This document shows positions 1 to 64,000 of a stretch of DNA of 64,000 nt, in pieces; position 1 is the first letter of the stretch, and each line of letters begins with the position of its first letter. The notes below the pieces were generated by a model. It worked only from the letters and a program-made list of their open reading frames with translations. It made no database searches and was not told the DNA's origin. The position numbers and the translations under genes are program-made. Source of the DNA: Amycolatopsis sacchari (GTDB lineage: Bacteria > Actinomycetota > Actinomycetes > Mycobacteriales > Pseudonocardiaceae); the NCBI RefSeq assembly GCF_900114035.1, contig NZ_FORP01000007.1, forward strand, positions 186,001 to 250,000, read 5' to 3'.

Positions 1-617
1 AGCCTGGCGAACGCCTCGGTCTCCGCCTCGCACAGCTGCGGGAACTCAGCGGCGACGTGGGCGACCGGGCAGTGGTGCTGGCACAGCTGTTCGCCGCTGC
101 CGACCTGACGGGTCGACGCAGCGTAACCCTCCCTGGTCAGGGCGGCCGCCAGGGCCTCGGCCCGCCGGGCGGGCTCGCCCGGCTCGGTGACCGCGTCCTG
201 GTGGGGACCGACCAGCGAGGCGACCCGCCGCTCCGCGAAGGCGCGGACCGCCTCCTCGCCCGCGTGCTCGGCGAGGAACCGGATCGCCGACACGGCGAGG
301 TCGTCATAGGCGTGCCCGAACCGCGCCCGTCCCGCCTCGGTGAGCAGGAAGAGCTTCGCGGGACGGCCCCGCCCGCGCGGTCCGCGCCGGGGCGCGTCCC
401 GCGTTTCGGCCTCACCGTCGGCCAGCATGGCGTCGAGGTGACGCCGCACCGCCGTGGGGCTGATGCCCAGCCGGTCCGCGACCACGACCGCGGTCATCGG
501 ACCCTCCTCCAGCAGCAGGCGCGCCACGGCGTGCCGCGTCCGCCCCTCTGCCGTGGCCTGGGCGGGCGCGGCAGCACCGGGAGCGCCGGGCTCCTGGGGC
601 TTGCCGCTGTTTTTCAC
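1..617 (-). CDS. sufR: SufR-type iron-sulfur transcriptional regulator (3' end outside window)
   Basis: Repressor of the SUF iron-sulfur cluster assembly operon, which by synteny should follow beyond the left edge. The visible 205 residues have a winged-helix domain (about 25-95, recognition region ISPTAVRRHLDAML), then a C-terminal sensor part with CQHHCPVAHVAAEFPQLC: Cys179, Cys183 and Cys196 in the pattern of 4Fe-4S-binding actinobacterial SufR. A fourth ligand, if present, lies outside the window. The GTG start at 617 was chosen because the winged helix sits at the usual distance from it and a SufR-like operator overlaps it. Divergent from mptB, as in mycobacteria (Rv1460/Rv1459c, recalled). 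Partial only because the window ends. Confidence 0.93.
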   Translation of the reverse strand, partial: MKNSGKPQEPGAPGAAAPAQATAEGRTRHAVARLLLEEGPMTAVVVADRLGISPTAVRRHLDAMLADGEAETRDAPRRGPRGRGRPAKLFLLTEAGRARFGHAYDDLAVSAIRFLAEHAGEEAVRAFAERRVASLVGPHQDAVTEPGEPARRAEALAAALTREGYAASTRQVGSGEQLCQHHCPVAHVAAEFPQLCEAETEAFAR

Positions 618-628
618 AACATAAGTGT
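614..628 (-). promoter_or_regulatory. Candidate SufR operator overlapping the sufR start codon
   Basis: Read on the minus strand this is ACACT-TATGT-TGTGA, an exact match to the ACACT-N5-TGTGA inverted repeat I recall for mycobacterial SufR. It covers the GTG start of sufR, so bound SufR would block its own transcription. The motif match is seen; binding is inferred. Confidence 0.7.
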
Positions 629-774
629 GTCGTATTTCGAGCCGGGAGGCAAAGACCGATCACCCGGCAGTGACCGGGGTCACCGGAAGCGCCCTTCACG
701 AGGCCCTCTTCACCACGTCGATACTGCCAGCCACTTCCCCGCCACCGCCCTCAATGGAGCCGCTTCGCGGCGCC

Positions 775-788
775 GATAGTCTTTGGGA
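775..788 (+). promoter_or_regulatory. -10 box and leaderless start of mptB
   Basis: GATAGT (775-780), overlapping TAGTCT (777-782), is a -10-like box 6-8 nt before the GTG at 789, and no Shine-Dalgarno sequence precedes that codon. This spacing supports a leaderless transcript and decides the mptB start. The rest of 618-774 is the sufR/mptB divergent spacer; no further gene is seen there. Confidence 0.5.
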
Positions 789-2402
789 GTGGTAGTTGGC
801 GAGCCGGACACCGAACAGCAGCGGGGCGCTTCGGCGTTCCACCCGCCGCCGCCCGGGCCGCTGGAGGACGGCGAACTGAAGGCGCTGGACGTGATCCGGC
901 GCTTCGGCACCATCGGTGCGCTGTTCCTCGCGCTCGGCTCGCTCGGCGCGGGCGCGGCGCCCGTGCTCAACCCCGTGCAGGACATCCCGGTCCTGCGGCT
1001 GTTCTCCCGCATCCCGACGGTTTCCCTCGCCATCGCGTTCACGGGCATGGGGATGCTCGTGCTCGGCTGGCTGATGCTCGGCCGCTTCGCCCGGCCCGGT
1101 CGCGCGCGCCTGGTCAGCCGCGCGCAGCTGACGCGGACGCTGGTCATGTGGCTGACGCCGCTGATGTTCATCCCGCCGCTGTTCTCCCGCGACGTCTACA
1201 GCTACCTCGCGCAGAGCGAGATCGTGCACCGCGGCATGGACCCGTACTCGCTGGGCCCGGCGCAGGCGCTCGGCGTCGGCGACCCGCTGACCAGCGGCGT
1301 GTCGAACATGTGGCGCGAGACGCCCGCCCCCTACGGCCCGCTGTTCCTCAAGCTGGGCAGCTTCATCTCCGGGATCACGGGGGACGACATCGTCGCCGGC
1401 GTGCTGCTGCAGCGGGCGATGGCGCTGGTCGGGGTCGTGCTCATCATCTGGGCGCTGCCGCGGCTGGCGCGCCGGTTCGGCGTCGAGCCCGCCACCGCGC
1501 TGTGGCTGGGCGCCGCCAACCCGCTCGTGTTGTTCCACCTGGTCGCCGGCGCGCACAACGAAGCCCTCGGGATCGGCCTCATGGTCGCCGGGCTGGAGCT
1601 GGGCATCCGGCGGCTGCCCGTGCGCGTCGCGGGCGACACCCCGCCCCCGCTCGCGCGGGGTGAGCTGCTGTTCATCGTGCTGGGCGCTGTGGTGATCACG
1701 CTCGGCGCGGCGATCAAGATCAACGCGGTGATCGCGCTGGGGTTCTTCGGTGTGATGATCGCGCGGCGGTGGCACGGCAGGCTGCTCGACCTCGTGCGGA
1801 CCGCGGCCCTGATGACCGGGGTGTTCGCGGTGGTGATCGTGGCGCTGTGCTTCGGCACCGGGCTGGGCTTCGGCTGGGTCGGCGCGCTCGGCACGCCGGG
1901 GCTCGTGCGCAGCTGGATCTCCCCCACCGCCGAGCTGGCGAACGTCGGCGGCGTGCTGGGCATCGCGCTGGGCCTGGGCAACCACACGGACTCGCTCGTG
2001 TCGATCGTGCAGACCGCGGGCACCGTGGTGGCCGGCCTGATCACGGTGAAGTTCCTGTGGGACAGCTTCCGCTGGCGGTACCGGCCGATCATCGGGCTCG
2101 GGGTTTCGCTGGGCGCGTTCATGATGCTGCACGTGGCGATGCAGCCGTGGTGGCTGCTGTGGGCGGTGATCCCGCTGGCCGCCGCGGCGGGCACGTCGCG
2201 CTTCCGCGTGGCGGCGACCGTCGTCAGCGCGGTCGTCGCGTTCCTCGTCGCCCCGCCGGGCAGCAGCTTCGACGGCCGGGCCTTCGTGCCGCTGCAGGCG
2301 TACCTCGCGGCGCTCGTCGTGGTGGCGATCGCCCTGCTCGTAGTCCGGCGCTCGGCCCCCATGCTGCTGAAGCGGGACGTGAAGCCGGTCACCGGAGCCT
2401 AG
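789..2402 (+). CDS. mptB: Polyprenol-phosphomannose-dependent alpha-(1->6)-mannosyltransferase MptB
   Basis: Membrane GT-C glycosyltransferase that extends the alpha-1,6-mannan core of lipomannan/lipoarabinomannan, using polyprenyl-phosphate mannose at the outer face of the membrane. About 537 residues with some 12-13 hydrophobic segments. The family hallmark SRDVYSYLAQ...GMDPY (around residues 133-153) lies in the first extracellular loop; its Asp135 is the expected catalytic acid. The GTG at 789 is preferred for its leaderless -10 box; a TTG at 783 is also in frame. It sits next to sufR and upstream of the ABC pair and ctaA, the same order as recalled for Rv1459c. Named by family motif and synteny, since GT-C enzymes of this group are hard to separate by sequence alone. 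Confidence 0.9.
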   Translation: MVVGEPDTEQQRGASAFHPPPPGPLEDGELKALDVIRRFGTIGALFLALGSLGAGAAPVLNPVQDIPVLRLFSRIPTVSLAIAFTGMGMLVLGWLMLGRFARPGRARLVSRAQLTRTLVMWLTPLMFIPPLFSRDVYSYLAQSEIVHRGMDPYSLGPAQALGVGDPLTSGVSNMWRETPAPYGPLFLKLGSFISGITGDDIVAGVLLQRAMALVGVVLIIWALPRLARRFGVEPATALWLGAANPLVLFHLVAGAHNEALGIGLMVAGLELGIRRLPVRVAGDTPPPLARGELLFIVLGAVVITLGAAIKINAVIALGFFGVMIARRWHGRLLDLVRTAALMTGVFAVVIVALCFGTGLGFGWVGALGTPGLVRSWISPTAELANVGGVLGIALGLGNHTDSLVSIVQTAGTVVAGLITVKFLWDSFRWRYRPIIGLGVSLGAFMMLHVAMQPWWLLWAVIPLAAAAGTSRFRVAATVVSAVVAFLVAPPGSSFDGRAFVPLQAYLAALVVVAIALLVVRRSAPMLLKRDVKPVTGA

Positions 2403-2420
2403 GTCGTAGGCTTGACTGCC

Positions 2421-3347
2421 GTGAGCACCCCTGCCGTCGAGATCAGCGGACTGGTGAAGCGCTACGGCGCGAAGACCGCGGTCGACGGCCTCGACCTGAA
2501 GATGGCCCGCGGCCGCCTGCTCGCCCTGCTCGGTCCCAACGGCGCCGGCAAGACGACCACCGTCGAGATCTGCGAAGGCTTCCTGCGTCCCGACTCGGGC
2601 ACCGTGCGCGTGCTCGGCCTCGACCCCGCCCGCGAGGGCCGTGCGCTGCGGCCGCGCATCGGCGTGATGCCGCAGGGCGGCGGCGCCTACCCGGGCGTGC
2701 GGGCGGGCGAGATGCTCGGCCTGGTCGCGTCCTGCGCGGCCGATCCGCTCGACCCCGCCTGGCTGCTCGACGTCCTCGGGCTCGCCGGCGTGCGCCGCAC
2801 CCCGTTCAAGCGCCTGTCCGGTGGGCAGCAGCAGCGCCTTTCCCTCGCGTGCGCCCTCGTCGGCCGCCCGGAGCTGGTGTTCCTCGACGAGCCGACCGCG
2901 GGCATGGACCCGCAGGCCCGCCGCCTGGTCTGGGACCTGCTCGGCGCCCTGCGCGCGGACGGGGTGAGCGTGCTGCTGACCACGCACCTGATGGAGGAGG
3001 CCGAGGCGCTGGCCGACGACGTGGTGATCGTCGACCACGGCAAGGTGATCGCCGAGGGCACCCCGGCCGCGCTCACCGCCGAGGAGGGCGACGCCGCGCA
3101 GCTGCGCTTCAAGGCCCGCCCGGGCCTCGACACCGACCTGCTGACCGCCGCCCTGCCCGAGGGCTACCACGTGCACGAGCCGACGCCCGGCAGCTACCAC
3201 GTGCTGGGCCGCGTCGACCCGCAGGTGGTGTCCACGGTGACGTCCTGGTGCGCGCAGCAGGGGGTGCTCGCGGAGGAGCTGCACGTGGGCAAGCGGGACC
3301 TGGAAGAGGTCTTCCTCGAGCTGACCGGACGGGAGCTGCGGTCGTGA
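2421..3347 (+). CDS. ABC transporter ATP-binding protein (Rv1458c-like)
   Basis: Nucleotide-binding subunit of an ABC-2 type exporter of about 308 residues. Walker A GPNGAGKT (38-45), signature LSGGQ (132-136) and Walker B LVFLDE (152-157) are intact, followed by a C-terminal regulatory stretch typical of drug or lipid exporters. The GTG at 2421 is preferred because TAGG at 2407-2410 could act as a weak ribosome binding site; a TTG at 2412 is in frame. It starts 18 nt after mptB, and its stop overlaps the permease start (GTGA), so the two exporter subunits are translationally coupled. Substrate unknown; synteny with the mptB/ctaA block does not settle it. Confidence 0.93.
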   Translation: MSTPAVEISGLVKRYGAKTAVDGLDLKMARGRLLALLGPNGAGKTTTVEICEGFLRPDSGTVRVLGLDPAREGRALRPRIGVMPQGGGAYPGVRAGEMLGLVASCAADPLDPAWLLDVLGLAGVRRTPFKRLSGGQQQRLSLACALVGRPELVFLDEPTAGMDPQARRLVWDLLGALRADGVSVLLTTHLMEEAEALADDVVIVDHGKVIAEGTPAALTAEEGDAAQLRFKARPGLDTDLLTAALPEGYHVHEPTPGSYHVLGRVDPQVVSTVTSWCAQQGVLAEELHVGKRDLEEVFLELTGRELRS

Positions 3348-4129
3348 CCACCTTCGCCCCCGGGACGTTCACCCCGAAGCCCGGCGCGGGCAGCCGCGGC
3401 CGGATGCTGCTCACCCACGCGAAGGTCGAGACGAGCCTCACGCTGCGGCACGGCGAGCAGATCCTGCTGACCCTGCTCATCCCGCTGGCGCTGCTGATCG
3501 GCCTGACGCTGCTGGACATCCTGCCCACCGGGGACCTCAACGGAGTGTCCAAAGCGGACTGGGTGACGCCGAGGATCTTCGCGCTCGCGGTGATGTCCTC
3601 GGCCTTCACCGGGCAGGCGATCGCACTGGGCTTCGACCGCCGTTACGGGGTGCTCAAACGGCTTTCCGCCACCGCGCTGCCGCGCTGGCTGCTCGTCGCG
3701 GGACGGATGGTCGCCGCACTTGTCGTCGTGCTGCTGCAGGTCGTCGTGCTCGGCGTGGTCGCCGCGCTGCTCGGCTGGTCGCCCTCCGGGCCAGGGCTGG
3801 CGGAGGCCGTGCTGCTGCTCGTGGTGGGCACGCTCGGCTTCGGCGCGCTCGGCGTCCTGCTGGGCGGTTCGCTGCGCGCCGAAGCGGTGCTGGCGCTGGC
3901 CAACATCGTGTGGTTCGTGCTGCTGCTCGCGGGCGGCATCCTGCTCGCCCCCTCGACCCTGCCGTCGGCCGCCGCGGCGGTCGTCGAGCTGCTGCCTTCC
4001 GGGGCGCTGGCCGAGGGCCTGCGGGCCGCGCTGGTGGACGGAACGCTCGACTGGAAACCGGTCGTGGTGCTGCTCGCCTGGGGCGCCGTCGCCGGTGCCG
4101 TGGCCACGCGCACGACCCGGTTGACCTGA
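3344..4129 (+). CDS. ABC-2 type transporter permease (Rv1457c-like)
   Basis: Membrane subunit paired with the preceding ATPase, 261 residues. The soluble N-terminus (about 1-35) is followed by six hydrophobic segments, the usual ABC-2 permease topology. The GTG at 3344 overlaps the ATPase stop by 4 nt (GTGA), fixing the start. No substrate-binding protein is nearby, which fits an exporter. A hairpin at 4143-4160 follows the stop, so the mptB-ATPase-permease group may be one transcript ending here, before ctaA begins from its own promoter. Confidence 0.93.
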   Translation: MTTFAPGTFTPKPGAGSRGRMLLTHAKVETSLTLRHGEQILLTLLIPLALLIGLTLLDILPTGDLNGVSKADWVTPRIFALAVMSSAFTGQAIALGFDRRYGVLKRLSATALPRWLLVAGRMVAALVVVLLQVVVLGVVAALLGWSPSGPGLAEAVLLLVVGTLGFGALGVLLGGSLRAEAVLALANIVWFVLLLAGGILLAPSTLPSAAAAVVELLPSGALAEGLRAALVDGTLDWKPVVVLLAWGAVAGAVATRTTRLT

Positions 4130-4142
4130 CGGGGCGGTGCGG

Positions 4143-4160
4143 CCGGGACCAAAGTCCCGG
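4143..4160 (+). terminator. Short hairpin between the ABC permease and ctaA
   Basis: A perfect 7-bp stem (CCGGGAC / GTCCCGG) with loop CAAA begins 13 nt after the permease stop. There is no T-run. It could end the ABC operon or act as an operator, since the ctaA -10 box starts 4 nt downstream. Confidence 0.45.
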
Positions 4161-4163
4161 GCC

Positions 4164-4176
4164 TATCCTCACATCC
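4164..4176 (+). promoter_or_regulatory. -10 box and leaderless start of ctaA
   Basis: TATCCT at 4164-4169 lies 7 nt before the GTG at 4177 and no ribosome binding site is present, the layout of an actinobacterial leaderless promoter. It supports the chosen ctaA start. Confidence 0.6.
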
Positions 4177-5154
4177 GTGGCTCTGAACTCCCTCGTCGCC
4201 CGGCTGCCCCTCCCCTCGCGCTCGGTCCAGAAAGCCGTCGGCATCGCCGCGGTCGTCGCGCAGGCCGGGATCGGCGTGACCGGGTCGGTCGTGCGGGTCA
4301 CCGGGTCCGGCCTCGGCTGCCGCACCTGGCCGGAGTGCCAGCCGGGCAGCATGGTGCCGGTCGCCCACGAGGAGCTGCACGCCGTCACCCAGTGGATCGA
4401 GTTCGGCAACCGCCTGCTGACCGGGGTGGTCATCCTGGTCGCCGCCATCGCGGTCCTCACGGCGTGGCGCGTGCACCTCGCCACCCCGCGCAAGCGGCTC
4501 CTCGCGCTGGCCTGGACCATGCCCGGCGGTGTGGTCCTGCAGGCCGTCGTCGGCGGGATGACGGTGCTCGCGAAGCTCGAGTGGTGGACGGTCGCGATCC
4601 ACTTCCTCGCCTCCACCCCCCTGATCTGGCTCGCGGTGGTGCTGCTGCACGCCTTCACCGAGGGCGACGAGACCCCGCGCTGGCTCGTGCCGCCGATCGC
4701 GAAGACTTTCCTCGTCGTCCTCGCCGTCGCGATGTGGGGCATCCTCGTCGCGGGCACCACCGTGACGGGCGCGGGCCCGCACGGCGGGGACCCGGAGACC
4801 CACCGCCTCGACGCGCCGATCGAGCTGCTCGCCCGCGTCCACAGCGGGGTGCTCGTGGTGTACCTCGTGGTGCTCGCCGTCCTCGGCCTGACACTGCTGC
4901 GCACCGGCGCGCCACGGTCCCTGTGGCGGCGGTACGGCGCCGTCTGGCTGGTCGCGCTGGCGCAGGGCGTCCTCGGGGTCGTGCAGTACGCGCTGGGCGT
5001 GCCGGAAGCCCTGGTGTCGCTGCACGTGCTCGGCTCGGCGCTGGTGATCGTCTCGACCGCGGCGCTGTGGTGCGGGGCGCGGGACCGCGGGCTGCCCCCG
5101 GCACCGGCGGTCGTGTCCTCTACCACAACCGGACATGCCGCTGTAACGCCGTAG
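4177..5154 (+). CDS. ctaA: Heme A synthase (COX15/CtaA family)
   Basis: Membrane enzyme that oxidises the C8 methyl group of heme O to a formyl group, giving heme A for the aa3 cytochrome c oxidase. The product has 325 residues and about eight transmembrane segments in two four-helix halves. Conserved features include GSVVRVTGSGLGCRTWPEC near residue 45, with the Cys pair seen in many bacterial CtaA proteins, and helix-borne histidines (EELHAVTQWIEFGNR; IHFLAS; LARVHSG; SLHVLGS) that can ligate the two hemes. The partner heme O synthase gene ctaB lies 22 kb away at 27431-28462. In M. tuberculosis the two are close (Rv1456c/Rv1451, recalled); here the hopanoid and lipid genes lie between them. 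Confidence 0.94.
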   Translation: MALNSLVARLPLPSRSVQKAVGIAAVVAQAGIGVTGSVVRVTGSGLGCRTWPECQPGSMVPVAHEELHAVTQWIEFGNRLLTGVVILVAAIAVLTAWRVHLATPRKRLLALAWTMPGGVVLQAVVGGMTVLAKLEWWTVAIHFLASTPLIWLAVVLLHAFTEGDETPRWLVPPIAKTFLVVLAVAMWGILVAGTTVTGAGPHGGDPETHRLDAPIELLARVHSGVLVVYLVVLAVLGLTLLRTGAPRSLWRRYGAVWLVALAQGVLGVVQYALGVPEALVSLHVLGSALVIVSTAALWCGARDRGLPPAPAVVSSTTTGHAAVTP

Positions 5155-5247
5155 CGATGTGCGCGCCAGCCGCTGCGGCTAGTCTCGGCCACGGCGGGGG
5201 CGGAAAGTCCGGATTCCGCCCCGGAACCTGAGTGAGGTACCTGCTCC

Positions 5248-6183
5248 ATGAGTGCCACCGATGTCCGTCCCGGCGCGAAGCCCCTCATCTCCCACCGGCG
5301 GTCGGCCGGGCAGATGCTCGTGCTGAAGTCCTTCCTGCTGATCCCGTTCGTCGCACTGGTCGCCGCGCTCCCGCTGGCGTGGGGCTGGGGCCTGAGCTGG
5401 CTCGACCTCGCGCTCGCGGCGGTGTTCTACGTCGTCGCGACGCTGGGCGTCACGGTGGGGTACCACCGCTACTTCACGCACGGCGCGTTCAAGGCGAACC
5501 GCCCGCTGCGCGTGGCGCTCGCGATCGCGGGCAGCATGGCCGTGCAGGGCTCGGTGATCTTCTGGGTCGCCAGCCACCGGCGGCACCACGCCTTCGCCGA
5601 CCGCGAGGGCGACCCGCACTCCCCCTGGCTGTTCGGCACGTCACCGGGGGCGCTGCTGCGCGGGTTCTGGCACGCGCACATGGGGTGGATGTTCCAGCGT
5701 GAGGTCACCAACTACGACCGGTTCGCCCCCGATCTGGTGGCCGACCCTGCGCTGCGGGTGGTGAACCGGTACTTCTGGCTGTGGATCACGCTGAGCCTCG
5801 CGCTGCCCGCGGCGCTGGGCGGCCTGCTCAGCTGGTCGTGGCAGGGCGCGGTGACGGCGTTCTTCTGGGCCGGCCTCGTGCGGATCGCGTTCCTGCACCA
5901 CGTGACCTGGTCGGTGAACTCGATCTGCCACATGGTCGGCGACCGCCCGTTCGCCAGCAGGGACAAGGCGGCCAACTTCTGGCCGCTGGCGATCCTGTCG
6001 ATGGGCGAGTCGTGGCACAACTCGCACCACGCCGACCCGACGTGCGCCCGGCACGGGGTGCTGCGCGGGCAGATCGACGTGTCGGCGCGGGTGATCTGGC
6101 TGTTCGAGAAGCTCCGGTGGGCGCGGGACGTGCGCTGGCCGAAGGCGGAACGCCTCGCGGCCAAGCGCATCGGCGCCGCCTGA
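5248..6183 (+). CDS. Acyl-CoA / acyl-lipid delta-9-type fatty acid desaturase
   Basis: Membrane di-iron desaturase, 311 residues, that introduces a cis double bond into a long-chain acyl group. Three histidine boxes are complete: HRYFTH (73-78), HRRHH (110-114) and HNSHH (about 258-262). Hydrophobic stretches between them give the four-helix topology of stearoyl-CoA desaturases. ATG at 5248 follows a GAGTGAGG ribosome binding site, and a -10-like TAGTCT at 5180-5185 would give a leader of about 55 nt. Its stop abuts the stop of the convergent cyclase gene in TGATCA. Whether the substrate is acyl-CoA or phospholipid cannot be told from sequence, and no reductase gene is adjacent. Confidence 0.92.
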   Translation: MSATDVRPGAKPLISHRRSAGQMLVLKSFLLIPFVALVAALPLAWGWGLSWLDLALAAVFYVVATLGVTVGYHRYFTHGAFKANRPLRVALAIAGSMAVQGSVIFWVASHRRHHAFADREGDPHSPWLFGTSPGALLRGFWHAHMGWMFQREVTNYDRFAPDLVADPALRVVNRYFWLWITLSLALPAALGGLLSWSWQGAVTAFFWAGLVRIAFLHHVTWSVNSICHMVGDRPFASRDKAANFWPLAILSMGESWHNSHHADPTCARHGVLRGQIDVSARVIWLFEKLRWARDVRWPKAERLAAKRIGAA

Positions 6184-7065
6184 TCAGAAGATCGCGACCG
6201 GGTTGACGGGCACGCCCGTCAACCCGTGGACGCGGGGTGGTGCGACGCTGAGCAGGAAGCGGTAGCGGCCCAGTTCGGCGCACACCGCGGCCAGTTCGTC
6301 GGCGTCCACGGCGTCGATCAGCGGCAGGCCCATCCTGGGCAGCGCCACGCGGTGCATCGCCGAGGGCAGGTCCGGTTCCAGCGACGGATGGGAGTCCGCC
6401 AGGTCCCCGCCGTACAACGAAACCCCGCGCTCGTGCATCCACCGCGCCGCGGCCACGCTCATGCCGGGCATCGGGTTCCCGCGGTAGCGAGTCTGCACCC
6501 AGCCGAACCGCGCGATGAGCGCGTCACCGGACTCGACGAGCACCCCCTGGCGCTTCTCCGCCGCTTCCAGGTCCTCCGGCGTGACCGAGTGATCCGCCGG
6601 CACGGGGCCGTCGACGGCGAGGTCGAGCAGCACTCCCCTGGTGACGATCCCTTCGGCGAAGGCGGTCGTGGAGCCGTGCCGGACCCCGGCGGGGGTCACG
6701 CTCCGCGCGAGCGGCTCTCCGGGGTACACCTGGTCCCCCTGCACCTGGTGGCTCAACGCGTCCAGGTGCGTCATCTCCGGATGGTGGGTGGTGACCAGCA
6801 GCACGTCGGCCGTCGCCGTCGCCGGGCTTCCCGCGTACACCATCAGCTGCTGCACCGGAGACGCGTCGGTCGTGGTGGTCGGCGCGAACGGACCGCTCAG
6901 CACCGGTGCGGGCCGGACCGGCACGGCCAGCGACACGGCGCGGCCCGTGCGCACCTCCCGCGCGGCCCGCTCGCGGACCTCGTCAGTGATCAGGTTGAGC
7001 GTGCCCCGCTCGTCGTCCTCGCCCCACCGGCCCCAGTTGTCCGGCAGCTCAGCACTGTCATCCAT
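6184..7065 (-). CDS. Cyclase family protein (kynurenine formamidase-like hydrolase)
   Basis: PF04199-type metal-dependent hydrolase of 293 residues. The family covers kynurenine formamidase, isatin hydrolase and polyketide cyclase-like enzymes. The metal-binding signature is present as THHPEMTHLDALSHQ (about residues 89-103), where the family usually has HxGTHxDxPxH, and a downstream GVLLDL...HSVTPEDLE block fits the second half of the active site. A -10-like TACCGT lies 7 nt before the ATG, suggesting a leaderless transcript. No tryptophan-degradation genes are nearby, so the substrate is unknown. Confidence 0.85.
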   Translation of the reverse strand: MDDSAELPDNWGRWGEDDERGTLNLITDEVRERAAREVRTGRAVSLAVPVRPAPVLSGPFAPTTTTDASPVQQLMVYAGSPATATADVLLVTTHHPEMTHLDALSHQVQGDQVYPGEPLARSVTPAGVRHGSTTAFAEGIVTRGVLLDLAVDGPVPADHSVTPEDLEAAEKRQGVLVESGDALIARFGWVQTRYRGNPMPGMSVAAARWMHERGVSLYGGDLADSHPSLEPDLPSAMHRVALPRMGLPLIDAVDADELAAVCAELGRYRFLLSVAPPRVHGLTGVPVNPVAIF

Positions 7066-7125
7066 GATCGCGACGGTAGTCCTCGGACCGCCGCCGGGGG
7101 GTTCCCGAAAGGGCAGGGTTCGGCG

Positions 7126-7443
7126 TCAGTACCGGCGGCCGGCGGGCCCCGCCATGCGGTGCCGGTGGCCGGGGCCGATCTTCACGGCACCGACGGTCGC
7201 GGCGTCCCATTCGGCCGGTTCCAGGTCCTCGACGGCCTCGACGAGCGCCTCACCCGTCGCGGTCGAGGGCACCACGACGTCGCCGAGCGCGCCGTCGGCG
7301 CCCACGAGCACGACCCGCGCCCCGGCACGGCCGATGTTCTCCACCACGCCCTTGCTCGGCTTGCCGTGCTCGGCCACGAACCGGCGGGCGGCGGCCAGCT
7401 GCTTGGCGGTCGGCTCCTGGGTCTTCTCGGTCTGTTCAGCCAC
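7126..7443 (-). CDS. Small hypothetical protein
   Basis: Unrecognised small protein of about 105 residues: charged N-terminus, a central VVENIGRAGARVVLVGADGALGD segment that could form a beta-alpha-beta unit, and an Arg/Gly-rich C-terminus (GPGHRHRMAGPAGRRY). No signal peptide or membrane segment. The GTG at 7443 is preferred to the ATG at 7452 because TAGGAT, a good -10 box, lies 7 nt before the GTG and overlaps the ATG region. It is divergent from qor and shares the promoter region. Codon use matches its neighbours, so it is probably a real gene. Confidence 0.7.
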   Translation of the reverse strand: MAEQTEKTQEPTAKQLAAARRFVAEHGKPSKGVVENIGRAGARVVLVGADGALGDVVVPSTATGEALVEAVEDLEPAEWDAATVGAVKIGPGHRHRMAGPAGRRY

Positions 7444-7450
7444 GTGCAGC

Positions 7451-7460
7451 ATCCTAGACT
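7451..7460. promoter_or_regulatory. Overlapping divergent -10 boxes
   Basis: On the minus strand TAGGAT (7456-7451) lies 7 nt before the GTG of the small hypothetical gene. On the plus strand TAGACT (7455-7460) could serve qor through a leader of about 35 nt. The boxes overlap, so both promoters could not be opened at the same time. Confidence 0.5.
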
Positions 7461-7502
7461 CGGTACCCGGCGCAGGCAGTCGAAGGAGACGAGGAGAACT
7501 TC

Positions 7503-8474
7503 ATGCCCACGGCAGTGCAGATCCACCGGACCGGCGGCCCGGAAGTGCTGGAGGTCGGCGAGGTCGAGGTCGGCGATCCGGGTCCCGGGGAGCTGCTCGT
7601 GGACGTGCGCGCGGCCGGCGTCAACTACATCGACACCTACCACCGCAGCGGGATCTACCCGGTGGAGCTGCCCGCCACGCTCGGGATGGAGGGCGCGGGC
7701 ACGGTCACGGCGGTGGGTCCCGACGTGACCGGGTTCTCGGTCGGTGACCGCGTCGCGTGGCAGGGGCACTTCGGCAGCTACACGAGCCGAATCAGGGTGC
7801 CCGCCGCGATCGCCGTGCGCGTGCCCGAAGGTGTGTCCGACGAGACCGCGGCGGCGCTGATGCTGCAGGGCATCACGGCGCACTACCTCGTCCGCTCCAC
7901 CTACGAGGTCGAGGAGGGCGACGCGGTCCTGGTGCACGCGGCGGCGGGCGGGGTCGGCCTGCTGCTGACGCAGCTGGCGAAGGCCAGGGGCGCGCGGGTC
8001 ATCGGCACCGTGTCCACAGAGGAGAAGGAGCGGCTGGCGCGCGAAGCCGGGGCGGACGAGGTGATCCGCTACGACCAGGTCGACTTCGCCGAGCGGACCC
8101 GCGAGCTCACCGGCGGCGAGGGCGTGGCCGTGGTGTACGACGGCGTCGGCCAGAGCACGTTCGACGGCAGCATCGCGAGCCTGCGCGTGCGCGGCGTGCT
8201 GGCGCTCTTCGGCGCGTCGAGCGGCCCGGTCCCGCCGATCGACCCGCAGATCCTCAACCGCGGCGGCTCCCTGTACCTGACGCGCCCGACGAGCGTGCAC
8301 TACGTCCGCACGCGCGAGGAGCTCGACTGGCGCGCCGAGGAGCTGTTCTCGTCCGTTGTGGACGGTTCGCTGACCGTCCGGATCGGACACCGCTACCCGC
8401 TGGCCGAGGCGCGCCAGGCACACGAGGACCTCCAGGGTCGCAGGACGACCGGGAAGCTCCTGCTGCTGCCGTAG
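7503..8474 (+). CDS. qor: NADPH:quinone oxidoreductase (MDR superfamily)
   Basis: Zinc-free medium-chain oxidoreductase of 323 residues that reduces quinones with NADPH. It has the QOR pattern: N-terminal GroES-like domain with AAGVNYIDTYHRSGIYP, GMEGAGTV, then a Rossmann domain with HAAAGGVGLLLTQLAKARGARVIG and the quinone reductase signature near GVAVVYDGVG. The zinc-binding Cys/His residues of alcohol dehydrogenases are absent. ATG follows a GAGGAGA ribosome binding site. A gene of this type occupies the same place in M. tuberculosis (Rv1454c, recalled). It ends one base before the convergent FAD monooxygenase. Confidence 0.94.
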   Translation: MPTAVQIHRTGGPEVLEVGEVEVGDPGPGELLVDVRAAGVNYIDTYHRSGIYPVELPATLGMEGAGTVTAVGPDVTGFSVGDRVAWQGHFGSYTSRIRVPAAIAVRVPEGVSDETAAALMLQGITAHYLVRSTYEVEEGDAVLVHAAAGGVGLLLTQLAKARGARVIGTVSTEEKERLAREAGADEVIRYDQVDFAERTRELTGGEGVAVVYDGVGQSTFDGSIASLRVRGVLALFGASSGPVPPIDPQILNRGGSLYLTRPTSVHYVRTREELDWRAEELFSSVVDGSLTVRIGHRYPLAEARQAHEDLQGRRTTGKLLLLP

Positions 8475-8475
8475 T

Positions 8476-9963
8476 TCAGCTGCCGGGCGCTCCGGCCCAC
8501 CGGCGCAGCGCGGTTTCGAGCCCGTCCGCGCCGGTGGCGCCGGTGGCCCAGGCGATCACCCCGTCCGGGCGCACCAGCACCCCCACCGGTGTCGCCTGGT
8601 CGTCGGCCACGACGGTCACCCGCTTGCCCCAGGGGGCGGCGAGGCGGGTGAAGGCGCCGTCCGGCGTGCGGTCGAGCAGCAGGAACCCGCCGCCGTGGGC
8701 GTGGTCGGCCAGCCGCGTGCCGTCCGCCAGCGCGAGGTCGGGCAGGAAGCGGCCGACCAGCGGGTGGTCCCCGGGCAGGTCGGTCCGCTGCGTGACCCCG
8801 GAGATCATCTTGACGGCGTAGGTCGTGCCGTCGCGGGTGCCGAGCAGGTCGGCGACGACCTGCCGCAGTGCCGCCGATTTGGGGTCCCCGCGCAGCACCC
8901 CGATCTGCGCGCGGGTCCAGTCCAGCACCCAGGCGCCGAGGGGCCGGCGCTCGGCGTCGTAGGTGTCGAGCAGGTCCTCGGGCGCCCACCCGGCGATCAC
9001 GGCGCCCAGCTTCCACCCCAGGTTCACCGCGTCACCGACACCGAGGTTGAGCCCCTGGCCGCCGAACGGCGGGTGGACGTGCGCGGCGTCCCCGGCGAGG
9101 AACACCCGCCCCGACCGGTAGGTCGCGGCCTGGCGGGTGTTGTCCGTCCAGCGGGTCGGCTCACCGCGCAGCGCGGTCAGCGTCACGTCGGTGCCCGAAA
9201 CCCGGCGCAGGCTGGCCTGCACGTCTTCGAGGGTGACCCGTGCCGAGCGGTCGGCGGGGCCGCCGTCGAACTCCACCGTGGCGATCCGCCCCGGCTGGGG
9301 TCCGTAGCGGTACGCCCCGCGCTCCGACCAGGTCCACCCGTCGGCGAGCTGCCCGGGGTCGGCGATGTCGGCGATCGCCTGGTAGCCGGTCATTTCCGGG
9401 TCGGTACCGGGGAAGTCGATGCCCGCGAGGCGGCGCACGGTGCTGTGCCCGCCGTCGCAGCCGACGAGCCACCCGGTGCGGATGGTGCCCGCGCTCGTGC
9501 CGACGAGCACGCCGTCGCCGGTGTCCTCGAGCGAGGTGACCTCCACCCCACGGCGCACCTGGACGCCGAGACGCGCGAGGTGGCCGGTCAGCAGCGACAC
9601 CAGTTGCGGCTGCGGCACCAGCCTGGCGCGGTCGGCCGAGGCGTAGGCGGCGAGGTCGGGATCGGCCCAGTCCACCTTGCCTGGGTCCAGCACCACGCCC
9701 GCGAAGTGCCCGGTGAAGCGGGAAGCGCCGACGACCGAGCCCATCCGCTCGACCACCTCCCGGTGCACCTGCTCGGCGGCGGGCAGCAGGCCGCGGCGGT
9801 CGAGCACACCGGCTGTCGGCACGTTGATCGACTGCGCCTTCATCGCCTTGTCCGGTTCGTCCCGCCGTTCGAGCACCCGCACGGTGGCCCCGGAAAGCGC
9901 CAGCTCCGCGGCGAGCAGGAGGCCCACGGGCCCGGCTCCGACCACGGTCACGTCATTAGTCAC
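8476..9963 (-). CDS. FAD-dependent aromatic monooxygenase (PgaE/RdmE-like)
   Basis: Class A flavoprotein hydroxylase of 495 residues. Motifs: dinucleotide-binding GAGPVGLLLAAELALSG at the N-terminus, the DG-type GCDGGHSTVRRLAGIDFPG, and FAD/ribityl-binding LAGDAAHVHPPFGGQGLNLG. A C-terminal thioredoxin-like domain follows, as in polyketide and phenol hydroxylases. The GTG at 9963 lies exactly 7 nt after a -10 box with a perfect TTGACA -35 box 17 nt further up, so the start is leaderless. An inverted repeat fills the promoter spacer. No biosynthetic or catabolic partner is adjacent; an inducible detoxification or hydroxylation role is an inference. Confidence 0.92.
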   Translation of the reverse strand: MTNDVTVVGAGPVGLLLAAELALSGATVRVLERRDEPDKAMKAQSINVPTAGVLDRRGLLPAAEQVHREVVERMGSVVGASRFTGHFAGVVLDPGKVDWADPDLAAYASADRARLVPQPQLVSLLTGHLARLGVQVRRGVEVTSLEDTGDGVLVGTSAGTIRTGWLVGCDGGHSTVRRLAGIDFPGTDPEMTGYQAIADIADPGQLADGWTWSERGAYRYGPQPGRIATVEFDGGPADRSARVTLEDVQASLRRVSGTDVTLTALRGEPTRWTDNTRQAATYRSGRVFLAGDAAHVHPPFGGQGLNLGVGDAVNLGWKLGAVIAGWAPEDLLDTYDAERRPLGAWVLDWTRAQIGVLRGDPKSAALRQVVADLLGTRDGTTYAVKMISGVTQRTDLPGDHPLVGRFLPDLALADGTRLADHAHGGGFLLLDRTPDGAFTRLAAPWGKRVTVVADDQATPVGVLVRPDGVIAWATGATGADGLETALRRWAGAPGS

Positions 9964-9999
9964 GAACACCGTTCTACACACGAACAGTGTTCGTGTCAA
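9960..9999 (-). promoter_or_regulatory. Consensus promoter with a palindromic operator for the FAD monooxygenase
   Basis: On the minus strand TTGACA (9999-9994), a 17-nt spacer and TAGAAC (9976-9971) precede the GTG at 9963. The spacer holds a perfect 19-bp palindrome, ACACGAAC-AGT-GTTCGTGT (9978-9996). A weaker copy (CACGAAC-ACC-GTTCTAC) follows at 9961-9977, over the -10 box and start codon. A TetR-type repressor site is the likeliest reading; no regulator gene is next to it. Confidence 0.75.
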
Positions 10000-10017
10000 A
10001 CGCAGCCCGGACAGCAC

Positions 10018-10052
10018 TTCGGCCCGGAACCCACTCGGGGTCCCGGGCCGAA
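10018..10052 (-). terminator. Hairpin terminator of the hopanoid operon
   Basis: A 15-bp stem with one mismatch and loop ACTC begins 13 nt past the hpnH stop. No U-run follows, as is common in actinobacteria. It separates the hopanoid operon from the FAD monooxygenase promoter. Confidence 0.75.
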
Positions 10053-10065
10053 AGGGGTGCCGAAC

Positions 10066-11070
10066 CTACGCGCCCACGGCGGCGCGGATGGTCTCCTTGA
10101 GGCTGCTGGTGGTGGCGATCACGGCGGTCGGCTCGTAGCCGCAGTGCGCCATGCAGTTGGCGCAGCGCGGGTCCTTGCCGCGGCCGAACTTGTCCCAGTC
10201 CGTGTCCTCGATCAGCTCGCGCCAGGTCTTGGCGTAGCCGTCGTCCAGCAGGTAGCACGGGCGCTGCCAGCCCAGCAGCGAGTACGACGGGATGCCCCAC
10301 GGGGTGCACTCGAAGTCCCGCTTGCCCTCGAGGAAGTCGAGGAACAGCGGCGAGTGGTTCAGGCGCCACTTCTTCCGGCGGCCGTCGCCGAACGCCTTCT
10401 TGAACAGCTCCCGCGTCTGCTGCACGCCGAGGAAGTGCTCCTGGTCGGGCGCCTTCTCGTAGGCGTAGCCCGGCGACAGCTGCATGTTGTCGACGCCGAC
10501 CTCGTCGTTGAGGTAGTCCAGCACGTCGATGACGTCCTGCGGGGTGTCGGTGTTGAAGAACGTCGTGTTCGTCATCACCCGGAAGCCCTTTTCCTTGGCG
10601 AGCTTGATCGCGTCGACCGCCGCCTGGAAACCACCCTCCTTGCGCACCGACGCGTCGTGCTTCTCCTCGAGCCCGTCGATGTGCACCATCCACGCGAAGT
10701 TGCGGTGCGGCTTGAACTTGTGGATGTGCTTGGGCAGCAGCAGCGCGTTCGTGCACAGGAACACGATCTTGCCGCGCTCCAGCAGGATCCGCGTGATCTC
10801 GTCGATCTGCGGGTGCATCAGCGGCTCGCCGCCGGCGATGGACACCATCGGCGCGCCGCTCTCCTCCACCGCGCCGACCGCCTGCTGCACCGGCATCCGC
10901 TGCTTGAGCAGGTGCGCCGGCTGCTGGATCTTGCCGCAGCCACCGCACTTGAGGTTGCACGCGAACAACGGCTCCAGCTCGACGAGGACCGCGTACTTCT
11001 CCTTGCGCTGAAGCTTCTGCTTGGCCAGGTAAGCACCCAGCCGGATCGACTGCCGCAACGGCATCGCCAT
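10066..11070 (-). CDS. hpnH: Adenosyl-hopene transferase HpnH (radical SAM)
   Basis: Radical SAM enzyme that attaches the 5'-deoxyadenosyl group to hopene, giving adenosylhopane, the first step of bacteriohopanepolyol side-chain synthesis. 334 residues. The [4Fe-4S] motif CNLKCGGC has Cys38, Cys42 and Cys45; GGEPLMHP is the SAM-contacting segment; the C-terminus carries the conserved Cys-rich tail (CTPWG, RPCYLL, CANCMAHC). ATG at 11070 follows GAGGTGGGG and begins 2 nt after the stop of the HpnG-IspH gene. It is the last gene of the operon, before a hairpin. Confidence 0.97.
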   Translation of the reverse strand: MAMPLRQSIRLGAYLAKQKLQRKEKYAVLVELEPLFACNLKCGGCGKIQQPAHLLKQRMPVQQAVGAVEESGAPMVSIAGGEPLMHPQIDEITRILLERGKIVFLCTNALLLPKHIHKFKPHRNFAWMVHIDGLEEKHDASVRKEGGFQAAVDAIKLAKEKGFRVMTNTTFFNTDTPQDVIDVLDYLNDEVGVDNMQLSPGYAYEKAPDQEHFLGVQQTRELFKKAFGDGRRKKWRLNHSPLFLDFLEGKRDFECTPWGIPSYSLLGWQRPCYLLDDGYAKTWRELIEDTDWDKFGRGKDPRCANCMAHCGYEPTAVIATTSSLKETIRAAVGA

Positions 11071-11072
11071 GA

Positions 11073-12545
11073 CTACCCCACCTCCCGAGGTAACGTGAAT
11101 CGAACGTCTTCGTCGGCCACCTGGCTGTCCCGCACCGTGGTCCGGCCGAGCCCCGCCAGGCACTGGGTCAGCTCCTCCACCAGGTGCGGCGGAGCCGAGG
11201 CGCCCGCCGTGATCCCCACCCTGCGCGCACCGGCGAGCCAGCGCATGTCCACTTCGGACACGTCGTCGACCAGGTGCGCCCTCGGGCCCTGGCGTCGCGC
11301 CACCTCCACCAGCCGCTTCGAGTTCGACGAGTTCGCCGAACCGACCACGAGCACCAGGTCCGCGTGGTCGGCGACGGCCCGCACGGCCCGCTGCCGGTTG
11401 GTGGTGGCGTAACAGATGTCGTCGCGCCGGGGCGCCGACATCGTGGGAAACCTTTCGCGCAGCACGGACGCGATCTCCTCGGCCTCGTCGACCGCGAGCG
11501 TCGTCTGCATCGCGTACGCGACCTTCTCGGGGTCGCGCACCTGGACGTGCCGGGCGGCGGACGCGTCCTCGACCACGATCACCTGCTCGGGGGCCTCGCC
11601 CACGGTGCCCTCGACCTCCTCGTGGTCGGAGTGGCCGATGAGCAGCACCGTGTCGCCCCGCGAGCTGTACCGCCGGACCTCGTTGTGCACCTTGGTCACC
11701 AGCGGACAGGTCGCGTCGATCACCCGCAGGTCCCGCGCGGCGGCGGCCCGGCGCACCGACGGCGCGACGCCGTGTGCGGCGAGCACCGTCGTCGCCCCCG
11801 GGGGCACCTCGTCGACCTCCTGCACGAACACCGCGCCGAGGCCTTCCAGCCGCCGCACGACGTGGGCGTTGTGGACGATCTGCCGCCGCACGTACACCGG
11901 CGCGCCGTACCGCTCCAGCGCCCGCTCGACGATCTCGATCGCCCGGTCCACCCCCGCGCAGAACGACCGCGGACTGGCCCGCAGGATCTCCCCGCGCCCC
12001 GCCGCGTCGCACCACTCACGCAGGACCGGGGCGGCCGCCCGCAGCGAACGCAGCCCGGTGATGCCGCGCCACACGGTGCCAGGCCGCCACAGCGGGTGCC
12101 CCGGTGTGTCCACAATGGCCCGGACGACGGCGAGCGGCCCCGGTACCGACGCGAACTGCGCCGACTCCATGTCCACCGCGAGCGCCCCGCGCCGGGCGTA
12201 GGCCTCCCGTTCGACACCGTCGACGAGGTTCTCCGCCGACGCGACCGGTCCGGTGTGGACGGTCAGCCCGAGCCGCCGCAGCGCGGCCGCCAGCAACGGC
12301 GCGGACTTCAGCGGCACGGGCCCGTCCGGGCCGTCGATCTCCGTGGCCACCACGAGGTCGCCGGGCCGGACGTGGTCGGTCACCCCGCCCGCGATGCCCG
12401 CGAGCAGGACCGGCGTGGCACCGGTGAACCGCTGCGCGGACTCCGCCGCCCGCCGCGGCCCCATGCCCGTGTGCAGCACCCGCACCCCGGGGACCCGCAG
12501 CGCCGCGGCCTCCAGGTGCATCGGCGCGCACACGACTCCGCTCAT
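11073..12545 (-). CDS. Fusion of HpnG-like nucleoside phosphorylase and IspH (HMBPP reductase)
   Basis: One uninterrupted 490-residue reading frame joins two enzymes. Residues 1 to about 180 resemble hopanoid-associated phosphorylase HpnG (GIAGGV, ATEID, SAENLVD, VDMESAQFA), which removes adenine from adenosylhopane. Residues about 185-490 form a full IspH: cluster cysteines 196 (SFCAGVDRAI), 280 (DATCPLVTKVH) and 378 (DICYATTNRQ), plus AHGV, QTTL, NSSNSKRL and GITAGASAP. IspH reduces HMBPP to IPP and DMAPP, the last MEP-pathway step. ATG at 12545 overlaps the shc stop (ATGA), and hpnH starts 2 nt later. No stop codon or frameshift lies at the join near residue 185, so the fusion looks real. 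Confidence 0.93.
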   Translation of the reverse strand: MSGVVCAPMHLEAAALRVPGVRVLHTGMGPRRAAESAQRFTGATPVLLAGIAGGVTDHVRPGDLVVATEIDGPDGPVPLKSAPLLAAALRRLGLTVHTGPVASAENLVDGVEREAYARRGALAVDMESAQFASVPGPLAVVRAIVDTPGHPLWRPGTVWRGITGLRSLRAAAPVLREWCDAAGRGEILRASPRSFCAGVDRAIEIVERALERYGAPVYVRRQIVHNAHVVRRLEGLGAVFVQEVDEVPPGATTVLAAHGVAPSVRRAAAARDLRVIDATCPLVTKVHNEVRRYSSRGDTVLLIGHSDHEEVEGTVGEAPEQVIVVEDASAARHVQVRDPEKVAYAMQTTLAVDEAEEIASVLRERFPTMSAPRRDDICYATTNRQRAVRAVADHADLVLVVGSANSSNSKRLVEVARRQGPRAHLVDDVSEVDMRWLAGARRVGITAGASAPPHLVEELTQCLAGLGRTTVRDSQVADEDVRFTLPREVG

Positions 12546-14437
12546 GCCGCCTCCAGATAACGACCCAGGGCCGACACCGGGAACACGAGCCGGTACAGGT
12601 GGTAGTTGATGTAGAAGTCGCCGGGGAAGCCGGTGCCGGTGAACTGCGGCTCGTCCCACGTGCCGTCCGGCCGCTGCGTCTCCGTCAGCCACCGCACGCC
12701 ACGCTCCACAGTGGACGAGTTCCGCTCCCCCGCCGCGAGCAGCGCCAGCAGCGCCCACGCCGTCTGCGAGGCCGTGGAGTCGCCCTTGCCGATCCACGCC
12801 GGGTCGCGGTAGGAGCGCAGGTCCTCGCCCCAGCCGCCGTCGGGGTTCTGGCAGGACTCCAGCCACTCCACCGCCCGCCGGATCGCCGGATCGGCGGACG
12901 AGACCCCCGCCGCGACGAGCGCGGGCACGACGGCACCCGTGCCGTAGAGGTGGTTGGCACCCCACCGGCCGAACCAGGAACCGTTGTCCTCCTGGGCGTC
13001 CAGCAGCCACCGCACGCCGCGGCGGCACTCCTCGGTGCCCGCGAGCCCTTCGGCGACCAGCATCTCCACGACGTGCGCCGTGACGTCCGCCGACGGCGGG
13101 TCGATCACCGCGCCGAAGTCGCAGAACGGCAGTTTCGTGGTCAGCTCACGGGTGTTGTCCGCGTCGAAGGCGCCCCAGCCCCCGTCACCGGACTGCATGC
13201 CCTGCAGCCACACCACGGCGCGGCCGATGGCCTCCTTCACGCGCGGCCGGTCGGGGTGCGCGACGCGCCGCAGCGCGAGCACCACCTCGGCGGTGTCGTC
13301 GGTGTCGGGGTAGATGTCGTTGGCGAACTCGAACGCCCAGCCGCCCGGCGGGGTCGTCGGCCGCTTCACCGCCCAGTCGCCGGGCACGCGGACCTCCTCG
13401 CCCAGCAGCCAGTCCGCGGCCTTGAGCACCGCCGGGTCGTCCGCCGGCACGCCCGCGTCGAGCAGCGCGGTCACCGCCAGTCCCGTGTCCCACACCGGGG
13501 ACTGGCACGCTTCGAGCCGCCGGACCCAGCCGTCGGGCGTCTCCTCGCGGATGACGAACCCTTCGAGCCCTTCGAACCCGGCCTTCACCGCGGGGTGGTC
13601 GAACGAGTAGCCGAGCAGGTGCAGCGCCAGCAGCGAGTACACCCACGGCGGCTGGATGCCGCCCCACGACCCGTCCGCCTCCTGGCGGGCCAGTATCCAC
13701 TCGGCGGCGGTGCGCATCGCCAAGCCCCGCAGGGGTTTCACCGGCAGCTTCGCGTACGTGTGCAGCGCCTTGTCCAGGTACTCGAACGCGCCCGACCACG
13801 TCCACGGCTTGAGGTTCTTCCGCTTCCGGACCCCGGTGCGCAGTTCGTCCACACCGAACGGCAGCGGCCGCACCGGGCGCAGCGTCGACACGATCGTCAG
13901 CGGCACCACGGTCTGCCGCGCCCAGCACGCCCAGTCGTAGACGTTGAGCGGGAACCACGACGGCAGGAAGATCAGCTCCGGGGGCATGTTCGGCAGGTCG
14001 TCCCACGACCACAGGCCGAACAGCGCCAGCCAGATCCGCGTGAACACGCGGGTGGCCTCCAGGCCGCCGTTGGCCTGCACGAAGCTTTCCGCGGCGCGCA
14101 TGTGCGGCGCCTCGGGCGAGTCGCCGGCCAGCCGCAGCGCGACCCACGCCTCCACCGTGGTGGACAGGTCGCCGGGGCCGCCGTAGAAGGTGGCCCAGGT
14201 GCCGTCCTCGCGCTGCTGCGACCGGATCCACCGCGCGGCCTCCTCGGTCTCCCGCGCGGTGCGGATGCCGAGGAACTCCCGCAGCAGCAGGTCCTCGGCG
14301 TCCATCGTGACGTTGGTCTCCAGCTCGCCCTTCCACCAGCCGCCGTCCTGCTGCAGCCCCTTCAGGTGCGCGACCGCGCGGGCCAGCGTGTCGGCGGTGC
14401 TGCGGACGGGGGCCGGGGGTTCGGCGATCTGCGTCAT
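12542..14437 (-). CDS. shc: Squalene-hopene cyclase
   Basis: Membrane-associated class II terpene cyclase that folds squalene into hopene. 631 residues, the normal family length. The catalytic DTDD is at 378-381 in YPDTDDTAE, and several QW repeats are visible (for example QQREDGTWATFYGG, QEADGSWGG, GMQSGDGGWGAF, CQNPDGGWGED, QRPDGTWDEP). The N-terminal VTMDAEDLLLREFLG and central WTWSGAF segments are also typical. ATG at 14437 follows GAGGGAGG and overlaps the prenyl synthase stop by one base (TGATG). Middle gene of the hopanoid operon. Confidence 0.98.
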   Translation of the reverse strand: MTQIAEPPAPVRSTADTLARAVAHLKGLQQDGGWWKGELETNVTMDAEDLLLREFLGIRTARETEEAARWIRSQQREDGTWATFYGGPGDLSTTVEAWVALRLAGDSPEAPHMRAAESFVQANGGLEATRVFTRIWLALFGLWSWDDLPNMPPELIFLPSWFPLNVYDWACWARQTVVPLTIVSTLRPVRPLPFGVDELRTGVRKRKNLKPWTWSGAFEYLDKALHTYAKLPVKPLRGLAMRTAAEWILARQEADGSWGGIQPPWVYSLLALHLLGYSFDHPAVKAGFEGLEGFVIREETPDGWVRRLEACQSPVWDTGLAVTALLDAGVPADDPAVLKAADWLLGEEVRVPGDWAVKRPTTPPGGWAFEFANDIYPDTDDTAEVVLALRRVAHPDRPRVKEAIGRAVVWLQGMQSGDGGWGAFDADNTRELTTKLPFCDFGAVIDPPSADVTAHVVEMLVAEGLAGTEECRRGVRWLLDAQEDNGSWFGRWGANHLYGTGAVVPALVAAGVSSADPAIRRAVEWLESCQNPDGGWGEDLRSYRDPAWIGKGDSTASQTAWALLALLAAGERNSSTVERGVRWLTETQRPDGTWDEPQFTGTGFPGDFYINYHLYRLVFPVSALGRYLEAA

Positions 14438-15447
14438 CAGGCCTCCCTCGTGACGATGAACTGCGCGAGTGACAGCAGCTCCTCCCGCGCGCGGTCCGGA
14501 ATGCGGGCGTCCTCGAGCTTCTGCCTCCCCGCCGCCATCCGCCGGTAGGCCTCGTCGAGCGCCCACTTGCGCCCGCCCGCCTGCTCGACGAGCCCGGCGG
14601 CGTGCCGCACGGACTCCTCCCCCGGCGCCTCGGGCCGCGCGAGCCACTCCGCCAGCTCGCGGCCGAGCGCGCCGCCGTGGGTGATGGCGTAGGTGACCGG
14701 CAGGCTCTTCTTGCGGGCCCGCAGGTCGGAGAACACCGGCTTGCCGGTGACCGCGGCCTCGCCCCAGATGCCGAGCACGTCGTCGACGAGCTGGAACGCG
14801 AGCCCGAGGTCGGCGCCGAACCCGGCGAGCGCGTCCACGACGGGCTGCGGGGCGCCGGCCAGCACCGCGCCGATCGCGGTGCTCGCCGACAGCAGCGCAC
14901 CGGTCTTGCCCGCCGCCATGTCGAGGCACTCGTCCAGGCCCACGTCGTTGCGCTGCTCGAAGGCGACGTCGAGCACCTGGCCGCGGATGAGCTCGTTCGT
15001 GGCGTCGGCGAGCAGCCGCGCCGCGGCCACCGCGCCCGGCCCGTCACCGTCGAGCAGCACCTCCTGGGCCAGCGACAGCATCGCGTCGCCGGTGAGGATC
15101 GCGCTCGCGGCGCCCCGCACCGCCCACACCGTCGGCCGGTGGCGGCGTTCGGTGTCGCCGTCCATCAGGTCGTCGTGCAGCAGGGAGAAGTTGTGCACCA
15201 GCTCGACGGCGACCGCGCCGGGCAGGCCCACCGAGGGCTCCGCGCCGGCCGCCTCCGCCGACAGCAGCGCGAGCGCGGGCCGCACGGCCTTCCCGCCGCC
15301 GTCGGTCGGGTTGCCGTCGAGGTCGGTCCACCCGAGGTGGTAGTAGGCGATCGAGCGGCTGGTGGGGTCCAGCCGTTCCAGCGCCGCCCGCATCGCGGGC
15401 ATGATCGCCTGGCGGCCCTGGGCGAGAGAGTCGAGTACAGCGGTCAT
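14437..15447 (-). CDS. Polyprenyl diphosphate synthase (probable farnesyl diphosphate synthase)
   Basis: Trans-prenyltransferase of 336 residues that condenses IPP with allylic diphosphates. The first Asp-rich motif is DDLMD (92-96) with a Phe five residues before it, a position where bulky residues limit chain length. The second is DDVLG (222-226), a variant with Gly in place of the last Asp that I recall in other actinobacterial synthases. In this operon its likely product is the C15 farnesyl diphosphate that HpnC/D condense; GGPP cannot be excluded. ATG at 15447 overlaps the hpnE stop (ATGA). Confidence 0.93.
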   Translation of the reverse strand: MTAVLDSLAQGRQAIMPAMRAALERLDPTSRSIAYYHLGWTDLDGNPTDGGGKAVRPALALLSAEAAGAEPSVGLPGAVAVELVHNFSLLHDDLMDGDTERRHRPTVWAVRGAASAILTGDAMLSLAQEVLLDGDGPGAVAAARLLADATNELIRGQVLDVAFEQRNDVGLDECLDMAAGKTGALLSASTAIGAVLAGAPQPVVDALAGFGADLGLAFQLVDDVLGIWGEAAVTGKPVFSDLRARKKSLPVTYAITHGGALGRELAEWLARPEAPGEESVRHAAGLVEQAGGRKWALDEAYRRMAAGRQKLEDARIPDRAREELLSLAQFIVTREA

Positions 15448-16802
15448 GGGATGTCCTTACCGTGGGGCGAAGTGGGTCGTCCGTCGGAGGCGATGAGGGC
15501 TGACGCGGCCGCTTCGCCGCTGCGCACGGCACCTTCCATCGTCGCGGGCCAGCCGGTGGCGGTCCACGCACCGGCGAGGACCACCCCCTCGGCCGCGGTG
15601 ACGGGCCCGGGGCGCAGCGCCGCGCTGCCCGGTGCCGGCCGGAAGGTGGCGGTGCGTTCGCGCGTGACGAAGAAGTCACGCACCCCGGCGGTCGCGGCCG
15701 CCGGCACCACCTGCCTCAGCGCGGGCAGGATCCGCTCGCGGATCTCCCGCACCGGGACGTCGATGAGGTCGTCGGCCGCGGACAGCGAGACGGCCAGGTA
15801 CTGGCCACCGTCCACACCGGACTGTGAGGTGCGGTCGAACACCCACTGCAGCGGGGAGTCGACCGCGGCGAAGAACGGTTCGTCGAGGACCTCCCGGTCG
15901 AACACGACGTGGGCGTTGACGATCGGCGAGCTGCCGAGCCGCTTAGCCCAGCCCTCGGGCAGCGACAGCGCGCCCGGGGGCAGCAGGCGTTCCGCGACCT
16001 CGGGCGGCAGGGCGACGACGACGCGGTCGGCGGTGAGCTCCGTCTCCCCCGCGGTGATCCGCCAGCGCCCGTCCTCCCGCGCCAGCCCGGTGACCTTCGT
16101 GCCCAGCAGCACCTGGGCGCCGGCCTCGGTGAGCCGGGCCTTGGCCGGTTCGCCGTGCAGCTCCCGCAGCGGCACCTTCGACCAGCCGATGTCGGCCGCC
16201 CCCGCCTCGGTGAGCAGGCCGAGCTGGAACACGGTCGCGGCCAGCGCCAGGGAGGCCCCGGTGGCGGGCGCGTTGAGCGTCGCGATGCCCACCAGGTCCC
16301 ACAGCTTCTCGATGGCGGCGGTGCTCTGGCCGTGCCGGCGCAGCCAGTCCGCGAAGGACTGTCCGTCGGCGGCCGCGGACTCCCGGTCCACGCCGCGCAA
16401 CGCCAGCGCCGCGCCCGCGAACTTGAGCCGGTCCGCGACCGGCAACGGCCGGTACTTCAGCACCGAGTCGGCCAGGTGCAGCGGTGCGGGCAGCGCGTTG
16501 CGCCGCAGCCACACCGGCTGCCGCAGCCGCGGTGAACGGACCTGGATGGCCAGCCGGGGCTGCAGGAACACCTTGTCCAGCACGCCGAGCCGCCGCAGTA
16601 AGTCCACATAGGACGTACAGCAGCGGAGGAACACGTGCTGCCCGTTGTCGACGTCCAGCTCGCCCCGGCGGAACGAGTGGGTCAGGCCACCGAGGTGGTT
16701 CTTGGACTCCAGGAGGGTGACGTCGAGGCCCGCGTCCGCGCAGCGCAACGCGGCGGTGATCCCGGCCAGCCCCCCACCCAGCACCGCCACCCTGGCATTC
16801 AC
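15444..16802 (-). CDS. hpnE: Hydroxysqualene dehydroxylase HpnE
   Basis: FAD-dependent amine-oxidase/phytoene-desaturase-like enzyme of 452 residues that reduces hydroxysqualene to squalene in the HpnC-D-E route. The FAD-binding motif GGGLAG is at residues 9-14, followed by LLESKNHLGGLTHSF. The C-terminal LAGAWTATGWPATMEGAVRSGEAAA is the second flavin-contact segment of the family. GTG at 16802 overlaps the hpnD stop (GTGA). Its place directly after two squalene-synthase-like genes supports HpnE over a carotenoid desaturase. Confidence 0.96.
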   Translation of the reverse strand: MNARVAVLGGGLAGITAALRCADAGLDVTLLESKNHLGGLTHSFRRGELDVDNGQHVFLRCCTSYVDLLRRLGVLDKVFLQPRLAIQVRSPRLRQPVWLRRNALPAPLHLADSVLKYRPLPVADRLKFAGAALALRGVDRESAAADGQSFADWLRRHGQSTAAIEKLWDLVGIATLNAPATGASLALAATVFQLGLLTEAGAADIGWSKVPLRELHGEPAKARLTEAGAQVLLGTKVTGLAREDGRWRITAGETELTADRVVVALPPEVAERLLPPGALSLPEGWAKRLGSSPIVNAHVVFDREVLDEPFFAAVDSPLQWVFDRTSQSGVDGGQYLAVSLSAADDLIDVPVREIRERILPALRQVVPAAATAGVRDFFVTRERTATFRPAPGSAALRPGPVTAAEGVVLAGAWTATGWPATMEGAVRSGEAAASALIASDGRPTSPHGKDIP

Positions 16803-17656
16803 GTGAGCCGCCCCGACAGCGCTCGCGCCGCCACTCCCAGCTTTTCCCGGCCGGACAGCGAAAGCCGGCGATCGAACACGAGCGAGGGCTGGTCGTTGAT
16901 GCGCTCCAGCAGCTGGCGGTAGATCCCGGCCATCGCGAGGCACGACGCCTTGCTGCGCCAGTCGAGCAGCGGCGCCAGGCGCAGGCCGTCGGCGTACCAC
17001 TCGCGGGCGCGCGCGGCGCTGTGCCGGACCAGCGCGGTCAGCCCGCCGTCGGGGTCCTCGAGCCGGCCCCGCTCGTCCAGCGCCAGCTCGACGCCGAACG
17101 CGTCGAGGTCCTGCTTCGGCAGGTACACGCGGCCGTTGACCAGGTCTTCGCGGATGTCGCGGAGGATGTTGGTCTGCTGCAGGGCGATGCCCAGCGCGTC
17201 GGCGTAGCGGGAGGCGTCCGGGTGCGGCTTGCTGCCGAACACGCCGAGGCACAGCCGCCCGATCGACCCGGCGACGCACCGGCAGTACTCGGTGAGCTCG
17301 TCGAACGTGGCGTACCGGCGGCCCTCGATGTCCATCCACACGCCGTCGAGCAGCTCGTCGAAGGCGCCGAGCGGGATCGGGTACCGCTTCGCGGCGTCGG
17401 CGACCGCGACCAGCACCGGGTCGCTCGTGGTGTCGAGCTCGGCCAGCGACTTGCGGACCTCCTCCAGCTGGACCGACTTCTCCTCGATGGGCAGGTCGCC
17501 GTCCCCGATGTCGTCCACGCGGCGCGCCAGCGCGTACACGGCGCACAGCGCCTTGCGGCGGCCGCTGGTGAGCAGGCGGATGCCGTAGTAGAAGTTGCGG
17601 GCCTCCGTCCTGGTGATCCGTTCGCACTCGGCGTACGCGGCATCGATGTCGGTCAA
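16799..17656 (-). CDS. hpnD: Presqualene diphosphate synthase HpnD
   Basis: Squalene/phytoene-synthase-fold enzyme, 285 residues, that couples two farnesyl diphosphates to presqualene diphosphate. The two metal-binding motifs are DDIGD (48-52) and DIRED (167-171), and NFYYGIRLL and GRVYLP are family signatures. The start is a TTG at 17656: it overlaps the hpnC stop by 4 nt (TTGA), a GGGGAGG ribosome binding site sits upstream, and the resulting N-terminus (MTDIDAAYAEC) fits the family. Longer versions would run far into hpnC. Confidence 0.95.
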   Translation of the reverse strand: MTDIDAAYAECERITRTEARNFYYGIRLLTSGRRKALCAVYALARRVDDIGDGDLPIEEKSVQLEEVRKSLAELDTTSDPVLVAVADAAKRYPIPLGAFDELLDGVWMDIEGRRYATFDELTEYCRCVAGSIGRLCLGVFGSKPHPDASRYADALGIALQQTNILRDIREDLVNGRVYLPKQDLDAFGVELALDERGRLEDPDGGLTALVRHSAARAREWYADGLRLAPLLDWRSKASCLAMAGIYRQLLERINDQPSLVFDRRLSLSGREKLGVAARALSGRLT

Positions 17657-18558
17657 CGGCGGCCTCCCCGCAGCAGCAACTTCGACAGGTGGATGAGCAC
17701 GTCCCGTTTGCGTGGCCTGGGTGTGCCGGCGAGCACGTCCCAATCGGCTCGCCGGAGCGCGTCGACGGTCGCCAGGCCTCCCGCGACGTACCCCGCGATG
17801 GCCAGGCGCGCCCAACCTTGCAGCAGCCCGACCAGCGCCGCACCTTCGGTCAACTGATCGAGTGCTTTCCGCACCTGGGCGGCCACCGTCCGCCGCACCG
17901 CCTCGTTGGCGTGCGGCGCGTCGAGGTCCGCCTCGGTGGCGCCGTAGGCCGCGAGGTCCTCCTGCGGCAGGTACACCCGGCCGGCCCGCCGGTCCTCGGC
18001 GACGTCCTGGCAGTGCTCGATGAGCTGCAGCGCGGTGCACACCCGGTCCGACAGCCGCTCCGCCTCGGCCGAGCGCACCCCGAAGATCCGCAGCACGATC
18101 CGCCCGACCGGATCGGCCGACAGCGTGCAGTACCGCGCCAGCTCCGCCTGCGTGGCGTAGCGCTTGACCCGCTGGTCCTGCAGGTTGGCCTGGACGAGCC
18201 GGTCGAAGGGCTCCCGGTCCAGGTCACGCTCGCGGATGGTCGGCACGAGGGCCTTCAGCACCGGCTCCTCGGGCTCACCGTCCCACGCGCGCGCCAGGTC
18301 GGCGCGGAAGCGCAGCAGGGCGGCGGTGCGGTCCCCCTCGGCCTCGTCCCCCAGGTCGTCGATCACCCGCGCCACGTCGTACAGCGCGCCGAGATCGCGG
18401 CGGAGCGCACGCGGCAGGACGCGCAGCGCCACCGGGAAGTTCTCCGCACGCTCCTTTTCGCGTAGTGCGGCCACCTGTTCCGGTGGCAACCTGGGCAGCC
18501 CGGGGTCGCCGACCGTGTCGGAACCTGTCGGTGCTGGTGTCACCGGCCCATAATCCAT
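17653..18558 (-). CDS. hpnC: Hydroxysqualene synthase HpnC
   Basis: Squalene-synthase-like enzyme of 301 residues that converts presqualene diphosphate to hydroxysqualene. Motifs DDLGD (67-71) and DVAED (185-189) match the two Asp-rich sites, and GRVYLPQEDL follows the second. It is more divergent than HpnD, as usual for this pair, and the C-terminal tail is Arg-rich. ATG at 18558 has no clear ribosome binding site, so the exact start is less sure. First gene of the hopanoid operon; its promoter must lie in the 119-nt spacer shared with the PucR-type gene. Confidence 0.94.
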   Translation of the reverse strand: MDYGPVTPAPTGSDTVGDPGLPRLPPEQVAALREKERAENFPVALRVLPRALRRDLGALYDVARVIDDLGDEAEGDRTAALLRFRADLARAWDGEPEEPVLKALVPTIRERDLDREPFDRLVQANLQDQRVKRYATQAELARYCTLSADPVGRIVLRIFGVRSAEAERLSDRVCTALQLIEHCQDVAEDRRAGRVYLPQEDLAAYGATEADLDAPHANEAVRRTVAAQVRKALDQLTEGAALVGLLQGWARLAIAGYVAGGLATVDALRRADWDVLAGTPRPRKRDVLIHLSKLLLRGGRR

Positions 18559-18606
18559 CGGGAGGGGACAGCGGTTCTTCGCACAGGAAACAAATTCCGG
18601 GAAGCA

Positions 18607-18662
18607 CGGGTTATCACGAGCGCACAGTCTTAACCCGATCGAAGGACGGCTTACGACGTAAG
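18607..18662. promoter_or_regulatory. Two inverted repeats between the hopanoid operon and the PucR-type regulator
   Basis: CGGGTTA (18607-18613) and TAACCCG (18631-18637) are 7-bp arms 17 nt apart. CTTACG-A-CGTAAG (18650-18662) is a perfect 13-bp palindrome immediately before the GGTGGAGG ribosome binding site of the regulator. Their position suggests operators for autoregulation and possibly for hpnC control. Confidence 0.55.
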
Positions 18663-18677
18663 GGTGGAGGTAACCGG

Positions 18678-19892
18678 GTGGACACGGGCAACAGAGCGGA
18701 CTCCGCGGACGCGAAACTCGAAGAACTCGCGGCCGCGACCGCCGAACGGTTGCCCCGCATGCTCGACGACGTCACCCGGCTGCTGAGCCACGACTGGCCC
18801 GACTACGCCGACTTCATCGTCACCGAACGGGACGAGGTGCTCGTCTCGGCGAACATGTTCCTGCACCGCCTGATGAAGATGGCGAAATGGGACATAACGG
18901 AGCTTCCGGACGTCTCCGACCCCCCGCCCGAAACGCTGACCGAGCAGCCCCTGTTCGAGGAGATCGGCCGAGCCCAGTGGCAGCAGGGCCGGGACCTCAC
19001 GAGCCTGCTGTCGGCCTACCAGATCGGCGCGCGCGTCGCGTGGCACCACGTCGCGGAGGCCGCGCTGGAGATCGGCGTGCCCCCCGACGTCTTCGCCGCG
19101 CTCGCCGAGGCGGTGTTCATCTTCGTCGACCAGCTGTCGTCGGCCTCCGCCCGCGGGTACGTCCTCGAACAGTCCGAGGCGGCCGCCGCGCGGGAGCGGC
19201 TGCGGGACGAGCTGGGCAACATGCTGTTGTCCGACCGCTCGGACTCCACCGCCGTCCGGGCCGCGGCCTCCCGCGTGGACTGGCCGCTGCCGCGCGAGGC
19301 GGCGGTGGTGCTCGTCGAACCGGACAACCCGGTCGGCGGGGCGCTGCTGGCCCGGCTCGACCAGTCGTGCCTGCAGGTGCGCCGCCAGCGGATGGTGTGC
19401 GCGATCGTGCCCGACCCCGCGGGCCCGCAGCGGCGGGAGCGGCTCGCGTCGGCGCTGCGGGGCGCGGGCGCGGTCGTCGGGCACACGGTGCCGCTGGAGA
19501 ACCTGCCGGCGAGCATGCGGGTCGCCGAGGTGGCCGCGCAGCTGCGCCGGACCCACGTCCTCGACGACGACCCGGTGTTCGTCGACGAGCACCTGGACTC
19601 GATCATCGTGCACCGCGACCCGCGGCTGCTGGAGGCGTTCCGGGCGCGCTGCCTCGCCCCGCTCGACCAGCTCGGCCCGGTCACCCGGCACCGGCTGTGC
19701 GAGACGCTCGCCTCGTGGCTGCGGCACCTCGGCGACCGGCGTGCCGTCGCCGAGGAGCTGCACATCCACCCGCAGACGGTCCGCTACCGGCTCGCGCAGC
19801 TGCGGGAGCTGTTCGGCGAGAGCCTGGACGACCCCGACAACCGCCGCCGCCTCACCCTCGCGCTGGCCTGGGGCTTCCCCGCCGAGGGCTGA
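18678..19892 (+). CDS. PucR/CdaR-type transcriptional regulator (Rv1453-like)
   Basis: 404-residue regulator with a central GGDEF-like/CdaR portion and a C-terminal PucR helix-turn-helix (LGDRRAVAEELHIHPQTVRYRLAQLRELFG, near 350-380). The N-terminal part is helical and may be the sensor. The GTG at 18678 follows GGTGGAGG at good spacing. A gene of this class sits between qor and ctaB in M. tuberculosis (Rv1453, recalled), so it belongs to the conserved backbone and the hopanoid operon appears to have been placed beside it. Divergent to hpnC with palindromes between. Ligand unknown. Confidence 0.88.
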   Translation: MDTGNRADSADAKLEELAAATAERLPRMLDDVTRLLSHDWPDYADFIVTERDEVLVSANMFLHRLMKMAKWDITELPDVSDPPPETLTEQPLFEEIGRAQWQQGRDLTSLLSAYQIGARVAWHHVAEAALEIGVPPDVFAALAEAVFIFVDQLSSASARGYVLEQSEAAAARERLRDELGNMLLSDRSDSTAVRAAASRVDWPLPREAAVVLVEPDNPVGGALLARLDQSCLQVRRQRMVCAIVPDPAGPQRRERLASALRGAGAVVGHTVPLENLPASMRVAEVAAQLRRTHVLDDDPVFVDEHLDSIIVHRDPRLLEAFRARCLAPLDQLGPVTRHRLCETLASWLRHLGDRRAVAEELHIHPQTVRYRLAQLRELFGESLDDPDNRRRLTLALAWGFPAEG

Positions 19893-21893
19893 TCAGCGCC
19901 GGTACTCGTCCAGCGTCTTGCGGAACTCGCCGAGGAAGGCGTCGGCGTCCGCGACGAACGCCGGGTCGGTGGCCACCGTCATCGAGAACGAGCCGTGCCA
20001 GCCCAGCACGCCCACCACGAACGGCGTGCCCGGCGCGATCGGGATGATCGGGAACGCCGTGCGCAGCGGGAAGTCGCCGAACGCCACCACCTGCCACGTG
20101 GCACCGGGCATGTTCGACACGGTGCCGTTGAAGAACCGGCCGCCGTACACGGTGCGCGCGAACCACGAGTGGAACCACGGCGGCATCAGGTTCGCGACCG
20201 TGTGCTGCACGAACCGCGACGCGATCGCCCGCGTGCCGGTCCGCAGCCGGGCGCTGGCCTTCGCGACCGCCGCCAGCCGCTCGGTCTCCGGCATGTCGCC
20301 CAGCGGCACCTCGACCATCACGGCGGCCGTCACGTTGCCCGCCATGCCCGCCCTCGGCTCGGCCGCCATCAGCGGCACCGACGCCAGCAGCTTCGACGGC
20401 AGCGGCCCGGTGGCCAGCCGGCGCACCGCAGCCGCGGTGCCGGCGAGCAGCACGTCCGTCACCCGCGCGTCCCGCCGCCGCGCGATCTCCCGCACGTCGT
20501 CCAGGTCGAGCTGGAGGCTGCTGAACGCCCGCGACGCGGTGCCCGAGGTGACGAGCTGCCCCTCCGGCCGCGCGTCGGTCGCCAGCTGCGCGATGCCCGC
20601 CACCCCGGCGGCCAGCTGCTTGAGCCGCCCCGGCCGCCGCACCTCGCCCAGCGCCGAGGTGAGGTCGGGCGAGTCGAACAGGTCGAGCATCAGGTTGATC
20701 GTGCCGATGCCATCGGCGACCGAGTGGTGCACCAGCGAGACGACCGCGGCCGTGTCCTCCTCGACGCCGGTGACCACGCAGAACCGCCACAGCGGCCGGT
20801 CCCGCGGGAGCTGCTGCCCGGCGAGGTCGGCGACCAGCGCGTGCAGCGCGGACATCCCGCCGGGCCTGCCGTCGCGGCTGAGGTCGAACGCCGGCACGTG
20901 CCAGTTCCAGTCGAGGTCGGTGTGCTCCACCCAGCGCCACGGCCGCCAGCGCGTCGGCGGCGCGAGCTTCTTGCGGAACTCCGGCCGGCCCGCGAGCTTC
21001 GCGGCGATCTTGGCCCTGGCCAGCTCGGCGGTCGGCACGGTGCCGGCCTTCGAGGTGTCCAGCATGATGAGCCCGCCGACGTGCTGCGGTGCCGCGGGGG
21101 TCTCGACGTGCAGGAAGAACGCGTCGGACGCGGGGATGCGGTCGCTGTCTCGTCTCGCCACGTCCGCGATCATGACAGCAGCCCACACCACGACGACAGC
21201 ACCCGCCGCGTCGAGCCAGTAGTGGTTGCCCGTCGCGAGGATCACCGCGAGCGTGACCAGCACGTGCACGGCGCTCACCGCCTGCACCACGCGCCCGCCG
21301 GAGATCCGGGCCAGCACCACCGAAACCCACAGCGCCCAGCCCACGTGCAGCGACGGCATCGCCGCGAGCTGGTTGGCGTTCTCCACCATCGGCGAGCCCC
21401 ACGAACCCCAGGTGTGCCCGAGGCGGACGGTGTCGACGAACCCCGCGCCCGCGAGCATCCGGGGCGGCGCGACGGGGAACAGCCAGAAGCACGCCAGCGC
21501 GAGCAGGTTCACCCACGCGAAGGAGTTTCGGACCTGCCGGTACTGCCCGGGGTGCCGGGCGTACACCCACACCAGCAGGATCAGCGCGCTGGCGATGTAG
21601 GTGATCGCGTACTCGTAGTTCGCCGCCGTGCGCAGCCAGCCCTGACCCGCCAGCCAGGTGTTCATCGGCAGCTCGAAGTCCAGGTGCAGGAACCGCTCGA
21701 ACGCCAGGATCGCGTCACCGTGGTCCAGTGCCCGCGCCTCCCGCGACGGCAGCGGTTTCGCCTCGATCAGCAGGTAGACACCGAACAACACGAGCCCGCC
21801 GAGGAGCTCACCCCACCACCGGGGCCGGGTCACCGGCCCGAGCCGGTGGGGCACCGTTAACGAGCTGTTGGTTGACGACCCGGCTGTGAGCAC
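19893..21893 (-). CDS. Fusion of a PAP2-type phosphatase and a wax ester synthase/diacylglycerol acyltransferase
   Basis: 666-residue two-domain protein. Residues 1 to about 245 are a multi-pass PAP2/Aur1-like domain with AMPSLHVGWALW (His183) and GNHYWLDAAGA (His224, Asp227), the phosphatase or inositolphosphotransferase signature. Residues about 255-666 form a WS/DGAT with the catalytic HHSVADG (389-395), PLWRFCVVTG and the C-terminal NMPG segment. A phosphatidate phosphatase would make the diacylglycerol that a DGAT acylates to triacylglycerol, so one protein could perform the last two steps of storage lipid synthesis. GTG at 21893 has a TATATC -10 box 7 nt upstream (leaderless). Its stop abuts the PucR stop in TGATCA. 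Confidence 0.9.
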   Translation of the reverse strand: MLTAGSSTNSSLTVPHRLGPVTRPRWWGELLGGLVLFGVYLLIEAKPLPSREARALDHGDAILAFERFLHLDFELPMNTWLAGQGWLRTAANYEYAITYIASALILLVWVYARHPGQYRQVRNSFAWVNLLALACFWLFPVAPPRMLAGAGFVDTVRLGHTWGSWGSPMVENANQLAAMPSLHVGWALWVSVVLARISGGRVVQAVSAVHVLVTLAVILATGNHYWLDAAGAVVVVWAAVMIADVARRDSDRIPASDAFFLHVETPAAPQHVGGLIMLDTSKAGTVPTAELARAKIAAKLAGRPEFRKKLAPPTRWRPWRWVEHTDLDWNWHVPAFDLSRDGRPGGMSALHALVADLAGQQLPRDRPLWRFCVVTGVEEDTAAVVSLVHHSVADGIGTINLMLDLFDSPDLTSALGEVRRPGRLKQLAAGVAGIAQLATDARPEGQLVTSGTASRAFSSLQLDLDDVREIARRRDARVTDVLLAGTAAAVRRLATGPLPSKLLASVPLMAAEPRAGMAGNVTAAVMVEVPLGDMPETERLAAVAKASARLRTGTRAIASRFVQHTVANLMPPWFHSWFARTVYGGRFFNGTVSNMPGATWQVVAFGDFPLRTAFPIIPIAPGTPFVVGVLGWHGSFSMTVATDPAFVADADAFLGEFRKTLDEYRR

Positions 21894-21932
21894 ACTCCGT
21901 GATATAACACGAACGCGCGAGCGGCCGCTTGA

Positions 21933-22631
21933 TCAGGCGGCGGAGGCGGGAGCCGTGTCGTCGGCGCGGTGCCAGCGCATCCGCAGGGTCAGGCCCGGCA
22001 CCCGGCGCAGCTTGCGCCAGCCGTGCCCGGCGCACACGGCGATGGTCAGCGCGGTGAGCAGGCCGCTGAGGATGCCGCGCGAGAGCAGCCCGGCCTCGAC
22101 GCCCCAGTGCAGGAAGCCGATGGTCATCCCCGCGTCGATCAGCCGCGAGCCGCCCCACATGAGCGCGACCTGCACGAACACCCGGTTCACCGTGCGGTGC
22201 GCGAACAGCTCCGCGGGCAGCCGCACGAAGTCGCGGGCCAGCCGCGCCGTGATCGGGCGCCCGAGCGCCGCGCTGCCCACGAAGATCAGGAACATCAGCA
22301 CCGAGCCGAGCGCGGGCTGCAGCACGTAGACCACGGCGCTGGAGGTGATCAGCGCGATGCACGCCCTGCTGATCAGCATGCCCGTGCACAGCAGCAGCGT
22401 GCCCGGCAGGTCCCGGCGCAGCAGGCGGCGGGCGCCGATCACGAACACAGCCCAGCCGAGCACCGCGCACAGCCCCGGCACCAGGCCGGCGAAGTGCAGC
22501 AGCACGGCGAGCAGCACGCTCGGGACCACGACGGTTTCCAAGGCCATGACGAGCGCCCGCGCCAGGGTGCCCTTCAGGTGCGGGATCTCGATCACCAGGT
22601 GGCGCTCGGGGTGCGCGTCAGCTTGCTTCAC
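21933..22631 (-). CDS. Integral membrane protein, VC0807-like
   Basis: 232-residue polytopic membrane protein with about six hydrophobic segments, a short charged N-terminus (HPERHLVIEIPHLKGTL) and a basic C-terminal tail. The spacing of helices and the LARDFVRLPAELFAHRTVNRVFVQV segment resemble VC0807-family proteins, whose function is not known. It starts 9 nt after the DMT transporter stop, so the two are probably cotranscribed, and it ends 39 nt before the PAP2-acyltransferase start. Family assignment is tentative. Confidence 0.7.
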   Translation of the reverse strand: MKQADAHPERHLVIEIPHLKGTLARALVMALETVVVPSVLLAVLLHFAGLVPGLCAVLGWAVFVIGARRLLRRDLPGTLLLCTGMLISRACIALITSSAVVYVLQPALGSVLMFLIFVGSAALGRPITARLARDFVRLPAELFAHRTVNRVFVQVALMWGGSRLIDAGMTIGFLHWGVEAGLLSRGILSGLLTALTIAVCAGHGWRKLRRVPGLTLRMRWHRADDTAPASAA

Positions 22632-22640
22632 GGGCTCAGA

Positions 22641-23618
22641 TCACTCCTGGGCACAAGTGTCCGGGGGTTGCGCGGGGGCCGCAACTTTGCCGGGGACCTT
22701 ATCCGTGACAGGGTAAACGCCGTGTGTTGCGGTGCGGGTGGTTTCGCGTTGCACCGTCGGTGAATGAGCGAGGCCGAAGACGCCGGCCACGAGCAGCACC
22801 GCCGCCCCCGCCGAAGCCGCGAGCGGGCCGGGTTCGGTGGACAGCGTGGCGTGGAACGCGAGCATGCCGAGCACGTAGCTGACAGCCGGGTTGACGATCG
22901 ACATCACCGCGATGGCCGCCGACAGCGAGCCCGAGCCGTACGCCTGCTGCCCCAGGAGCAGGCCGGTGAGGGTCGACAGGGCCAGCGCGTACCCCGGCCA
23001 GTCGATCGCGGTGGCGAGCACGCCGCGGACGAGGAGGTCGTCGGTGGTGAGCTTCATCAGCGCGGCGCTGATCGCGTAGCACATGCCGGCGGCGCTGGCG
23101 ATGAGCGCGCTGTGCAGCAGCGGGCCCCGGTGCTGGGCCAGCTGGACGAGGACCACGACGACCACGACGGCCACGAGCACCGCGACGACCAATCTCCCCC
23201 GGTCGGGGGAGCCGTCCAGCGGCGCGGCCCCCTCGACCGCCAGGAAGCACGCCACCCCGCCGCTGATCGCGAGCGCGGCCAGCCAGTCCCGGGCGGCCGG
23301 CCACTGCCGGACGACGGCGGAGGCCATCGGCAGCGCGAACAGCAGCTGCGTCACGAGCAGGGGCTGGACCAGCGCGATGGAGCCGAAGTGCAGCGCGGCG
23401 GCCTGGCTGACGAAGCCGAGGAGGTTGGTCGCCCAGCCGGCCAGCCACACCCGCTGCCGGAGCAGCTTGCGGATGAGCCACAGCACGGGCAGGCGGTGCC
23501 GGTTGGCCCGGTGCTCGGTGTCGGCGTCGGCCACGACGAGCACCGCGCTCCGCTGCAGCGCGGCGGAGGCGGCGAACAGGAACGCGGCTGCGAAACCGAG
23601 GAGAACCGGGATCAACAC
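22641..23618 (-). CDS. DMT-superfamily (EamA-like) transporter
   Basis: 325-residue membrane protein with about ten hydrophobic segments in two similar halves, the drug/metabolite transporter layout. A poly-Val segment (AVLVAVVVVVVLV) forms the middle helix. The last about 35 residues are a soluble Thr/Pro-rich tail. The start is taken as GTG at 23618; a TTG one codon on is possible. Substrate unknown. It appears to form a short operon with the VC0807-like gene downstream. Confidence 0.85.
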   Translation of the reverse strand: MLIPVLLGFAAAFLFAASAALQRSAVLVVADADTEHRANRHRLPVLWLIRKLLRQRVWLAGWATNLLGFVSQAAALHFGSIALVQPLLVTQLLFALPMASAVVRQWPAARDWLAALAISGGVACFLAVEGAAPLDGSPDRGRLVVAVLVAVVVVVVLVQLAQHRGPLLHSALIASAAGMCYAISAALMKLTTDDLLVRGVLATAIDWPGYALALSTLTGLLLGQQAYGSGSLSAAIAVMSIVNPAVSYVLGMLAFHATLSTEPGPLAASAGAAVLLVAGVFGLAHSPTVQRETTRTATHGVYPVTDKVPGKVAAPAQPPDTCAQE

Positions 23619-23660
23619 ATCAAGTTGCAGCGCTCCCCAGGCGAGAAAGATTCCGACGGC

Positions 23661-24422
23661 TCAACCCGAACCACCGAATCGGGTCGCCAATGCACGGTAC
23701 ACCCCGGGAAGGGTGCCGCGCACGAGTACCGGAAGGCGGAGCCACCCCGGAACGTGCTGCTCAGCACGGCCGTCGCGGACCGCCCGCAGCACCGCGCCGG
23801 CCACGCGGTCCGCGGGGATCGGCCGCGGTGAACGCCTTTGGTAAGGGCGTCCGCGGCGGGCGAAGAATTCCGTGTCCACGACCCCGGGAACCACGACCCC
23901 GATTCTCACTCCCGTACCGGCGAGTTCGAAGCGGAGGCTTTCGGCGAACACGTCCAGCCCGGCCTTGACCGCCGAGTAGACCGACTCCCCCGCCACCGCC
24001 GTGCGGCCCGCGATGGACGTGACGAACACGACGCCGGCCTCGGGGCGGCCACGCAGAGCGGGCAGCAGCGCGCGGGTCAGCTCGATGGGCGCGGTGAGGT
24101 TCACGTCGACGACGCGCCGGACGTCGGCCGCGGTCATCTCGCCGAAGGGGCCCGCCCAGCCGATCCCGGCGTTGTTGACCAGCACGTCGACCTCGCCGAA
24201 GCGGCCGGTGATCTCGTCGGCGAGTGCGGGGATGCCGTCGAGGTCGGCGAGGTCACCCGCGACGACGGCACCGCCGGTGCGCTCGGCCAGCGCCGCCAGC
24301 CTGCCGGTGTCCCTGCCGTGCAGGACCAGCCGCGCACCGGCCTCGTGCAGCCGGAGCGCGGTGGCGGCCCCGATGCCGGACGAGGCGCCCGTCACCACCG
24401 CCACCGCTCCGCGCAACCGCAT
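23661..24422 (-). CDS. Short-chain dehydrogenase/reductase
   Basis: Classical SDR of 253 residues: cofactor motif TGASSGIG near residue 12, NNAG, and the catalytic Ser-Tyr-Lys as TSIAG...YSAVK. GRDTGRL after strand beta-2 puts a basic residue where NADP(H) enzymes have one. The C-terminal LVRGTLPGVYRALATRFGG tail resembles lipid- or steroid-type SDRs. It starts 9 nt downstream of the FKBP gene and ends 42 nt before the transporter. Substrate unknown. Confidence 0.9.
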   Translation of the reverse strand: MRLRGAVAVVTGASSGIGAATALRLHEAGARLVLHGRDTGRLAALAERTGGAVVAGDLADLDGIPALADEITGRFGEVDVLVNNAGIGWAGPFGEMTAADVRRVVDVNLTAPIELTRALLPALRGRPEAGVVFVTSIAGRTAVAGESVYSAVKAGLDVFAESLRFELAGTGVRIGVVVPGVVDTEFFARRGRPYQRRSPRPIPADRVAGAVLRAVRDGRAEQHVPGWLRLPVLVRGTLPGVYRALATRFGGSG

Positions 24423-24431
24423 GGCCGCGGC

Positions 24432-25010
24432 TCAGCCGGTGACCCGGTCGGCGTCGACCACGAACACCAGCGTCTCGTTCGGCTTGATCGACTGGTTGCC
24501 CCGCGCGCCGTAGCCCTTGTCCGGCGGGATGACCAGCAGCCGGCGCCCGCCCTGCTTGATGCCGACGAGGCCCTCCTCCCAGCCCGGGATGACGCTGCCG
24601 TCGCCGAGGGTCAGCGGGAACCCGCCGCTGCCGAAGGAGTTCTGCTGGTCCACCTTGTCCGACCACGTGTAGAGGTCGTAGTCGACCTGCAGCTGGCTGC
24701 CGGTCTTCGCGGCGGCGCCGGTGCCCGGCACCAGGTCCTTGCTCAGCAGCTTGGTCGGTGCGGCGCAGGTGTCCGGGATGGTCACGGTCGGCTTGCTGCC
24801 GAACGCGCCGGCGACCTGGACGTCGTCCACGGTGCACTCGCGCTGCGGCTGCGCCGAAGGCTGCGCGGCGGACGAGGCCGCGGCCGGGTTCGGCGCGGGG
24901 TAGGTCGGGCCGCCACCGGGCGGGACGTCCGCGGGCTCCTGGCTGTTGGAGCAGGCGGCGAGGGCGAGCGCGGCGGCCACCCCGATCACGATCTTGCCAG
25001 CGTTACGCAT
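24432..25010 (-). CDS. FKBP-type peptidyl-prolyl cis-trans isomerase, lipoprotein
   Basis: Exported prolyl isomerase of 192 residues. The signal peptide ends in a lipobox LALAAC with Cys20 as the lipidation site, so the protein should be anchored to the outer face of the membrane. After a Pro/Ala/Gln-rich linker (about 21-70) comes one FKBP domain with VIPGWEEGL, GGRRLLVIPPDKGYG and NETLVFVVD. ATG at 25010 was chosen for the lipobox distance and the AAGGTGAG ribosome binding site; longer frames add residues before the signal peptide. HelD lies just upstream, 31 nt away. Confidence 0.93.
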   Translation of the reverse strand: MRNAGKIVIGVAAALALAACSNSQEPADVPPGGGPTYPAPNPAAASSAAQPSAQPQRECTVDDVQVAGAFGSKPTVTIPDTCAAPTKLLSKDLVPGTGAAAKTGSQLQVDYDLYTWSDKVDQQNSFGSGGFPLTLGDGSVIPGWEEGLVGIKQGGRRLLVIPPDKGYGARGNQSIKPNETLVFVVDADRVTG

Positions 25011-25041
25011 GGCGCTCACCTTAATCGGCCGTGACCAGTTC

Positions 25042-27339
25042 TTATCCGGCACCCACGAGTGGTTCCAGCGCGCGTTCGGTGTAGACGACGCCCAGCCGCC
25101 GGGTCGCGCGGGTCAGCGCCACGTAGAGGTCGTTCCAGCCGCGCGGGGAGGCCGCCACGATCTCCTCCGGCGCCACCACGAGCACGCCGTCGAACTCCAG
25201 CCCCTTGGCCTCGTCCACCGCGAGCACGGACAAGCGCTCGTCGTCGGGCAGCTCGGCACGCAGAGCCGCGAGCCGCGCCGCCGGGCACAGGACCGCGACA
25301 GTGCCACCGTCCGCTGCGCGCAGCTCCTCCTCCGCCAGCGTCCGCAGCGACACCTCCGCCAGCGGGCGCTGCCACGGCTCGATGCCGCTCTCGCGCACCG
25401 AGGCGGGTGCCCGCAGCGCGGGGTCGACCTTGGCGAGCACACCCGCGGCGAGCTCCATGATCTCGGCGGGGGTGCGGTAGTTGACGGTCAGCTCACGCAG
25501 CCGCCACCGGTCCCCCACGTGCGGAGCGAGCACGTCGTCCCACGACGAGGTCCCTGCCGCGGCCCCGGTCTGCGCCACGTCCCCGACGAGCGTCATCGAC
25601 CGGCTCGGGCACCGGCGCATCAGCAGCCGCCAGTCCATCGCGGACAGCTCCTGCGCCTCGTCGACGATCACGTGCCCGAACGTCCACTTGCGGTCGCGGG
25701 CGGCGCGCTCGGCGGCGGTCAGCTCGCTGCGGGCCTGCTGGCGCTCGGCGAACAGCTCGGCGTCGAGGATGTCGCCGACCCGCAGGATCTCCTCGTCGGC
25801 GAGCTCGTCGTCCTGCTCGAGGATGTGCAGCACGCCCTCGGCGTACGCCCGCTCTTCCCGCTCACGGCGCTCGCGCTCGGCGCGTTCCTCCGTGTCGTCC
25901 TCGCCGAGGAGTTCGGCCAGCTCGTCGAGCAGCGGCACGTCGGCGGGCGTCCAGCGGGACTTCGGGGGCCGGACGAGCGCGGCCCGCTCGGCTTCGGTCA
26001 GGCGGTCCCCCGCCGCCGACGCCAGCCGCTCGGGCGAGGCCAGCAGGTCACGCAGCAGCCGCTGCGGGGTCAGCTTCGGCCACAGCTCGTCGAGCGCGGC
26101 CAGCACCTTGGGCGAGCTCGCCAGTTCGGCACGGATGTCGGCCCGGTCGCCGGCGTCGAGCACCGGGGCGTCCGCGGTCTCGCCTTCGTCGAGCGGGATC
26201 TCCGGGACCCCTTCGAACAGGTCCACTTCGAGCCGCCCGGCGGCACGCTCGGCGAGCGCGTCGAGCAGCTGGTCGACGAAGACCCGGCGGGCGAGGTTGT
26301 GCGGGCGGCGGGTGGCGCGGGCCTTGGCCCTGGCGCGCTCGCACGTCTCCCGGTCGACTTCGAGCACGTCGTCCTCGAACTCCACGCGCAGGACCTCGTC
26401 GGGCACCCGCTGCCGGTCGGCGACGGCGTCGGTGAGCACGTCCACCATCACCGCACGGCCCTTGACCTCCGCCGCCTCGCGGGTGTCCTCGCCGGTGGCG
26501 CGGACCCCGGGGAACAGCTGACCGACGGTCGACAGCAGCACGCCGGTCTCGCCCAGGGACGGCAGCACCTGGCCGATGTAGCGGAGGAACGTGCTGTTGG
26601 GCCCCACCACGAGCACGCCGCGCGTCGCGAGCTGCTGGCGGTAGGTGTAGAGCAGGTACGCGGCGCGGTGCAGCGCCACGGCGGTCTTGCCGGTGCCGGG
26701 CCCGCCCTGCACGACGAGCACGCCACCGAGCTCGTCACGGATGATGCGGTCCTGCTCGGCCTGGATCGTGGCGACGATGTCGCCCATCTCGCCGGTGCGG
26801 CGGCGCTCCAGCGCGGCCAGCAGTGCGGCCTCGCCCGCCAGGCCGAGGTCGTGGCCCTGGTCGGCGGCACGCAGGTCGAGGACCTCGTCGTCGAGGGCGA
26901 CGACCCTGCGGCTCAGCGTCCGGATGTGCCGTCGCCGCCGGACGCCCTCGGGCGAGGCGGCCGTGGCGAGGTAGAACGGCCGGGCCGCCGGGGCACGCCA
27001 GTCCAGCAGGAGGGGCTCGTAGTCGCCGTCCTCGTCGAACAGGCCGAGGCGCCCGACGTAGAGGGTCTCGCCCTCGTGGAAGTCGAGCCTGCCGAAGCAC
27101 AGGCCCTGCTCGACCGAGCTCAGCTGGGCGAGCCGGTCGGAGTAGGTGGTGGTGGCGACGTCCCGCTCGGTGCGGGCCTGCGGCGTGCTCCCCACCTGTT
27201 CCAGTGCCGAGCTCAGCCGCCGCTGGGCGGCCTCCCGCTCGGCGTCCAGCTTGCGGTAGAGCAACGACACGTAGTCCTGCTCCGCCGCGAGGTCTCGTGC
27301 GCTGTCGGGTTCCCGTTGCGGGGACACGGACAAGAACAA
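25042..27339 (-). CDS. helD: HelD-type RNA polymerase recycling ATPase (UvrD/Rep-like)
   Basis: 765-residue superfamily 1 ATPase. Walker A GGPGTGKT is at 212-219, DEAQ-type Walker B is VDEAQELSAMDW, and later motifs include VNYRTPAEIMELA and VDEAKGLEFDGV. The N-terminal helical arm (AAEQDYVSLLYRKLDAEREAAQRRL) and the long charged insertion (about 430-530) match HelD, which pries nucleic acid and RNA polymerase apart, rather than a true DNA helicase. Some actinobacterial HelD proteins (HelR) protect RNA polymerase from rifamycins. The TTG at 27339 is spaced best from GAAGG; TTG 27333 and GTG 27327 are alternatives. Confidence 0.88.
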   Translation of the reverse strand: MFLSVSPQREPDSARDLAAEQDYVSLLYRKLDAEREAAQRRLSSALEQVGSTPQARTERDVATTTYSDRLAQLSSVEQGLCFGRLDFHEGETLYVGRLGLFDEDGDYEPLLLDWRAPAARPFYLATAASPEGVRRRRHIRTLSRRVVALDDEVLDLRAADQGHDLGLAGEAALLAALERRRTGEMGDIVATIQAEQDRIIRDELGGVLVVQGGPGTGKTAVALHRAAYLLYTYRQQLATRGVLVVGPNSTFLRYIGQVLPSLGETGVLLSTVGQLFPGVRATGEDTREAAEVKGRAVMVDVLTDAVADRQRVPDEVLRVEFEDDVLEVDRETCERARAKARATRRPHNLARRVFVDQLLDALAERAAGRLEVDLFEGVPEIPLDEGETADAPVLDAGDRADIRAELASSPKVLAALDELWPKLTPQRLLRDLLASPERLASAAGDRLTEAERAALVRPPKSRWTPADVPLLDELAELLGEDDTEERAERERREREERAYAEGVLHILEQDDELADEEILRVGDILDAELFAERQQARSELTAAERAARDRKWTFGHVIVDEAQELSAMDWRLLMRRCPSRSMTLVGDVAQTGAAAGTSSWDDVLAPHVGDRWRLRELTVNYRTPAEIMELAAGVLAKVDPALRAPASVRESGIEPWQRPLAEVSLRTLAEEELRAADGGTVAVLCPAARLAALRAELPDDERLSVLAVDEAKGLEFDGVLVVAPEEIVAASPRGWNDLYVALTRATRRLGVVYTERALEPLVGAG

Positions 27340-27430
27340 CCCGCCTTCACTTTTCAGGGGTGGATGGTCAGCGTGCGAACCAACGACCCTGCCCCCCGGG
27401 GAATTCCCGGTGCGGCGGTTTTTTCGCGGG

Positions 27431-28462
27431 CTAGAACGGCAGGCCGAGGGTGGGCAGCCCGATGGCGGAGTCGACGGCCAGCGCGCAGAACACGACCATC
27501 AGGTAGGTGTTCGAGCGGTGGAACAACGCCATGGGCTTGGTCTCGACACCGCGCCGGACCTGCCGCTGCAGCGAGTGCGCGTAGAAGAGGAACCAGCCGC
27601 CCGCCAGCACGGCGAACGTGGCGTACAGCCAGCTCGTCACGGGCAGCAGGAGCAGCGTCCAGCCGACCATCACCCACGAGTAGATGACGATCTGCCGCGC
27701 CACGTGCTGCGGCGTCGCGACGACGGGCAGCATCGGCACGCCGGCGCGCTCGTAGTCCTCGCGGTACTTCATGCCCAGCGCCCACGTGTGCGGCGGCGTC
27801 CAGAAGAAGATGACGCCGAACATCACGAAGGCGGGCCACTGCACCGTGCCGGTCACCGCCGCCCAGCCGATCACGACCGGCATGCAGCCGGCGGCCCCGC
27901 CCCACACCACGTTCTGCGCGGTGCGGCGCTTGAGCCCCAGCGTGTAGACGAAGATGTAGAACAGGATCGTCGCGATCGCGAGCACGGCGGACAGCAGGTT
28001 GACCGTGAAGTACAGCATCACGAACGACGCGGCGCCGAGCACGAGGCCGAACACCAGGGCGTTGCGCCGCGGCACCGAGTCACGCACGAGCGGGCGCCGC
28101 TTGGTGCGGTTCATCACCTTGTCGATGTCGGCGTCGATCACGCAGTTCAGCGTGTTGGCGCTGCCGGCCGCCATCGCCCCGCCGACGAGCGTGGCCAGTA
28201 TCAGCCACGGCGACGGGATGGTGCGGGCCGCGAGGAACATCGCGGGGATGGTCGTGACCAGCAGCAGCTCGATGACCTGCGGCTTGGTCAGCGCGAGGTA
28301 CGCGGCCGCGCGGCCCGTCAGCCGTCGCAGGCCACCGGTGGGCGGTTCGCCTCCGGGGTGGTCGGCGCTGGTGCGGTCACTGCGGCCGTGCGCAGCGTTC
28401 ACCAACGACAATTTCGCTCCCAGGGTCGGTTCGGGGTGGTGCCCGCGCGGTACGCGTGACAC
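27431..28462 (-). CDS. ctaB: Protoheme IX farnesyltransferase (heme O synthase)
   Basis: UbiA-superfamily membrane enzyme that adds a farnesyl group to protoheme to make heme O, the substrate of CtaA. About 343 residues with nine hydrophobic segments. The prenyl diphosphate motif [20 protein letters not shown] and the second Asp-rich loop [16 protein letters not shown] are intact, as is [20 protein letters not shown] at 28462 follows a -10 box TACGAT by 8 nt (leaderless); GTG at 28402 would shorten the soluble N-terminus and cannot be excluded. Divergent to tkt, as recalled for Rv1451/Rv1449c. Confidence 0.95.
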
Positions 28463-28724
28463 CGCCACTGATCGTAGTCACGGGGTTCGCCCTGACGCCT
28501 GCCGGGGGTTCGCCCGTCCGGCGGCCGCCCCGGTGTGTCGCACTTCAGCGCCACGGGTACCCGACCTACTAGGCTGCCCCCGAAAGGCTTCGGCGCCCGC
28601 GCGCGCATGGCCGCCAACCAGGAATATTGTCCCTTCGGGATCGATTGAGATAAGTGGCACCGGCGCGCGCGAACACGCCGGGTGACGTAACCGACCAACG
28701 ACGAGTACCGGGAGTTCGAGTTCA
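28463..28724. promoter_or_regulatory. Divergent spacer between ctaB and tkt
   Basis: About 260 nt without a gene. TACGAT (28476-28471, minus strand) is a -10 candidate for ctaB. TAGGCT near 28571 is a possible -10 for tkt, with a long leader. An 11-bp direct repeat, GGGGTTCGCCC, lies at 28482-28492 and 28505-28515. The tkt ribosome binding site GGGAG is at 28710-28714. Confidence 0.45.
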
Positions 28725-30827
28725 GTGTCCGAAACCGCCTCTACCAGCGAGAACAATCCTCTGCTCCGGCGGAACGTGCCCGCCGACTGGACCGACCTCG
28801 ACACCCGCGCCGTGGACACCATCCGCGTGCTGGCCGCGGACGCCGTGGAGAACTGTGGCAGCGGCCACCCGGGCACGGCGATGAGCCTGGCCCCGCTGGC
28901 CTACACGCTGTTCCAGCGCGAGATGCGGCACGACCCGTCCGACCCGGAGTGGCCCGCGCGCGACCGTTTCGTCCTCTCGGCCGGGCACTCCAGCCTGACG
29001 CTGTACATCCAGCTGTTCCTCGCCGGCTACGGCCTGGAGATGGAGGACCTCAAGCAGCTGCGCAAGTGGGGCTCGAAGACCCCCGGCCACCCCGAGTACC
29101 AGCACACCAAGGGCGTCGAGGTCACCACGGGCCCGCTGGGCCAGGGCCTGGCCAACGCCGTGGGCATGGCGATGGCCGCCCGGCGCGAGCGCGGTCTGCT
29201 GGACCCGGACGCCGCGCCCGGCGAGAGCCTGTTCGACCACTGGATCTACGTGATCGCCTCCGACGGTGACATCGAGGAGGGCGTGACCTCCGAAGCCTCG
29301 TCGATCGCGGGCCGCCAGGAACTGGGCAACCTGATCGTCTTCTACGACGACAACAAGATCTCCATCGAGGACGACACGAACATCGCCCTGTCGGAGGACA
29401 CCGCGAAGCGGTACGAGGCCTACGGCTGGCACGTCCAGGTCGTCGAGGGCGGCGAGGACGTCGTGGCGATCCAGGAGGCGATCAAGGCCGCGAAGGCGGA
29501 CCCGCGCCCCTCGTTCATCCTGCTGCGCACGATCATCGGCTACCCGGCCCCCAAGAAGATGGGCACCGGCAAGGCCCACGGCGCCGCGCTGGGCGCCGAG
29601 GAGGTCGCCGCGGTCAAGGAGATCCTCGGCTTCGACCCGGAGCGCAGCTTCGTGATCGAGGACGAGGTCCTCGCCAACACCCGCAAGGCGCTCGACCGCG
29701 GCAAGCAGTGGCGCGCCGAGTGGCAGGAGCGCTACGACGCGTGGGCCGCGGCCAACCCGGAGCGCAAGGCGCTGGCCGACCGCCTGTCCACCCGCACGCT
29801 GCCCGAGGGCTGGGCCGACAAGCTGCCGACGTGGGAGCCCGACGCCAAGGGCATCGCCACCCGCAAGGCCTCCGGTGAGGTGCTGAACGCGCTCGCCGAC
29901 GTGCTGCCGGAGCTGTGGGGCGGCTCGGCCGACCTGGCCGAGAGCAACAACACCACGATGAAGGGCGCCGACTCGTTCGGCCCGGAGAAGGCCTCCACGG
30001 ACATGTGGAACGCCAACCCCTACGGCCGCACGCTGCACTTCGGCGTCCGCGAGCACGCCATGGGCTCGATCCTCAACGGCATCGCGCTGCACGGCGGCAC
30101 GCGCCCCTACGGCGCCACCTTCTTCACCTTCAGCGACTACATGCGCCCGCCGGTGCGCCTGGCCGCGCTGATGCACGTGCCGGTGATCTACGTCTGGACG
30201 CACGACTCGATCGGTCTCGGCGAGGACGGCCCGACGCACCAGCCGATCGAGCACCTGGCCGCGAACCGCGCCATCCCGGGCCTCAACGTCGTCCGCCCCG
30301 CGGACGCGAACGAGACCGCCGGTGCCTGGAAGGCCGCGCTGGACGACAAGCACCACCCGTCCGGTCTGGTGCTGACGCGCCAGAACGTGCCGGTGCTGGA
30401 GGGCACGACGATCGACGGGGTCGCCAAGGGCGGCTACGTCATCGCCGACGCGACCGGCGGTGAGCCGGACGTCGTCCTGATCGGCACCGGTTCCGAGGTC
30501 CAGCTGGCCGTCGAGGCCCGCAGGATCCTCGAAGCCGACGGCGTTCGAACCCGCGTGGTCTCCATGCCGTGTGTGGAGTGGTTCGAGGCGCAGGACGAGG
30601 CCTACCGGGAGTCCGTGCTCCCGTCCGGGGTGAAGGCGCGGGTGGCGGTCGAGGCCGGCATCGCCCAGCCCTGGTACCGCTGGGTCGGCGACGCCGGCGA
30701 GATCGTGTCGATCGAGCACTACGGTGCCTCGGCCGACTACCAGACCCTGTTCCGCGAGTTCGGGTTCACCGCCGACGCCGTGGTCGACGCCGCGCGCAGC
30801 TCGCTCGCCAAGACCAAGAACTCCTGA
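28725..30827 (+). CDS. tkt: Transketolase
   Basis: Thiamine-diphosphate enzyme of 700 residues that moves two-carbon ketol units between sugar phosphates in the non-oxidative pentose phosphate pathway. The ThDP/Mg motif is [13 protein letters not shown]...[30 protein letters not shown] and [19 protein letters not shown] carry active-site histidines, and FGVREHAMG contains the Glu that activates the cofactor. GTG at 28725 follows GGGAG. First gene of the tkt-tal-pgi-zwf-opcA-pgl operon. Confidence 0.98.
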
Positions 30828-30849
30828 ACCCAGAAGGGGATGACTCCTC

Positions 30850-31959
30850 ATGAGCGACCGACTTGCTCAGCTGTCCGACGCCGGCGTATCGATCTGGCTC
30901 GACGACCTGTCGCGTGAGCGGCTCAACTCCGGCAACCTCGCCGCACTGATCCGCGACAAGCACGTCGTCGGGGTCACCACGAACCCGACCATCTTCGCGA
31001 ACGCGCTGTCGCACGGCGACGCCTACGACGAGCAGGTCCGCGAGCTGGCCGCCCGCGGCGCCGACCTGCACGCGACCGTCCGCGAGCTGACCACCACCGA
31101 CGTGCGCAACGCCGCGGACCTGTTCCGCGACATCTACACCGCCACGAACGGCACCGACGGCCGCGTGTCGATCGAGGTCGACCCGCGGCTGGCCAAGGAC
31201 GCGGAGAAGACCGCGCTCGAGGCGCAGGACCTGTGGAAGACCGTGGACCGGCCGAACATCTTCATCAAGATCCCGGCCACCGAGGAGGGCCTGCCCGCGA
31301 TCACGCGCACGCTGGCCGAGGGCATCAGCGTCAACGTCACGCTGATCTTCTCCGTGGAGCGCTACCGCAAGGTGATCGAGGCGTTCTTCGCCGGGCTGGA
31401 GCAGGCCAAGGCCAACGGCCACGACCTGCGCACGATCGAGTCCGTGGCGTCGTTCTTCGTGTCCCGTGTGGACACCGAGGTCGACAAGCGCCTCGACAGG
31501 ATCGGCACCGACGAGGCCAAGGCGCTGCGCGGCGAGGCCGCCATCGCCAACGCCCGCCTGGCCTACGCCGCCTACGAGGAGCTGTTCGCGAGCGAGCGGT
31601 GGGCCGCGCTGAAGGCCGAGGGCGCCAACCCGCAGCGGCCGCTGTGGGCCTCCACCGGCGTGAAGGACCCGCAGTACTCCCCCACCCGCTACGTGGACCA
31701 GCTGGTGGTGCCGAACACGGTGAACACCATGCCGGAGAAGACGCTGGACGCGGTGGCCGAGCACGCCACCATCGACGGTGACAAGGTCACCGGCACCGCG
31801 GGCCAGGCGCAGGAGGTCTTCGACAAGCTGGCCGCCGTCGGCATCGACATCTCCGACGTGTTCCGCACGCTGGAGGAGGAGGGCGTGGAGAAGTTCGAGA
31901 AGTCCTGGCAGGAGCTGCTCGACACCGTCGAGGGCCAGCTCGGGAAGGCGAAGAACTGA
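30850..31959 (+). CDS. tal: Transaldolase
   Basis: Schiff-base aldolase of 369 residues that transfers a dihydroxyacetone unit between sugar phosphates. The catalytic Lys sits in [26 protein letters not shown] and [12 protein letters not shown] are typical strands of the barrel. It begins 22 nt after tkt and ends 2 nt before pgi. Confidence 0.98.
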
Positions 31960-31961
31960 CC

Positions 31962-33584
31962 ATGGCCCCCGACGGAACCACAGTCACGATCGTCGACGAC
32001 GGTCTGGCGGCCAAGGCCGCGCCGCTGGTCGACAAGCTGGTGGCCGACCAGGTCGCCTCGAAGCTCGCCGCGCAGGACCCCACGCTGTGGGGTCCCGACG
32101 CGGAGTCCGAGGCGTCGATCCGGCTGTCGTGGACCACGCTGCACAAGAGCTCGCGGCCGTTGATCGGCGAGATCGAGGCGCTGCGCGAGGAGCTGCGTGG
32201 CGAGGGCATCGACCGCGTCGTGCTCGCCGGCATGGGCGGCTCCTCGCTCGCGCCCGAGGTGATCACGAGCACCGAGGGCACGCCGCTGACGGTGCTCGAC
32301 ACGACCGACCCCGGCCAGGTGGCCGACGCGCTCGCGGGTGACCTGCAGCGCACGGTCATCGTGGTGTCGTCGAAGTCCGGCGGCACCGTCGAGACCGACA
32401 GCCACCGCCGCATCTTCGCCAAGGCGTTCACCGAGGCGGGGATCGACGCGGCGAGCCGCATCGTCGTCGTCACCGACCCGGGCTCCCCGCTGGCCGAGCT
32501 CGCGGAGAACGAGGGCTACCGCAAGGTGTTCCTCGCCGACCCGCACGTCGGCGGCCGCTACTCGGCGCTGACCGCGTTCGGGCTGGTGCCCGCCGGGCTC
32601 GCCGGTGCCGACGTCGCGCGCCTGCTCGACCAGGCCGCCGCGGCGGCCCAGGTGCTCGGCGAGGACAGCGCGGACAACCCGGCGCTGCGCCTGGGCGCGG
32701 CCTGGGCCGCGGCACACGCCGACGGCGCCGAGAAGGTCGTGCTCGCCGACACCGGCTCGGGCATCACCGGCTTCCCCGACTGGGCGGAGCAGCTGATCGC
32801 CGAGTCCACCGGCAAGCGGGGCACGGGCCTGCTGCCCGTCGCGGTCGAGGGGCCGACGGCCCCCGGCTTCGCCGACGCGGGCGCCGACGCGACCCCGGTC
32901 GCGGTGGGCCCGCAGGTGGGTGCCGCGAAGATCACCACCGAGGGCCCGCTGGGCGCGCAGTTCCTGCTGTGGGAGTTCGCGACCGCGATCGCCGGGCGGC
33001 TGCTGGAGATCAACCCGTTCGACCAGCCCGACGTCGAGGCCGCGAAGGCCGCGGCGCGGTCGCTGCTGGACAACCCGGCGGCGCTGGAGGGCGGCGAGCA
33101 GCCGTCCACTGTGGACGACACGGTGGAGGTGTTCGCGCCGGAGGGGATGAGCACCGACGGCGAACTCGCCGACGTGCTCCGGTCGTTCCTCGCGACCGCC
33201 CCCGAGGGCGGCTACCTCGCGGTGCAGGCCTACCTCGACCGGCTCGACGACGCCTCGGCGTCGATCCTCCGCGCGGAGCTGGCCAAGCGCACCGGGCTGC
33301 AGACCACCTTCGGGTGGGGCCCGCGCTTCCTGCACTCGACCGGCCAGTACCACAAGGGCGGCCACCAGAACGGCATCTTCCTGCAGATCACCGGCGCCGT
33401 CGAGCAGGACCTCGACGTGCCGGACCGCCCGTACACGCTGGGCAAGCTGCAGCACGCCCAGGCGCTCGGCGACGGCCAGGTGCTCCGCGAGCACGGCCGC
33501 CCGGTCCTGCGCCTGCACCTGACCGACCGGGCCGCCGGCCTGGCACAACTCGTCCGCGCTGTACAGGAGGTCAGCGAACGGTGA
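31962..33584 (+). CDS. pgi: Glucose-6-phosphate isomerase (tal-pgi type)
   Basis: Interconverts glucose-6-phosphate and fructose-6-phosphate. The 540 residues are of the divergent PGI kind that in some bacteria is fused to transaldolase: sugar-phosphate-binding GMGGSSLAPEV and SSKSGGTVET, and the C-terminal TGQYHKGGHQNGIFLQI. Here it is a separate gene 2 nt after tal. In M. tuberculosis pgi is elsewhere (Rv0946c, recalled), so its place between tal and zwf is a difference. It would feed fructose-6-phosphate from the non-oxidative branch back to Zwf. Confidence 0.95.
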   Translation: MAPDGTTVTIVDDGLAAKAAPLVDKLVADQVASKLAAQDPTLWGPDAESEASIRLSWTTLHKSSRPLIGEIEALREELRGEGIDRVVLAGMGGSSLAPEVITSTEGTPLTVLDTTDPGQVADALAGDLQRTVIVVSSKSGGTVETDSHRRIFAKAFTEAGIDAASRIVVVTDPGSPLAELAENEGYRKVFLADPHVGGRYSALTAFGLVPAGLAGADVARLLDQAAAAAQVLGEDSADNPALRLGAAWAAAHADGAEKVVLADTGSGITGFPDWAEQLIAESTGKRGTGLLPVAVEGPTAPGFADAGADATPVAVGPQVGAAKITTEGPLGAQFLLWEFATAIAGRLLEINPFDQPDVEAAKAAARSLLDNPAALEGGEQPSTVDDTVEVFAPEGMSTDGELADVLRSFLATAPEGGYLAVQAYLDRLDDASASILRAELAKRTGLQTTFGWGPRFLHSTGQYHKGGHQNGIFLQITGAVEQDLDVPDRPYTLGKLQHAQALGDGQVLREHGRPVLRLHLTDRAAGLAQLVRAVQEVSER

Positions 33585-35110
33585 GTGAGCAGTGGAGCAA
33601 CCCGCTGCGGGACCCTCGCGACAAACGCCTGCCCCGGATCGCGGGGCCGTCGAGCATGGTCATCTTCGGTGTCACCGGTGACCTGTCGCGCAAGAAGCTG
33701 ATGCCCGCGATCTACGACCTGGCCAACCGCGGGCTGCTGCCCGCCGGCTTCTCGCTGGTGGGCTTCGCCCGGCGCGACTGGGAGAACGAGGACTTCGGCC
33801 AGCTGGTGCACGACGCGGTGGCCGAGCACGCCCGCACGCCCTTCCGCGAGTCGGTCTGGCACCGGCTCGCCGAGGGCATCCGGTTCGTGCAGGGCACCTT
33901 CGACGACGACGACGCGTTCGACCGGCTCGCGCAGACGGTGCGCGACCTGGACACCGAGCGCGGCACGGGCGGGAACACGGCGTTCTACCTGTCGATCCCG
34001 CCGGGTGCCTTCCCCGTCGTGACCAAGCAGCTTGCCCGTTCCGGGCTGGCGCAGTCCGACGACCGGTCGTGGCGCCGCGTGGTGATCGAGAAGCCGTTCG
34101 GGCACGACCTGTCCAGCGCCAGGGAGCTCAACGGCATCGTCAACGACGTCTTCCCCGAGGAGTCGGTGTTCCGCATCGACCACTACCTCGGCAAGGAGAC
34201 GGTGCAGAACATCCTGGCGCTGCGCTTCGCCAACCAGCTGTTCGAGCCGATCTGGAACGCCAACTACGTCGACCACGTGCAGATCACCATGGCCGAGGAC
34301 ATCGGCCTCGGCGGCCGCGCGGGCTACTACGACGGCATCGGCGCGGCCCGCGACGTGATCCAGAACCACCTGCTGCAGCTGCTGGCCTTCACCGCGATGG
34401 AGGAGCCGCTGTCGTTCGAGCCGCGTGCGCTCCGGGCGGAGAAGATCAAGGTCCTGCGGGCCACCAAGCCGCTGCAGCCCTTCGACGAGACCACCGCGCG
34501 CGGGCAGTACGCCGGTGGCTGGCAGGGCGGCAAGAAGGTGCCGGGCCTGCTGCAGGAGGCCGGGTTCGCCAAGGACTCGACCACCGAGACCTACGCCGCC
34601 GTGACGCTGGAGGTGCAGAACCGCCGCTGGGCGGGCGTGCCATTCTACCTGCGCACCGGCAAGCGGCTGGGCCGCCGCGTCACCGAGATCGCGGTGATGT
34701 TCAAGCGCGCCCCGCACCTGCCGTTCGACTACACCTCGACCGAGGAGCTGGGGCAGAACGCGCTGGTCATCCGCGTCCAGCCGGACGAGGGCGTGACCAT
34801 GCGGTTCGGCTCGAAGGTGCCGGGCACGACCATGGAGGTCCGCGACGTCACGATGGACTTCGGGTACGGGCACGCGTTCACCGAGTCCTCCCCCGAGGCC
34901 TACGAGCGGCTCATCCTGGACGTGCTGCTCGGCGAGCCGTCGCTGTTCCCGGTGAACGAAGAGGTCGAGCTGTCCTGGGAGATCCTCGACCCGATCCTGG
35001 AGCACTGGGCCAAGCAGGGCGCGCCGGAGCCGTACGCGCCCGGCAGCTGGGGTCCCGCTTCGGCCGACGAGGTGCTCGCCCGCTCGGGCCGGAACTGGAG
35101 GCGTCCGTGA
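33581..35110 (+). CDS. zwf: Glucose-6-phosphate 1-dehydrogenase
   Basis: First enzyme of the oxidative pentose phosphate pathway, making 6-phosphogluconolactone and NADPH. 509 residues. The NADP-binding GVTGDLSRKKLMPAIYDL and the active-site RIDHYLGKE with its catalytic His are intact, and EKPFGHDL is conserved. GTG at 33581 overlaps the pgi stop (GTGA), with AGGAGG 10 nt upstream. It overlaps opcA in the same way at its end, so the partner subunit is made in step. Confidence 0.98.
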   Translation: MSEQWSNPLRDPRDKRLPRIAGPSSMVIFGVTGDLSRKKLMPAIYDLANRGLLPAGFSLVGFARRDWENEDFGQLVHDAVAEHARTPFRESVWHRLAEGIRFVQGTFDDDDAFDRLAQTVRDLDTERGTGGNTAFYLSIPPGAFPVVTKQLARSGLAQSDDRSWRRVVIEKPFGHDLSSARELNGIVNDVFPEESVFRIDHYLGKETVQNILALRFANQLFEPIWNANYVDHVQITMAEDIGLGGRAGYYDGIGAARDVIQNHLLQLLAFTAMEEPLSFEPRALRAEKIKVLRATKPLQPFDETTARGQYAGGWQGGKKVPGLLQEAGFAKDSTTETYAAVTLEVQNRRWAGVPFYLRTGKRLGRRVTEIAVMFKRAPHLPFDYTSTEELGQNALVIRVQPDEGVTMRFGSKVPGTTMEVRDVTMDFGYGHAFTESSPEAYERLILDVLLGEPSLFPVNEEVELSWEILDPILEHWAKQGAPEPYAPGSWGPASADEVLARSGRNWRRP

Positions 35111-36099
35111 TCATCGACCTGCCCTCGACCACCACCTCGCAGGTCAACCGCAAGCTCGTCGAGCTGCGTGAGCAGGGCGGCGCCGTCGCGCTGGGCCGCG
35201 TGCTCACGCTGGTGATCGTCGACGACGACGGCGAGCACCTCGAGGAGCACATCGACGCGGCGAACGAGGCCAGCCGGGAGCACCCGTGCCGGGTCATCGT
35301 GATCGCCCGCGGCTCCCGCACCGCCGCCGCGCGCATCGACGGCCAGATCCGCATCGGCGGCGACGCCGGGGCGAGCGAGGTCGTGGTGCTGCGGCTGTAC
35401 GGCCCGCTCGCGGCGCAGGGCCAGAGCGCGGTCGTGCCGCTGCTGCTGCCCGACGCGCCGATCGTGACGTGGTGGCCATCCGCGGGCCCGAAGTCGCCGG
35501 CGGAGGACCCGATCGGCCAGCTCGCGCAGCGCCGCATCACCGACTCCGCGGCCGAGAAGAACCCGATCCGGGCGCTCGCCACGCGGCGGAAGTCCTACAC
35601 CCCGGGCGACACCGACCTGGCGTGGACGCGGCTGACCAACTGGCGTGCCCAGCTGGTCGCGGCGCTGGACCTGCCGCCGTACGAGGCGGTCACCGGCGCC
35701 ACCGTCACCGGCGAGGCGGACTCGCCGTCGACGGAGCTGCTCGCGGGCTGGCTCGCGGAGTACCTGAAGATCCCGGTGAAGCGGGTGAAGACGGCGTCCG
35801 CGCAGGGCATCGTGTCGGTGTCGCTGGAGCGGCGTTCCGGCGTCATCGAGCTGCACCGCCCCGACGGCAAGGTCGGCACGCTGACCCAGCCGGGCCAGCC
35901 GACCCGCCGCATCGCCCTGCACCGGCGCAACACCAAGGACTGCCTGATCGAGGAGCTGCGCCGGCTCGACCCGGACGAGGTGTACGAGGCCGCGCTGCAC
36001 GGTCTGGACAAGCTGTCCGCCGGGGCCGGCAAGCCCGCGGCCGCCAAGACCAACGGCAAGGCGAAGAACGGCAAGAAGACCGCGAAGGCGGCGTCGTGA
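35107..36099 (+). CDS. opcA: Glucose-6-phosphate dehydrogenase assembly protein OpcA
   Basis: Partner protein required for full activity or assembly of Zwf in actinobacteria and cyanobacteria, 330 residues. Recognised by LPDAPIVTWWPSAGP in the middle and by its place between zwf and pgl. The C-terminal tail is Lys/Ala-rich (GKAKNGKKTAKAA), flexible and basic. GTG at 35107 overlaps the zwf stop, and its own stop overlaps the pgl start. Confidence 0.96.
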   Translation: MIIDLPSTTTSQVNRKLVELREQGGAVALGRVLTLVIVDDDGEHLEEHIDAANEASREHPCRVIVIARGSRTAAARIDGQIRIGGDAGASEVVVLRLYGPLAAQGQSAVVPLLLPDAPIVTWWPSAGPKSPAEDPIGQLAQRRITDSAAEKNPIRALATRRKSYTPGDTDLAWTRLTNWRAQLVAALDLPPYEAVTGATVTGEADSPSTELLAGWLAEYLKIPVKRVKTASAQGIVSVSLERRSGVIELHRPDGKVGTLTQPGQPTRRIALHRRNTKDCLIEELRRLDPDEVYEAALHGLDKLSAGAGKPAAAKTNGKAKNGKKTAKAAS

Positions 36100-36878
36100 G
36101 CGGCAAGACCGAGGTCGTGGTCTACGCCAATCCGGAGCTGCTGGCCGCGGCCGTCGCCGCGCGGCTGGTGACCCGGCTGGTGGACCTGCAGGCCGCCAAG
36201 GGCTCGGCTTCGCTGGTGCTCACCGGTGGCGGCACCGGCATCGCCGTGCTCGACCAGCTCCGCCGCTCCCCCGCGCGGGACGCGGTGGACTGGTCTCGGC
36301 TGGACGTGTACTGGGGTGACGAGCGGTTCGTGCCCGCGGACGACGACGAGCGCAACGAGAAGCAGGCCCGCGAGGCGCTGCTGGACCACGTGCCCGTCGA
36401 CCCGAAGCGGGTGCACGCGATGGCGCCTTCGGACGGCGAGTTCGGCGACGACGTGGACGCCGCAGCGGCGGCGTACGCCCGCGTGCTGGCGGACAACGCC
36501 CGGCCGGAGGACCACGGCGACGTGCCGGGCTTCGACATCATGCTGCTCGGTCTGGGCGGCGAGGGGCACACCGCTTCGGTGTTCCCGGAGTCGCCCGCGG
36601 TCTACGAGACCGAGCGCTCGGTGGTGGCGGTGCGCAACTGCCCCAAGCCGCCGCCGACGCGGATTTCGCTGACGCTGCCTGCCATCCGCCGCGCGCACGA
36701 CGTGTGGCTGCTGACCACCGGTGAGGCGAAGGCGGACGCCGTCGCGCTCGCGCTGTCCGGTGCCGGGGAGGTGCAGCTGCCCGTCGCGGGTGCGCGGGGG
36801 CAGCGGCGCACGCTGTGGCTCGTCGACCGGGCCGCCGCGGGCAAGCTGTCGAACGTCTACCTGCCGCCCACGGCCTGA
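36096..36878 (+). CDS. pgl: 6-phosphogluconolactonase
   Basis: Hydrolyses 6-phosphogluconolactone, the Zwf product, to 6-phosphogluconate. 260 residues of the NagB/DevB fold: LTGGGTGIAVL, VYWGDERFVPADDDERN and LLGLGGEGHTASVFP are the sugar-phosphate-binding and catalytic segments. GTG at 36096 overlaps the opcA stop (GTGA). Last gene of the operon; a long hairpin follows 5 nt after the stop. Confidence 0.97.
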   Translation: MSGKTEVVVYANPELLAAAVAARLVTRLVDLQAAKGSASLVLTGGGTGIAVLDQLRRSPARDAVDWSRLDVYWGDERFVPADDDERNEKQAREALLDHVPVDPKRVHAMAPSDGEFGDDVDAAAAAYARVLADNARPEDHGDVPGFDIMLLGLGGEGHTASVFPESPAVYETERSVVAVRNCPKPPPTRISLTLPAIRRAHDVWLLTTGEAKADAVALALSGAGEVQLPVAGARGQRRTLWLVDRAAAGKLSNVYLPPTA

Positions 36879-36883
36879 CGCCG

Positions 36884-36930
36884 CCGGAGGGGCCTCTGGT
36901 GCGATTGGTCTGCACCAGAGGCCCCTCCGG
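36884..36930 (+). terminator. Strong hairpin terminator after the pentose phosphate operon
   Basis: Two perfectly complementary 19-nt arms (36884-36902 and 36912-36930) flank a 9-nt loop, starting 5 nt after the pgl stop. No U-run follows. This is the longest perfect stem seen in the window. Confidence 0.9.
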
Positions 36931-37089
36931 ACCGCGTCACCGGGCAGGATTTCCGTGACGCTGGGTGAAATTTCCCCGCAGTGCGGCGTTTCCCGTTAGC
37001 ATCCGCACATTAATTCACTTGCGTGCGTCCCGGACGGCATGTTCGGCCATCTCACCGTCAAGTCCACGAGACGAGTGAGGGCCGATTCC

Positions 37090-38283
37090 ATGAGCACTGA
37101 GGGACTCTCCATCGGCATTGCGGTCGGTGGAGCCAAGACCGCCGAGCGGACCTCCGGCCGCCACGGCGCGCGCTGGGAAGTGCTGACGAGACGGGCGACC
37201 TGGGCGCCGCTCGCACTCGACGCCGCCGCCATCCTGCTGGCGGCGCTCGACGTGTGGCTCGTCATCCCCGAGAAGGCCGAGCCGTACTCCATCTACCTCT
37301 CGGCGTTCGCCTGCCTGGCGCTCGCCGCCCGGCGGTGGCTGCCGTTCGCCGTCGTCCTCGGCACCGTGCCCGGGTTCCTGACCGGCTGGTCCCAGCTCGC
37401 GGCGATGATCGCGCTGGGCATGCTCGCCACCCGCAGGCAGACGCACTGGCAGGTGTGGGTCGGGGCGGCACTGGTGTGGGCCTGCCGCTTCATCCAGTGG
37501 CCGCTGTCCGACTTCGCGCAGCTGAGCTGGCGCGAACACGTCCTCGACGCCATCTACGGCGTCCTCGTCGCCGGCATGCCGATCGCGATCGGGCTGCTCA
37601 TCGGCGCGCGGGCCCAGCTCGCGCAGAAGCTCGTCGAGCTGGCCGCCAGCCGCGACCGCGAGCAGCAGCTGCGGGACGACGCGGTGCGGGCCGAGGAACG
37701 CGCCCGGCTGGCCCGCGAGATGCACGACGTCGTCTCCCACGACATCACGCTCATCGCGATGCAGGCCGGGGTGCTCGCCGCCGCGGGCGACCCGGCCAAC
37801 GCCCAGCAGACCGCGCAGGTCATCCGGCAGCTGTCCACCCGCACCCTCGAAGAGCTGCGCTCACTGGTCGGGGTGCTGCGCTCCGGTGCCCCCGACGACG
37901 GCCCCCACCCCGGCATCGGCGAGCTCGACCAGCTCGTCCGCGGCTGCGAGGTGCCCGTCCAGCTCACCGTCGACAGCGTGCCGGACCAGCTGCCCGCGAA
38001 GGTGTCCGCCGCGGCCTACCGGACCGTGCAGGAGTGCCTGACGAACGTCCGCAAGCACGCGCCGGGTGCCCGGGCGAAGATCGTCATCCTCGGGGACGGC
38101 GACCGCCTGAACATCGAGGTGAGCAACGACGGCCCCAGCCGCCCGGCGACCCCGCTGCCCTCGGGCGGGCACGGGCTGACGGGCCTCGCCGAGCGGGCGC
38201 GGCTGCTCGGCGGCAGCTTCGAAACGGCCCCCACCTCGGACGGCGGGTTCCGGGTCCGGGCCACCTATCCCGTGAAGTCGTGA
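37090..38283 (+). CDS. Membrane sensor histidine kinase (HisKA_3, NarL-type)
   Basis: 397-residue sensor kinase. About five or six hydrophobic segments (35-175) are followed by a coiled linker and a HisKA_3 dimerisation domain with LAREMHDVVSHDITLI (phospho-acceptor His212). The HATPase domain carries VQECLTNVRKHAPGA (N box) and GHGLTGLAERARLLGG (G box). ATG at 37090 has GAGGG upstream and is preferred to an in-frame ATG at 37039. No response regulator is adjacent, so it is an orphan in this window. The 36931-37089 stretch holds the promoter region and nothing else visible. Confidence 0.92.
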   Translation: MSTEGLSIGIAVGGAKTAERTSGRHGARWEVLTRRATWAPLALDAAAILLAALDVWLVIPEKAEPYSIYLSAFACLALAARRWLPFAVVLGTVPGFLTGWSQLAAMIALGMLATRRQTHWQVWVGAALVWACRFIQWPLSDFAQLSWREHVLDAIYGVLVAGMPIAIGLLIGARAQLAQKLVELAASRDREQQLRDDAVRAEERARLAREMHDVVSHDITLIAMQAGVLAAAGDPANAQQTAQVIRQLSTRTLEELRSLVGVLRSGAPDDGPHPGIGELDQLVRGCEVPVQLTVDSVPDQLPAKVSAAAYRTVQECLTNVRKHAPGARAKIVILGDGDRLNIEVSNDGPSRPATPLPSGGHGLTGLAERARLLGGSFETAPTSDGGFRVRATYPVKS

Positions 38284-38289
38284 AAAGGC

Positions 38290-38328
38290 CGATGGGGCCG
38301 GTTCTCCAGGGGAGGACCGGCCCCATCG
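38290..38328. terminator. Convergent hairpin between the histidine kinase and rbpA
   Basis: An 18-bp stem with a single mismatch and loop AGG begins 6 nt after the kinase stop and ends 19 nt from the rbpA stop. Its symmetry would let it act on transcripts from both sides. Confidence 0.85.
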
Positions 38329-38347
38329 CAAGGGACCCTGCGGCAGC

Positions 38348-38689
38348 TCAGATCTGCCGGCGCTGCCGCAACCGCTCGAGCGCCTCGGCGAGGATGGCCT
38401 CGCCGTCGGCGTCACTGCGCCGCTCCTTCACGTACGCCAGGTGAGTCTTGTACGGCTCGGTCCTGGGCGCGGCCGGCGGGTTTTCGGAGTCACGGCCGCC
38501 GGGCAGCCCGCACCGCGGGCAATCCCACTCCTCCGGGACCTCCGCGTCCATCGCGAACGACGGACGTGACTCGTGGCCGTTGGCACACCAGTAGGAGACC
38601 CGGCGCCGCGGCGCGGATTCGCCGCGCTCGGACTCGCCGGAAGGACCGGCACCGACCCTGGTGCCTCGAATCGCGTTACCGCCAACCAT
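38348..38689 (-). CDS. rbpA: RNA polymerase-binding protein RbpA
   Basis: Actinobacterial transcription factor of 113 residues that binds RNA polymerase and the principal sigma factor and stabilises open complexes. The core VSYWCANGHESRPSFA...WDCPRCGLPGG is unmistakable; Cys35, His39, Cys57 and Cys60 match the zinc site of Streptomyces RbpA. The C-terminal sigma-interaction helix ends in ALERLRQRRQI. It lies 52 nt downstream of secG on the same strand. HelD, another polymerase-binding factor, is in the same window. Confidence 0.97.
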   Translation of the reverse strand: MVGGNAIRGTRVGAGPSGESERGESAPRRRVSYWCANGHESRPSFAMDAEVPEEWDCPRCGLPGGRDSENPPAAPRTEPYKTHLAYVKERRSDADGEAILAEALERLRQRRQI

Positions 38690-38741
38690 GAATCCTCACA
38701 GTTCATTCGGCGGCGCGCCCCCCATAGGCACGCCCGTGCAC

Positions 38742-38972
38742 TCAGACCTTCAGCAACAGGCCGAGGCCCACGATGCTGATCAACCAGACGGCACCGAGCA
38801 GGAGGGTGATGCGGTCGAGGTTCTTCTCGGCCACGCTCGACCCCGCGAGACTGGACTGCATCCCACCGCCGAACAGCGAGGACAACCCGCCGCCGCGCCC
38901 GCGGTGCAGCAGTACCGCGATCACCAGCAGCACGCTGGACGCGATCAACAGGATTTGCAGGAACAGCTTCAT
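38742..38972 (-). CDS. secG: Preprotein translocase subunit SecG
   Basis: Small accessory subunit of the SecYEG channel, 76 residues, two transmembrane helices (about 2-22 and 52-74) joined by the conserved loop LLHRGRGGGLSSLFGGG. ATG at 38972 follows GAGGATGAG; longer frames add an unrelated hydrophilic N-terminus. A -10-like TACGAT at 39031-39026 would give a leader of about 45 nt. Follows tpiA on the same strand, as in mycobacteria (Rv1440 near tpi, recalled). Confidence 0.95.
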   Translation of the reverse strand: MKLFLQILLIASSVLLVIAVLLHRGRGGGLSSLFGGGMQSSLAGSSVAEKNLDRITLLLGAVWLISIVGLGLLLKV

Positions 38973-39103
38973 CTCATCCTCTGTGGTCCTCGGGGTGCCG
39001 GACGACCCGGCGGGCGGGTGGCCCCGATCGTACGGCACCGCAAAGGGTGTTCCCTGATGGTGTGACGGTCTGAGGTTGCCAGACTACTCGCCGACCGCAA
39101 GGG

Positions 39104-39892
39104 TCACGGCAGCGGTCCCCCGGCGGCGAGCGCGCACAGCTTGGTGAACTCGTCGGCCTGCAGGCTCGCCCCGCCGACCAGCGCACCGTCGATGTTGTCG
39201 CACGCGACCAGCTCGGCGATGTTGCCCGACTTCACGGAGCCGCCGTAGAGGATGCGCACCTTGTCGGCGACCTCGGCGCCGTACTTCTCCGCGAGCGTGG
39301 CCCGCAGCGCCTTGCACACCTCCTCGGCGTCGGCCTGCGTCGCGACCCGCCCGGTGCCGATCGCCCAGATCGGCTCGTACGCGACGACCACGTGCTCGGC
39401 GACCTGCTCGGCCTTCAGGCCCTTGAGCCCGGCGAGCAGCTGCGCGCACCCGTGGTCGACGTGCTCGCCCGCTTCGCGCACGTTCAGCGGCTCCCCCACG
39501 CAGAGGATGGGGCTGATGCCGTGCTTGATCGCGGCCCGCACCTTCTTGTTGACCAGCTCGTCGTCCTCGTGGTGGTACTCGCGGCGCTCGGAGTGCCCCA
39601 CGGTGACGTACTTGCAGCCCAGCTTGGCCAGCATCGGGCCCGAGACGTCACCGGTGTAGGCGCCCGAGTCGTGCGGGGACAGGTCCTGCGCCCCGTAGGT
39701 GAGCAGGAGCTTGTCCCCGTCGACGAGGGTCTGGATGCTGCGGATGTCCGTGAAGGGCGGCAGCACCGCCACGTCCACCTTGGCGTAGTACTTCTCCGGC
39801 AGCGAGAAGGCGATCTTCTGCACCAGCGCGATGGCCTCGAGGTGGTTGAGGTTCATCTTCCAGTTGCCGGCGACGAACGTCTTGCGCGCCAT
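39104..39892 (-). CDS. tpiA: Triosephosphate isomerase
   Basis: Interconverts dihydroxyacetone phosphate and glyceraldehyde-3-phosphate. 262 residues; GNWKMN holds the substrate-binding Lys, [10 protein letters not shown] the electrophilic His, and [16 protein letters not shown] the catalytic Glu and flexible loop. ATG at 39892 shares one base with the pgk stop (TGATG). Last gene of gap-pgk-tpiA. A short GTCTG/CAGAC stem lies near 39069-39085. Confidence 0.98.
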
Positions 39893-41100
39893 CAGCCTTC
39901 CTCTCCCAGCACCGCCACGCCCGGCAGCTCCTTGCCCTCCAGGTACTCCAGCGACGCACCGCCACCGGTGGAGATGTGCGAGAAGCCGTCCTCGGGCAGC
40001 CCGAGCTGGCGCACCGCGGCGGCCGAGTCGCCACCGCCGACGACGCTGAACGCCGCCGAGTCCGCGATCGCCTGCGCGACCCCGCGGGTACCGGCCGCGA
40101 ACGGCGCCATCTCGAACACGCCGGCCGGGCCGTTCCAGAACACCGTCTTCGCCCCGGCGACCGCGGCCGCGAAGGACTCGACCGTGCGCGGGCCGATGTC
40201 CAGCCCCATCCAGCCCTCGGGGATCGCGTCGGCGGCGACCGTGTCGGTGGCGGCGTCGGCGGCGAAGCGGTCCGCCACGACGACGTCCACCGGAACGACG
40301 ATCTTGTCGCCCTCGGTCTCCAGCAGCTTGCGCGCGGTCTCGACGAAGTCCTGCTCCAGCAGCGAGGAGCCCACGGAGTGGCCCTGCGCGGCGAGGAACG
40401 TGAACGCCATGCCGCCGCCGATGAGCAGCTTGTCCACCTTCGGCAGCAGTGCCTCGATCACCGCGAGCTTGTCGGAGACCTTCGAACCGCCGAGCACGAC
40501 TACGTACGGCCGCTCCGGGTTGCCGGTGAGCCTGCCGAGCACGTCCAGCTCCGCCAGCACGAGGCCGCCCGCGTAGGCGGGCAGCACGCGCGCCACGTCG
40601 TAGACCGACGCCTGCTTGCGGTGCACGACACCGAACCCGTCGGAGACGAACGCGCCGTCCTCACCGACGAGCGCGGCGAACGCGTGGGCCAGCTCGTCCC
40701 GCTCCCCGGCGTCCTTGCTGGTCTCGCGCGGGTCGAACCGCACGTTCTCCAGCAGCGCGACCTGGCCGTCGGCCAGCGAGGAGACGACGGCCTTCGCGCC
40801 TTCGCCCACCACGTCCGAGGCCAGCCGCACATCGGCGCCGAGCAGCTCACCGAGCCGCGCGGCGACCGGCCGCAGCGAGTACTTCTCCTCCGGCGCGCCC
40901 TTGGGGCGGCCGAGGTGCGCGGCGACGACCACCTTCGCGCCGGCCTCGGCCAGGCGCCGGATGGTGGGCAGCGCCGCGCGCACGCGTCCGTCGTCGGTGA
41001 TGCGGGCACCGTCGAGCGGCACGTTCAGGTCCGAGCGGACCAGGACGTGCCGCCCCGCGACGCCTTCGGCCAGCAGGTCTTCGAGCGTCTTGACGGCCAT
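39892..41100 (-). CDS. pgk: Phosphoglycerate kinase
   Basis: Substrate-level ATP formation from 1,3-bisphosphoglycerate. 402 residues, normal length. [20 protein letters not shown] and the conserved N-domain basic patch (LGRPKG) are present, as is the hinge and nucleotide segment [11 protein letters not shown]...[11 protein letters not shown] and the C-terminal GGGDSAAAV. Starts 4 nt after gap and overlaps tpiA. Confidence 0.98.
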
Positions 41101-41104
41101 GGCC

Positions 41105-42181
<1,077 letters not shown>

Positions 42182-42245
42182 CTAGCGTGCTGGCCTGCAC
42201 GGACTGACATGGACCGACGAGAGATCCGCCACCCAGGGGAATCGA

Positions 42246-43409
42246 TCAAGAGACCAGCGTTTTCTCGAGCGGCGTGCGGAATTTCGGAGTCACCCTGACG
42301 TCGCCGAGCCACTCGCGCAACTGGTCCGCCTTCGCCTCGACCGCGGCCTCCGCGTCGGCGCCCACGTCCTCCAGCAGCCGCCAGGTGACCTCGCCGTCCG
42401 CCCGCTGCGCCCAGCCGCCCACGACCCGGCCCTCCCACCACACCGTGGGGCCGACGTTGCCCGTGCGGTCGAACAGCTGCTCCCGGTGCTCGCCGAGGTA
42501 CCAGTCACGCCGGACCCAGCCCATCGGCGTGGGGTCGAGCGCGGGCAGGAGCGCGGCGACCGGTTCCGGTGCCGGCACCGGTTCGAGGTCTTCGGCCAGC
42601 GCGATGCCGGGCTCGCCGTTGAGGTCGACCTCGGCGGGCGCCACCTGGGCCAGGGCCTTCTTCACCTGGCCCGCGGTCCAGCCCGTCCACCACTTCAGGT
42701 CCTCGGCCGTCGCCGGGCCGAACGCACGCAGCCACCGCCGCGCCAGCTCGGCCCTGGCCTCCTCCGGCGGCAGGGCGGGAATCCCGTCCGGGAGCCAGGA
42801 TTCGGCGGTCGCCCACGAGTACTGCGTGGACAGCCAGGACCCGCGCGGCCGGCCGCGCACGATCCGGCCCTCGGCGGCGAGCAGGAACAACACGCGGTTC
42901 GTGATGTACCCGCGTGCTTCGTACGGTTTCCCTTGCGCCACCACGATTTCCGTGCGCAGCCGGGGCTCGGCGTCGGCGATCTGCTGGGCGTGGGCCGCGC
43001 CGAGTTCCCGCAGCGCGGCGTACGCGCCCTCCTCGACCTCCGCGAGCCACGCGTCGAGGTCGGTGCCCAGCTCCGCGGTCTCCAGGTGCTGCAGCAGCAG
43101 TTTCCGCTGTTTGCGCGCGATGTCGTCGGCGCACGCCGCCTGCACGACGGGCGCGAGCGCGGCCGGGACCACGAACATCGTGCGCCGCATGCCGAGCATG
43201 CGCAGCAGTGACCGCTCCTCGTACAGCGCGTGCTCCGCGGTGCCGGGCTCGCGGAGCCGCACGGCGGCCGACAGGTGGACCGTCGCGGGGTCGGTGGCGT
43301 GCAGCGCGACCAGGCTTTCGGCCACCTCGGTCACGTGGTCCGCGGGGGCGGCGAGGTGGTGCCGGGCCACGAGGCGTGCGCGGCGCTGGGCCGTTCCGAT
43401 GCTGTGCAC
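42246..43409 (-). CDS. Winged-helix DNA-binding domain protein (AlkZ/YcaQ-like, HTH_42)
   Basis: 387-residue member of the HTH_42 family, which includes AlkZ and YcaQ DNA glycosylases that unhook bulky or crosslinked bases. The C-terminal block PTPMGWVRRDWYLGEHREQLFDRTGNVGPTVWWEGRVVGGWAQR is the family signature, and AEDLKWWTGWTAGQVKKAL lies in the middle. The QxQ-type catalytic motif of AlkZ is not obvious, so glycosylase activity is uncertain. GTG at 43409 starts the well-conserved part; earlier starts add an unrelated tail. Divergent from the LysE gene. Confidence 0.85.
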   Translation of the reverse strand: MHSIGTAQRRARLVARHHLAAPADHVTEVAESLVALHATDPATVHLSAAVRLREPGTAEHALYEERSLLRMLGMRRTMFVVPAALAPVVQAACADDIARKQRKLLLQHLETAELGTDLDAWLAEVEEGAYAALRELGAAHAQQIADAEPRLRTEIVVAQGKPYEARGYITNRVLFLLAAEGRIVRGRPRGSWLSTQYSWATAESWLPDGIPALPPEEARAELARRWLRAFGPATAEDLKWWTGWTAGQVKKALAQVAPAEVDLNGEPGIALAEDLEPVPAPEPVAALLPALDPTPMGWVRRDWYLGEHREQLFDRTGNVGPTVWWEGRVVGGWAQRADGEVTWRLLEDVGADAEAAVEAKADQLREWLGDVRVTPKFRTPLEKTLVS

Positions 43410-43490
43410 GTGCTCTTCGTACCAGCAGCCACCGACGATTCCGGCGAAAAATCCCTCGGCGGCCCACGGCGGCGTGGCTAGGGTCGGCGC

Positions 43491-44135
43491 ATGGTGTCCC
43501 CTGGTTCCTTCGCGGCGTTCGCCGCGCTGGTGTTCCTGATGGTGGTCGTGCCGGGTCCGAGCGTGCTGTTCACCGTCAGCCGCGCGCTGACCGTGGGGCG
43601 GCGCGACGCGCTGCTCACGGTGGTGGGCAACGCCGTCGGCGTGTACGCGCAGGTGGTGGCGGTCGCGTTCGGGCTCGGGGTGCTCGTGCAGGCCTCGGCC
43701 ACGGTGTTCACCGTGATCAAGCTGGCCGGCGCCGCGTACCTGGTCTACCTGGGTGTGCAGGCGTTCCGGCACCGGCGGCGGCTGAGCGACGCGCTCGCCG
43801 GGGCGGTGCGCACCACGCCGGGCCGGACGCTGCGCGTCCTGCGGGACGGGTTCGTGGTCGGCTTCGCCAACCCGAAGTCCATCGTGTTCCTGGCCGCGGT
43901 GCTGCCGCAGTTCGTCGTCACCGGGGCCGGGCACGTGCCGCTGCAGATGCTCGTGCTGGGCGTGTGCCTGCCGGTGATCGCGGTGCTGTCGGACAGCGCG
44001 TGGGCACTGGCCGCGGGCGCGGCGCGCACGTGGTTCGCGCGCTCGCCCCGGCGGCTCGAACTGATCGGCGGCACGGGCGGGCTCGTGATGATCGGCCTCG
44101 GCGTCGGCGTCGCGGTGACGGGCCGCAAGGACTGA
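43491..44135 (+). CDS. LysE-family amino acid exporter
   Basis: 214-residue membrane protein with six hydrophobic segments. PGPSVLFTVSRALTVGRRDAL near the N-terminus and GFVVGFANPKSIVFLAAVLPQF in the middle are the LysE/RhtB signatures. The ATG at 43491 lies 6 nt after TAGGGT (43479-43484), so it is probably leaderless. Substrate unknown, likely an amino acid or analogue. Converges on the sedolisin gene across 131 nt with a small hairpin. Confidence 0.92.
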   Translation: MVSPGSFAAFAALVFLMVVVPGPSVLFTVSRALTVGRRDALLTVVGNAVGVYAQVVAVAFGLGVLVQASATVFTVIKLAGAAYLVYLGVQAFRHRRRLSDALAGAVRTTPGRTLRVLRDGFVVGFANPKSIVFLAAVLPQFVVTGAGHVPLQMLVLGVCLPVIAVLSDSAWALAAGAARTWFARSPRRLELIGGTGGLVMIGLGVGVAVTGRKD

Positions 44136-44150
44136 GTTCGCGTTTCCTGA

Positions 44151-44166
44151 GCGGTGGAGCCACCGC
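44151..44166 (+). terminator. Short hairpin after the LysE gene
   Basis: GCGGTGG / CCACCGC, a perfect 7-bp stem with a 2-nt loop, starts 15 nt after the stop. The remainder of 44136-44266 shows only a 13-bp repeat of the gene end (GGCCGCAAGGACT at 44121-44133 and 44257-44269). Confidence 0.5.
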
Positions 44167-44266
44167 GTTCACCAGACCAGGCTGCCGCCCGGAACGCGCC
44201 CGCTGAGGGTGGCGGCGGGCGAGGGGTGGGCCGCCAGCCACACCGCGAGGCATCCGGCCGCAAGGA

Positions 44267-45550
44267 CTAGAACCGGAACAGGCCCTTGGGGCTGCCGAGG
44301 CCGGTCGGCCCGTCCCAGCCCGGTGCGGCGCCGCACAGGCGGCCGTCGAACGTCGCGCCGCCGCCGCTGCCCGGGGCGAGGCAGCGGCCGTTGCTGATGC
44401 CGCCGTTCGTGCCCGAGATGATGTCGTTGAACGCGGGCGGCCCGGCCTGGTACAGCAGGTTCGGCCCGTCCACGGCGCCGAGGTTGCCGCTCGCCGCGTA
44501 CACGCCCGCGATGAACGGCGCCGACGCGCTCGTGCCGGCGACCACCGTCCAGCCGAGCGGGTGGTTGCTGGCCGGGCTGTACGTCGTGTAGATCGCGAGG
44601 TTGTCCGCCACCGCCGAAACGTCCACGGCCGTCCGCGCGCCGTTGCATGGGGCGGTGACCTCCCCCGGCTGCCCCGGCGGCGGGGTGGCGCCGGGCACGC
44701 AGCTGGACCCGGCCCCGCTCCAGGCGCCTTCGCTGTAGGTGCTGCCCTGCTTCACCAGCTCGGTGCCGCCGACGGCCGTCACCGTCGGCAGCGCCTGCGG
44801 CCACAGGAACCGGGTCGCCTGGAAACCGCTGTCCCCGCTGGACGCCACGATCGCGACGCCGCGGTGGGCGAACTGCTGGGCCACCGGCCCCCGGATCATG
44901 CCGTCGTTGCCCGGCAGCCCGTAGCTGATGCTGATCGCGGTGGCCCCGTTGGCGATCGAGGTCTGCACCGCCGTGCCGAACGCCGACGCGTAGCGGTCGT
45001 AGTTGACGTTGCCCGAGTCGTCCGTCGTCGGCACCTCCGACAGCGGGATCTGCACCTCCAGGATCTTGCAGTTCGGGCAGGCGGCCGAGGCCATGTCGAC
45101 GTCGAGCGAGGTTTCGACGGCGATCTGCTCGTCGACGGTCGCCCCGTCGGCACCGGGGCTCGGCGGCAGCGGCGGGCCGCCGCGGAAGTCCATCTGCCGG
45201 AAGCAGCCGGTGGCGCTCGCGCACGGCGGCAGGCCGTACTGCTGCCGGTAGGTGGCCAGGTCGCTTTCCAGGTTCGGGTAGGCCCCGACGTCGATGATCG
45301 CGACCGTGCCCGAGCCCGGCGAGTTCGCCGGGATGCCGTGGGAGACCTGGAGATCGGTCGCGCCCCAGCCCATCGGCGCCTGGTACGAGCTGCCGACGAG
45401 CTTCTGGACCTGGCAGGCCAGTCGCGCGTATTTCCCCCCGCACACCGGTTCGAATCTCGAGGCACGGGCCTCGTCCGCCGCCGAGGGCGCCACCGCGAGC
45501 GCCAGGGTGAGGACGATTCCGGTGAACACCGCGAGACCGGACCGGAACAT
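44267..45550 (-). CDS. Secreted sedolisin-type (S53) serine protease without prodomain
   Basis: Exported acid-type serine-carboxyl protease of 427 residues. Signal peptide 1 to about 25 (hydrophobic core, AADEA). The sedolisin catalytic set is visible: Glu146 and Asp150 (VETSLDVD), Asp240 (ASSGDSG) and Ser341 (GTSASAP). The C-terminal DIISGTNGG...GWDGPTGLGSP matches the calcium site. The long activation prodomain of typical sedolisins is missing: mature-type sequence begins within about 30 residues of the signal peptide. Cys pairs (37/46, 110/116, 159/162) may form disulfides. ATG at 45550 follows AAGGAG. The upstream terminator suggests its own promoter in a very short space, or read-through. 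Confidence 0.88.
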   Translation of the reverse strand: MFRSGLAVFTGIVLTLALAVAPSAADEARASRFEPVCGGKYARLACQVQKLVGSSYQAPMGWGATDLQVSHGIPANSPGSGTVAIIDVGAYPNLESDLATYRQQYGLPPCASATGCFRQMDFRGGPPLPPSPGADGATVDEQIAVETSLDVDMASAACPNCKILEVQIPLSEVPTTDDSGNVNYDRYASAFGTAVQTSIANGATAISISYGLPGNDGMIRGPVAQQFAHRGVAIVASSGDSGFQATRFLWPQALPTVTAVGGTELVKQGSTYSEGAWSGAGSSCVPGATPPPGQPGEVTAPCNGARTAVDVSAVADNLAIYTTYSPASNHPLGWTVVAGTSASAPFIAGVYAASGNLGAVDGPNLLYQAGPPAFNDIISGTNGGISNGRCLAPGSGGGATFDGRLCGAAPGWDGPTGLGSPKGLFRF

Positions 45551-45589
45551 CGTGCTCCTTCTCAGTTCGATTTCGGACGGGAAAAGAAG

Positions 45590-45629
45590 CCCGGTCGCAG
45601 GCCCGTGCCGGCACGGGCCTGCGACCGGG
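45590..45629 (-). terminator. Rho-independent terminator after the small secreted protein gene
   Basis: Perfect 19-nt arms (45590-45608 and 45611-45629) around CG. On the minus strand the stem is followed by GCTTCTTTTCCC, a partial U-run. It sits 10 nt after the stop at 45640 and is the only hairpin noted here with a clear U-rich tail. Confidence 0.85.
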
Positions 45630-45639
45630 GTGGGGGCGG

Positions 45640-46095
45640 TCAGCCCAGCAGGCCGGCCAGCAGCGCGGACAGGCTCAGCAGCACGCGCTGCAGGAGCGCG
45701 TCGAGCAGCGTCGCCACGGACGGCACGTCCTGGCGGGCCGCCTGGTCCGCCGGCAGCTGCGCGATCTTGTTCGCGGCGTCGACCGCCTCGTCGTGCGCCG
45801 TCGCGGCGGTCTGCCGCGTGTCGGCCTGGATGGAGTAGCGGTCGCTGGTGGCCAGGTCCGACAGGAGCGGCTCGAGCTGGGTCAGCTCGGACCGCGCGGC
45901 CGGGGCGTTGCCCGCCTTCGCGTCCTGGACGAGGTTGTCGTGCGCGGTCTGGACCTGTGCCGCGGCGCTCTCGGTGCTCGACGTGCCGCTGCCGGCGGGG
46001 GCCGACGTCGACGCCACCGCCATGCCGGCGCCGGTCAGGCTCAGCACGGTGCCGGCGACGAGGACCGAGATGAGTCGCGCGAATCGGTTCTTCAT
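45640..46095 (-). CDS. Small secreted protein of unknown function
   Basis: 151 residues. Signal peptide with basic MKNRFAR, a hydrophobic core and a likely cleavage after MAVAS (about residue 29). Then a Ser/Thr/Ala-rich stretch, a helical Gln/Ala/Asp-rich middle (AAAQVQTAHDNLVQDAKAGNA), and a hydrophobic amphipathic C-terminus (LLDALLQRVLLSLSALLAGLLG) that could associate with a membrane or oligomerise. No Cys residues. ATG at 46095 follows GAGGAG. I do not recognise the family. A strong terminator closes the gene; the sedolisin lies beyond it. Confidence 0.85.
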   Translation of the reverse strand: MKNRFARLISVLVAGTVLSLTGAGMAVASTSAPAGSGTSSTESAAAQVQTAHDNLVQDAKAGNAPAARSELTQLEPLLSDLATSDRYSIQADTRQTAATAHDEAVDAANKIAQLPADQAARQDVPSVATLLDALLQRVLLSLSALLAGLLG

Positions 46096-46440
46096 TGTGG
46101 GCTCCTCGAAAGAGTGGGCTGTCTGCCTGCAACTCCTTACCCAATAGAGCAGAAATTCACGCAGCCTCCATCCGGTCGGGTTAACGCGAAATACCCGAGG
46201 CGCATTCACGAATCGCACACACCCCCTTTCCGGCTGAATCCCCTTCGAGTGGATCTCCTCCGGAGCCGGCGGCGGCCGTGACGCGGGGTTCCGGGCCGCG
46301 AACCCGTACGGGCGACGGCAGTAACCCACCTCAGTGGGTATAGCGGATGTCGTATCCGTTACGGGGGTAGTCACTCCATAGAGGTGACATCAGGTCGAGC
46401 CCACCGCGGCGCGCCTCCGCCCCCACGGCGCCCGCCGGTG
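46096..46440. other. 345-nt non-coding region with three consecutive inverted repeats
   Basis: No gene seen. It contains the promoter side of the small secreted protein gene (TATTGG near 46148-46143, minus strand, is a possible -10). Three dyads follow each other: ACCCAC-CTCA-GTGGGT (46324-46339), TAgCGGAT-gtcgt-ATCCGtTA (46341-46361) and GTCAC-N9-GTGAC (46370-46388). They may be operators or a structured RNA. Confidence 0.5.
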
Positions 46441-46812
46441 CTATTCGGCCGCGCCCTCATGAGCCGCGGCGGCCTCCTGGAACTCCACGATCTCGCCACC
46501 GTGCTTCCGCGCCCAGTCGGTCAGGGCCTCGATGGGCTCGACCAGGGTCCGGCCGAGGTCGGTGAGGTCGTACTCGACCCGCCGCGACGTCTCGGCACGG
46601 CGTTCGACCAGCCCGTACTGCTGGAGCCGGCGCAGCGTCTGGGTGAGGACCTTGCGGGAGACGCCGCCGATCAGGTCGACGAGCTCGCCGTGGCGGCGGG
46701 GCCCGCGGCTGAGCCCGAAGAGCACGAGCACCGCCCACTTGTCCGAGATGATCTCGACCGTGAGCCGGGTCGGGCAGTCGGCGAGGAAGACCGGATCGGC
46801 CGCGTTCCGCAT
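46441..46812 (-). CDS. HxlR-family transcriptional regulator
   Basis: 123-residue winged-helix regulator of the HxlR class. DCPTRLTVEIISDKWAVLVLFGL opens the domain with the usual conserved Cys; HGELVDLIGGVSRKVLTQTLRRLQQYGLVERR is the DNA-binding helix-turn-helix and wing. ATG at 46812 is preferred to 46842 because a -10-like TACCTT lies 8 nt upstream and an inverted repeat overlaps it. Divergent from the oxidoreductase gene, which it probably controls, as is usual for thiol- or aldehyde-sensing HxlR proteins. Confidence 0.9.
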   Translation of the reverse strand: MRNAADPVFLADCPTRLTVEIISDKWAVLVLFGLSRGPRRHGELVDLIGGVSRKVLTQTLRRLQQYGLVERRAETSRRVEYDLTDLGRTLVEPIEALTDWARKHGGEIVEFQEAAAAHEGAAE

Positions 46813-46822
46813 GAAAACCAAA

Positions 46823-46839
46823 GGTACCAGTAGGTAACC
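46823..46839. promoter_or_regulatory. Candidate HxlR operator
   Basis: GGTACC-AGTA-GGTAACC: arms TACC/GGTA around AGTA (46825-46836) overlap the likely -10 box of the regulator and lie upstream of the divergent oxidoreductase (its -10 candidate is TAACGT, 46850-46855). Position and symmetry support an operator; binding is not shown. Confidence 0.5.
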
Positions 46840-46896
46840 CATCGACCCGTAACGTCCGGGATGAGGAACGAAACCACCGGATGCGGAGGAGTCACC

Positions 46897-47880
46897 ATGT
46901 CGAGAGCCGTCGTGTTCGACGAGTTCGGCGGGCCGGAAGTGCTGCACGTCGTCGAGGAACCCGTCGTCGAGCCCGGGCCGGGCGAGGTGCGGGTCAGGAT
47001 CGAGGCGTTCGCCGTCAACCCGCTCGACCTGATGATGCGCTCGGGCACGTCACCGGCGCCCGTCCCCCTGCCGCACGCGCGCCTGGGCATCGAGGGGACC
47101 GGGGTCGTCGAGGCGCTGGGCGAGGGGACCACCGGGCTGGAGACCGGGGATCCGGTCATCATCGCGGCCATCCCCGACGCGAACGCCAGGGGCAGCTACG
47201 CCGAGCACACGACGCTCCCCGCGAGCCAGCTCATCCCCCGGCCTGCCGGGCTCACGGTCCCGGAGGCCGCGGCCATCTGGGTCAGCTTCTCCACGGCCTA
47301 CGGCGCGCTCGTCGAGAAGGCGGGGATGCGGCCCGGCGACCACGTCCTGATCACGGCCGCGTCCTCCGGCGTCGGCCGCGCGGCGATCCAGGTCGCGCGC
47401 CACCTCGGGGCCGTCCCGCTCGCGGTGACGCGGACCAGCGCGCGGACGGACGAGCTGCTCGCCGCCGGCGCCGAAGCGGTCGTCGCCACCGACCGGGAGG
47501 ACGTCGCCGAAGCCGTCCGCGCCCACACCGGCGGGACCGGTGCCGACCTCGTCCTCGACCTCGTGCGGGGACCCGGCCAGCAGGAGCTCCTGCGAGCGAC
47601 GCGGCCCGGCGGGACGCTCCTCGCGGCGGGCTTCCTGGACCCCCGGCCCACGCCCTCGCCGGAAGGGACCGACGTCACGGTCATCGGCTACCGCGGCTTC
47701 GAGCACACGCTCGACCCCGTGGTCGTCGGGCGCATGGCGGCGTTCCTGGACGCCGGGGTGCGCCTCGGCACGCTGCGCCCGGCCCTGGACGAGGTGTTCT
47801 CGTTCGACCACGTCGCCGAGGCGCACCGCCGTGTCGAAAAGGGCCTCCACGGCGGCAAGAAGGTCGTGGTGACCGTCTAG
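46897..47880 (+). CDS. Zinc-free MDR oxidoreductase (quinone reductase-like)
   Basis: 327-residue medium-chain reductase. FAVNPLDLMMRSGTSP and GIEGTGVVEALGEG form the catalytic domain; ITAASSGVGRAAIQVARHLG is the NADPH-binding loop; there are no zinc-ligand Cys/His residues. ATG at 46897 follows GGAGGAG; an ATG at 46861 is in frame but lacks a ribosome binding site. Divergent from an HxlR regulator. The stop TAG shares CTAG with the stop of the convergent SMC gene, an overlap of 4 nt. Confidence 0.92.
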   Translation: MSRAVVFDEFGGPEVLHVVEEPVVEPGPGEVRVRIEAFAVNPLDLMMRSGTSPAPVPLPHARLGIEGTGVVEALGEGTTGLETGDPVIIAAIPDANARGSYAEHTTLPASQLIPRPAGLTVPEAAAIWVSFSTAYGALVEKAGMRPGDHVLITAASSGVGRAAIQVARHLGAVPLAVTRTSARTDELLAAGAEAVVATDREDVAEAVRAHTGGTGADLVLDLVRGPGQQELLRATRPGGTLLAAGFLDPRPTPSPEGTDVTVIGYRGFEHTLDPVVVGRMAAFLDAGVRLGTLRPALDEVFSFDHVAEAHRRVEKGLHGGKKVVVTV

Positions 47881-50800
47881 CCCCCCGGCTCGTCGGCGGC
47901 CCGGCTGAACAGGCGGGTCGCCGACAGGTGGGAGGTGCCGTCCGGCTCCGGCAGGTCGTCCAGGTGGCTGCGGATCGTCGCGTCCACCGACAGGTACTTC
48001 CGCCCCGCCCGCAGGTCCGCGTCGTTGCGCAGCCGGATGATCAGCGGGAACTCCGACAGCGCACCGGCGTCGAACAGGCCCGTGGTGTAGATCAGCTGCA
48101 CGCCCAGCGCCTCGGCGACGACCCGTTGCAGCTCCAGCAGGTACCCCGCCGACGCGCGGCCGATCGGGTTGTCCAGGAACAGCACGCCCGAATGCCGGTT
48201 CCGCAGCTTGCCGCGGTTGTTGGCCCGCAGCGCGGCGAGCGTGCAGTACAGGATGATCGCCGCGGTGAGCTGCTGGCCGCCGGAGAACACGTCCCGGATC
48301 TCCGACACCCGCTGCCGCTCGGTGCGCAGGACCGAGTCCGGTTTGAGCATGTCCACCCGGAACCCCTTGGGCACCGCCGCCCGGACGCCGCGCAGCACGA
48401 GCGTCATACCGTCCCGTTTGACGTCGCGGCCGTCGCTCGTCTTGCCCGCCGCCGCTTCGTCGACGACCTGCCCGAGCGCCTCGACCAGTTCGGGCTCCTC
48501 GGGGTCGGCGAAGCGGATGCGCAGGAACTCCTGCCCCGACCAGTCGCCGAGGCCCTCCGGCAGCCGGGAAAGCCGTTGTGCGGAGCGGAGCATCCGCAGC
48601 GCACCCTCGACCATGCCCTGCAGCCGCGCGACGATGCCCGAGCGGTGCCGGTCGATCTGCGCGAGGTCGTCGGTGAGCGTCCGCAGCCGCGGCCGCAGCG
48701 CCTTGGCCCACTCGGCCGCGCTCGCGGGCAGGCTGTCCCGCCGGACCGAGATGATCTGCTGCCGCACCGGGCTCGACAGGCTCTCGAACCGCTTGTCCGT
48801 GGCGTACTGGGCGAGCGCGTCGGCGGCGGCCCGGACCCGCTTCTCTGCCTGGTCCACCGCGGTTTCGGCGTCCGTGAGCGCGGCCGTCAGCTTGCGGTGG
48901 CGGGCCTGCGCCGCCTCGACGTCACCGTCGAACACGGACTCCGGCTCACCCTCGGGAGCCAGGTGCGCGAGGGATTCGGCGAGCAGCCGGAAGCCCGCGG
49001 CGGAGGTGTTCGCCGTTTCGGCGGCGTGCTCGGCCTCGGCACGCCGCGCCTGCGCCTCCTCCCACGCGCGGGCGGCGGCACTGGCCTCCTCGGCGGCCTC
49101 GTCGATCAGCTCACGGCCGTGCTCGACGTCGCGCGGCCGGGTGTCCAGCGTGACGTTCTGGCGGGGCAGCTGGTCCAGCTCGGCCTTACACGTCGCGACC
49201 GCGCCGATCGCCTCGCTGTGCTCGGCCTCCAGCGCCGCCACCGCGCGCCCGGCCCTGGCCAGCGCCGCCGCCCGCGTCGCGGCGTCGGCGCCGTCCGCGG
49301 TCTCCAGCAGGCGGCCCGCCTGCTCGCGCACCGCCGGGTCGAGCGCCTCCAGCGCCGCGCGGGCGGCGGATTCGGCCGACTCGGCCTGGTCCAGTTCCGC
49401 GCGCAGGTCGCTGCCCACCTCCACCTTGGCGTAGGCGTCGCTCGCGGCCGCGAACGCGCGCCGCAGGGCGTCGACCGGTTCCTTCGGGGCGGGGTCCTCT
49501 TCGGACACCGAGCCGCCGCCGGGCACCTCGGCGAGTTCGGCGCGGGCGCTGCTGACGGTCCGGCGGTGACCGTCGGCCGTGCGTTGTTCCTCGGCCCCTT
49601 CCTCGCGCGCACGGGTGGCCCTCGCGGTCGCCTGCTCCGCTTCGGCCTCGGCCCGCGTCACGATCTCGCGGGCACGCTCCACTTCGTCCGTCCACTGTGG
49701 AATCCGCGCGACGCGCTCGGCCAGTTCGCCGAGACGGCGGGCCCGCTCCTCACCCGAGCGCGCTTCGGCGCGCAACGCCGGCACGGCTTCCCGCAGGCGG
49801 GCCCGGCGCGCGGCCAGCTCGGCCAGCTCACGTTCGGCCACCGCCACGGCTTCCTGGCACTCGGCGAATTCGCTCGCCGCGGCCTCCGCCTCCTCGGCGA
49901 GCGTGGCCAGCGCGCCGGGCGGGTAGTCCTCACGCCAGGTCGTGAGCTTCCATTCGAGCGCGGCGTCGTCACCGATGGCGGTGGCCAGCGCCTCCAGCTG
50001 CTTCTGCCGCCGCGAATGCCGGGCGAGGATCGCCTGGCGTTCGGTGTCGGCGGCCTCCTCGTCGTACATCGCGGGGTTGGGCGACACCAGGAACTCCACC
50101 CCGGGTGTACCGCCTTCGCGGCGGACCGCCTCGGTCGTCCCGACCGGCAGCACCGCATTGGGCAGCAGCTTGGCCTCCGCCAGCGCCGTGCGGGCCCTCG
50201 GCAGCTGAGCGGCGTCGTTGACCAGGATGCCGCCGACCAGGTGCGGCAGCTCCGCCAGCACCCGCTCGCGCTCCTTGGCGTCCATTGTGGACAGGTAACG
50301 CCAGCCCGACCGCGCGGGCACCCCGGCGGACTCCAGCACCTCCAGCGCCGCCTGCACCTCGGGCGGCTCGGGCAGGAGGCCGCCGTCGCCGAGCGCCGCG
50401 AGCGCCCGCTCGTCGACCGACTCCTCCATGCGCAACGCGGTCTGCTCGCGTTCCGCGCTCGCGCGGGCCTCCCGCAGGCGCTTGAGCAACGCGGGCGTGT
50501 CGGTCTCCAGCTGGACGTTGTCGCCGCCGAGCAGCTCCAGCAGACGCGGGTGCGCCGCGAGGCTGTCGGTGCGGCGGTTGGCCTTCGCCAGCTCGGAGGC
50601 CGCCCGGTCGGCACGGGTCTGCGCCGCGGCGGCACGCTGCTGGGCGGTGTGCAGGGCCTGCTGCGCGTCCGCGTGTTCCTCGGCCACGCGTTCCAGCTCG
50701 GCTTCACGGGACGCCAGCTCGTTCGCCGCGTTCTCGCCACGGGCACGGGCTTCCTGCGCCGCGCTCGCGACCTGCGTGCCGTCGGTGAGCAGCCCGTCCC

Positions 50801-52316
50801 GCACGGCCTGCTGCACCTGGGCGCGGACCTCCTCGATCCGCGCGCTCAGCTGGGCTTCCTCGGCGCGGTGCTGAGCCGCCCGGCCGGTCGCCTCGTCCCG
50901 CTCCCGCTGTGCCGCGGCGGCGGCGTCCTGGGCAGCGGCGGCGCGTTCCTCGGCCGCCTGCGCCTGTTCCCCCGCCTCGCGGGCGAGGGCGAGCAGGCCG
51001 CGGGCGAGCGCGTTCGCGGCGGCGTTTTTGGCTTCCAGCGCGGGTTTCGCGGTCTGCTCGCGCTCCCCCACCAGCTGCCGGATGCCGTCGGCCTTGCGCA
51101 CGGCGTTGACGTGGGCGAGCACGGTTCCCGTCTCGCGCCAGGCTTCGGCCGCGCGGCGGGCGTCGGCCAGTTCGCTGTCGAGGCGCTGCTTGTCCTCGGT
51201 GGCGCGGGCGAGCCGCAACTCGGCGACGACGCGGCGCAGTTCCGTTACGACGGCCGACAACCGGCGGTGGTCACCTTCGGCGAGCTTCTCCGCGTCCCGC
51301 GTTTCGTCCACGTACGCGGCCAGCCCGGCGAGGCGGTCCGACTCCAGCTTGTGCCGCGCCAGCACCGATCCGGCGAACGCCTGGGCGTCGGAACGGGCGG
51401 CCACGGCGAGCTTGCGGGACGCGGCCGCGAGCGACTCCTCGTCGACCAGCGGCGTGAGCAGGTCGAGCGCACCGGCGACGAAGTCCCGTTCGGCGATGAG
51501 CTCGCCGCGCTGCCCCAGGTTGTGCGCATAGGTCTGGACCACGTCGGCGAGGTCGCGCGGGTCGTCCTCGGGGATCACGGCCTTGAGCAGGAACTCGACG
51601 AACGCCTCGTCGGAGGTGAAGGCGAACGCGTCGGCCGCCTCGCCCTCCCCCGCGTTCATCGCCCGCTGGTAGCGGAACAGCTCGGTGTCCAGGCCCAGCG
51701 CGTCGAGGCGCTCGGTCCACTCGTGGTGGCGGCGGGTCCACGACAGCTCCAGCTCGGGTTCGGCGCGGTGCGCCTCGTCGAGCCGCTCCTGGAAGGCCGA
51801 CATCGTCAGCAGGCGCCCGTCGGCGGTGAACGGCAGCGTGTCCAGGCCCGTGGTGGCGCTGGGCCGGAAGCAGAACCAGGCGTCGACGAGGTTCGCCGGG
51901 TCGTTGGACACGACGTGCCCGCGCCACTCCGACACCTTGCCGGTGATGACGCGCTGCCCGGTCTCGGTGTGCTGCCACTCCAGCACGACGTGCGAAACGT
52001 CCTTGGCGGAGACGAACTTCTCCAGCACGCGGGTGTTCGTGGTGCCGACGACCTGGCGGCGGCCGGGCAGCATGACGGAGAAGATCAGCTTGATCAGCAC
52101 GGACTTGCCGCCGCCGTTCTCGAGGAACAGCACGCTCGCCGGGGACGGGCGCCGGGGCAGCCCCTGCTCGGCGGAGTGGATCCCGGCGGTGAACAACGCG
52201 TCCTGCGCCGGCGCCTTGACCAGCGGCCCGACGCCGCTGAAGTCGAGCAGCACGTCCTGGTACCGCGCGCCCGCCGGACCCACCGAGTGCAGCCGCACCC
52301 GCGAAAGCTCGTACAT
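47877..52316 (-). CDS. MukB/MksB-like SMC ATPase (large subunit)
   Basis: 1479-residue SMC-like protein. The N-terminal head has a P-loop LFLENGGGKSVL (Lys71, Ser72), where the first Gly of the consensus is Leu. The C-terminal head has the signature FSGGQQL (1345-1349) and a Walker B VLFLDNPIG in which Asn1383 replaces the usual catalytic Glu. Between lie about 1000 residues of Ala/Glu/Arg-rich coiled coil, broken by a globular hinge near 650-800 (LLGGDNVQLE...VGGILVNDAAQ...NAVLPVGTTEA). ATG at 52316 follows GGGGGAGC, 7 nt after the MukE-like gene. No JetD/MksG-type nuclease gene lies nearby. I recall similar unnamed proteins in Streptomyces. Confidence 0.88.
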   Translation of the reverse strand: MYELSRVRLHSVGPAGARYQDVLLDFSGVGPLVKAPAQDALFTAGIHSAEQGLPRRPSPASVLFLENGGGKSVLIKLIFSVMLPGRRQVVGTTNTRVLEKFVSAKDVSHVVLEWQHTETGQRVITGKVSEWRGHVVSNDPANLVDAWFCFRPSATTGLDTLPFTADGRLLTMSAFQERLDEAHRAEPELELSWTRRHHEWTERLDALGLDTELFRYQRAMNAGEGEAADAFAFTSDEAFVEFLLKAVIPEDDPRDLADVVQTYAHNLGQRGELIAERDFVAGALDLLTPLVDEESLAAASRKLAVAARSDAQAFAGSVLARHKLESDRLAGLAAYVDETRDAEKLAEGDHRRLSAVVTELRRVVAELRLARATEDKQRLDSELADARRAAEAWRETGTVLAHVNAVRKADGIRQLVGEREQTAKPALEAKNAAANALARGLLALAREAGEQAQAAEERAAAAQDAAAAAQRERDEATGRAAQHRAEEAQLSARIEEVRAQVQQAVRDGLLTDGTQVASAAQEARARGENAANELASREAELERVAEEHADAQQALHTAQQRAAAAQTRADRAASELAKANRRTDSLAAHPRLLELLGGDNVQLETDTPALLKRLREARASAEREQTALRMEESVDERALAALGDGGLLPEPPEVQAALEVLESAGVPARSGWRYLSTMDAKERERVLAELPHLVGGILVNDAAQLPRARTALAEAKLLPNAVLPVGTTEAVRREGGTPGVEFLVSPNPAMYDEEAADTERQAILARHSRRQKQLEALATAIGDDAALEWKLTTWREDYPPGALATLAEEAEAAASEFAECQEAVAVAERELAELAARRARLREAVPALRAEARSGEERARRLGELAERVARIPQWTDEVERAREIVTRAEAEAEQATARATRAREEGAEEQRTADGHRRTVSSARAELAEVPGGGSVSEEDPAPKEPVDALRRAFAAASDAYAKVEVGSDLRAELDQAESAESAARAALEALDPAVREQAGRLLETADGADAATRAAALARAGRAVAALEAEHSEAIGAVATCKAELDQLPRQNVTLDTRPRDVEHGRELIDEAAEEASAAARAWEEAQARRAEAEHAAETANTSAAGFRLLAESLAHLAPEGEPESVFDGDVEAAQARHRKLTAALTDAETAVDQAEKRVRAAADALAQYATDKRFESLSSPVRQQIISVRRDSLPASAAEWAKALRPRLRTLTDDLAQIDRHRSGIVARLQGMVEGALRMLRSAQRLSRLPEGLGDWSGQEFLRIRFADPEEPELVEALGQVVDEAAAGKTSDGRDVKRDGMTLVLRGVRAAVPKGFRVDMLKPDSVLRTERQRVSEIRDVFSGGQQLTAAIILYCTLAALRANNRGKLRNRHSGVLFLDNPIGRASAGYLLELQRVVAEALGVQLIYTTGLFDAGALSEFPLIIRLRNDADLRAGRKYLSVDATIRSHLDDLPEPDGTSHLSATRLFSRAADEPGG

Positions 52317-52323
52317 GCTCCCC

Positions 52324-53112
52324 CTACAGAGTGTCCGAAATGGACGGACGGAGGGTGCCTGCGGAATCCCCCACCGCGACGACACCCAGTTCCAGCAACT
52401 CCTCGAAAGCGCTGTCCGCCGCGAGTTCCCTGACCTGCACCTGGTAACGCGGCGTCGTGCGGTAGGTGCCGCCCTGCTCGCCGCTCACCTGCACCAGGAA
52501 CCCTTGGTCGGCGAGGAACCGCAGCGCCCGCGACACCATGCCGCGCGTCGTGTCCGACGCCAGGCGCCCGTCCTTCGTCGCCGCGGCCGCGGGGCGGCGG
52601 GCGTACGCGCGCCACGCCTGCTCCAGCTCCGGCGCGTCCGACAGCGGGTCGTTGTTGCGTTCCGCCTTCGCCGCGCGCTCGTCGAGGATCCGGCACGCCT
52701 CGCGGACCACGCTGTCCACCTGCTCGACGCTCACCCGGCCGATGTAGGTGTCGTTGGCCAGGTCGTCCGGCCTCGGGTAGCCCAGCGCGGCGGTCGCCAG
52801 GTGCACCAGCCCGTGCAGCACCTTCTCGGTGTCCCGGCGCTCGCGGATCTTGCTCTGCCGCGCGTAGGAGTCCATCTTGATCTCGAACACCGACTCGTCG
52901 GTGGCCGCGAGCACCGCACCGGCCTGCGTGCTGACGTCCAGCACCAGCAGCCCGAGCCCCGCCGCGACCGAGTTCGCCAGCTGCTTGAAAGCGCTGTCCT
53001 CCCGGTACCGGCGGACGAGGTCGGCGTACACCACGTCGCGGCCGGGCAGCTGCTTCGGCCGCATGCCGTACGACACCAGCCGCGCCGCGGCCTCCACGTC
53101 AGCCGTGTTCAC
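52324..53112 (-). CDS. MukE/MksE/JetB-like winged-helix subunit
   Basis: 262-residue soluble protein between the kleisin-like and SMC-like genes. It has two helix-rich parts, and the C-terminal TTRGMVSRALRFLADQGFLVQVSGEQGGTYRTTPRYQVQV has the look of a winged helix: helix, helix, beta-wing. By size, position and this fold it corresponds to the KITE-type subunit of MukBEF/MksBEF/Wadjet complexes. The GTG at 53112 overlaps the kleisin gene by 14 nt with GAGGGG upstream; a GTG at 53097 is possible. Sequence similarity to named families is too weak to judge by eye. Confidence 0.72.
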   Translation of the reverse strand: MNTADVEAAARLVSYGMRPKQLPGRDVVYADLVRRYREDSAFKQLANSVAAGLGLLVLDVSTQAGAVLAATDESVFEIKMDSYARQSKIRERRDTEKVLHGLVHLATAALGYPRPDDLANDTYIGRVSVEQVDSVVREACRILDERAAKAERNNDPLSDAPELEQAWRAYARRPAAAATKDGRLASDTTRGMVSRALRFLADQGFLVQVSGEQGGTYRTTPRYQVQVRELAADSAFEELLELGVVAVGDSAGTLRPSISDTL

Positions 53113-54574
53113 GTTCTTCGTCCCCTCGCTCGATGCGCGCCGTCGCGAGCAGCAGGTCCGCGCCCCCGAACTCCTCGTCGTCGAGCGGCGTGCCGTCGTC
53201 GACCGCCAGCAGCGCGCGGTCGTCCCCCTGCCGGATCGCCGCGCCGACCTCCGGACTGTACGAGTGCAGCGCCCGCAGCGCGACCAGACGGGCCAGCCGC
53301 GGATCGAGCTCACGGGCCTCCGCCAGCAGCCCGGACAACCGCCGGGGCACCTCCGGCAGGTCGAGCAGCTCGTCGGCGCGCCGCCACTGCTCGTCACTGT
53401 AGTAGTCGGCCGCCTCGGCGGGGACCAGCTCCGGTTCCGGCACCTCGCCCACCAGCTCTTCGCGTTCGGGTGCGGGCCGCAGCAGCAGCGACACCAGCGA
53501 CGGGAGCGACGGCACGGTCGGCACGTCGAACCCGGCCGCGGCGGAGAAGAACCGCTCGACCGGGGCCACGGCGTCCGCGATCGGCAGCTCCAGCGTCGGC
53601 ACCAGCAGCTGCCCGAACAGGTCGATCGTGGCGCGCTGCGGCGGCCCGGAGAACTGCTGGCGGTCCTGCTCGGCGCGGAAGATCGCGCCCGCGGCCTGCA
53701 GCCGCGCCTGGAGCTGGGTGTGCCTGCTGATGCAGTCGCTGACGATGTCGACCAGCTCGGCGGCCCGGCGCTTGTGGTCGGGATCCTCCGCCTCGTCACG
53801 CGCACGGGTGATGTTGCGGAGGATGGCGTTCTCGGCGCGGAAGCGGGCCTCGATGTGGGACAGCGCGGAGTCCAGCAGCTCCGGCATCTCCTCCGCCCAG
53901 TCGACCGCCCGCACGTCACGCCGGGTCGCGTCGAGCTTCGCGCGCAGCGTCTCGCCGTACTGGACCGTGCGGTAGCGGGCCTGCTCGGCGGCCAGCTTCG
54001 CGTCCGCCAGGCGGCCGCGGCTGATCAGGTTCTCCAGCTTCACCTCGGCCGCGATCTGGGCGGACTCGACGTCGGTGTCCAGCGCCCCGACGAGCACGTT
54101 GATCGCCTCGTCGCTGGCGCGCAGGTACACCTCGCCGTCGGGCGCGGCCAGCTCGACCAGCAGCTTGAAGTCGAACGCCCGGCGCCGGTACACGCCGTGC
54201 TCGTCGACGCTGCCGTACACCCGGCGGAACCCGCGGTCGGCGGTGCCGACGTTGATCAGGTTGTCCAGCACCCAGCGCGCCACCCGCAGGTGCTCCTCGG
54301 CGCCGCGGCCGGGCGCCTGCGCGGCGATGAACGGCTGCAGGCGGCGCACGATGTCCTCGTGGTCGGCGCCGGTGTCGAAGTCCATCGCGATCGTGACCTG
54401 GTCGATCGTGTGCAGCGCGATCTCGGCCATCTGGTAGACCGTCGCGTCGGCCCAGTCCAGCTTCGCCTTGCGCGCGTCCAGGTCGTGCAGGGGCGCGGTG
54501 CACGCGAGCGCCTTGAGCCGGCGGGCCAGGCCCTCGTCCACCAGCCCACCGCTGATCAGCTCGCCTTGTTGCAC
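53099..54574 (-). CDS. MukF/MksF/JetA-like kleisin subunit
   Basis: 491-residue first gene of the SMC operon. The N-terminus is helical (about 1-110) with a possible winged-helix/dimerisation part. A middle region of long helices (VKLENLISRGRLADAKLAAEQARYRTVQYGETLRAKLDATRRDV, about 200-330) resembles the MukF helical bundle, and the C-terminus is acidic with GGADLLLATARIERGDEE, possibly the SMC-contacting winged helix. The GTG at 54574 is leaderless, 8 nt after TACACT. Assigned by operon order and length, matching jetA-jetB-jetC; direct homology needs a profile search. Confidence 0.72.
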   Translation of the reverse strand: MQQGELISGGLVDEGLARRLKALACTAPLHDLDARKAKLDWADATVYQMAEIALHTIDQVTIAMDFDTGADHEDIVRRLQPFIAAQAPGRGAEEHLRVARWVLDNLINVGTADRGFRRVYGSVDEHGVYRRRAFDFKLLVELAAPDGEVYLRASDEAINVLVGALDTDVESAQIAAEVKLENLISRGRLADAKLAAEQARYRTVQYGETLRAKLDATRRDVRAVDWAEEMPELLDSALSHIEARFRAENAILRNITRARDEAEDPDHKRRAAELVDIVSDCISRHTQLQARLQAAGAIFRAEQDRQQFSGPPQRATIDLFGQLLVPTLELPIADAVAPVERFFSAAAGFDVPTVPSLPSLVSLLLRPAPEREELVGEVPEPELVPAEAADYYSDEQWRRADELLDLPEVPRRLSGLLAEARELDPRLARLVALRALHSYSPEVGAAIRQGDDRALLAVDDGTPLDDEEFGGADLLLATARIERGDEEREHG

Positions 54575-54582
54575 GAGGAGTC

Positions 54583-54592
54583 AGTGTAGGTT
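54583..54592. promoter_or_regulatory. Overlapping divergent -10 boxes of the SMC operon and the PPOX gene
   Basis: Minus strand TACACT (54588-54583) lies 8 nt before the GTG of the kleisin-like gene. Plus strand TAGGTT (54587-54592) lies 8 nt before the ATG of the PPOX gene. Both genes look leaderless, and the two boxes share bases. Confidence 0.65.
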
Positions 54593-54600
54593 CGGTAGCC

Positions 54601-55038
54601 ATGTACGAGATGAGCAGGGACCAGTGGTGGAAGTTCGCGAGCGAGGGCACGCGCACGGGCAAGGCGGCGGTCGTCCGCGCCGACGGCTCCCCGCACGTCA
54701 CGCCCATCTGGTTCGTCCTCAACGAGACCGGGGACGGCGACGAGCTGATCTTCAACACCGGCGCCGAGTCCGTGAAGGGCCGCGCACTGCGCCGGGAACC
54801 GCGCCTGTCGGTGACGGTGGACGACCAGGAGCCGCCCTACTCGTACGTGCAGTTCACGGCGGTCGCGACGCTGAGCGAGGACCTCGACGAGATGCTGCCG
54901 TGGTCGATCGCGATCGGCGCCCGCTACATGGGCCAGGACCGCGGGGAGGAGTTCGGCAGGCGCAACGCCGTGCCGGGGGAGCTGCTCGTGCGCGCGAAGA
55001 TCACCAAGGTCATCGCGCACGCCGATCTGGCCGGCTGA
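54601..55038 (+). CDS. PPOX-class F420-dependent (or flavin-binding) oxidoreductase
   Basis: 145-residue split-barrel protein of the pyridoxamine-phosphate-oxidase-like class, Rv1155/F420 type. GKAAVVRADGSPHVTPIWFVLN and LIFNTGAESVKGRALRREPRLSVTVDD are the cofactor-binding strands, and PYSYVQFTAVATL is the central barrel. In actinobacteria many of these use F420; the exact cofactor cannot be fixed by eye. Leaderless ATG at 54601. A GC-rich hairpin follows. Confidence 0.88.
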   Translation: MYEMSRDQWWKFASEGTRTGKAAVVRADGSPHVTPIWFVLNETGDGDELIFNTGAESVKGRALRREPRLSVTVDDQEPPYSYVQFTAVATLSEDLDEMLPWSIAIGARYMGQDRGEEFGRRNAVPGELLVRAKITKVIAHADLAG

Positions 55039-55047
55039 TTTCCGCCA

Positions 55048-55070
55048 GCGCACCCCGCCCCGGGGTGCGC
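55048..55070 (+). terminator. Hairpin after the PPOX gene
   Basis: GCGCACCCCG / CGGGGTGCGC, a perfect 10-bp stem with loop CCC, starts 9 nt after the stop. It directly precedes the -10-like CACACT (55070-55075) of the next gene. Confidence 0.75.
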
Positions 55071-55082
55071 ACACTGGCGGTC

Positions 55083-55769
55083 GTGAAGCCCGACGAACTG
55101 GACTGGGCCGCGCTCGCGGCCGAACTCGACGAATACGGGTGCGCGCTGACGCCGCGCCTGCTCACCCCTGACCAATGCCGCGAGCTGGCCGCGCTGTACG
55201 ACGAACCGCGGCACTTCCGCGCCACGATCGACATGGCGCGGTACCGGTTCGGGGCGGGGCAGTACCGGTACTTCCGCTACCCCCTGCCGGAACCGGTCGC
55301 CGCGCTGCGGGCGGCGTTCTACCCGCACCTGCTGCCGATCGCCCGCGACTGGGCGGCCCGGCTGGGTCACCCGGCGCCCTGGCCGGACGACCTGGAGGAG
55401 TGGCTCGCCCGCTGCCACGACGCCGGGCAGACCCGGCCCACGCCGATCCTGCTCCGCTACGGCCCCGGCGACTGGAACGCGTTGCACCGGGACCTCTACG
55501 GGGACCTTGTCTTCCCGTTGCAGGTGGTGTTCGGGTTGGACACCGACTACACGGGCGGCGAGTTCCTGCTCGTGGAGCAGCGGCCGCGCGCGCAGTCCCG
55601 CGGCACGGCCACGGCGCTGAAGCAGGGCCACGCGCTGATCTTCACGACGCGAGACCGGCCGGTGCGTTCAAGCCGGGGGTGGTCGGCGGCCCCGGTCCGG
55701 CACGGCGTGAGCACCGTCCGGACCGGCCGCCGCCACACCCTCGGCCTCGTCTTCCACGACGCGACTTAG
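55083..55769 (+). CDS. 2-oxoglutarate/Fe(II)-dependent oxygenase family protein
   Basis: 228-residue double-stranded beta-helix dioxygenase. The iron facial triad is visible as HRD (NALHRDLYGDLVFPLQ) and a later His in APVRHGVSTV, followed by Arg in RTGRRHTLGLVFHD for 2-oxoglutarate binding. The layout matches small bacterial prolyl-hydroxylase-like proteins (PF09859 type). The GTG at 55083 sits 7 nt after CACACT and is probably leaderless. It converges with the glucosyl-3-phosphoglycerate synthase gene, the stops overlapping in TTAG. Substrate unknown. Confidence 0.87.
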   Translation: MKPDELDWAALAAELDEYGCALTPRLLTPDQCRELAALYDEPRHFRATIDMARYRFGAGQYRYFRYPLPEPVAALRAAFYPHLLPIARDWAARLGHPAPWPDDLEEWLARCHDAGQTRPTPILLRYGPGDWNALHRDLYGDLVFPLQVVFGLDTDYTGGEFLLVEQRPRAQSRGTATALKQGHALIFTTRDRPVRSSRGWSAAPVRHGVSTVRTGRRHTLGLVFHDAT

Positions 55770-56857
55770 GCGATCTCACGCACCTCGGCGAGCAGCTCGG
55801 CCAGCGGCGGGCGCTGCTGGCACGACACGTCCGTGAGCACCATTTCGCGCTCCACGCCGTGCCCCGACTCGCCCCGGCGGAACTGCGCGAGCAGCGTCGC
55901 CGGGGGCTGGGCCGACACGAGGCGGCCGTAGCGCGCCAGCCGGTCGAACATGGTCTGCATGATCTGCCCCGACATCCGGCCCAGCGCCTGCGTGGACTGG
56001 TGGCGGTGGGTGCGCTTGCCGAGGTCCACCTGGGCCAGCGCGTCCAGCCCGTGCGCCTCCAGGATGTCGATCAGGTGCCCGACCTCGACGCCGTAGTTCA
56101 CGACGAACGGGATGCGCTCCAGCACCTCGCGGCGCCCGGCGTACTCCCCCGCCAGCGGCTGCACGAACCCCGCCAGCTCCGGCCAGTACATGTTGAGCAG
56201 CGGCCGCGCCACGAGCTCGGTCACGCGGCCGCCGCCGTCGGCGTCCGTGCCGCCCGCGCCGACGAGCGGCCGGTGGTAGAAGCCCTTGACGTAGGCCACC
56301 GACTCGTCGGTGAGCAGCGGGCCGAGGAGCCCCGTCACGTAGTCGCTGGTGAAGTCGTACAGGTCGCCGTCCACGAAGACGACCAGGTCGCCCTTCGTCG
56401 CGGCCAGGCCCTTCCACAGCGCCTCGCCCTTGCCCGCCATCCCGGGCAGCATCGGCAGCACCGAGTCCTGCGCCACGACCGTCGCGCCGGCCTCCGCCGC
56501 GACCCTGGCGGTGTCGTCCTGCGAGCGCGAGTCGACCACCAGCACCTCGTCCACCAGCGGGATCGCCTCGACCAGGTCCCGGCGGATGGTGCGCACGATG
56601 TCCCCGACGGTCTCCTCCTCGTCCCGCGCGGGGATGACGACGCTCACCGTCGTCGCCCCCTTGGCGGCCAGGAGGTCCTCGCGCCGCCAGTCGGCGGCGT
56701 GGCTGCTGCGCCGGGGGAGCCAGCTGCCCACGTCGGCGGAGACCTTCAGCTCCACCTTCTCGTTCGCCCTCTCGGAACGCACGACCATCCCCTTCCCCGA
56801 ACCGGACATAGCAAGATCCGCGAGTTCAGAGTCCGTGCCGCGGGTTTCGCCCATCAT
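55766..56857 (-). CDS. gpgS: Glucosyl-3-phosphoglycerate synthase
   Basis: GT81 glycosyltransferase that joins glucose from a nucleotide sugar to 3-phosphoglycerate, the first step to glucosylglycerate and methylglucose lipopolysaccharides. Up to 363 residues. TVSVVIPARDEEETVG and VVDSRSQDDT form the nucleotide-binding core; VVFVDGDL is the metal-binding DxD region; GKGEALWKGLAAT, KGFYHRPL, GGGRVTELVARPLLN and QPLAGEYAGRREVLE match M. tuberculosis GpgS (Rv1208, recalled). The N-terminus is about 25 residues longer than that protein; ATGs at 56854, 56809 and 56788 are alternatives. No phosphatase gene (gpgP) is adjacent. Confidence 0.93.
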   Translation of the reverse strand: MMGETRGTDSELADLAMSGSGKGMVVRSERANEKVELKVSADVGSWLPRRSSHAADWRREDLLAAKGATTVSVVIPARDEEETVGDIVRTIRRDLVEAIPLVDEVLVVDSRSQDDTARVAAEAGATVVAQDSVLPMLPGMAGKGEALWKGLAATKGDLVVFVDGDLYDFTSDYVTGLLGPLLTDESVAYVKGFYHRPLVGAGGTDADGGGRVTELVARPLLNMYWPELAGFVQPLAGEYAGRREVLERIPFVVNYGVEVGHLIDILEAHGLDALAQVDLGKRTHRHQSTQALGRMSGQIMQTMFDRLARYGRLVSAQPPATLLAQFRRGESGHGVEREMVLTDVSCQQRPPLAELLAEVREIA

Positions 56858-56932
56858 GCACTGGCGCTACCGGCACGTTACGGCTCCCCGGCGCGGCCTT
56901 GCCGCCGGTAACACCAGGGGTACAAACGCCGG

Positions 56933-57913
56933 TCAGGCCTGTTCCTCCAGCATCTCGGCGGTCACGGCGGACTCGGTGTCGGGGATGTCCAGCTCCTTCG
57001 CCCGCTTGTCCGCCATCGCGAGCAGCCTGCGGATGCGGCCGGCCACGGCGTCCTTCGTCATCGGCGGGTCCGACAGCTGGCCCAGCTCCTCCAGCGACGC
57101 CTGCCGGTTGGACAGCCGGAGCCTGCCCGCGGCGAGCAGGTGGTCCGGCGCCGTGTCGCCGAGGATCTCCAGCGCGCGCTCGACCCGCGCGGCCGCCGCC
57201 ACCGCCGCCCGCGCGGAGCGGCGCAGGTTCGCGTCGTCGAAGTTGGCCAGCCGGTTCGCCGTCGCACGCACCTCGCGGCGCATGCGCCGCTCCTCCCACT
57301 GCAGCACGCTCGCGTGCGCGCCCAGCCGGGTCAGCAGCGCGCCGATCGCGTCACCGTCCCGCACGACCACGCGGTCCGCGCCGCGGACCTCACGCGACTT
57401 GGCCTGGATGCCCAGCCGCCGGGCGGCACCCACGAGCGCGAGCGCGGCCTCCGGGCCGGGGCACGTGACCTCCAGCGAGGACGACCGGCCGGGCTCGGTG
57501 AGCGAACCGTGCGCCAGGAACGCGCCCCGCCACGCGGCTTCGGCGTCGGCGATGCCGCCCGAGACGACGGCGGCGGGCAGCCCGCGCACCGGGCGCCCCC
57601 GGTTGTCGATCAGCCCCGTCTGGCGCGCCAGCCCCTCGCCGTCCTTGACGACGCGCACCAGGTACCGCGTGGTCTTGCGCAGCCCGCCCGCGGACAGCAC
57701 GTGCACGTCCGAGTGGTGCCCGTACAGCTCGTGGATCTCGCGGCGCAGCCGCCGCGCCACCGAGCCGGTGTCCAGCTCGGCCTCCACCACGACCTTGCCC
57801 CCCACGATGTGCAGCCCGCCCGCGAACCGCAGCATCGATGCGACCTCCGCGCGGCGCGGCCCGATCTTCGTGATCTGCAGCCGGCTCAGCTCGTCCTTCA
57901 CCGCGGCGGTCAT
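56933..57913 (-). CDS. whiA: Sporulation/cell division regulator WhiA
   Basis: DNA-binding regulator with a LAGLIDADG-like N-terminal domain and a C-terminal helix-turn-helix, 326 residues. In Streptomyces it works with WhiB to control division genes. [44 protein letters not shown] and [22 protein letters not shown] are conserved. The ATG at 57913 gives a 4-nt overlap with yvcK and good spacing from GGGAGGGG; the ATG at 57919 is too close to it. Last gene of uvrC-rapZ-yvcK-whiA, an order shared with many Gram-positive bacteria. Confidence 0.97.
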
Positions 57914-58911
57914 CGCCATGGCCCCTCCCTGCTATCTCTGCCGTCCCGGTCCTCCGCGCCCGCGTGGCGACCGAGAGCTTCCCGCACGCACGCCGCCAGC
58001 GCATCCGGATCGTGCAAACCCTGCTCGTTCGGGTCAGCCACGTCCGCGAGCAGCGCCCGCGCCCCCAGCTGTCCCGCCGCGTCCCGCAGCCGGGCCGGTG
58101 CCGGCACCGAGCCGCGGTCGGCGATCACCACGTCCACCCTCAGTTCGGGCGCGTGCTGGAAGAGTACGTGCAGGTGCCGTTCCGGCGAGAAGCCCGCCGT
58201 CTCCCCCGGCTGCGGGATCAGGTTGAGGATCACCACCTTCCGGGCCCGCGTGCGCAGCAGCGCGTCGTGCAGCCCGGGCACCAGCAGGTGCGGCAGCACG
58301 CTGGTGAACCACGACCCCGGCCCCAGGAACACCGCGTCCGCGCCCAGCACGGCGTCCACGGCCTCCGGGCACGCGGCGGGCTCACCCCCCGGCCGCCCCG
58401 GCGTGCGCAGTTCGATCCGGCGCACCTGACCGGGGGTGCTGGCGACGGCGACCTGTCCCCTGATCGTGGTGGGCTCGTCGTCGTTGCTCAGGCCCGTCAC
58501 CTCGGCCTCGATGTCGAGCGGCTCGCACGACATGGGCAGCACGCGCCCGGACACGCCGAGCAGCCGCCGCGCCTCGTCCAGCGCCGCGACGGGATCGCCC
58601 AGCACCTCGAACAACCCGGCCAGCACGAGGTTGCCCACCGCGTGCCCGGTCAGCGCGCCGTTGCCGCCGAACCGGTGCTGGAACACCTCCGCCCACAGGC
58701 TTTCGCCGTGCTCGGCGTCCGCGAGCGTCGCGAGCGCCTGGCGCAGATCTCCCGGCGGCAGCAGGCCGAGCTCGCGGCGCAGGCGGCCGGACGAGCCGCC
58801 GTCGTCGGCGACGGTGACGACGGCGGTGACGTCCGTGGTGACGCGCCGCAGCGCGGTCAGCGTCGCCTGCAGCCCGTGGCCGCCCCCCAGTGCAACCGCT
58901 TTCAGGCTCAC
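57910..58911 (-). CDS. yvcK: YvcK/GlmR/CofD-like nucleotide-sugar-binding protein
   Basis: CofD-fold protein of 333 residues that affects cell-wall precursor supply; in other bacteria it binds UDP-sugars and stimulates Glm[49 protein letters not shown] and [17 protein letters not shown] are the family motifs. GTG at 58911 overlaps the rapZ stop (GTGA), and its own stop overlaps whiA. Corresponds to Rv1422 (recalled). Confidence 0.96.
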
Positions 58912-59798
58912 TCGCGTCCCAGGTCCCGGTGGATCACCTTCACCGCCATTCCGTCCTCATTGGACAACAGGCGCGCCAGCTCCTCCGAGATGGCCACGCT
59001 CCGGTGCTTGCCGCCCGTGCAGCCCACGGCGAGCGTGAGGTACCGCTTGCCCTCGCGCTTGTACCCGGCGCCGATCAGCCGCAGGAGCTGGTGGTAGCGG
59101 TCGAGGAACTCCTCCGCGCCCTCCTGCGAGAGCACGTAGTTGCGGACCTCGGTGTCCAGCCCGGTGTGGTCGCGCAGCTCCGGGATCCAGAACGGGTTCG
59201 GCAGGAACCGCACGTCCATCACCAGGTCCGCGTCCATCGGCAGGCCGTACTTGTAGCCGAAGGACAGCACGGTGACCCGCGTCTGCGTCGCCGACTCGGA
59301 ACCGAACGCGTCCTCGATCTTGGCCCGCAGGTCGTGCACCGACAGGGCGGAGGTCTCCAGCACCAGGTCGGCCTCCTCGCGCAGCGGCGCCAGCAGCTTG
59401 CGCTCGGCGCTGATGCCGTCGACGAGCCTGCCCTCGCCCTGCAGGGGGTGGCTGCGCCGCACCTGCTCGAACCGGCGCACCAGCACCGCGTCCGTGGCCT
59501 CCAGGAACAGCACGCGCGGCTTGTAGCCCCGCGCGTCGAGGTCCTTGATCACCGAGGCGAGGTCGTCGGTGAACGCGCGCGAGCGCACGTCCATCACCAC
59601 CGCGACCCGCGTCACCGCTCCCCTGGCCTGCACCCCCAGCTCGACCATGGTCGCGATCAGCTCGGGGGGCAGGTTGTCCACCACGAACCAGCCCAGGTCC
59701 TCCAGGCACTTCGCGGCGGTGCTGCGCCCCGCCCCCGACAACCCGGTGACGACGGCGACCTCGATCCCGGGTTTATGGCCGTCTTCGTTTCCCGTCAT
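58908..59798 (-). CDS. rapZ: RapZ/YvcJ-like nucleotide-binding protein
   Basis: P-loop protein of 296 residues. The Walker A is [10 protein letters not shown], with Arg in place of the usual Lys, a change I recall in other actinobacterial members. [12 protein letters not shown] follows, and the C-terminal domain has [23 protein letters not shown] and [17 protein letters not shown]. In enterobacteria RapZ controls GlmS through small RNAs; the role in actinobacteria is unclear. ATG at 59798 overlaps the uvrC stop (ATGA), and the gene ends in a GTGA overlap with yvcK. Confidence 0.96.
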
Positions 59799-61744
59799 GA
59801 CTCCCTCTCCCCTGCTTGCGCTGCCTGCAGTGCCGCGACCACGGCCTCGGCCGTGCGCCTGCCCACCCCCGGCACCTGCGCGATCTCGTCGACGCCCGCC
59901 TGCCGGAGCTTCTTCACCGACCCGAAGTGCTTGATGAGCGCGGCACGCCGAGTCTGCCCCAGCCCGGGCACACCGTCCAAAGCGGACACCTGCAGGCGCT
60001 TGGAGCGCTTCTCGCGGTGGTAGCGGATCGCGAAGCGGTGCGCCTCGTCGCGCACCCGCTGCAGCAGGTACAGCGCCTCGGAGGTGCGCGGCAGGATCAC
60101 CGGGTCCGGGTCGGCGGGCAGCCACACCTCCTCCAGCCGCTTCGCCAGCCCGATCACGGCGACGTCGGTGATGCCGAGCTCGGCCAGCACGTCCGCGGCG
60201 GCCGTCGCCTGCGGGCCCGCGCCGTCCACGACGAGGAGGTTGGGCGGGTACGCGAACTTGCGCGGGCGCCCGGTCTCCGGGTCGATGCCCGGCTTCGCCT
60301 CCTCGACGGCGGCTTCCTCGTTCTCCTTCAGGTAGCGGTGGAACCGCCGCCGCACGACCTCCGCGATCGAGGCGACATCGCCCTCGGTCGCCGCCTCCCG
60401 CAACGCGAACCGCCGGTACTCCGACTTGCGCGGCACGCCGTCCTCGAACACGACGAGCGACGCGACGACGTCACTGCCCTGGATGTGGCTGATGTCCACG
60501 CACTCGATGCGCAGCGGCGCGCTGTCCAGCCCGAGCTGCTCCTGCAGTTCGGCGAGCGCCGCGGAGCGGGCCGTGAGGTCACCGGCGCGGCGCAGCTTGT
60601 GCTGCTGGAAAGCCTCTTCCGCGTTGCGCTGCACGGTTTCCGCGAGCGCGCGCTTGTCCCCGCGTTGCGGCACCCGCAGCTGCACGCGCGAGCCCCGCAG
60701 CCCGGACAGCCACTCGGCGACCGCGTCGGCGTCGGTCGGCAGCTCCGGCACCAGCACCTCGCGCGGCACCGGCGACCCGGTGTCGGCCGTCTGCTCGGCC
60801 AGCTCGACCTGCTCGCCGTAGAACTGGGTGAGGAACTGGTCGACGAGGTCGCGCACGTCCATCTCGTCGACCTTGTCGATCACCCAGCCGCGCTGCCCGC
60901 GCACCCGGCCGCCGCGGACGTGGAAGACCTGCACCGCGGCCTCCAGCTCGTCGTGCGCGAACGCGACCACGTCGGCGTCCGTGCCGTCGCCGAGCACCAC
61001 GGCCTGCTTCTCCATCGCGCGGCGCAGCGCGCCGAGGTCGTCACGCAGCCGGGCCGCGCGCTCGAACTCCAGCTGCTCCGACGCCTCCGCCATCTCCTTC
61101 TCCAGGCGGCGCATCATGAGATCCGTGCGCCCGGCGAGGAAGTCGCAGAAGTCCTCGACGATCGACCGGTGCTGCTCCTCGGTCACGCGGCCGACGCACG
61201 GCGCCGAGCACTTGTCGATGTAGCCGAGCAGGCAGGGCCTGCCGATCTGCGTGTGCCGCCGGAACACGCCGTTGGAGCACGTGCGGGCGGGGAACACGCG
61301 CAGCAGCAGGTCGAGCGTCTCGCGGATCGCCCACGCGTGCGCGTACGGGCCGAAGTACCGCACGCCCCGCTTGCGCGGGCCGCGGTAGACGTGCAGGCGC
61401 GGGAACTCCTCGTTCATCGTCACCGCGAGCACCGGGTACGACTTGTCGTCCCGGTAGCGGACGTTGAACCGCGGGTCGAACTCCTTGATCCAGTTGTACT
61501 CGAGCTGGAGCGCCTCGACCTCGGTGGTGACGACCGTCCACTCCACGCTCGCCGCCGTGGTCACCATCTGGCGCGTGCGCGGGTGCAGGCCCGAGAGGTC
61601 GGCGAAGTAGGAGTTCAGCCTGCTGCGGAGGCTCTTGGCCTTCCCGACGTAGATGACCCGCTTCGTCGCGTCACGGAACTTGTACACCCCGGGCTGGTCG
61701 GGGATGCTCCCCGGAGCGGGTCGGTAGGTCGAAGGGTCAGCCAC
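59795..61744 (-). CDS. uvrC: Excinuclease ABC subunit C
   Basis: Nucleotide excision repair endonuclease that cuts on both sides of a lesion, 649 residues. The GIY-YIG domain is [29 protein letters not shown]; a Cys-rich segment (CSNGVFRR...[13 protein letters not shown]) follows, then the UVR motif (about 200-240), an RNase H-like domain with [12 protein letters not shown] and VVDGAGPQ, and C-terminal helix-hairpin-helix repeats ([33 protein letters not shown]). GTG at 61744 is leaderless: TAGGCT ends 6 nt before it. First gene of its operon. Confidence 0.98.
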
Positions 61745-61750
61745 ATCCCC

Positions 61751-61756
61751 AGCCTA
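61751..61756 (-). promoter_or_regulatory. -10 box of the uvrC operon
   Basis: TAGGCT on the minus strand lies 6 nt before the GTG of uvrC with no ribosome binding site, supporting a leaderless start for the operon. The 61757-61884 spacer to the divergent xth gene shows no other feature. Confidence 0.55.
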
Positions 61757-61884
61757 TGGCTCCCCTCCGACACTTCCGCGCACCCCCGGCACTCACGCGG
61801 GCGGACCGGCTGTGCGGCGCACCGGCGGGGCGCCCGCGGAACACACCCCGATCCCCCGTCCGGCCGGTGTGCCATTCTCGGGTC

Positions 61885-62661
61885 ATGCGCATCGCCACCT
61901 GGAACGTCAACTCGATCGCGGCGCGGCTGCCGCGGCTGCTCGCCTGGCTGGAGTCCGCGAAGCCGGACGTGGTGTGCCTGCAGGAGCTGAAGTGCGCGAC
62001 GGACGCCTTCCCGCCGGAGGTGCGCGAGCTGGGCTTCGAGGTCGCCGCCTACGGGCTCGGGCGGTGGAACGGCGTGGCGATCCTGTCCCGCGTGGGGCTG
62101 GAGGACGTGCGCCGCGGCCTCGTGGACGAGCCGACGTTCGACGACGCCGCCGAGCCCCGCGCGATCGGCGCGACGTGTGGCGGCGTCCGGCTGTGGTCGG
62201 TGTACGTGCCCAACGGCCGCGAGCCGGGCCACCCGCACTACGCGTACAAGCTGCGGTGGCTGGAAGCGTTGCGGAGGACGGCGGTGGCGGAATCGGCGGC
62301 GGACCGGCCGTTCGCGGTGCTCGGTGACTTCAACATCGCCCCCACCGACGAGGACGTGTGGGACATCAGCCTGTTCACCGAGTCCACCCACGTGACCGAG
62401 CCGGAGCGGGCCGCGCTGGCGGCCCTGCGCGAGGCGGGCCTGACCGACGTCGTGCCGCGTGCGCTGAAGTACGACAAGCCCTACACGTACTGGGACTACC
62501 GGCAGCTGGCGTTCCCGAAGAACAACGGCATGCGCATCGATCTGGTGTACGCCAACGCTTCCTTCGCCGGCGCGGTGTCCGATGCGTACGTGGACCGCGA
62601 GGAGCGCAAGGGCAAGGGCGCCTCCGACCACGCGCCCGTCGTGGTGGATCTGACGCTGTAG
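61885..62661 (+). CDS. xth: Exodeoxyribonuclease III (AP endonuclease)
   Basis: 258-residue member of the exonuclease III/APE1 family that cuts at abasic sites and removes 3' blocking groups. ATWNVNSIAARL, VCLQELKC (metal-binding Glu), YVPNGRE, GDFNIAPTDEDV, and the C-terminal RIDLVYAN and SDHAPVVVDL carry the catalytic Asn, Asp and His residues. ATG at 61885 follows a weak CATTCT -10 by 6 nt. Divergent from uvrC, another DNA repair gene, and ends 7 nt before the TetR gene stop. Confidence 0.96.
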   Translation: MRIATWNVNSIAARLPRLLAWLESAKPDVVCLQELKCATDAFPPEVRELGFEVAAYGLGRWNGVAILSRVGLEDVRRGLVDEPTFDDAAEPRAIGATCGGVRLWSVYVPNGREPGHPHYAYKLRWLEALRRTAVAESAADRPFAVLGDFNIAPTDEDVWDISLFTESTHVTEPERAALAALREAGLTDVVPRALKYDKPYTYWDYRQLAFPKNNGMRIDLVYANASFAGAVSDAYVDREERKGKGASDHAPVVVDLTL

Positions 62662-62668
62662 GCGCGGA

Positions 62669-63283
62669 TCACGCGCCCGGGTAGTCGAGACCGGCGGACA
62701 ACAGGTCGAAGGCCTGCCCGATCAGCTCGGAGTCCGGGGCGTCGCGGCCGGCGGCGCGCCACGCCGTGATCGTCGTCTGCACCGCACACAGCGCGACCGA
62801 CGCCACCAGGTGCGGCCGCGGGTCCACGGCCGGGTCGACGCCCATCCTCGCGCCCACCAGCCGCGCGACCTCGTCCAGTCGGGCGACGCCCCGCTCGGTC
62901 CGGGCGGCCGCCAGCGCCGGGCTGGCCGAGACCAGCTGCCGCATCCGCTGGTGCCGCGCCCGAGCGGAGCCGGCCGCCGCTTCGGAGGCCCGCACCAGTT
63001 CGACCGCGGCCTGCCGCAGCCCCGTCAGCACCGGCGTGCCGGCAGGCTGCGCGGCGAACCTGTCCAGCATCGCGGTGATCTGCTCGTCCGCGAACGCGAG
63101 CGCCACGTCCTCCTTCGAGGTGAAGTACCGGAAGAAGGTGCGGGGCGAGACGTCGACCGCCGCCGCGATCTCGTCCACCGTCGTGGCCTCGAAACCGTTG
63201 GCGCAGAACAACTCCTGCGCCGCGTCGATCAGCATCTCGCGGGTGCGGTGCTTCTTCCGCTCACGCAGGCCGGGTTCGGGCAT
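62669..63283 (-). CDS. TetR-family transcriptional regulator
   Basis: 204-residue repressor. The N-terminal helix-turn-helix is ATTVDEIAAAVDVSPRTFFRYFTSKEDVALAF (about 34-65), preceded by RTREMLIDAAQELFCANGF. The ligand-binding domain is Ala/Arg-rich and not recognisable. ATG at 63283 lies 6 nt after a -10-like TAGACT (63295-63290, minus strand), so probably leaderless. Divergent from the F420-type reductase, with inverted repeats between them. Confidence 0.93.
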   Translation of the reverse strand: MPEPGLRERKKHRTREMLIDAAQELFCANGFEATTVDEIAAAVDVSPRTFFRYFTSKEDVALAFADEQITAMLDRFAAQPAGTPVLTGLRQAAVELVRASEAAAGSARARHQRMRQLVSASPALAAARTERGVARLDEVARLVGARMGVDPAVDPRPHLVASVALCAVQTTITAWRAAGRDAPDSELIGQAFDLLSAGLDYPGA

Positions 63284-63302
63284 GCCCGCAGTCTAGGCCC
63301 GT

Positions 63303-63352
63303 CTGGCATGAGGTGAAATTTGTCAGTTGATGACAGTTGTCAGTCTGTGCCA
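63303..63352. promoter_or_regulatory. Inverted repeats between the TetR gene and the F420-type reductase gene
   Basis: TGTCA-GTTGA-TGACA (63321-63335) is a perfect dyad, followed by another TGTCAG half-site. CTGGCA (63303-63308) and TGCCAG (63347-63352) form a wider pair around it. The -10-like CAGAAT (63351-63356) lies 6 nt before the ATG at 63363. Probable operator of the divergent TetR. Confidence 0.6.
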
Positions 63353-63362
63353 GAATCGCGGT

Positions 63363-63815
63363 ATGCCGAAAGCTCCCGCGCCGACGTCCCCGTACTGGAA
63401 GCTCCAGCGCCAGATGACGCGCTTCAACACCTGGCTGTTCCGCACGACCGGCGGCAAGGCCGGCAGCACGTTCCGCAAGGCGCCCGTGTTGCTGCTCAAC
63501 CACGTCGGCCGCAAGTCCGGCCAGGCCCGCACCAGCCCGCTGATCTACCTCGACGACGCACCCAGGCTGGTCATCGTCGCTTCGAAGGGCGGTACGGACG
63601 CGCACCCGGCGTGGTTCCACAACCTGATGGCGATGGAGTCCGCGGAGGTCGAACTCCCGGGCGGGGAACGCCGCCGGGTCCGTCCGCGCGTCGCCGAGGG
63701 GGACGAGCGGGCGGCGCTGTGGGAACGGTTGGTCGCGATCTACCGGCCGTACGCGGCCTACGCCACCTACACCCAGCGTCAGATCCCGGTGGTCGTGCTC
63801 GAACCCGCCGGCTGA
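63363..63815 (+). CDS. Deazaflavin (F420)-dependent nitroreductase/quinone reductase family protein (Ddn-like)
   Basis: 150-residue split-barrel protein of the Ddn/DUF385 family. RFNTWLFRTTGGKAGSTFRKAPVLLLNHVGRKSGQARTSPLIYL contains the GRKSG segment that binds the F420 phosphate, and GGTDAHPAWFHNLMA is the second signature. M. tuberculosis Ddn is the enzyme of this family that activates nitroimidazole drugs (recalled). The ATG at 63363 appears leaderless. Divergent from a TetR regulator, so expression is probably inducible. Confidence 0.92.
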   Translation: MPKAPAPTSPYWKLQRQMTRFNTWLFRTTGGKAGSTFRKAPVLLLNHVGRKSGQARTSPLIYLDDAPRLVIVASKGGTDAHPAWFHNLMAMESAEVELPGGERRRVRPRVAEGDERAALWERLVAIYRPYAAYATYTQRQIPVVVLEPAG

Positions 63816-63819
63816 AGCG

Positions 63820-64000
<181 letters not shown>

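Follow-up and report, generated by a model that had tools for sequence, protein, structure and literature searches.

An SMC protein, a kleisin and a KITE protein make up both Smc-ScpAB and the JetABC part of Wadjet systems. In Actinobacteria, Mks-like complexes stand beside Smc-ScpAB, as do MksBEFG in Corynebacterium and EptABCD in Mycobacterium, and one paper reportedly treats MksB as a mycobacterial condensin. In Wadjet, JetABC is proposed to sense circular DNA by loop extrusion and JetD to cut it, as set out in passages of a review (PMC10586767); the same passages propose JetD loss as the route to MksBEF and speculate on an origin of MukBEF from Wadjet, with no intermediates shown there. 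Nuclease-less trios of kleisin, KITE and SMC proteins are found in Pseudomonas aeruginosa (MksBEF) and in enterobacteria (MukBEF). P. aeruginosa keeps Smc beside MksBEF (excerpts of PMC7485682), whereas in enterobacteria MukBEF replaced Smc-ScpAB (PMC10586767, same passages). According to excerpts of two papers, MksBEFG of Corynebacterium glutamicum carries a nuclease and acts on plasmids (PMC7083940, PMC10123090), and, unlike P. aeruginosa MksBEF, it does not act on the chromosome (PMC7083940). Wadjet is enriched in Actinobacteria (42% of genomes) and placed toward the chromosome ends of Streptomyces in sections of Georjon et al. (PMC10482375), and the word JetD is absent from its main text.

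The window analysed here is a stretch of 64,000 nucleotides of Amycolatopsis sacchari (contig NZ_FORP01000007.1, positions 186,001 to 250,000) from a genome of 7.59 Mb with a computed completeness of 99.99%. It holds an intact jetABC operon on the minus strand at 47877-54574, three tightly packed ORFs of the sizes that a sequence-only reading of this DNA had proposed for a three-gene operon. The features are as follows.

53099..54574, minus strand: jetA, kleisin, MukF-like; 491 aa, GTG start
52324..53112, minus strand: jetB, KITE, MukE/JetB-like winged-helix protein; 262 aa, GTG start
47877..52316, minus strand: jetC, SMC ATPase; 1479 aa, ATG start
54583..54588, minus strand: TACACT, a -10-like hexamer that ends 8 nt before the jetA start
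54601..55038, plus strand: pyridoxamine-oxidase-like gene, divergent; PF01243, 58 bits

The jetA and jetB genes overlap by 14 nt, and a gap of 7 nt separates jetB from jetC, whose start is preceded by GGGGGAG. JetC displays a Walker A motif (LENGGGKS), a signature motif (FSGGQ) and a Walker B motif (LFLDNP), and the closest JetA relative among the matches listed, at 95%, is that of Amycolatopsis bartoniae. The flanks are an oxidoreductase and a PPOX protein, as the sequence-only reading had them: a zinc-type oxidoreductase gene on the plus strand ends at 47880, sharing 4 nt with the end of jetC, and the PF01243 gene lies on the other side; gap and whiA are also found within the window where they had been placed. 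Of 38 Pseudonocardiaceae loci, 28 have the pyridoxamine-oxidase-like gene upstream of jetA at a distance of at most 1 kb, and its family is not common to the 37 Streptomycetaceae loci; it is a syntenic neighbour and not a component of the JetABC complex. Also near jetA, at 55083-55769, is a 2OG-Fe(II) oxygenase of the Oxygenase-NA family (PF09859), a family described for damaged DNA.

JetC matches the PADLOC model JetC3 (PDLC00588) with 1948 bits over residues 1-1475, and JetA matches JetA3 (PDLC00567) with 706 bits over nearly its full length; these full-length matches exclude chance ORFs. JetB matches its own PADLOC model (JetB3) weakly, with 12.2 bits and an E-value of 0.017. A Pfam scan of the three proteins (E ≤ 1) returned no MukB, MukE or MukF family and one sub-threshold match for JetB, a PHROGs search gave nothing useful, and searches of PDB sequences, whether with the JetC sequence or with a profile of each of the three proteins, returned coiled-coil or unrelated matches only. 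As the PDB searches were uninformative, the predicted folds of JetA and JetB were compared with known structures, the identity of JetC resting on its sequence. The best match is MukF for JetA and MukE/JetB for JetB. TM-scores are modest, and CorA too matches the helical region on which the JetA comparison depends. The kleisin, KITE and SMC identities first read from the letters are upheld, with kleisin- and KITE-like folds predicted for the two small proteins; of the two likenesses then offered, jetABC and mksFEB, the PADLOC models support type III JetABC, and Pfam detects no MukBEF family. Judged by sequence, the complex is thus a Wadjet type III JetABC and not MukBEF. It shares the architecture of Smc-ScpAB, but jetC scores 29.6 bits against the Smc family TIGR02168, below the cut-off of 567.35, and an ordinary Smc is encoded elsewhere in the source genome (C68, 984 bits).

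Unlike Wadjet type III, which has JetD, the operon has no JetD in cis or elsewhere in its genome. The JetD of the type III group corresponds to the PADLOC model JetD3 (PDLC00594) and is found directly after jetC in relatives, where it is detected by JetD3 and, less well, by PF09983; P0006, a JetD directly after a jetC, reaches 19.3 bits with PF09983 against a cut-off of 22. Since type III JetD is poorly detected by PF09983 on its own, searches for JetD used JetD3 together with an HMM built from three JetDs. In the whole source genome, neither PF09983 (E ≤ 1) nor JetD3 (E ≤ 10) gave a match, which extends to the genome the earlier remark that no nuclease gene lies on either side. Downstream of jetC in JetD-less loci, no trace of a former jetD scored above 5.7 bits. 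In type I systems, JetD contacts an N-terminal motif of JetB (passages of PMC10586767), and inspection of the JetB N-terminus by eye revealed no JetD-contact motif lost in the JetD-less form.

Relatives of the operon come in both forms. A JetA relative is encoded in at least 551 of the at least 594 candidate stretches collected, from which the best 80 were taken forward. Together with JetD-bearing loci and loci from genome surveys, these 80 nearest loci make up 134 distinct systems (138 with duplicates counted), a chosen and therefore non-random set, sampled counts being those of the genome surveys. JetD is missing from 91 of these systems and directly follows jetC in 29, at a spacing of -16 to 207 bp, while for the other 14 the contig or fetched stretch ends too soon to tell. 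A consistently linked JetD in related genomes, which would have spoken against the sequence-only reading, is not found in the window's clade, yet JetD is linked in 29 of the 120 classifiable systems. Genomes of 50 of the 80 nearest relatives were searched, and 10 have a JetD3 match, strong in six; JetD is linked to the fetched locus in three of these (L039, L042, L045) and belongs to a second, separate system in the genomes of L015, L023 and L036.

The JetA tree includes all 134 systems and the JetC tree 105, namely those with one long JetC reading. In the JetC tree, JetD-linked systems lie mostly on long, deep branches, and JetD-less rows form two large short-branched groups, one of Streptomycetaceae (29/29) and one of syntenic Pseudonocardiaceae (46/48); L029 and L042 are JetD-linked systems inside the latter clade. 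A third JetD-less group (family f16) joins the Streptomycetaceae in the JetA trees, and in the JetC tree the JetD-less row of this family (L127), with a JetC that is cut short, falls elsewhere. Both trees need at least 10 changes of JetD label, with 8 (JetC) and 9 (JetA) forced by starred branches, and a JetA tree of 40 hand-picked rows needs 9, with 7 forced. One test of the JetD-less rows as a single clade (p 4.6e-6) was rejected as badly posed, for it omitted rows grouping with Streptomyces; a corrected test of one joint JetD-less clade gave a borderline p-AU of 0.044. These trees favour separate losses of JetD in the lineages of Streptomyces and Amycolatopsis, and JetD was probably lost more than once.

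The prevalence of the two forms was surveyed by counting JetA and JetD3, the two proteins to which the surveys were confined. In the window's genus, JetA is found in 13/13 genomes and JetD in 1/13, beside the second system of that genome. JetA3 is found in 63 and JetD3 in 23 of 200 genomes of the window's family, and the 63 divide into 21 with JetD3 and 42 with none; a class survey gave 47/295 and 6/295, respectively. Genus g22 is taken to be Streptomyces because three of its rows in the JetC tree (L120, L132, L138) fall within named Streptomyces, and it has JetA in 148 of 150 genomes, counting a weak match (G649, E 1.2e-30) and a middling one (G616, 3.9e-101), and JetD3 in 13 of 150. The two g22 genomes without JetA are drafts of 1040 and 1140 contigs. 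More than one JetA is found in 14 g22 genomes, which include all 13 with JetD3, and none of the 134 single-JetA g22 genomes has JetD3. Among the 37 fetched Streptomycetaceae loci, jetB is present in 34 and jetC in 33, the rest lying near the end of the fetched stretch. In G622 and G678, both of g22, JetD3 copies are seen near both chromosome ends, as if in terminal inverted repeats.

The position of the operon is likewise stable within each lineage. The families of whiA, rapZ, uvrC and yvcK or of gap, pgk and tpiA are near the operon in 37 of 38 Pseudonocardiaceae loci, the miss being on a contig of 5.8 kb, and both the whiA and gap sides are in reach in 18; the genes immediately beside the operon vary among the relatives fetched, though whiA or gap is nearby. 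In Streptomycetaceae, 33 of 37 loci lie near one common gene group, which we take to consist of 5-oxoprolinase-like genes, at a site that differs from that of Pseudonocardiaceae. Measured against record length, the locus is no more than roughly 20% away from an end in 29 of 33 g22 genomes that consist of a single contig. The sequence-only reading was right about a conserved actinobacterial complex, which recurs across relatives, but its placement in an accessory stretch is contradicted by the fixed whiA/gap position, the vertical inheritance and the presence of JetA throughout the genus. In contrast to the JetD-linked systems scattered on long branches, the JetD-less form is, by descent and position, a vertically inherited chromosomal fixture. 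A linear Rhodococcus plasmid also carries, close to its end, a complete jetABCD (L117:7941-16278), whose fourth gene is annotated as Wadjet JetD.

Both gain and loss of jetD have left traces. The JetC of Amycolatopsis rifamycinica (L029) and its counterpart in JetD-less A. bullii share 96% identity, falling to 81% over the last 85 aligned residues, and jetD follows jetC in L029. Two bases past the jetD stop, the old jetC tail DSAEDEQPA with its stop codon persists unread. As this tail or a near copy is the coding jetC end in close JetD-less relatives, A. rifamycinica most likely gained jetD and a new jetC end by insertion (L029:16566-17856). The converse is found in G419 (L158, Pseudonocardiaceae), where the sequence lying after jetD in L148 and L149 is met no more than about 60-75 bases past jetC, with local alignment scores of 294 and 356 against at most 46 in shuffles; a third JetD-bearing relative, L145, gave no match (score 37). 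From these alignments, G419 is read as a clean loss of jetD. JetD can thus move as a cassette and return after loss. In the class sample, the g22 genomes G198 (L125) and G337 (L134), each with one JetA match, encode a lone JetD-like gene, around which no jetABC was found within the 15-16 kb fetched; L125 presumably also holds a transposase-like ORF.

Selection has acted on all three subunits. In the comparison with A. bartoniae, dN/dS is 0.12 for JetA, 0.04 for JetB and 0.11 for JetC, with 0.03-0.08 for WhiA, RapZ and UvrC; in that with P. shujinwangii, the values are 0.30, 0.14 and 0.37, with 0.09-0.22 for WhiA, RapZ, UvrC and Gap. Over 18 loci, mean identity is 81% for JetA, 86% for JetB and 74% for JetC, compared to 92% for WhiA, 86% for UvrC and 92% for RapZ, and it correlates with the mean of these three housekeeping proteins (r = 0.92, 0.79 and 0.85 for JetA, JetB and JetC). 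The low dN/dS and the tracking of housekeeping genes indicate that the complex is constrained by purifying selection and vertically inherited, with JetA and JetC evolving faster than the neighbours. In JetD-less JetC rows, Walker A is kept in 82/82, the signature in 81/82 and Walker B in 81/82, the miss being the shortened row L127, and jetC is split in one of 91 JetD-less systems (L068). The Walker B motif carries a catalytic glutamate in other SMCs and an asparagine in type III JetC; D1382, N1383 and P1384 are invariant in 30/30 aligned JetC rows, JetD-linked or not. A reading of LDNP as a decayed ATPase was rejected, as 23 JetD-linked rows also have DNP.

Transcription of jetA is probably leaderless in both lineages, a prediction made because a -10-like TANNNT, ending 5-10 nt ahead of jetA, is present in 39/39 Pseudonocardiaceae loci (0.8 in shuffles) and in 34/37 Streptomycetaceae loci (1.5 in shuffles). 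Inspection of L046-L082 by eye also showed, in many Streptomyces loci, a GTTTnGnnnGTTGTC-like block about 15-45 nt upstream of jetA and upstream of the -10-like site, which is possibly an operator.

The window's system thus has the gene order, the full-length JetC and JetA homology, the JetA and JetB folds and the ATPase motifs, including the Walker B DNP, of Wadjet type III. Being without MksG, it also resembles the nuclease-less MksBEF and MukBEF, with similar folds of the two small subunits, and a chromosomal role may be proposed by analogy; it differs from them in being a type III Wadjet relative from Actinobacteria in which Pfam detects no MukBEF family. Its genome keeps Smc, as P. aeruginosa does and unlike enterobacteria, and its lack of a nuclease sets it apart from MksBEFG. 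Given that the nuclease-bearing MksBEFG targets plasmids and that an ordinary Smc is encoded in the window's genome, the favoured explanation, to which we give somewhat better than even chances, is a second condensin beside Smc-ScpAB, derived from Wadjet III and similar to MukBEF/MksBEF, that would loop DNA without cutting it. On this view, a type III JetABC core would have shed its nuclease and settled on the chromosome as a lasting SMC complex. Without JetD, the ATP-driven, kleisin-bridged SMC dimer would still bind ATP, capture DNA and extrude loops with no cleavage, a cycle that has also been proposed for chromosomal action of MukBEF and MksBEF; we infer the loop extrusion, the action on the chromosome and the dispensability of cleavage, and the conservation of the complex suggests a role in organising the chromosome. 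The intact subunits, the lack of JetD, the fixed neighbourhood, vertical inheritance, purifying selection, the ATPase motifs and the near-universal JetA of g22 support this explanation. Against it stand the lower constraint on JetA and JetC than on housekeeping neighbours in the P. shujinwangii comparison, a JetB that shows no lost JetD-contact motif in the JetD-less form, the Walker B asparagine in place of glutamate (JetD-linked rows included) and the lone JetD-like genes of G198 and G337. In addition, an effector that is encoded far away or is unrelated could function in trans, and the core may still work with JetD, since JetD came back in A. rifamycinica.

Some of these points lead to other explanations. 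The complex may still act against plasmids without JetD, extruding small circles fully and then recruiting an unrelated nuclease from another locus or blocking replication or transcription of the trapped circle, much as eukaryotic Smc5/6 silences episomes. JetC and JetA do come from a plasmid-sensing family, yet vertical inheritance and JetA in 148/150 g22 genomes are unlike JetD-bearing systems (JetD3 in 13/150), and no shared effector candidate was seen in the fetched stretches of both lineages. Beyond jetABC, a single gene family, presumably glycosyltransferase-like, recurs in at least two loci of both lineages (2 and 16 loci). The JetABC part is thought to confer the sensing of shape and size (passages of PMC10586767) and Wadjet is enriched in Actinobacteria (sections of PMC10482375), which also speak for the anti-plasmid role; this role is the main rival, though an unlikely one, at perhaps one chance in a handful. 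Less probable still is a Wadjet drawing on JetD in trans or serving as a platform re-armed by JetD cassettes, with defence as the selected function: it would fit the jetD insertion in A. rifamycinica with its surviving jetC tail and the lone JetD-like genes of G198 and G337, but JetD3 is absent from the source genome and the 134 single-JetA g22 genomes, and from 42 of the 63 family genomes with JetA. That the operon is a decaying relic of a defence system would agree with the loss of its effector gene and is scarcely credible given the intact ORFs, low dN/dS, conserved motifs and the same neighbourhood in dozens of species.

For the second condensin, it is about an even bet that Streptomyces and Pseudonocardiaceae hold an unrecognised one that arose from Wadjet III by loss of JetD, in parallel with and independently of the proposed origin of MksBEF and MukBEF, and that this loss is reversible via re-insertion of JetD at the jetC end, which would re-arm the complex as in A. 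rifamycinica. In the parts of the open-licence papers that the literature search returned, no JetD-less type III complex or second Streptomyces condensin was found described, and excerpts of Streptomyces papers speak of Smc as the condensin (PMC13121528, PMC8410768, PMC8410849). As to the conversion between defence and housekeeping SMC complexes, close species here differ by the JetD cassette, with both a gain that left a scar and a clean loss of jetD legible in the DNA. The JetD-less form is near-universal in the genus taken as Streptomyces, among the best studied of bacterial genera, where a second condensin, if true, could help explain the mild smc phenotype.
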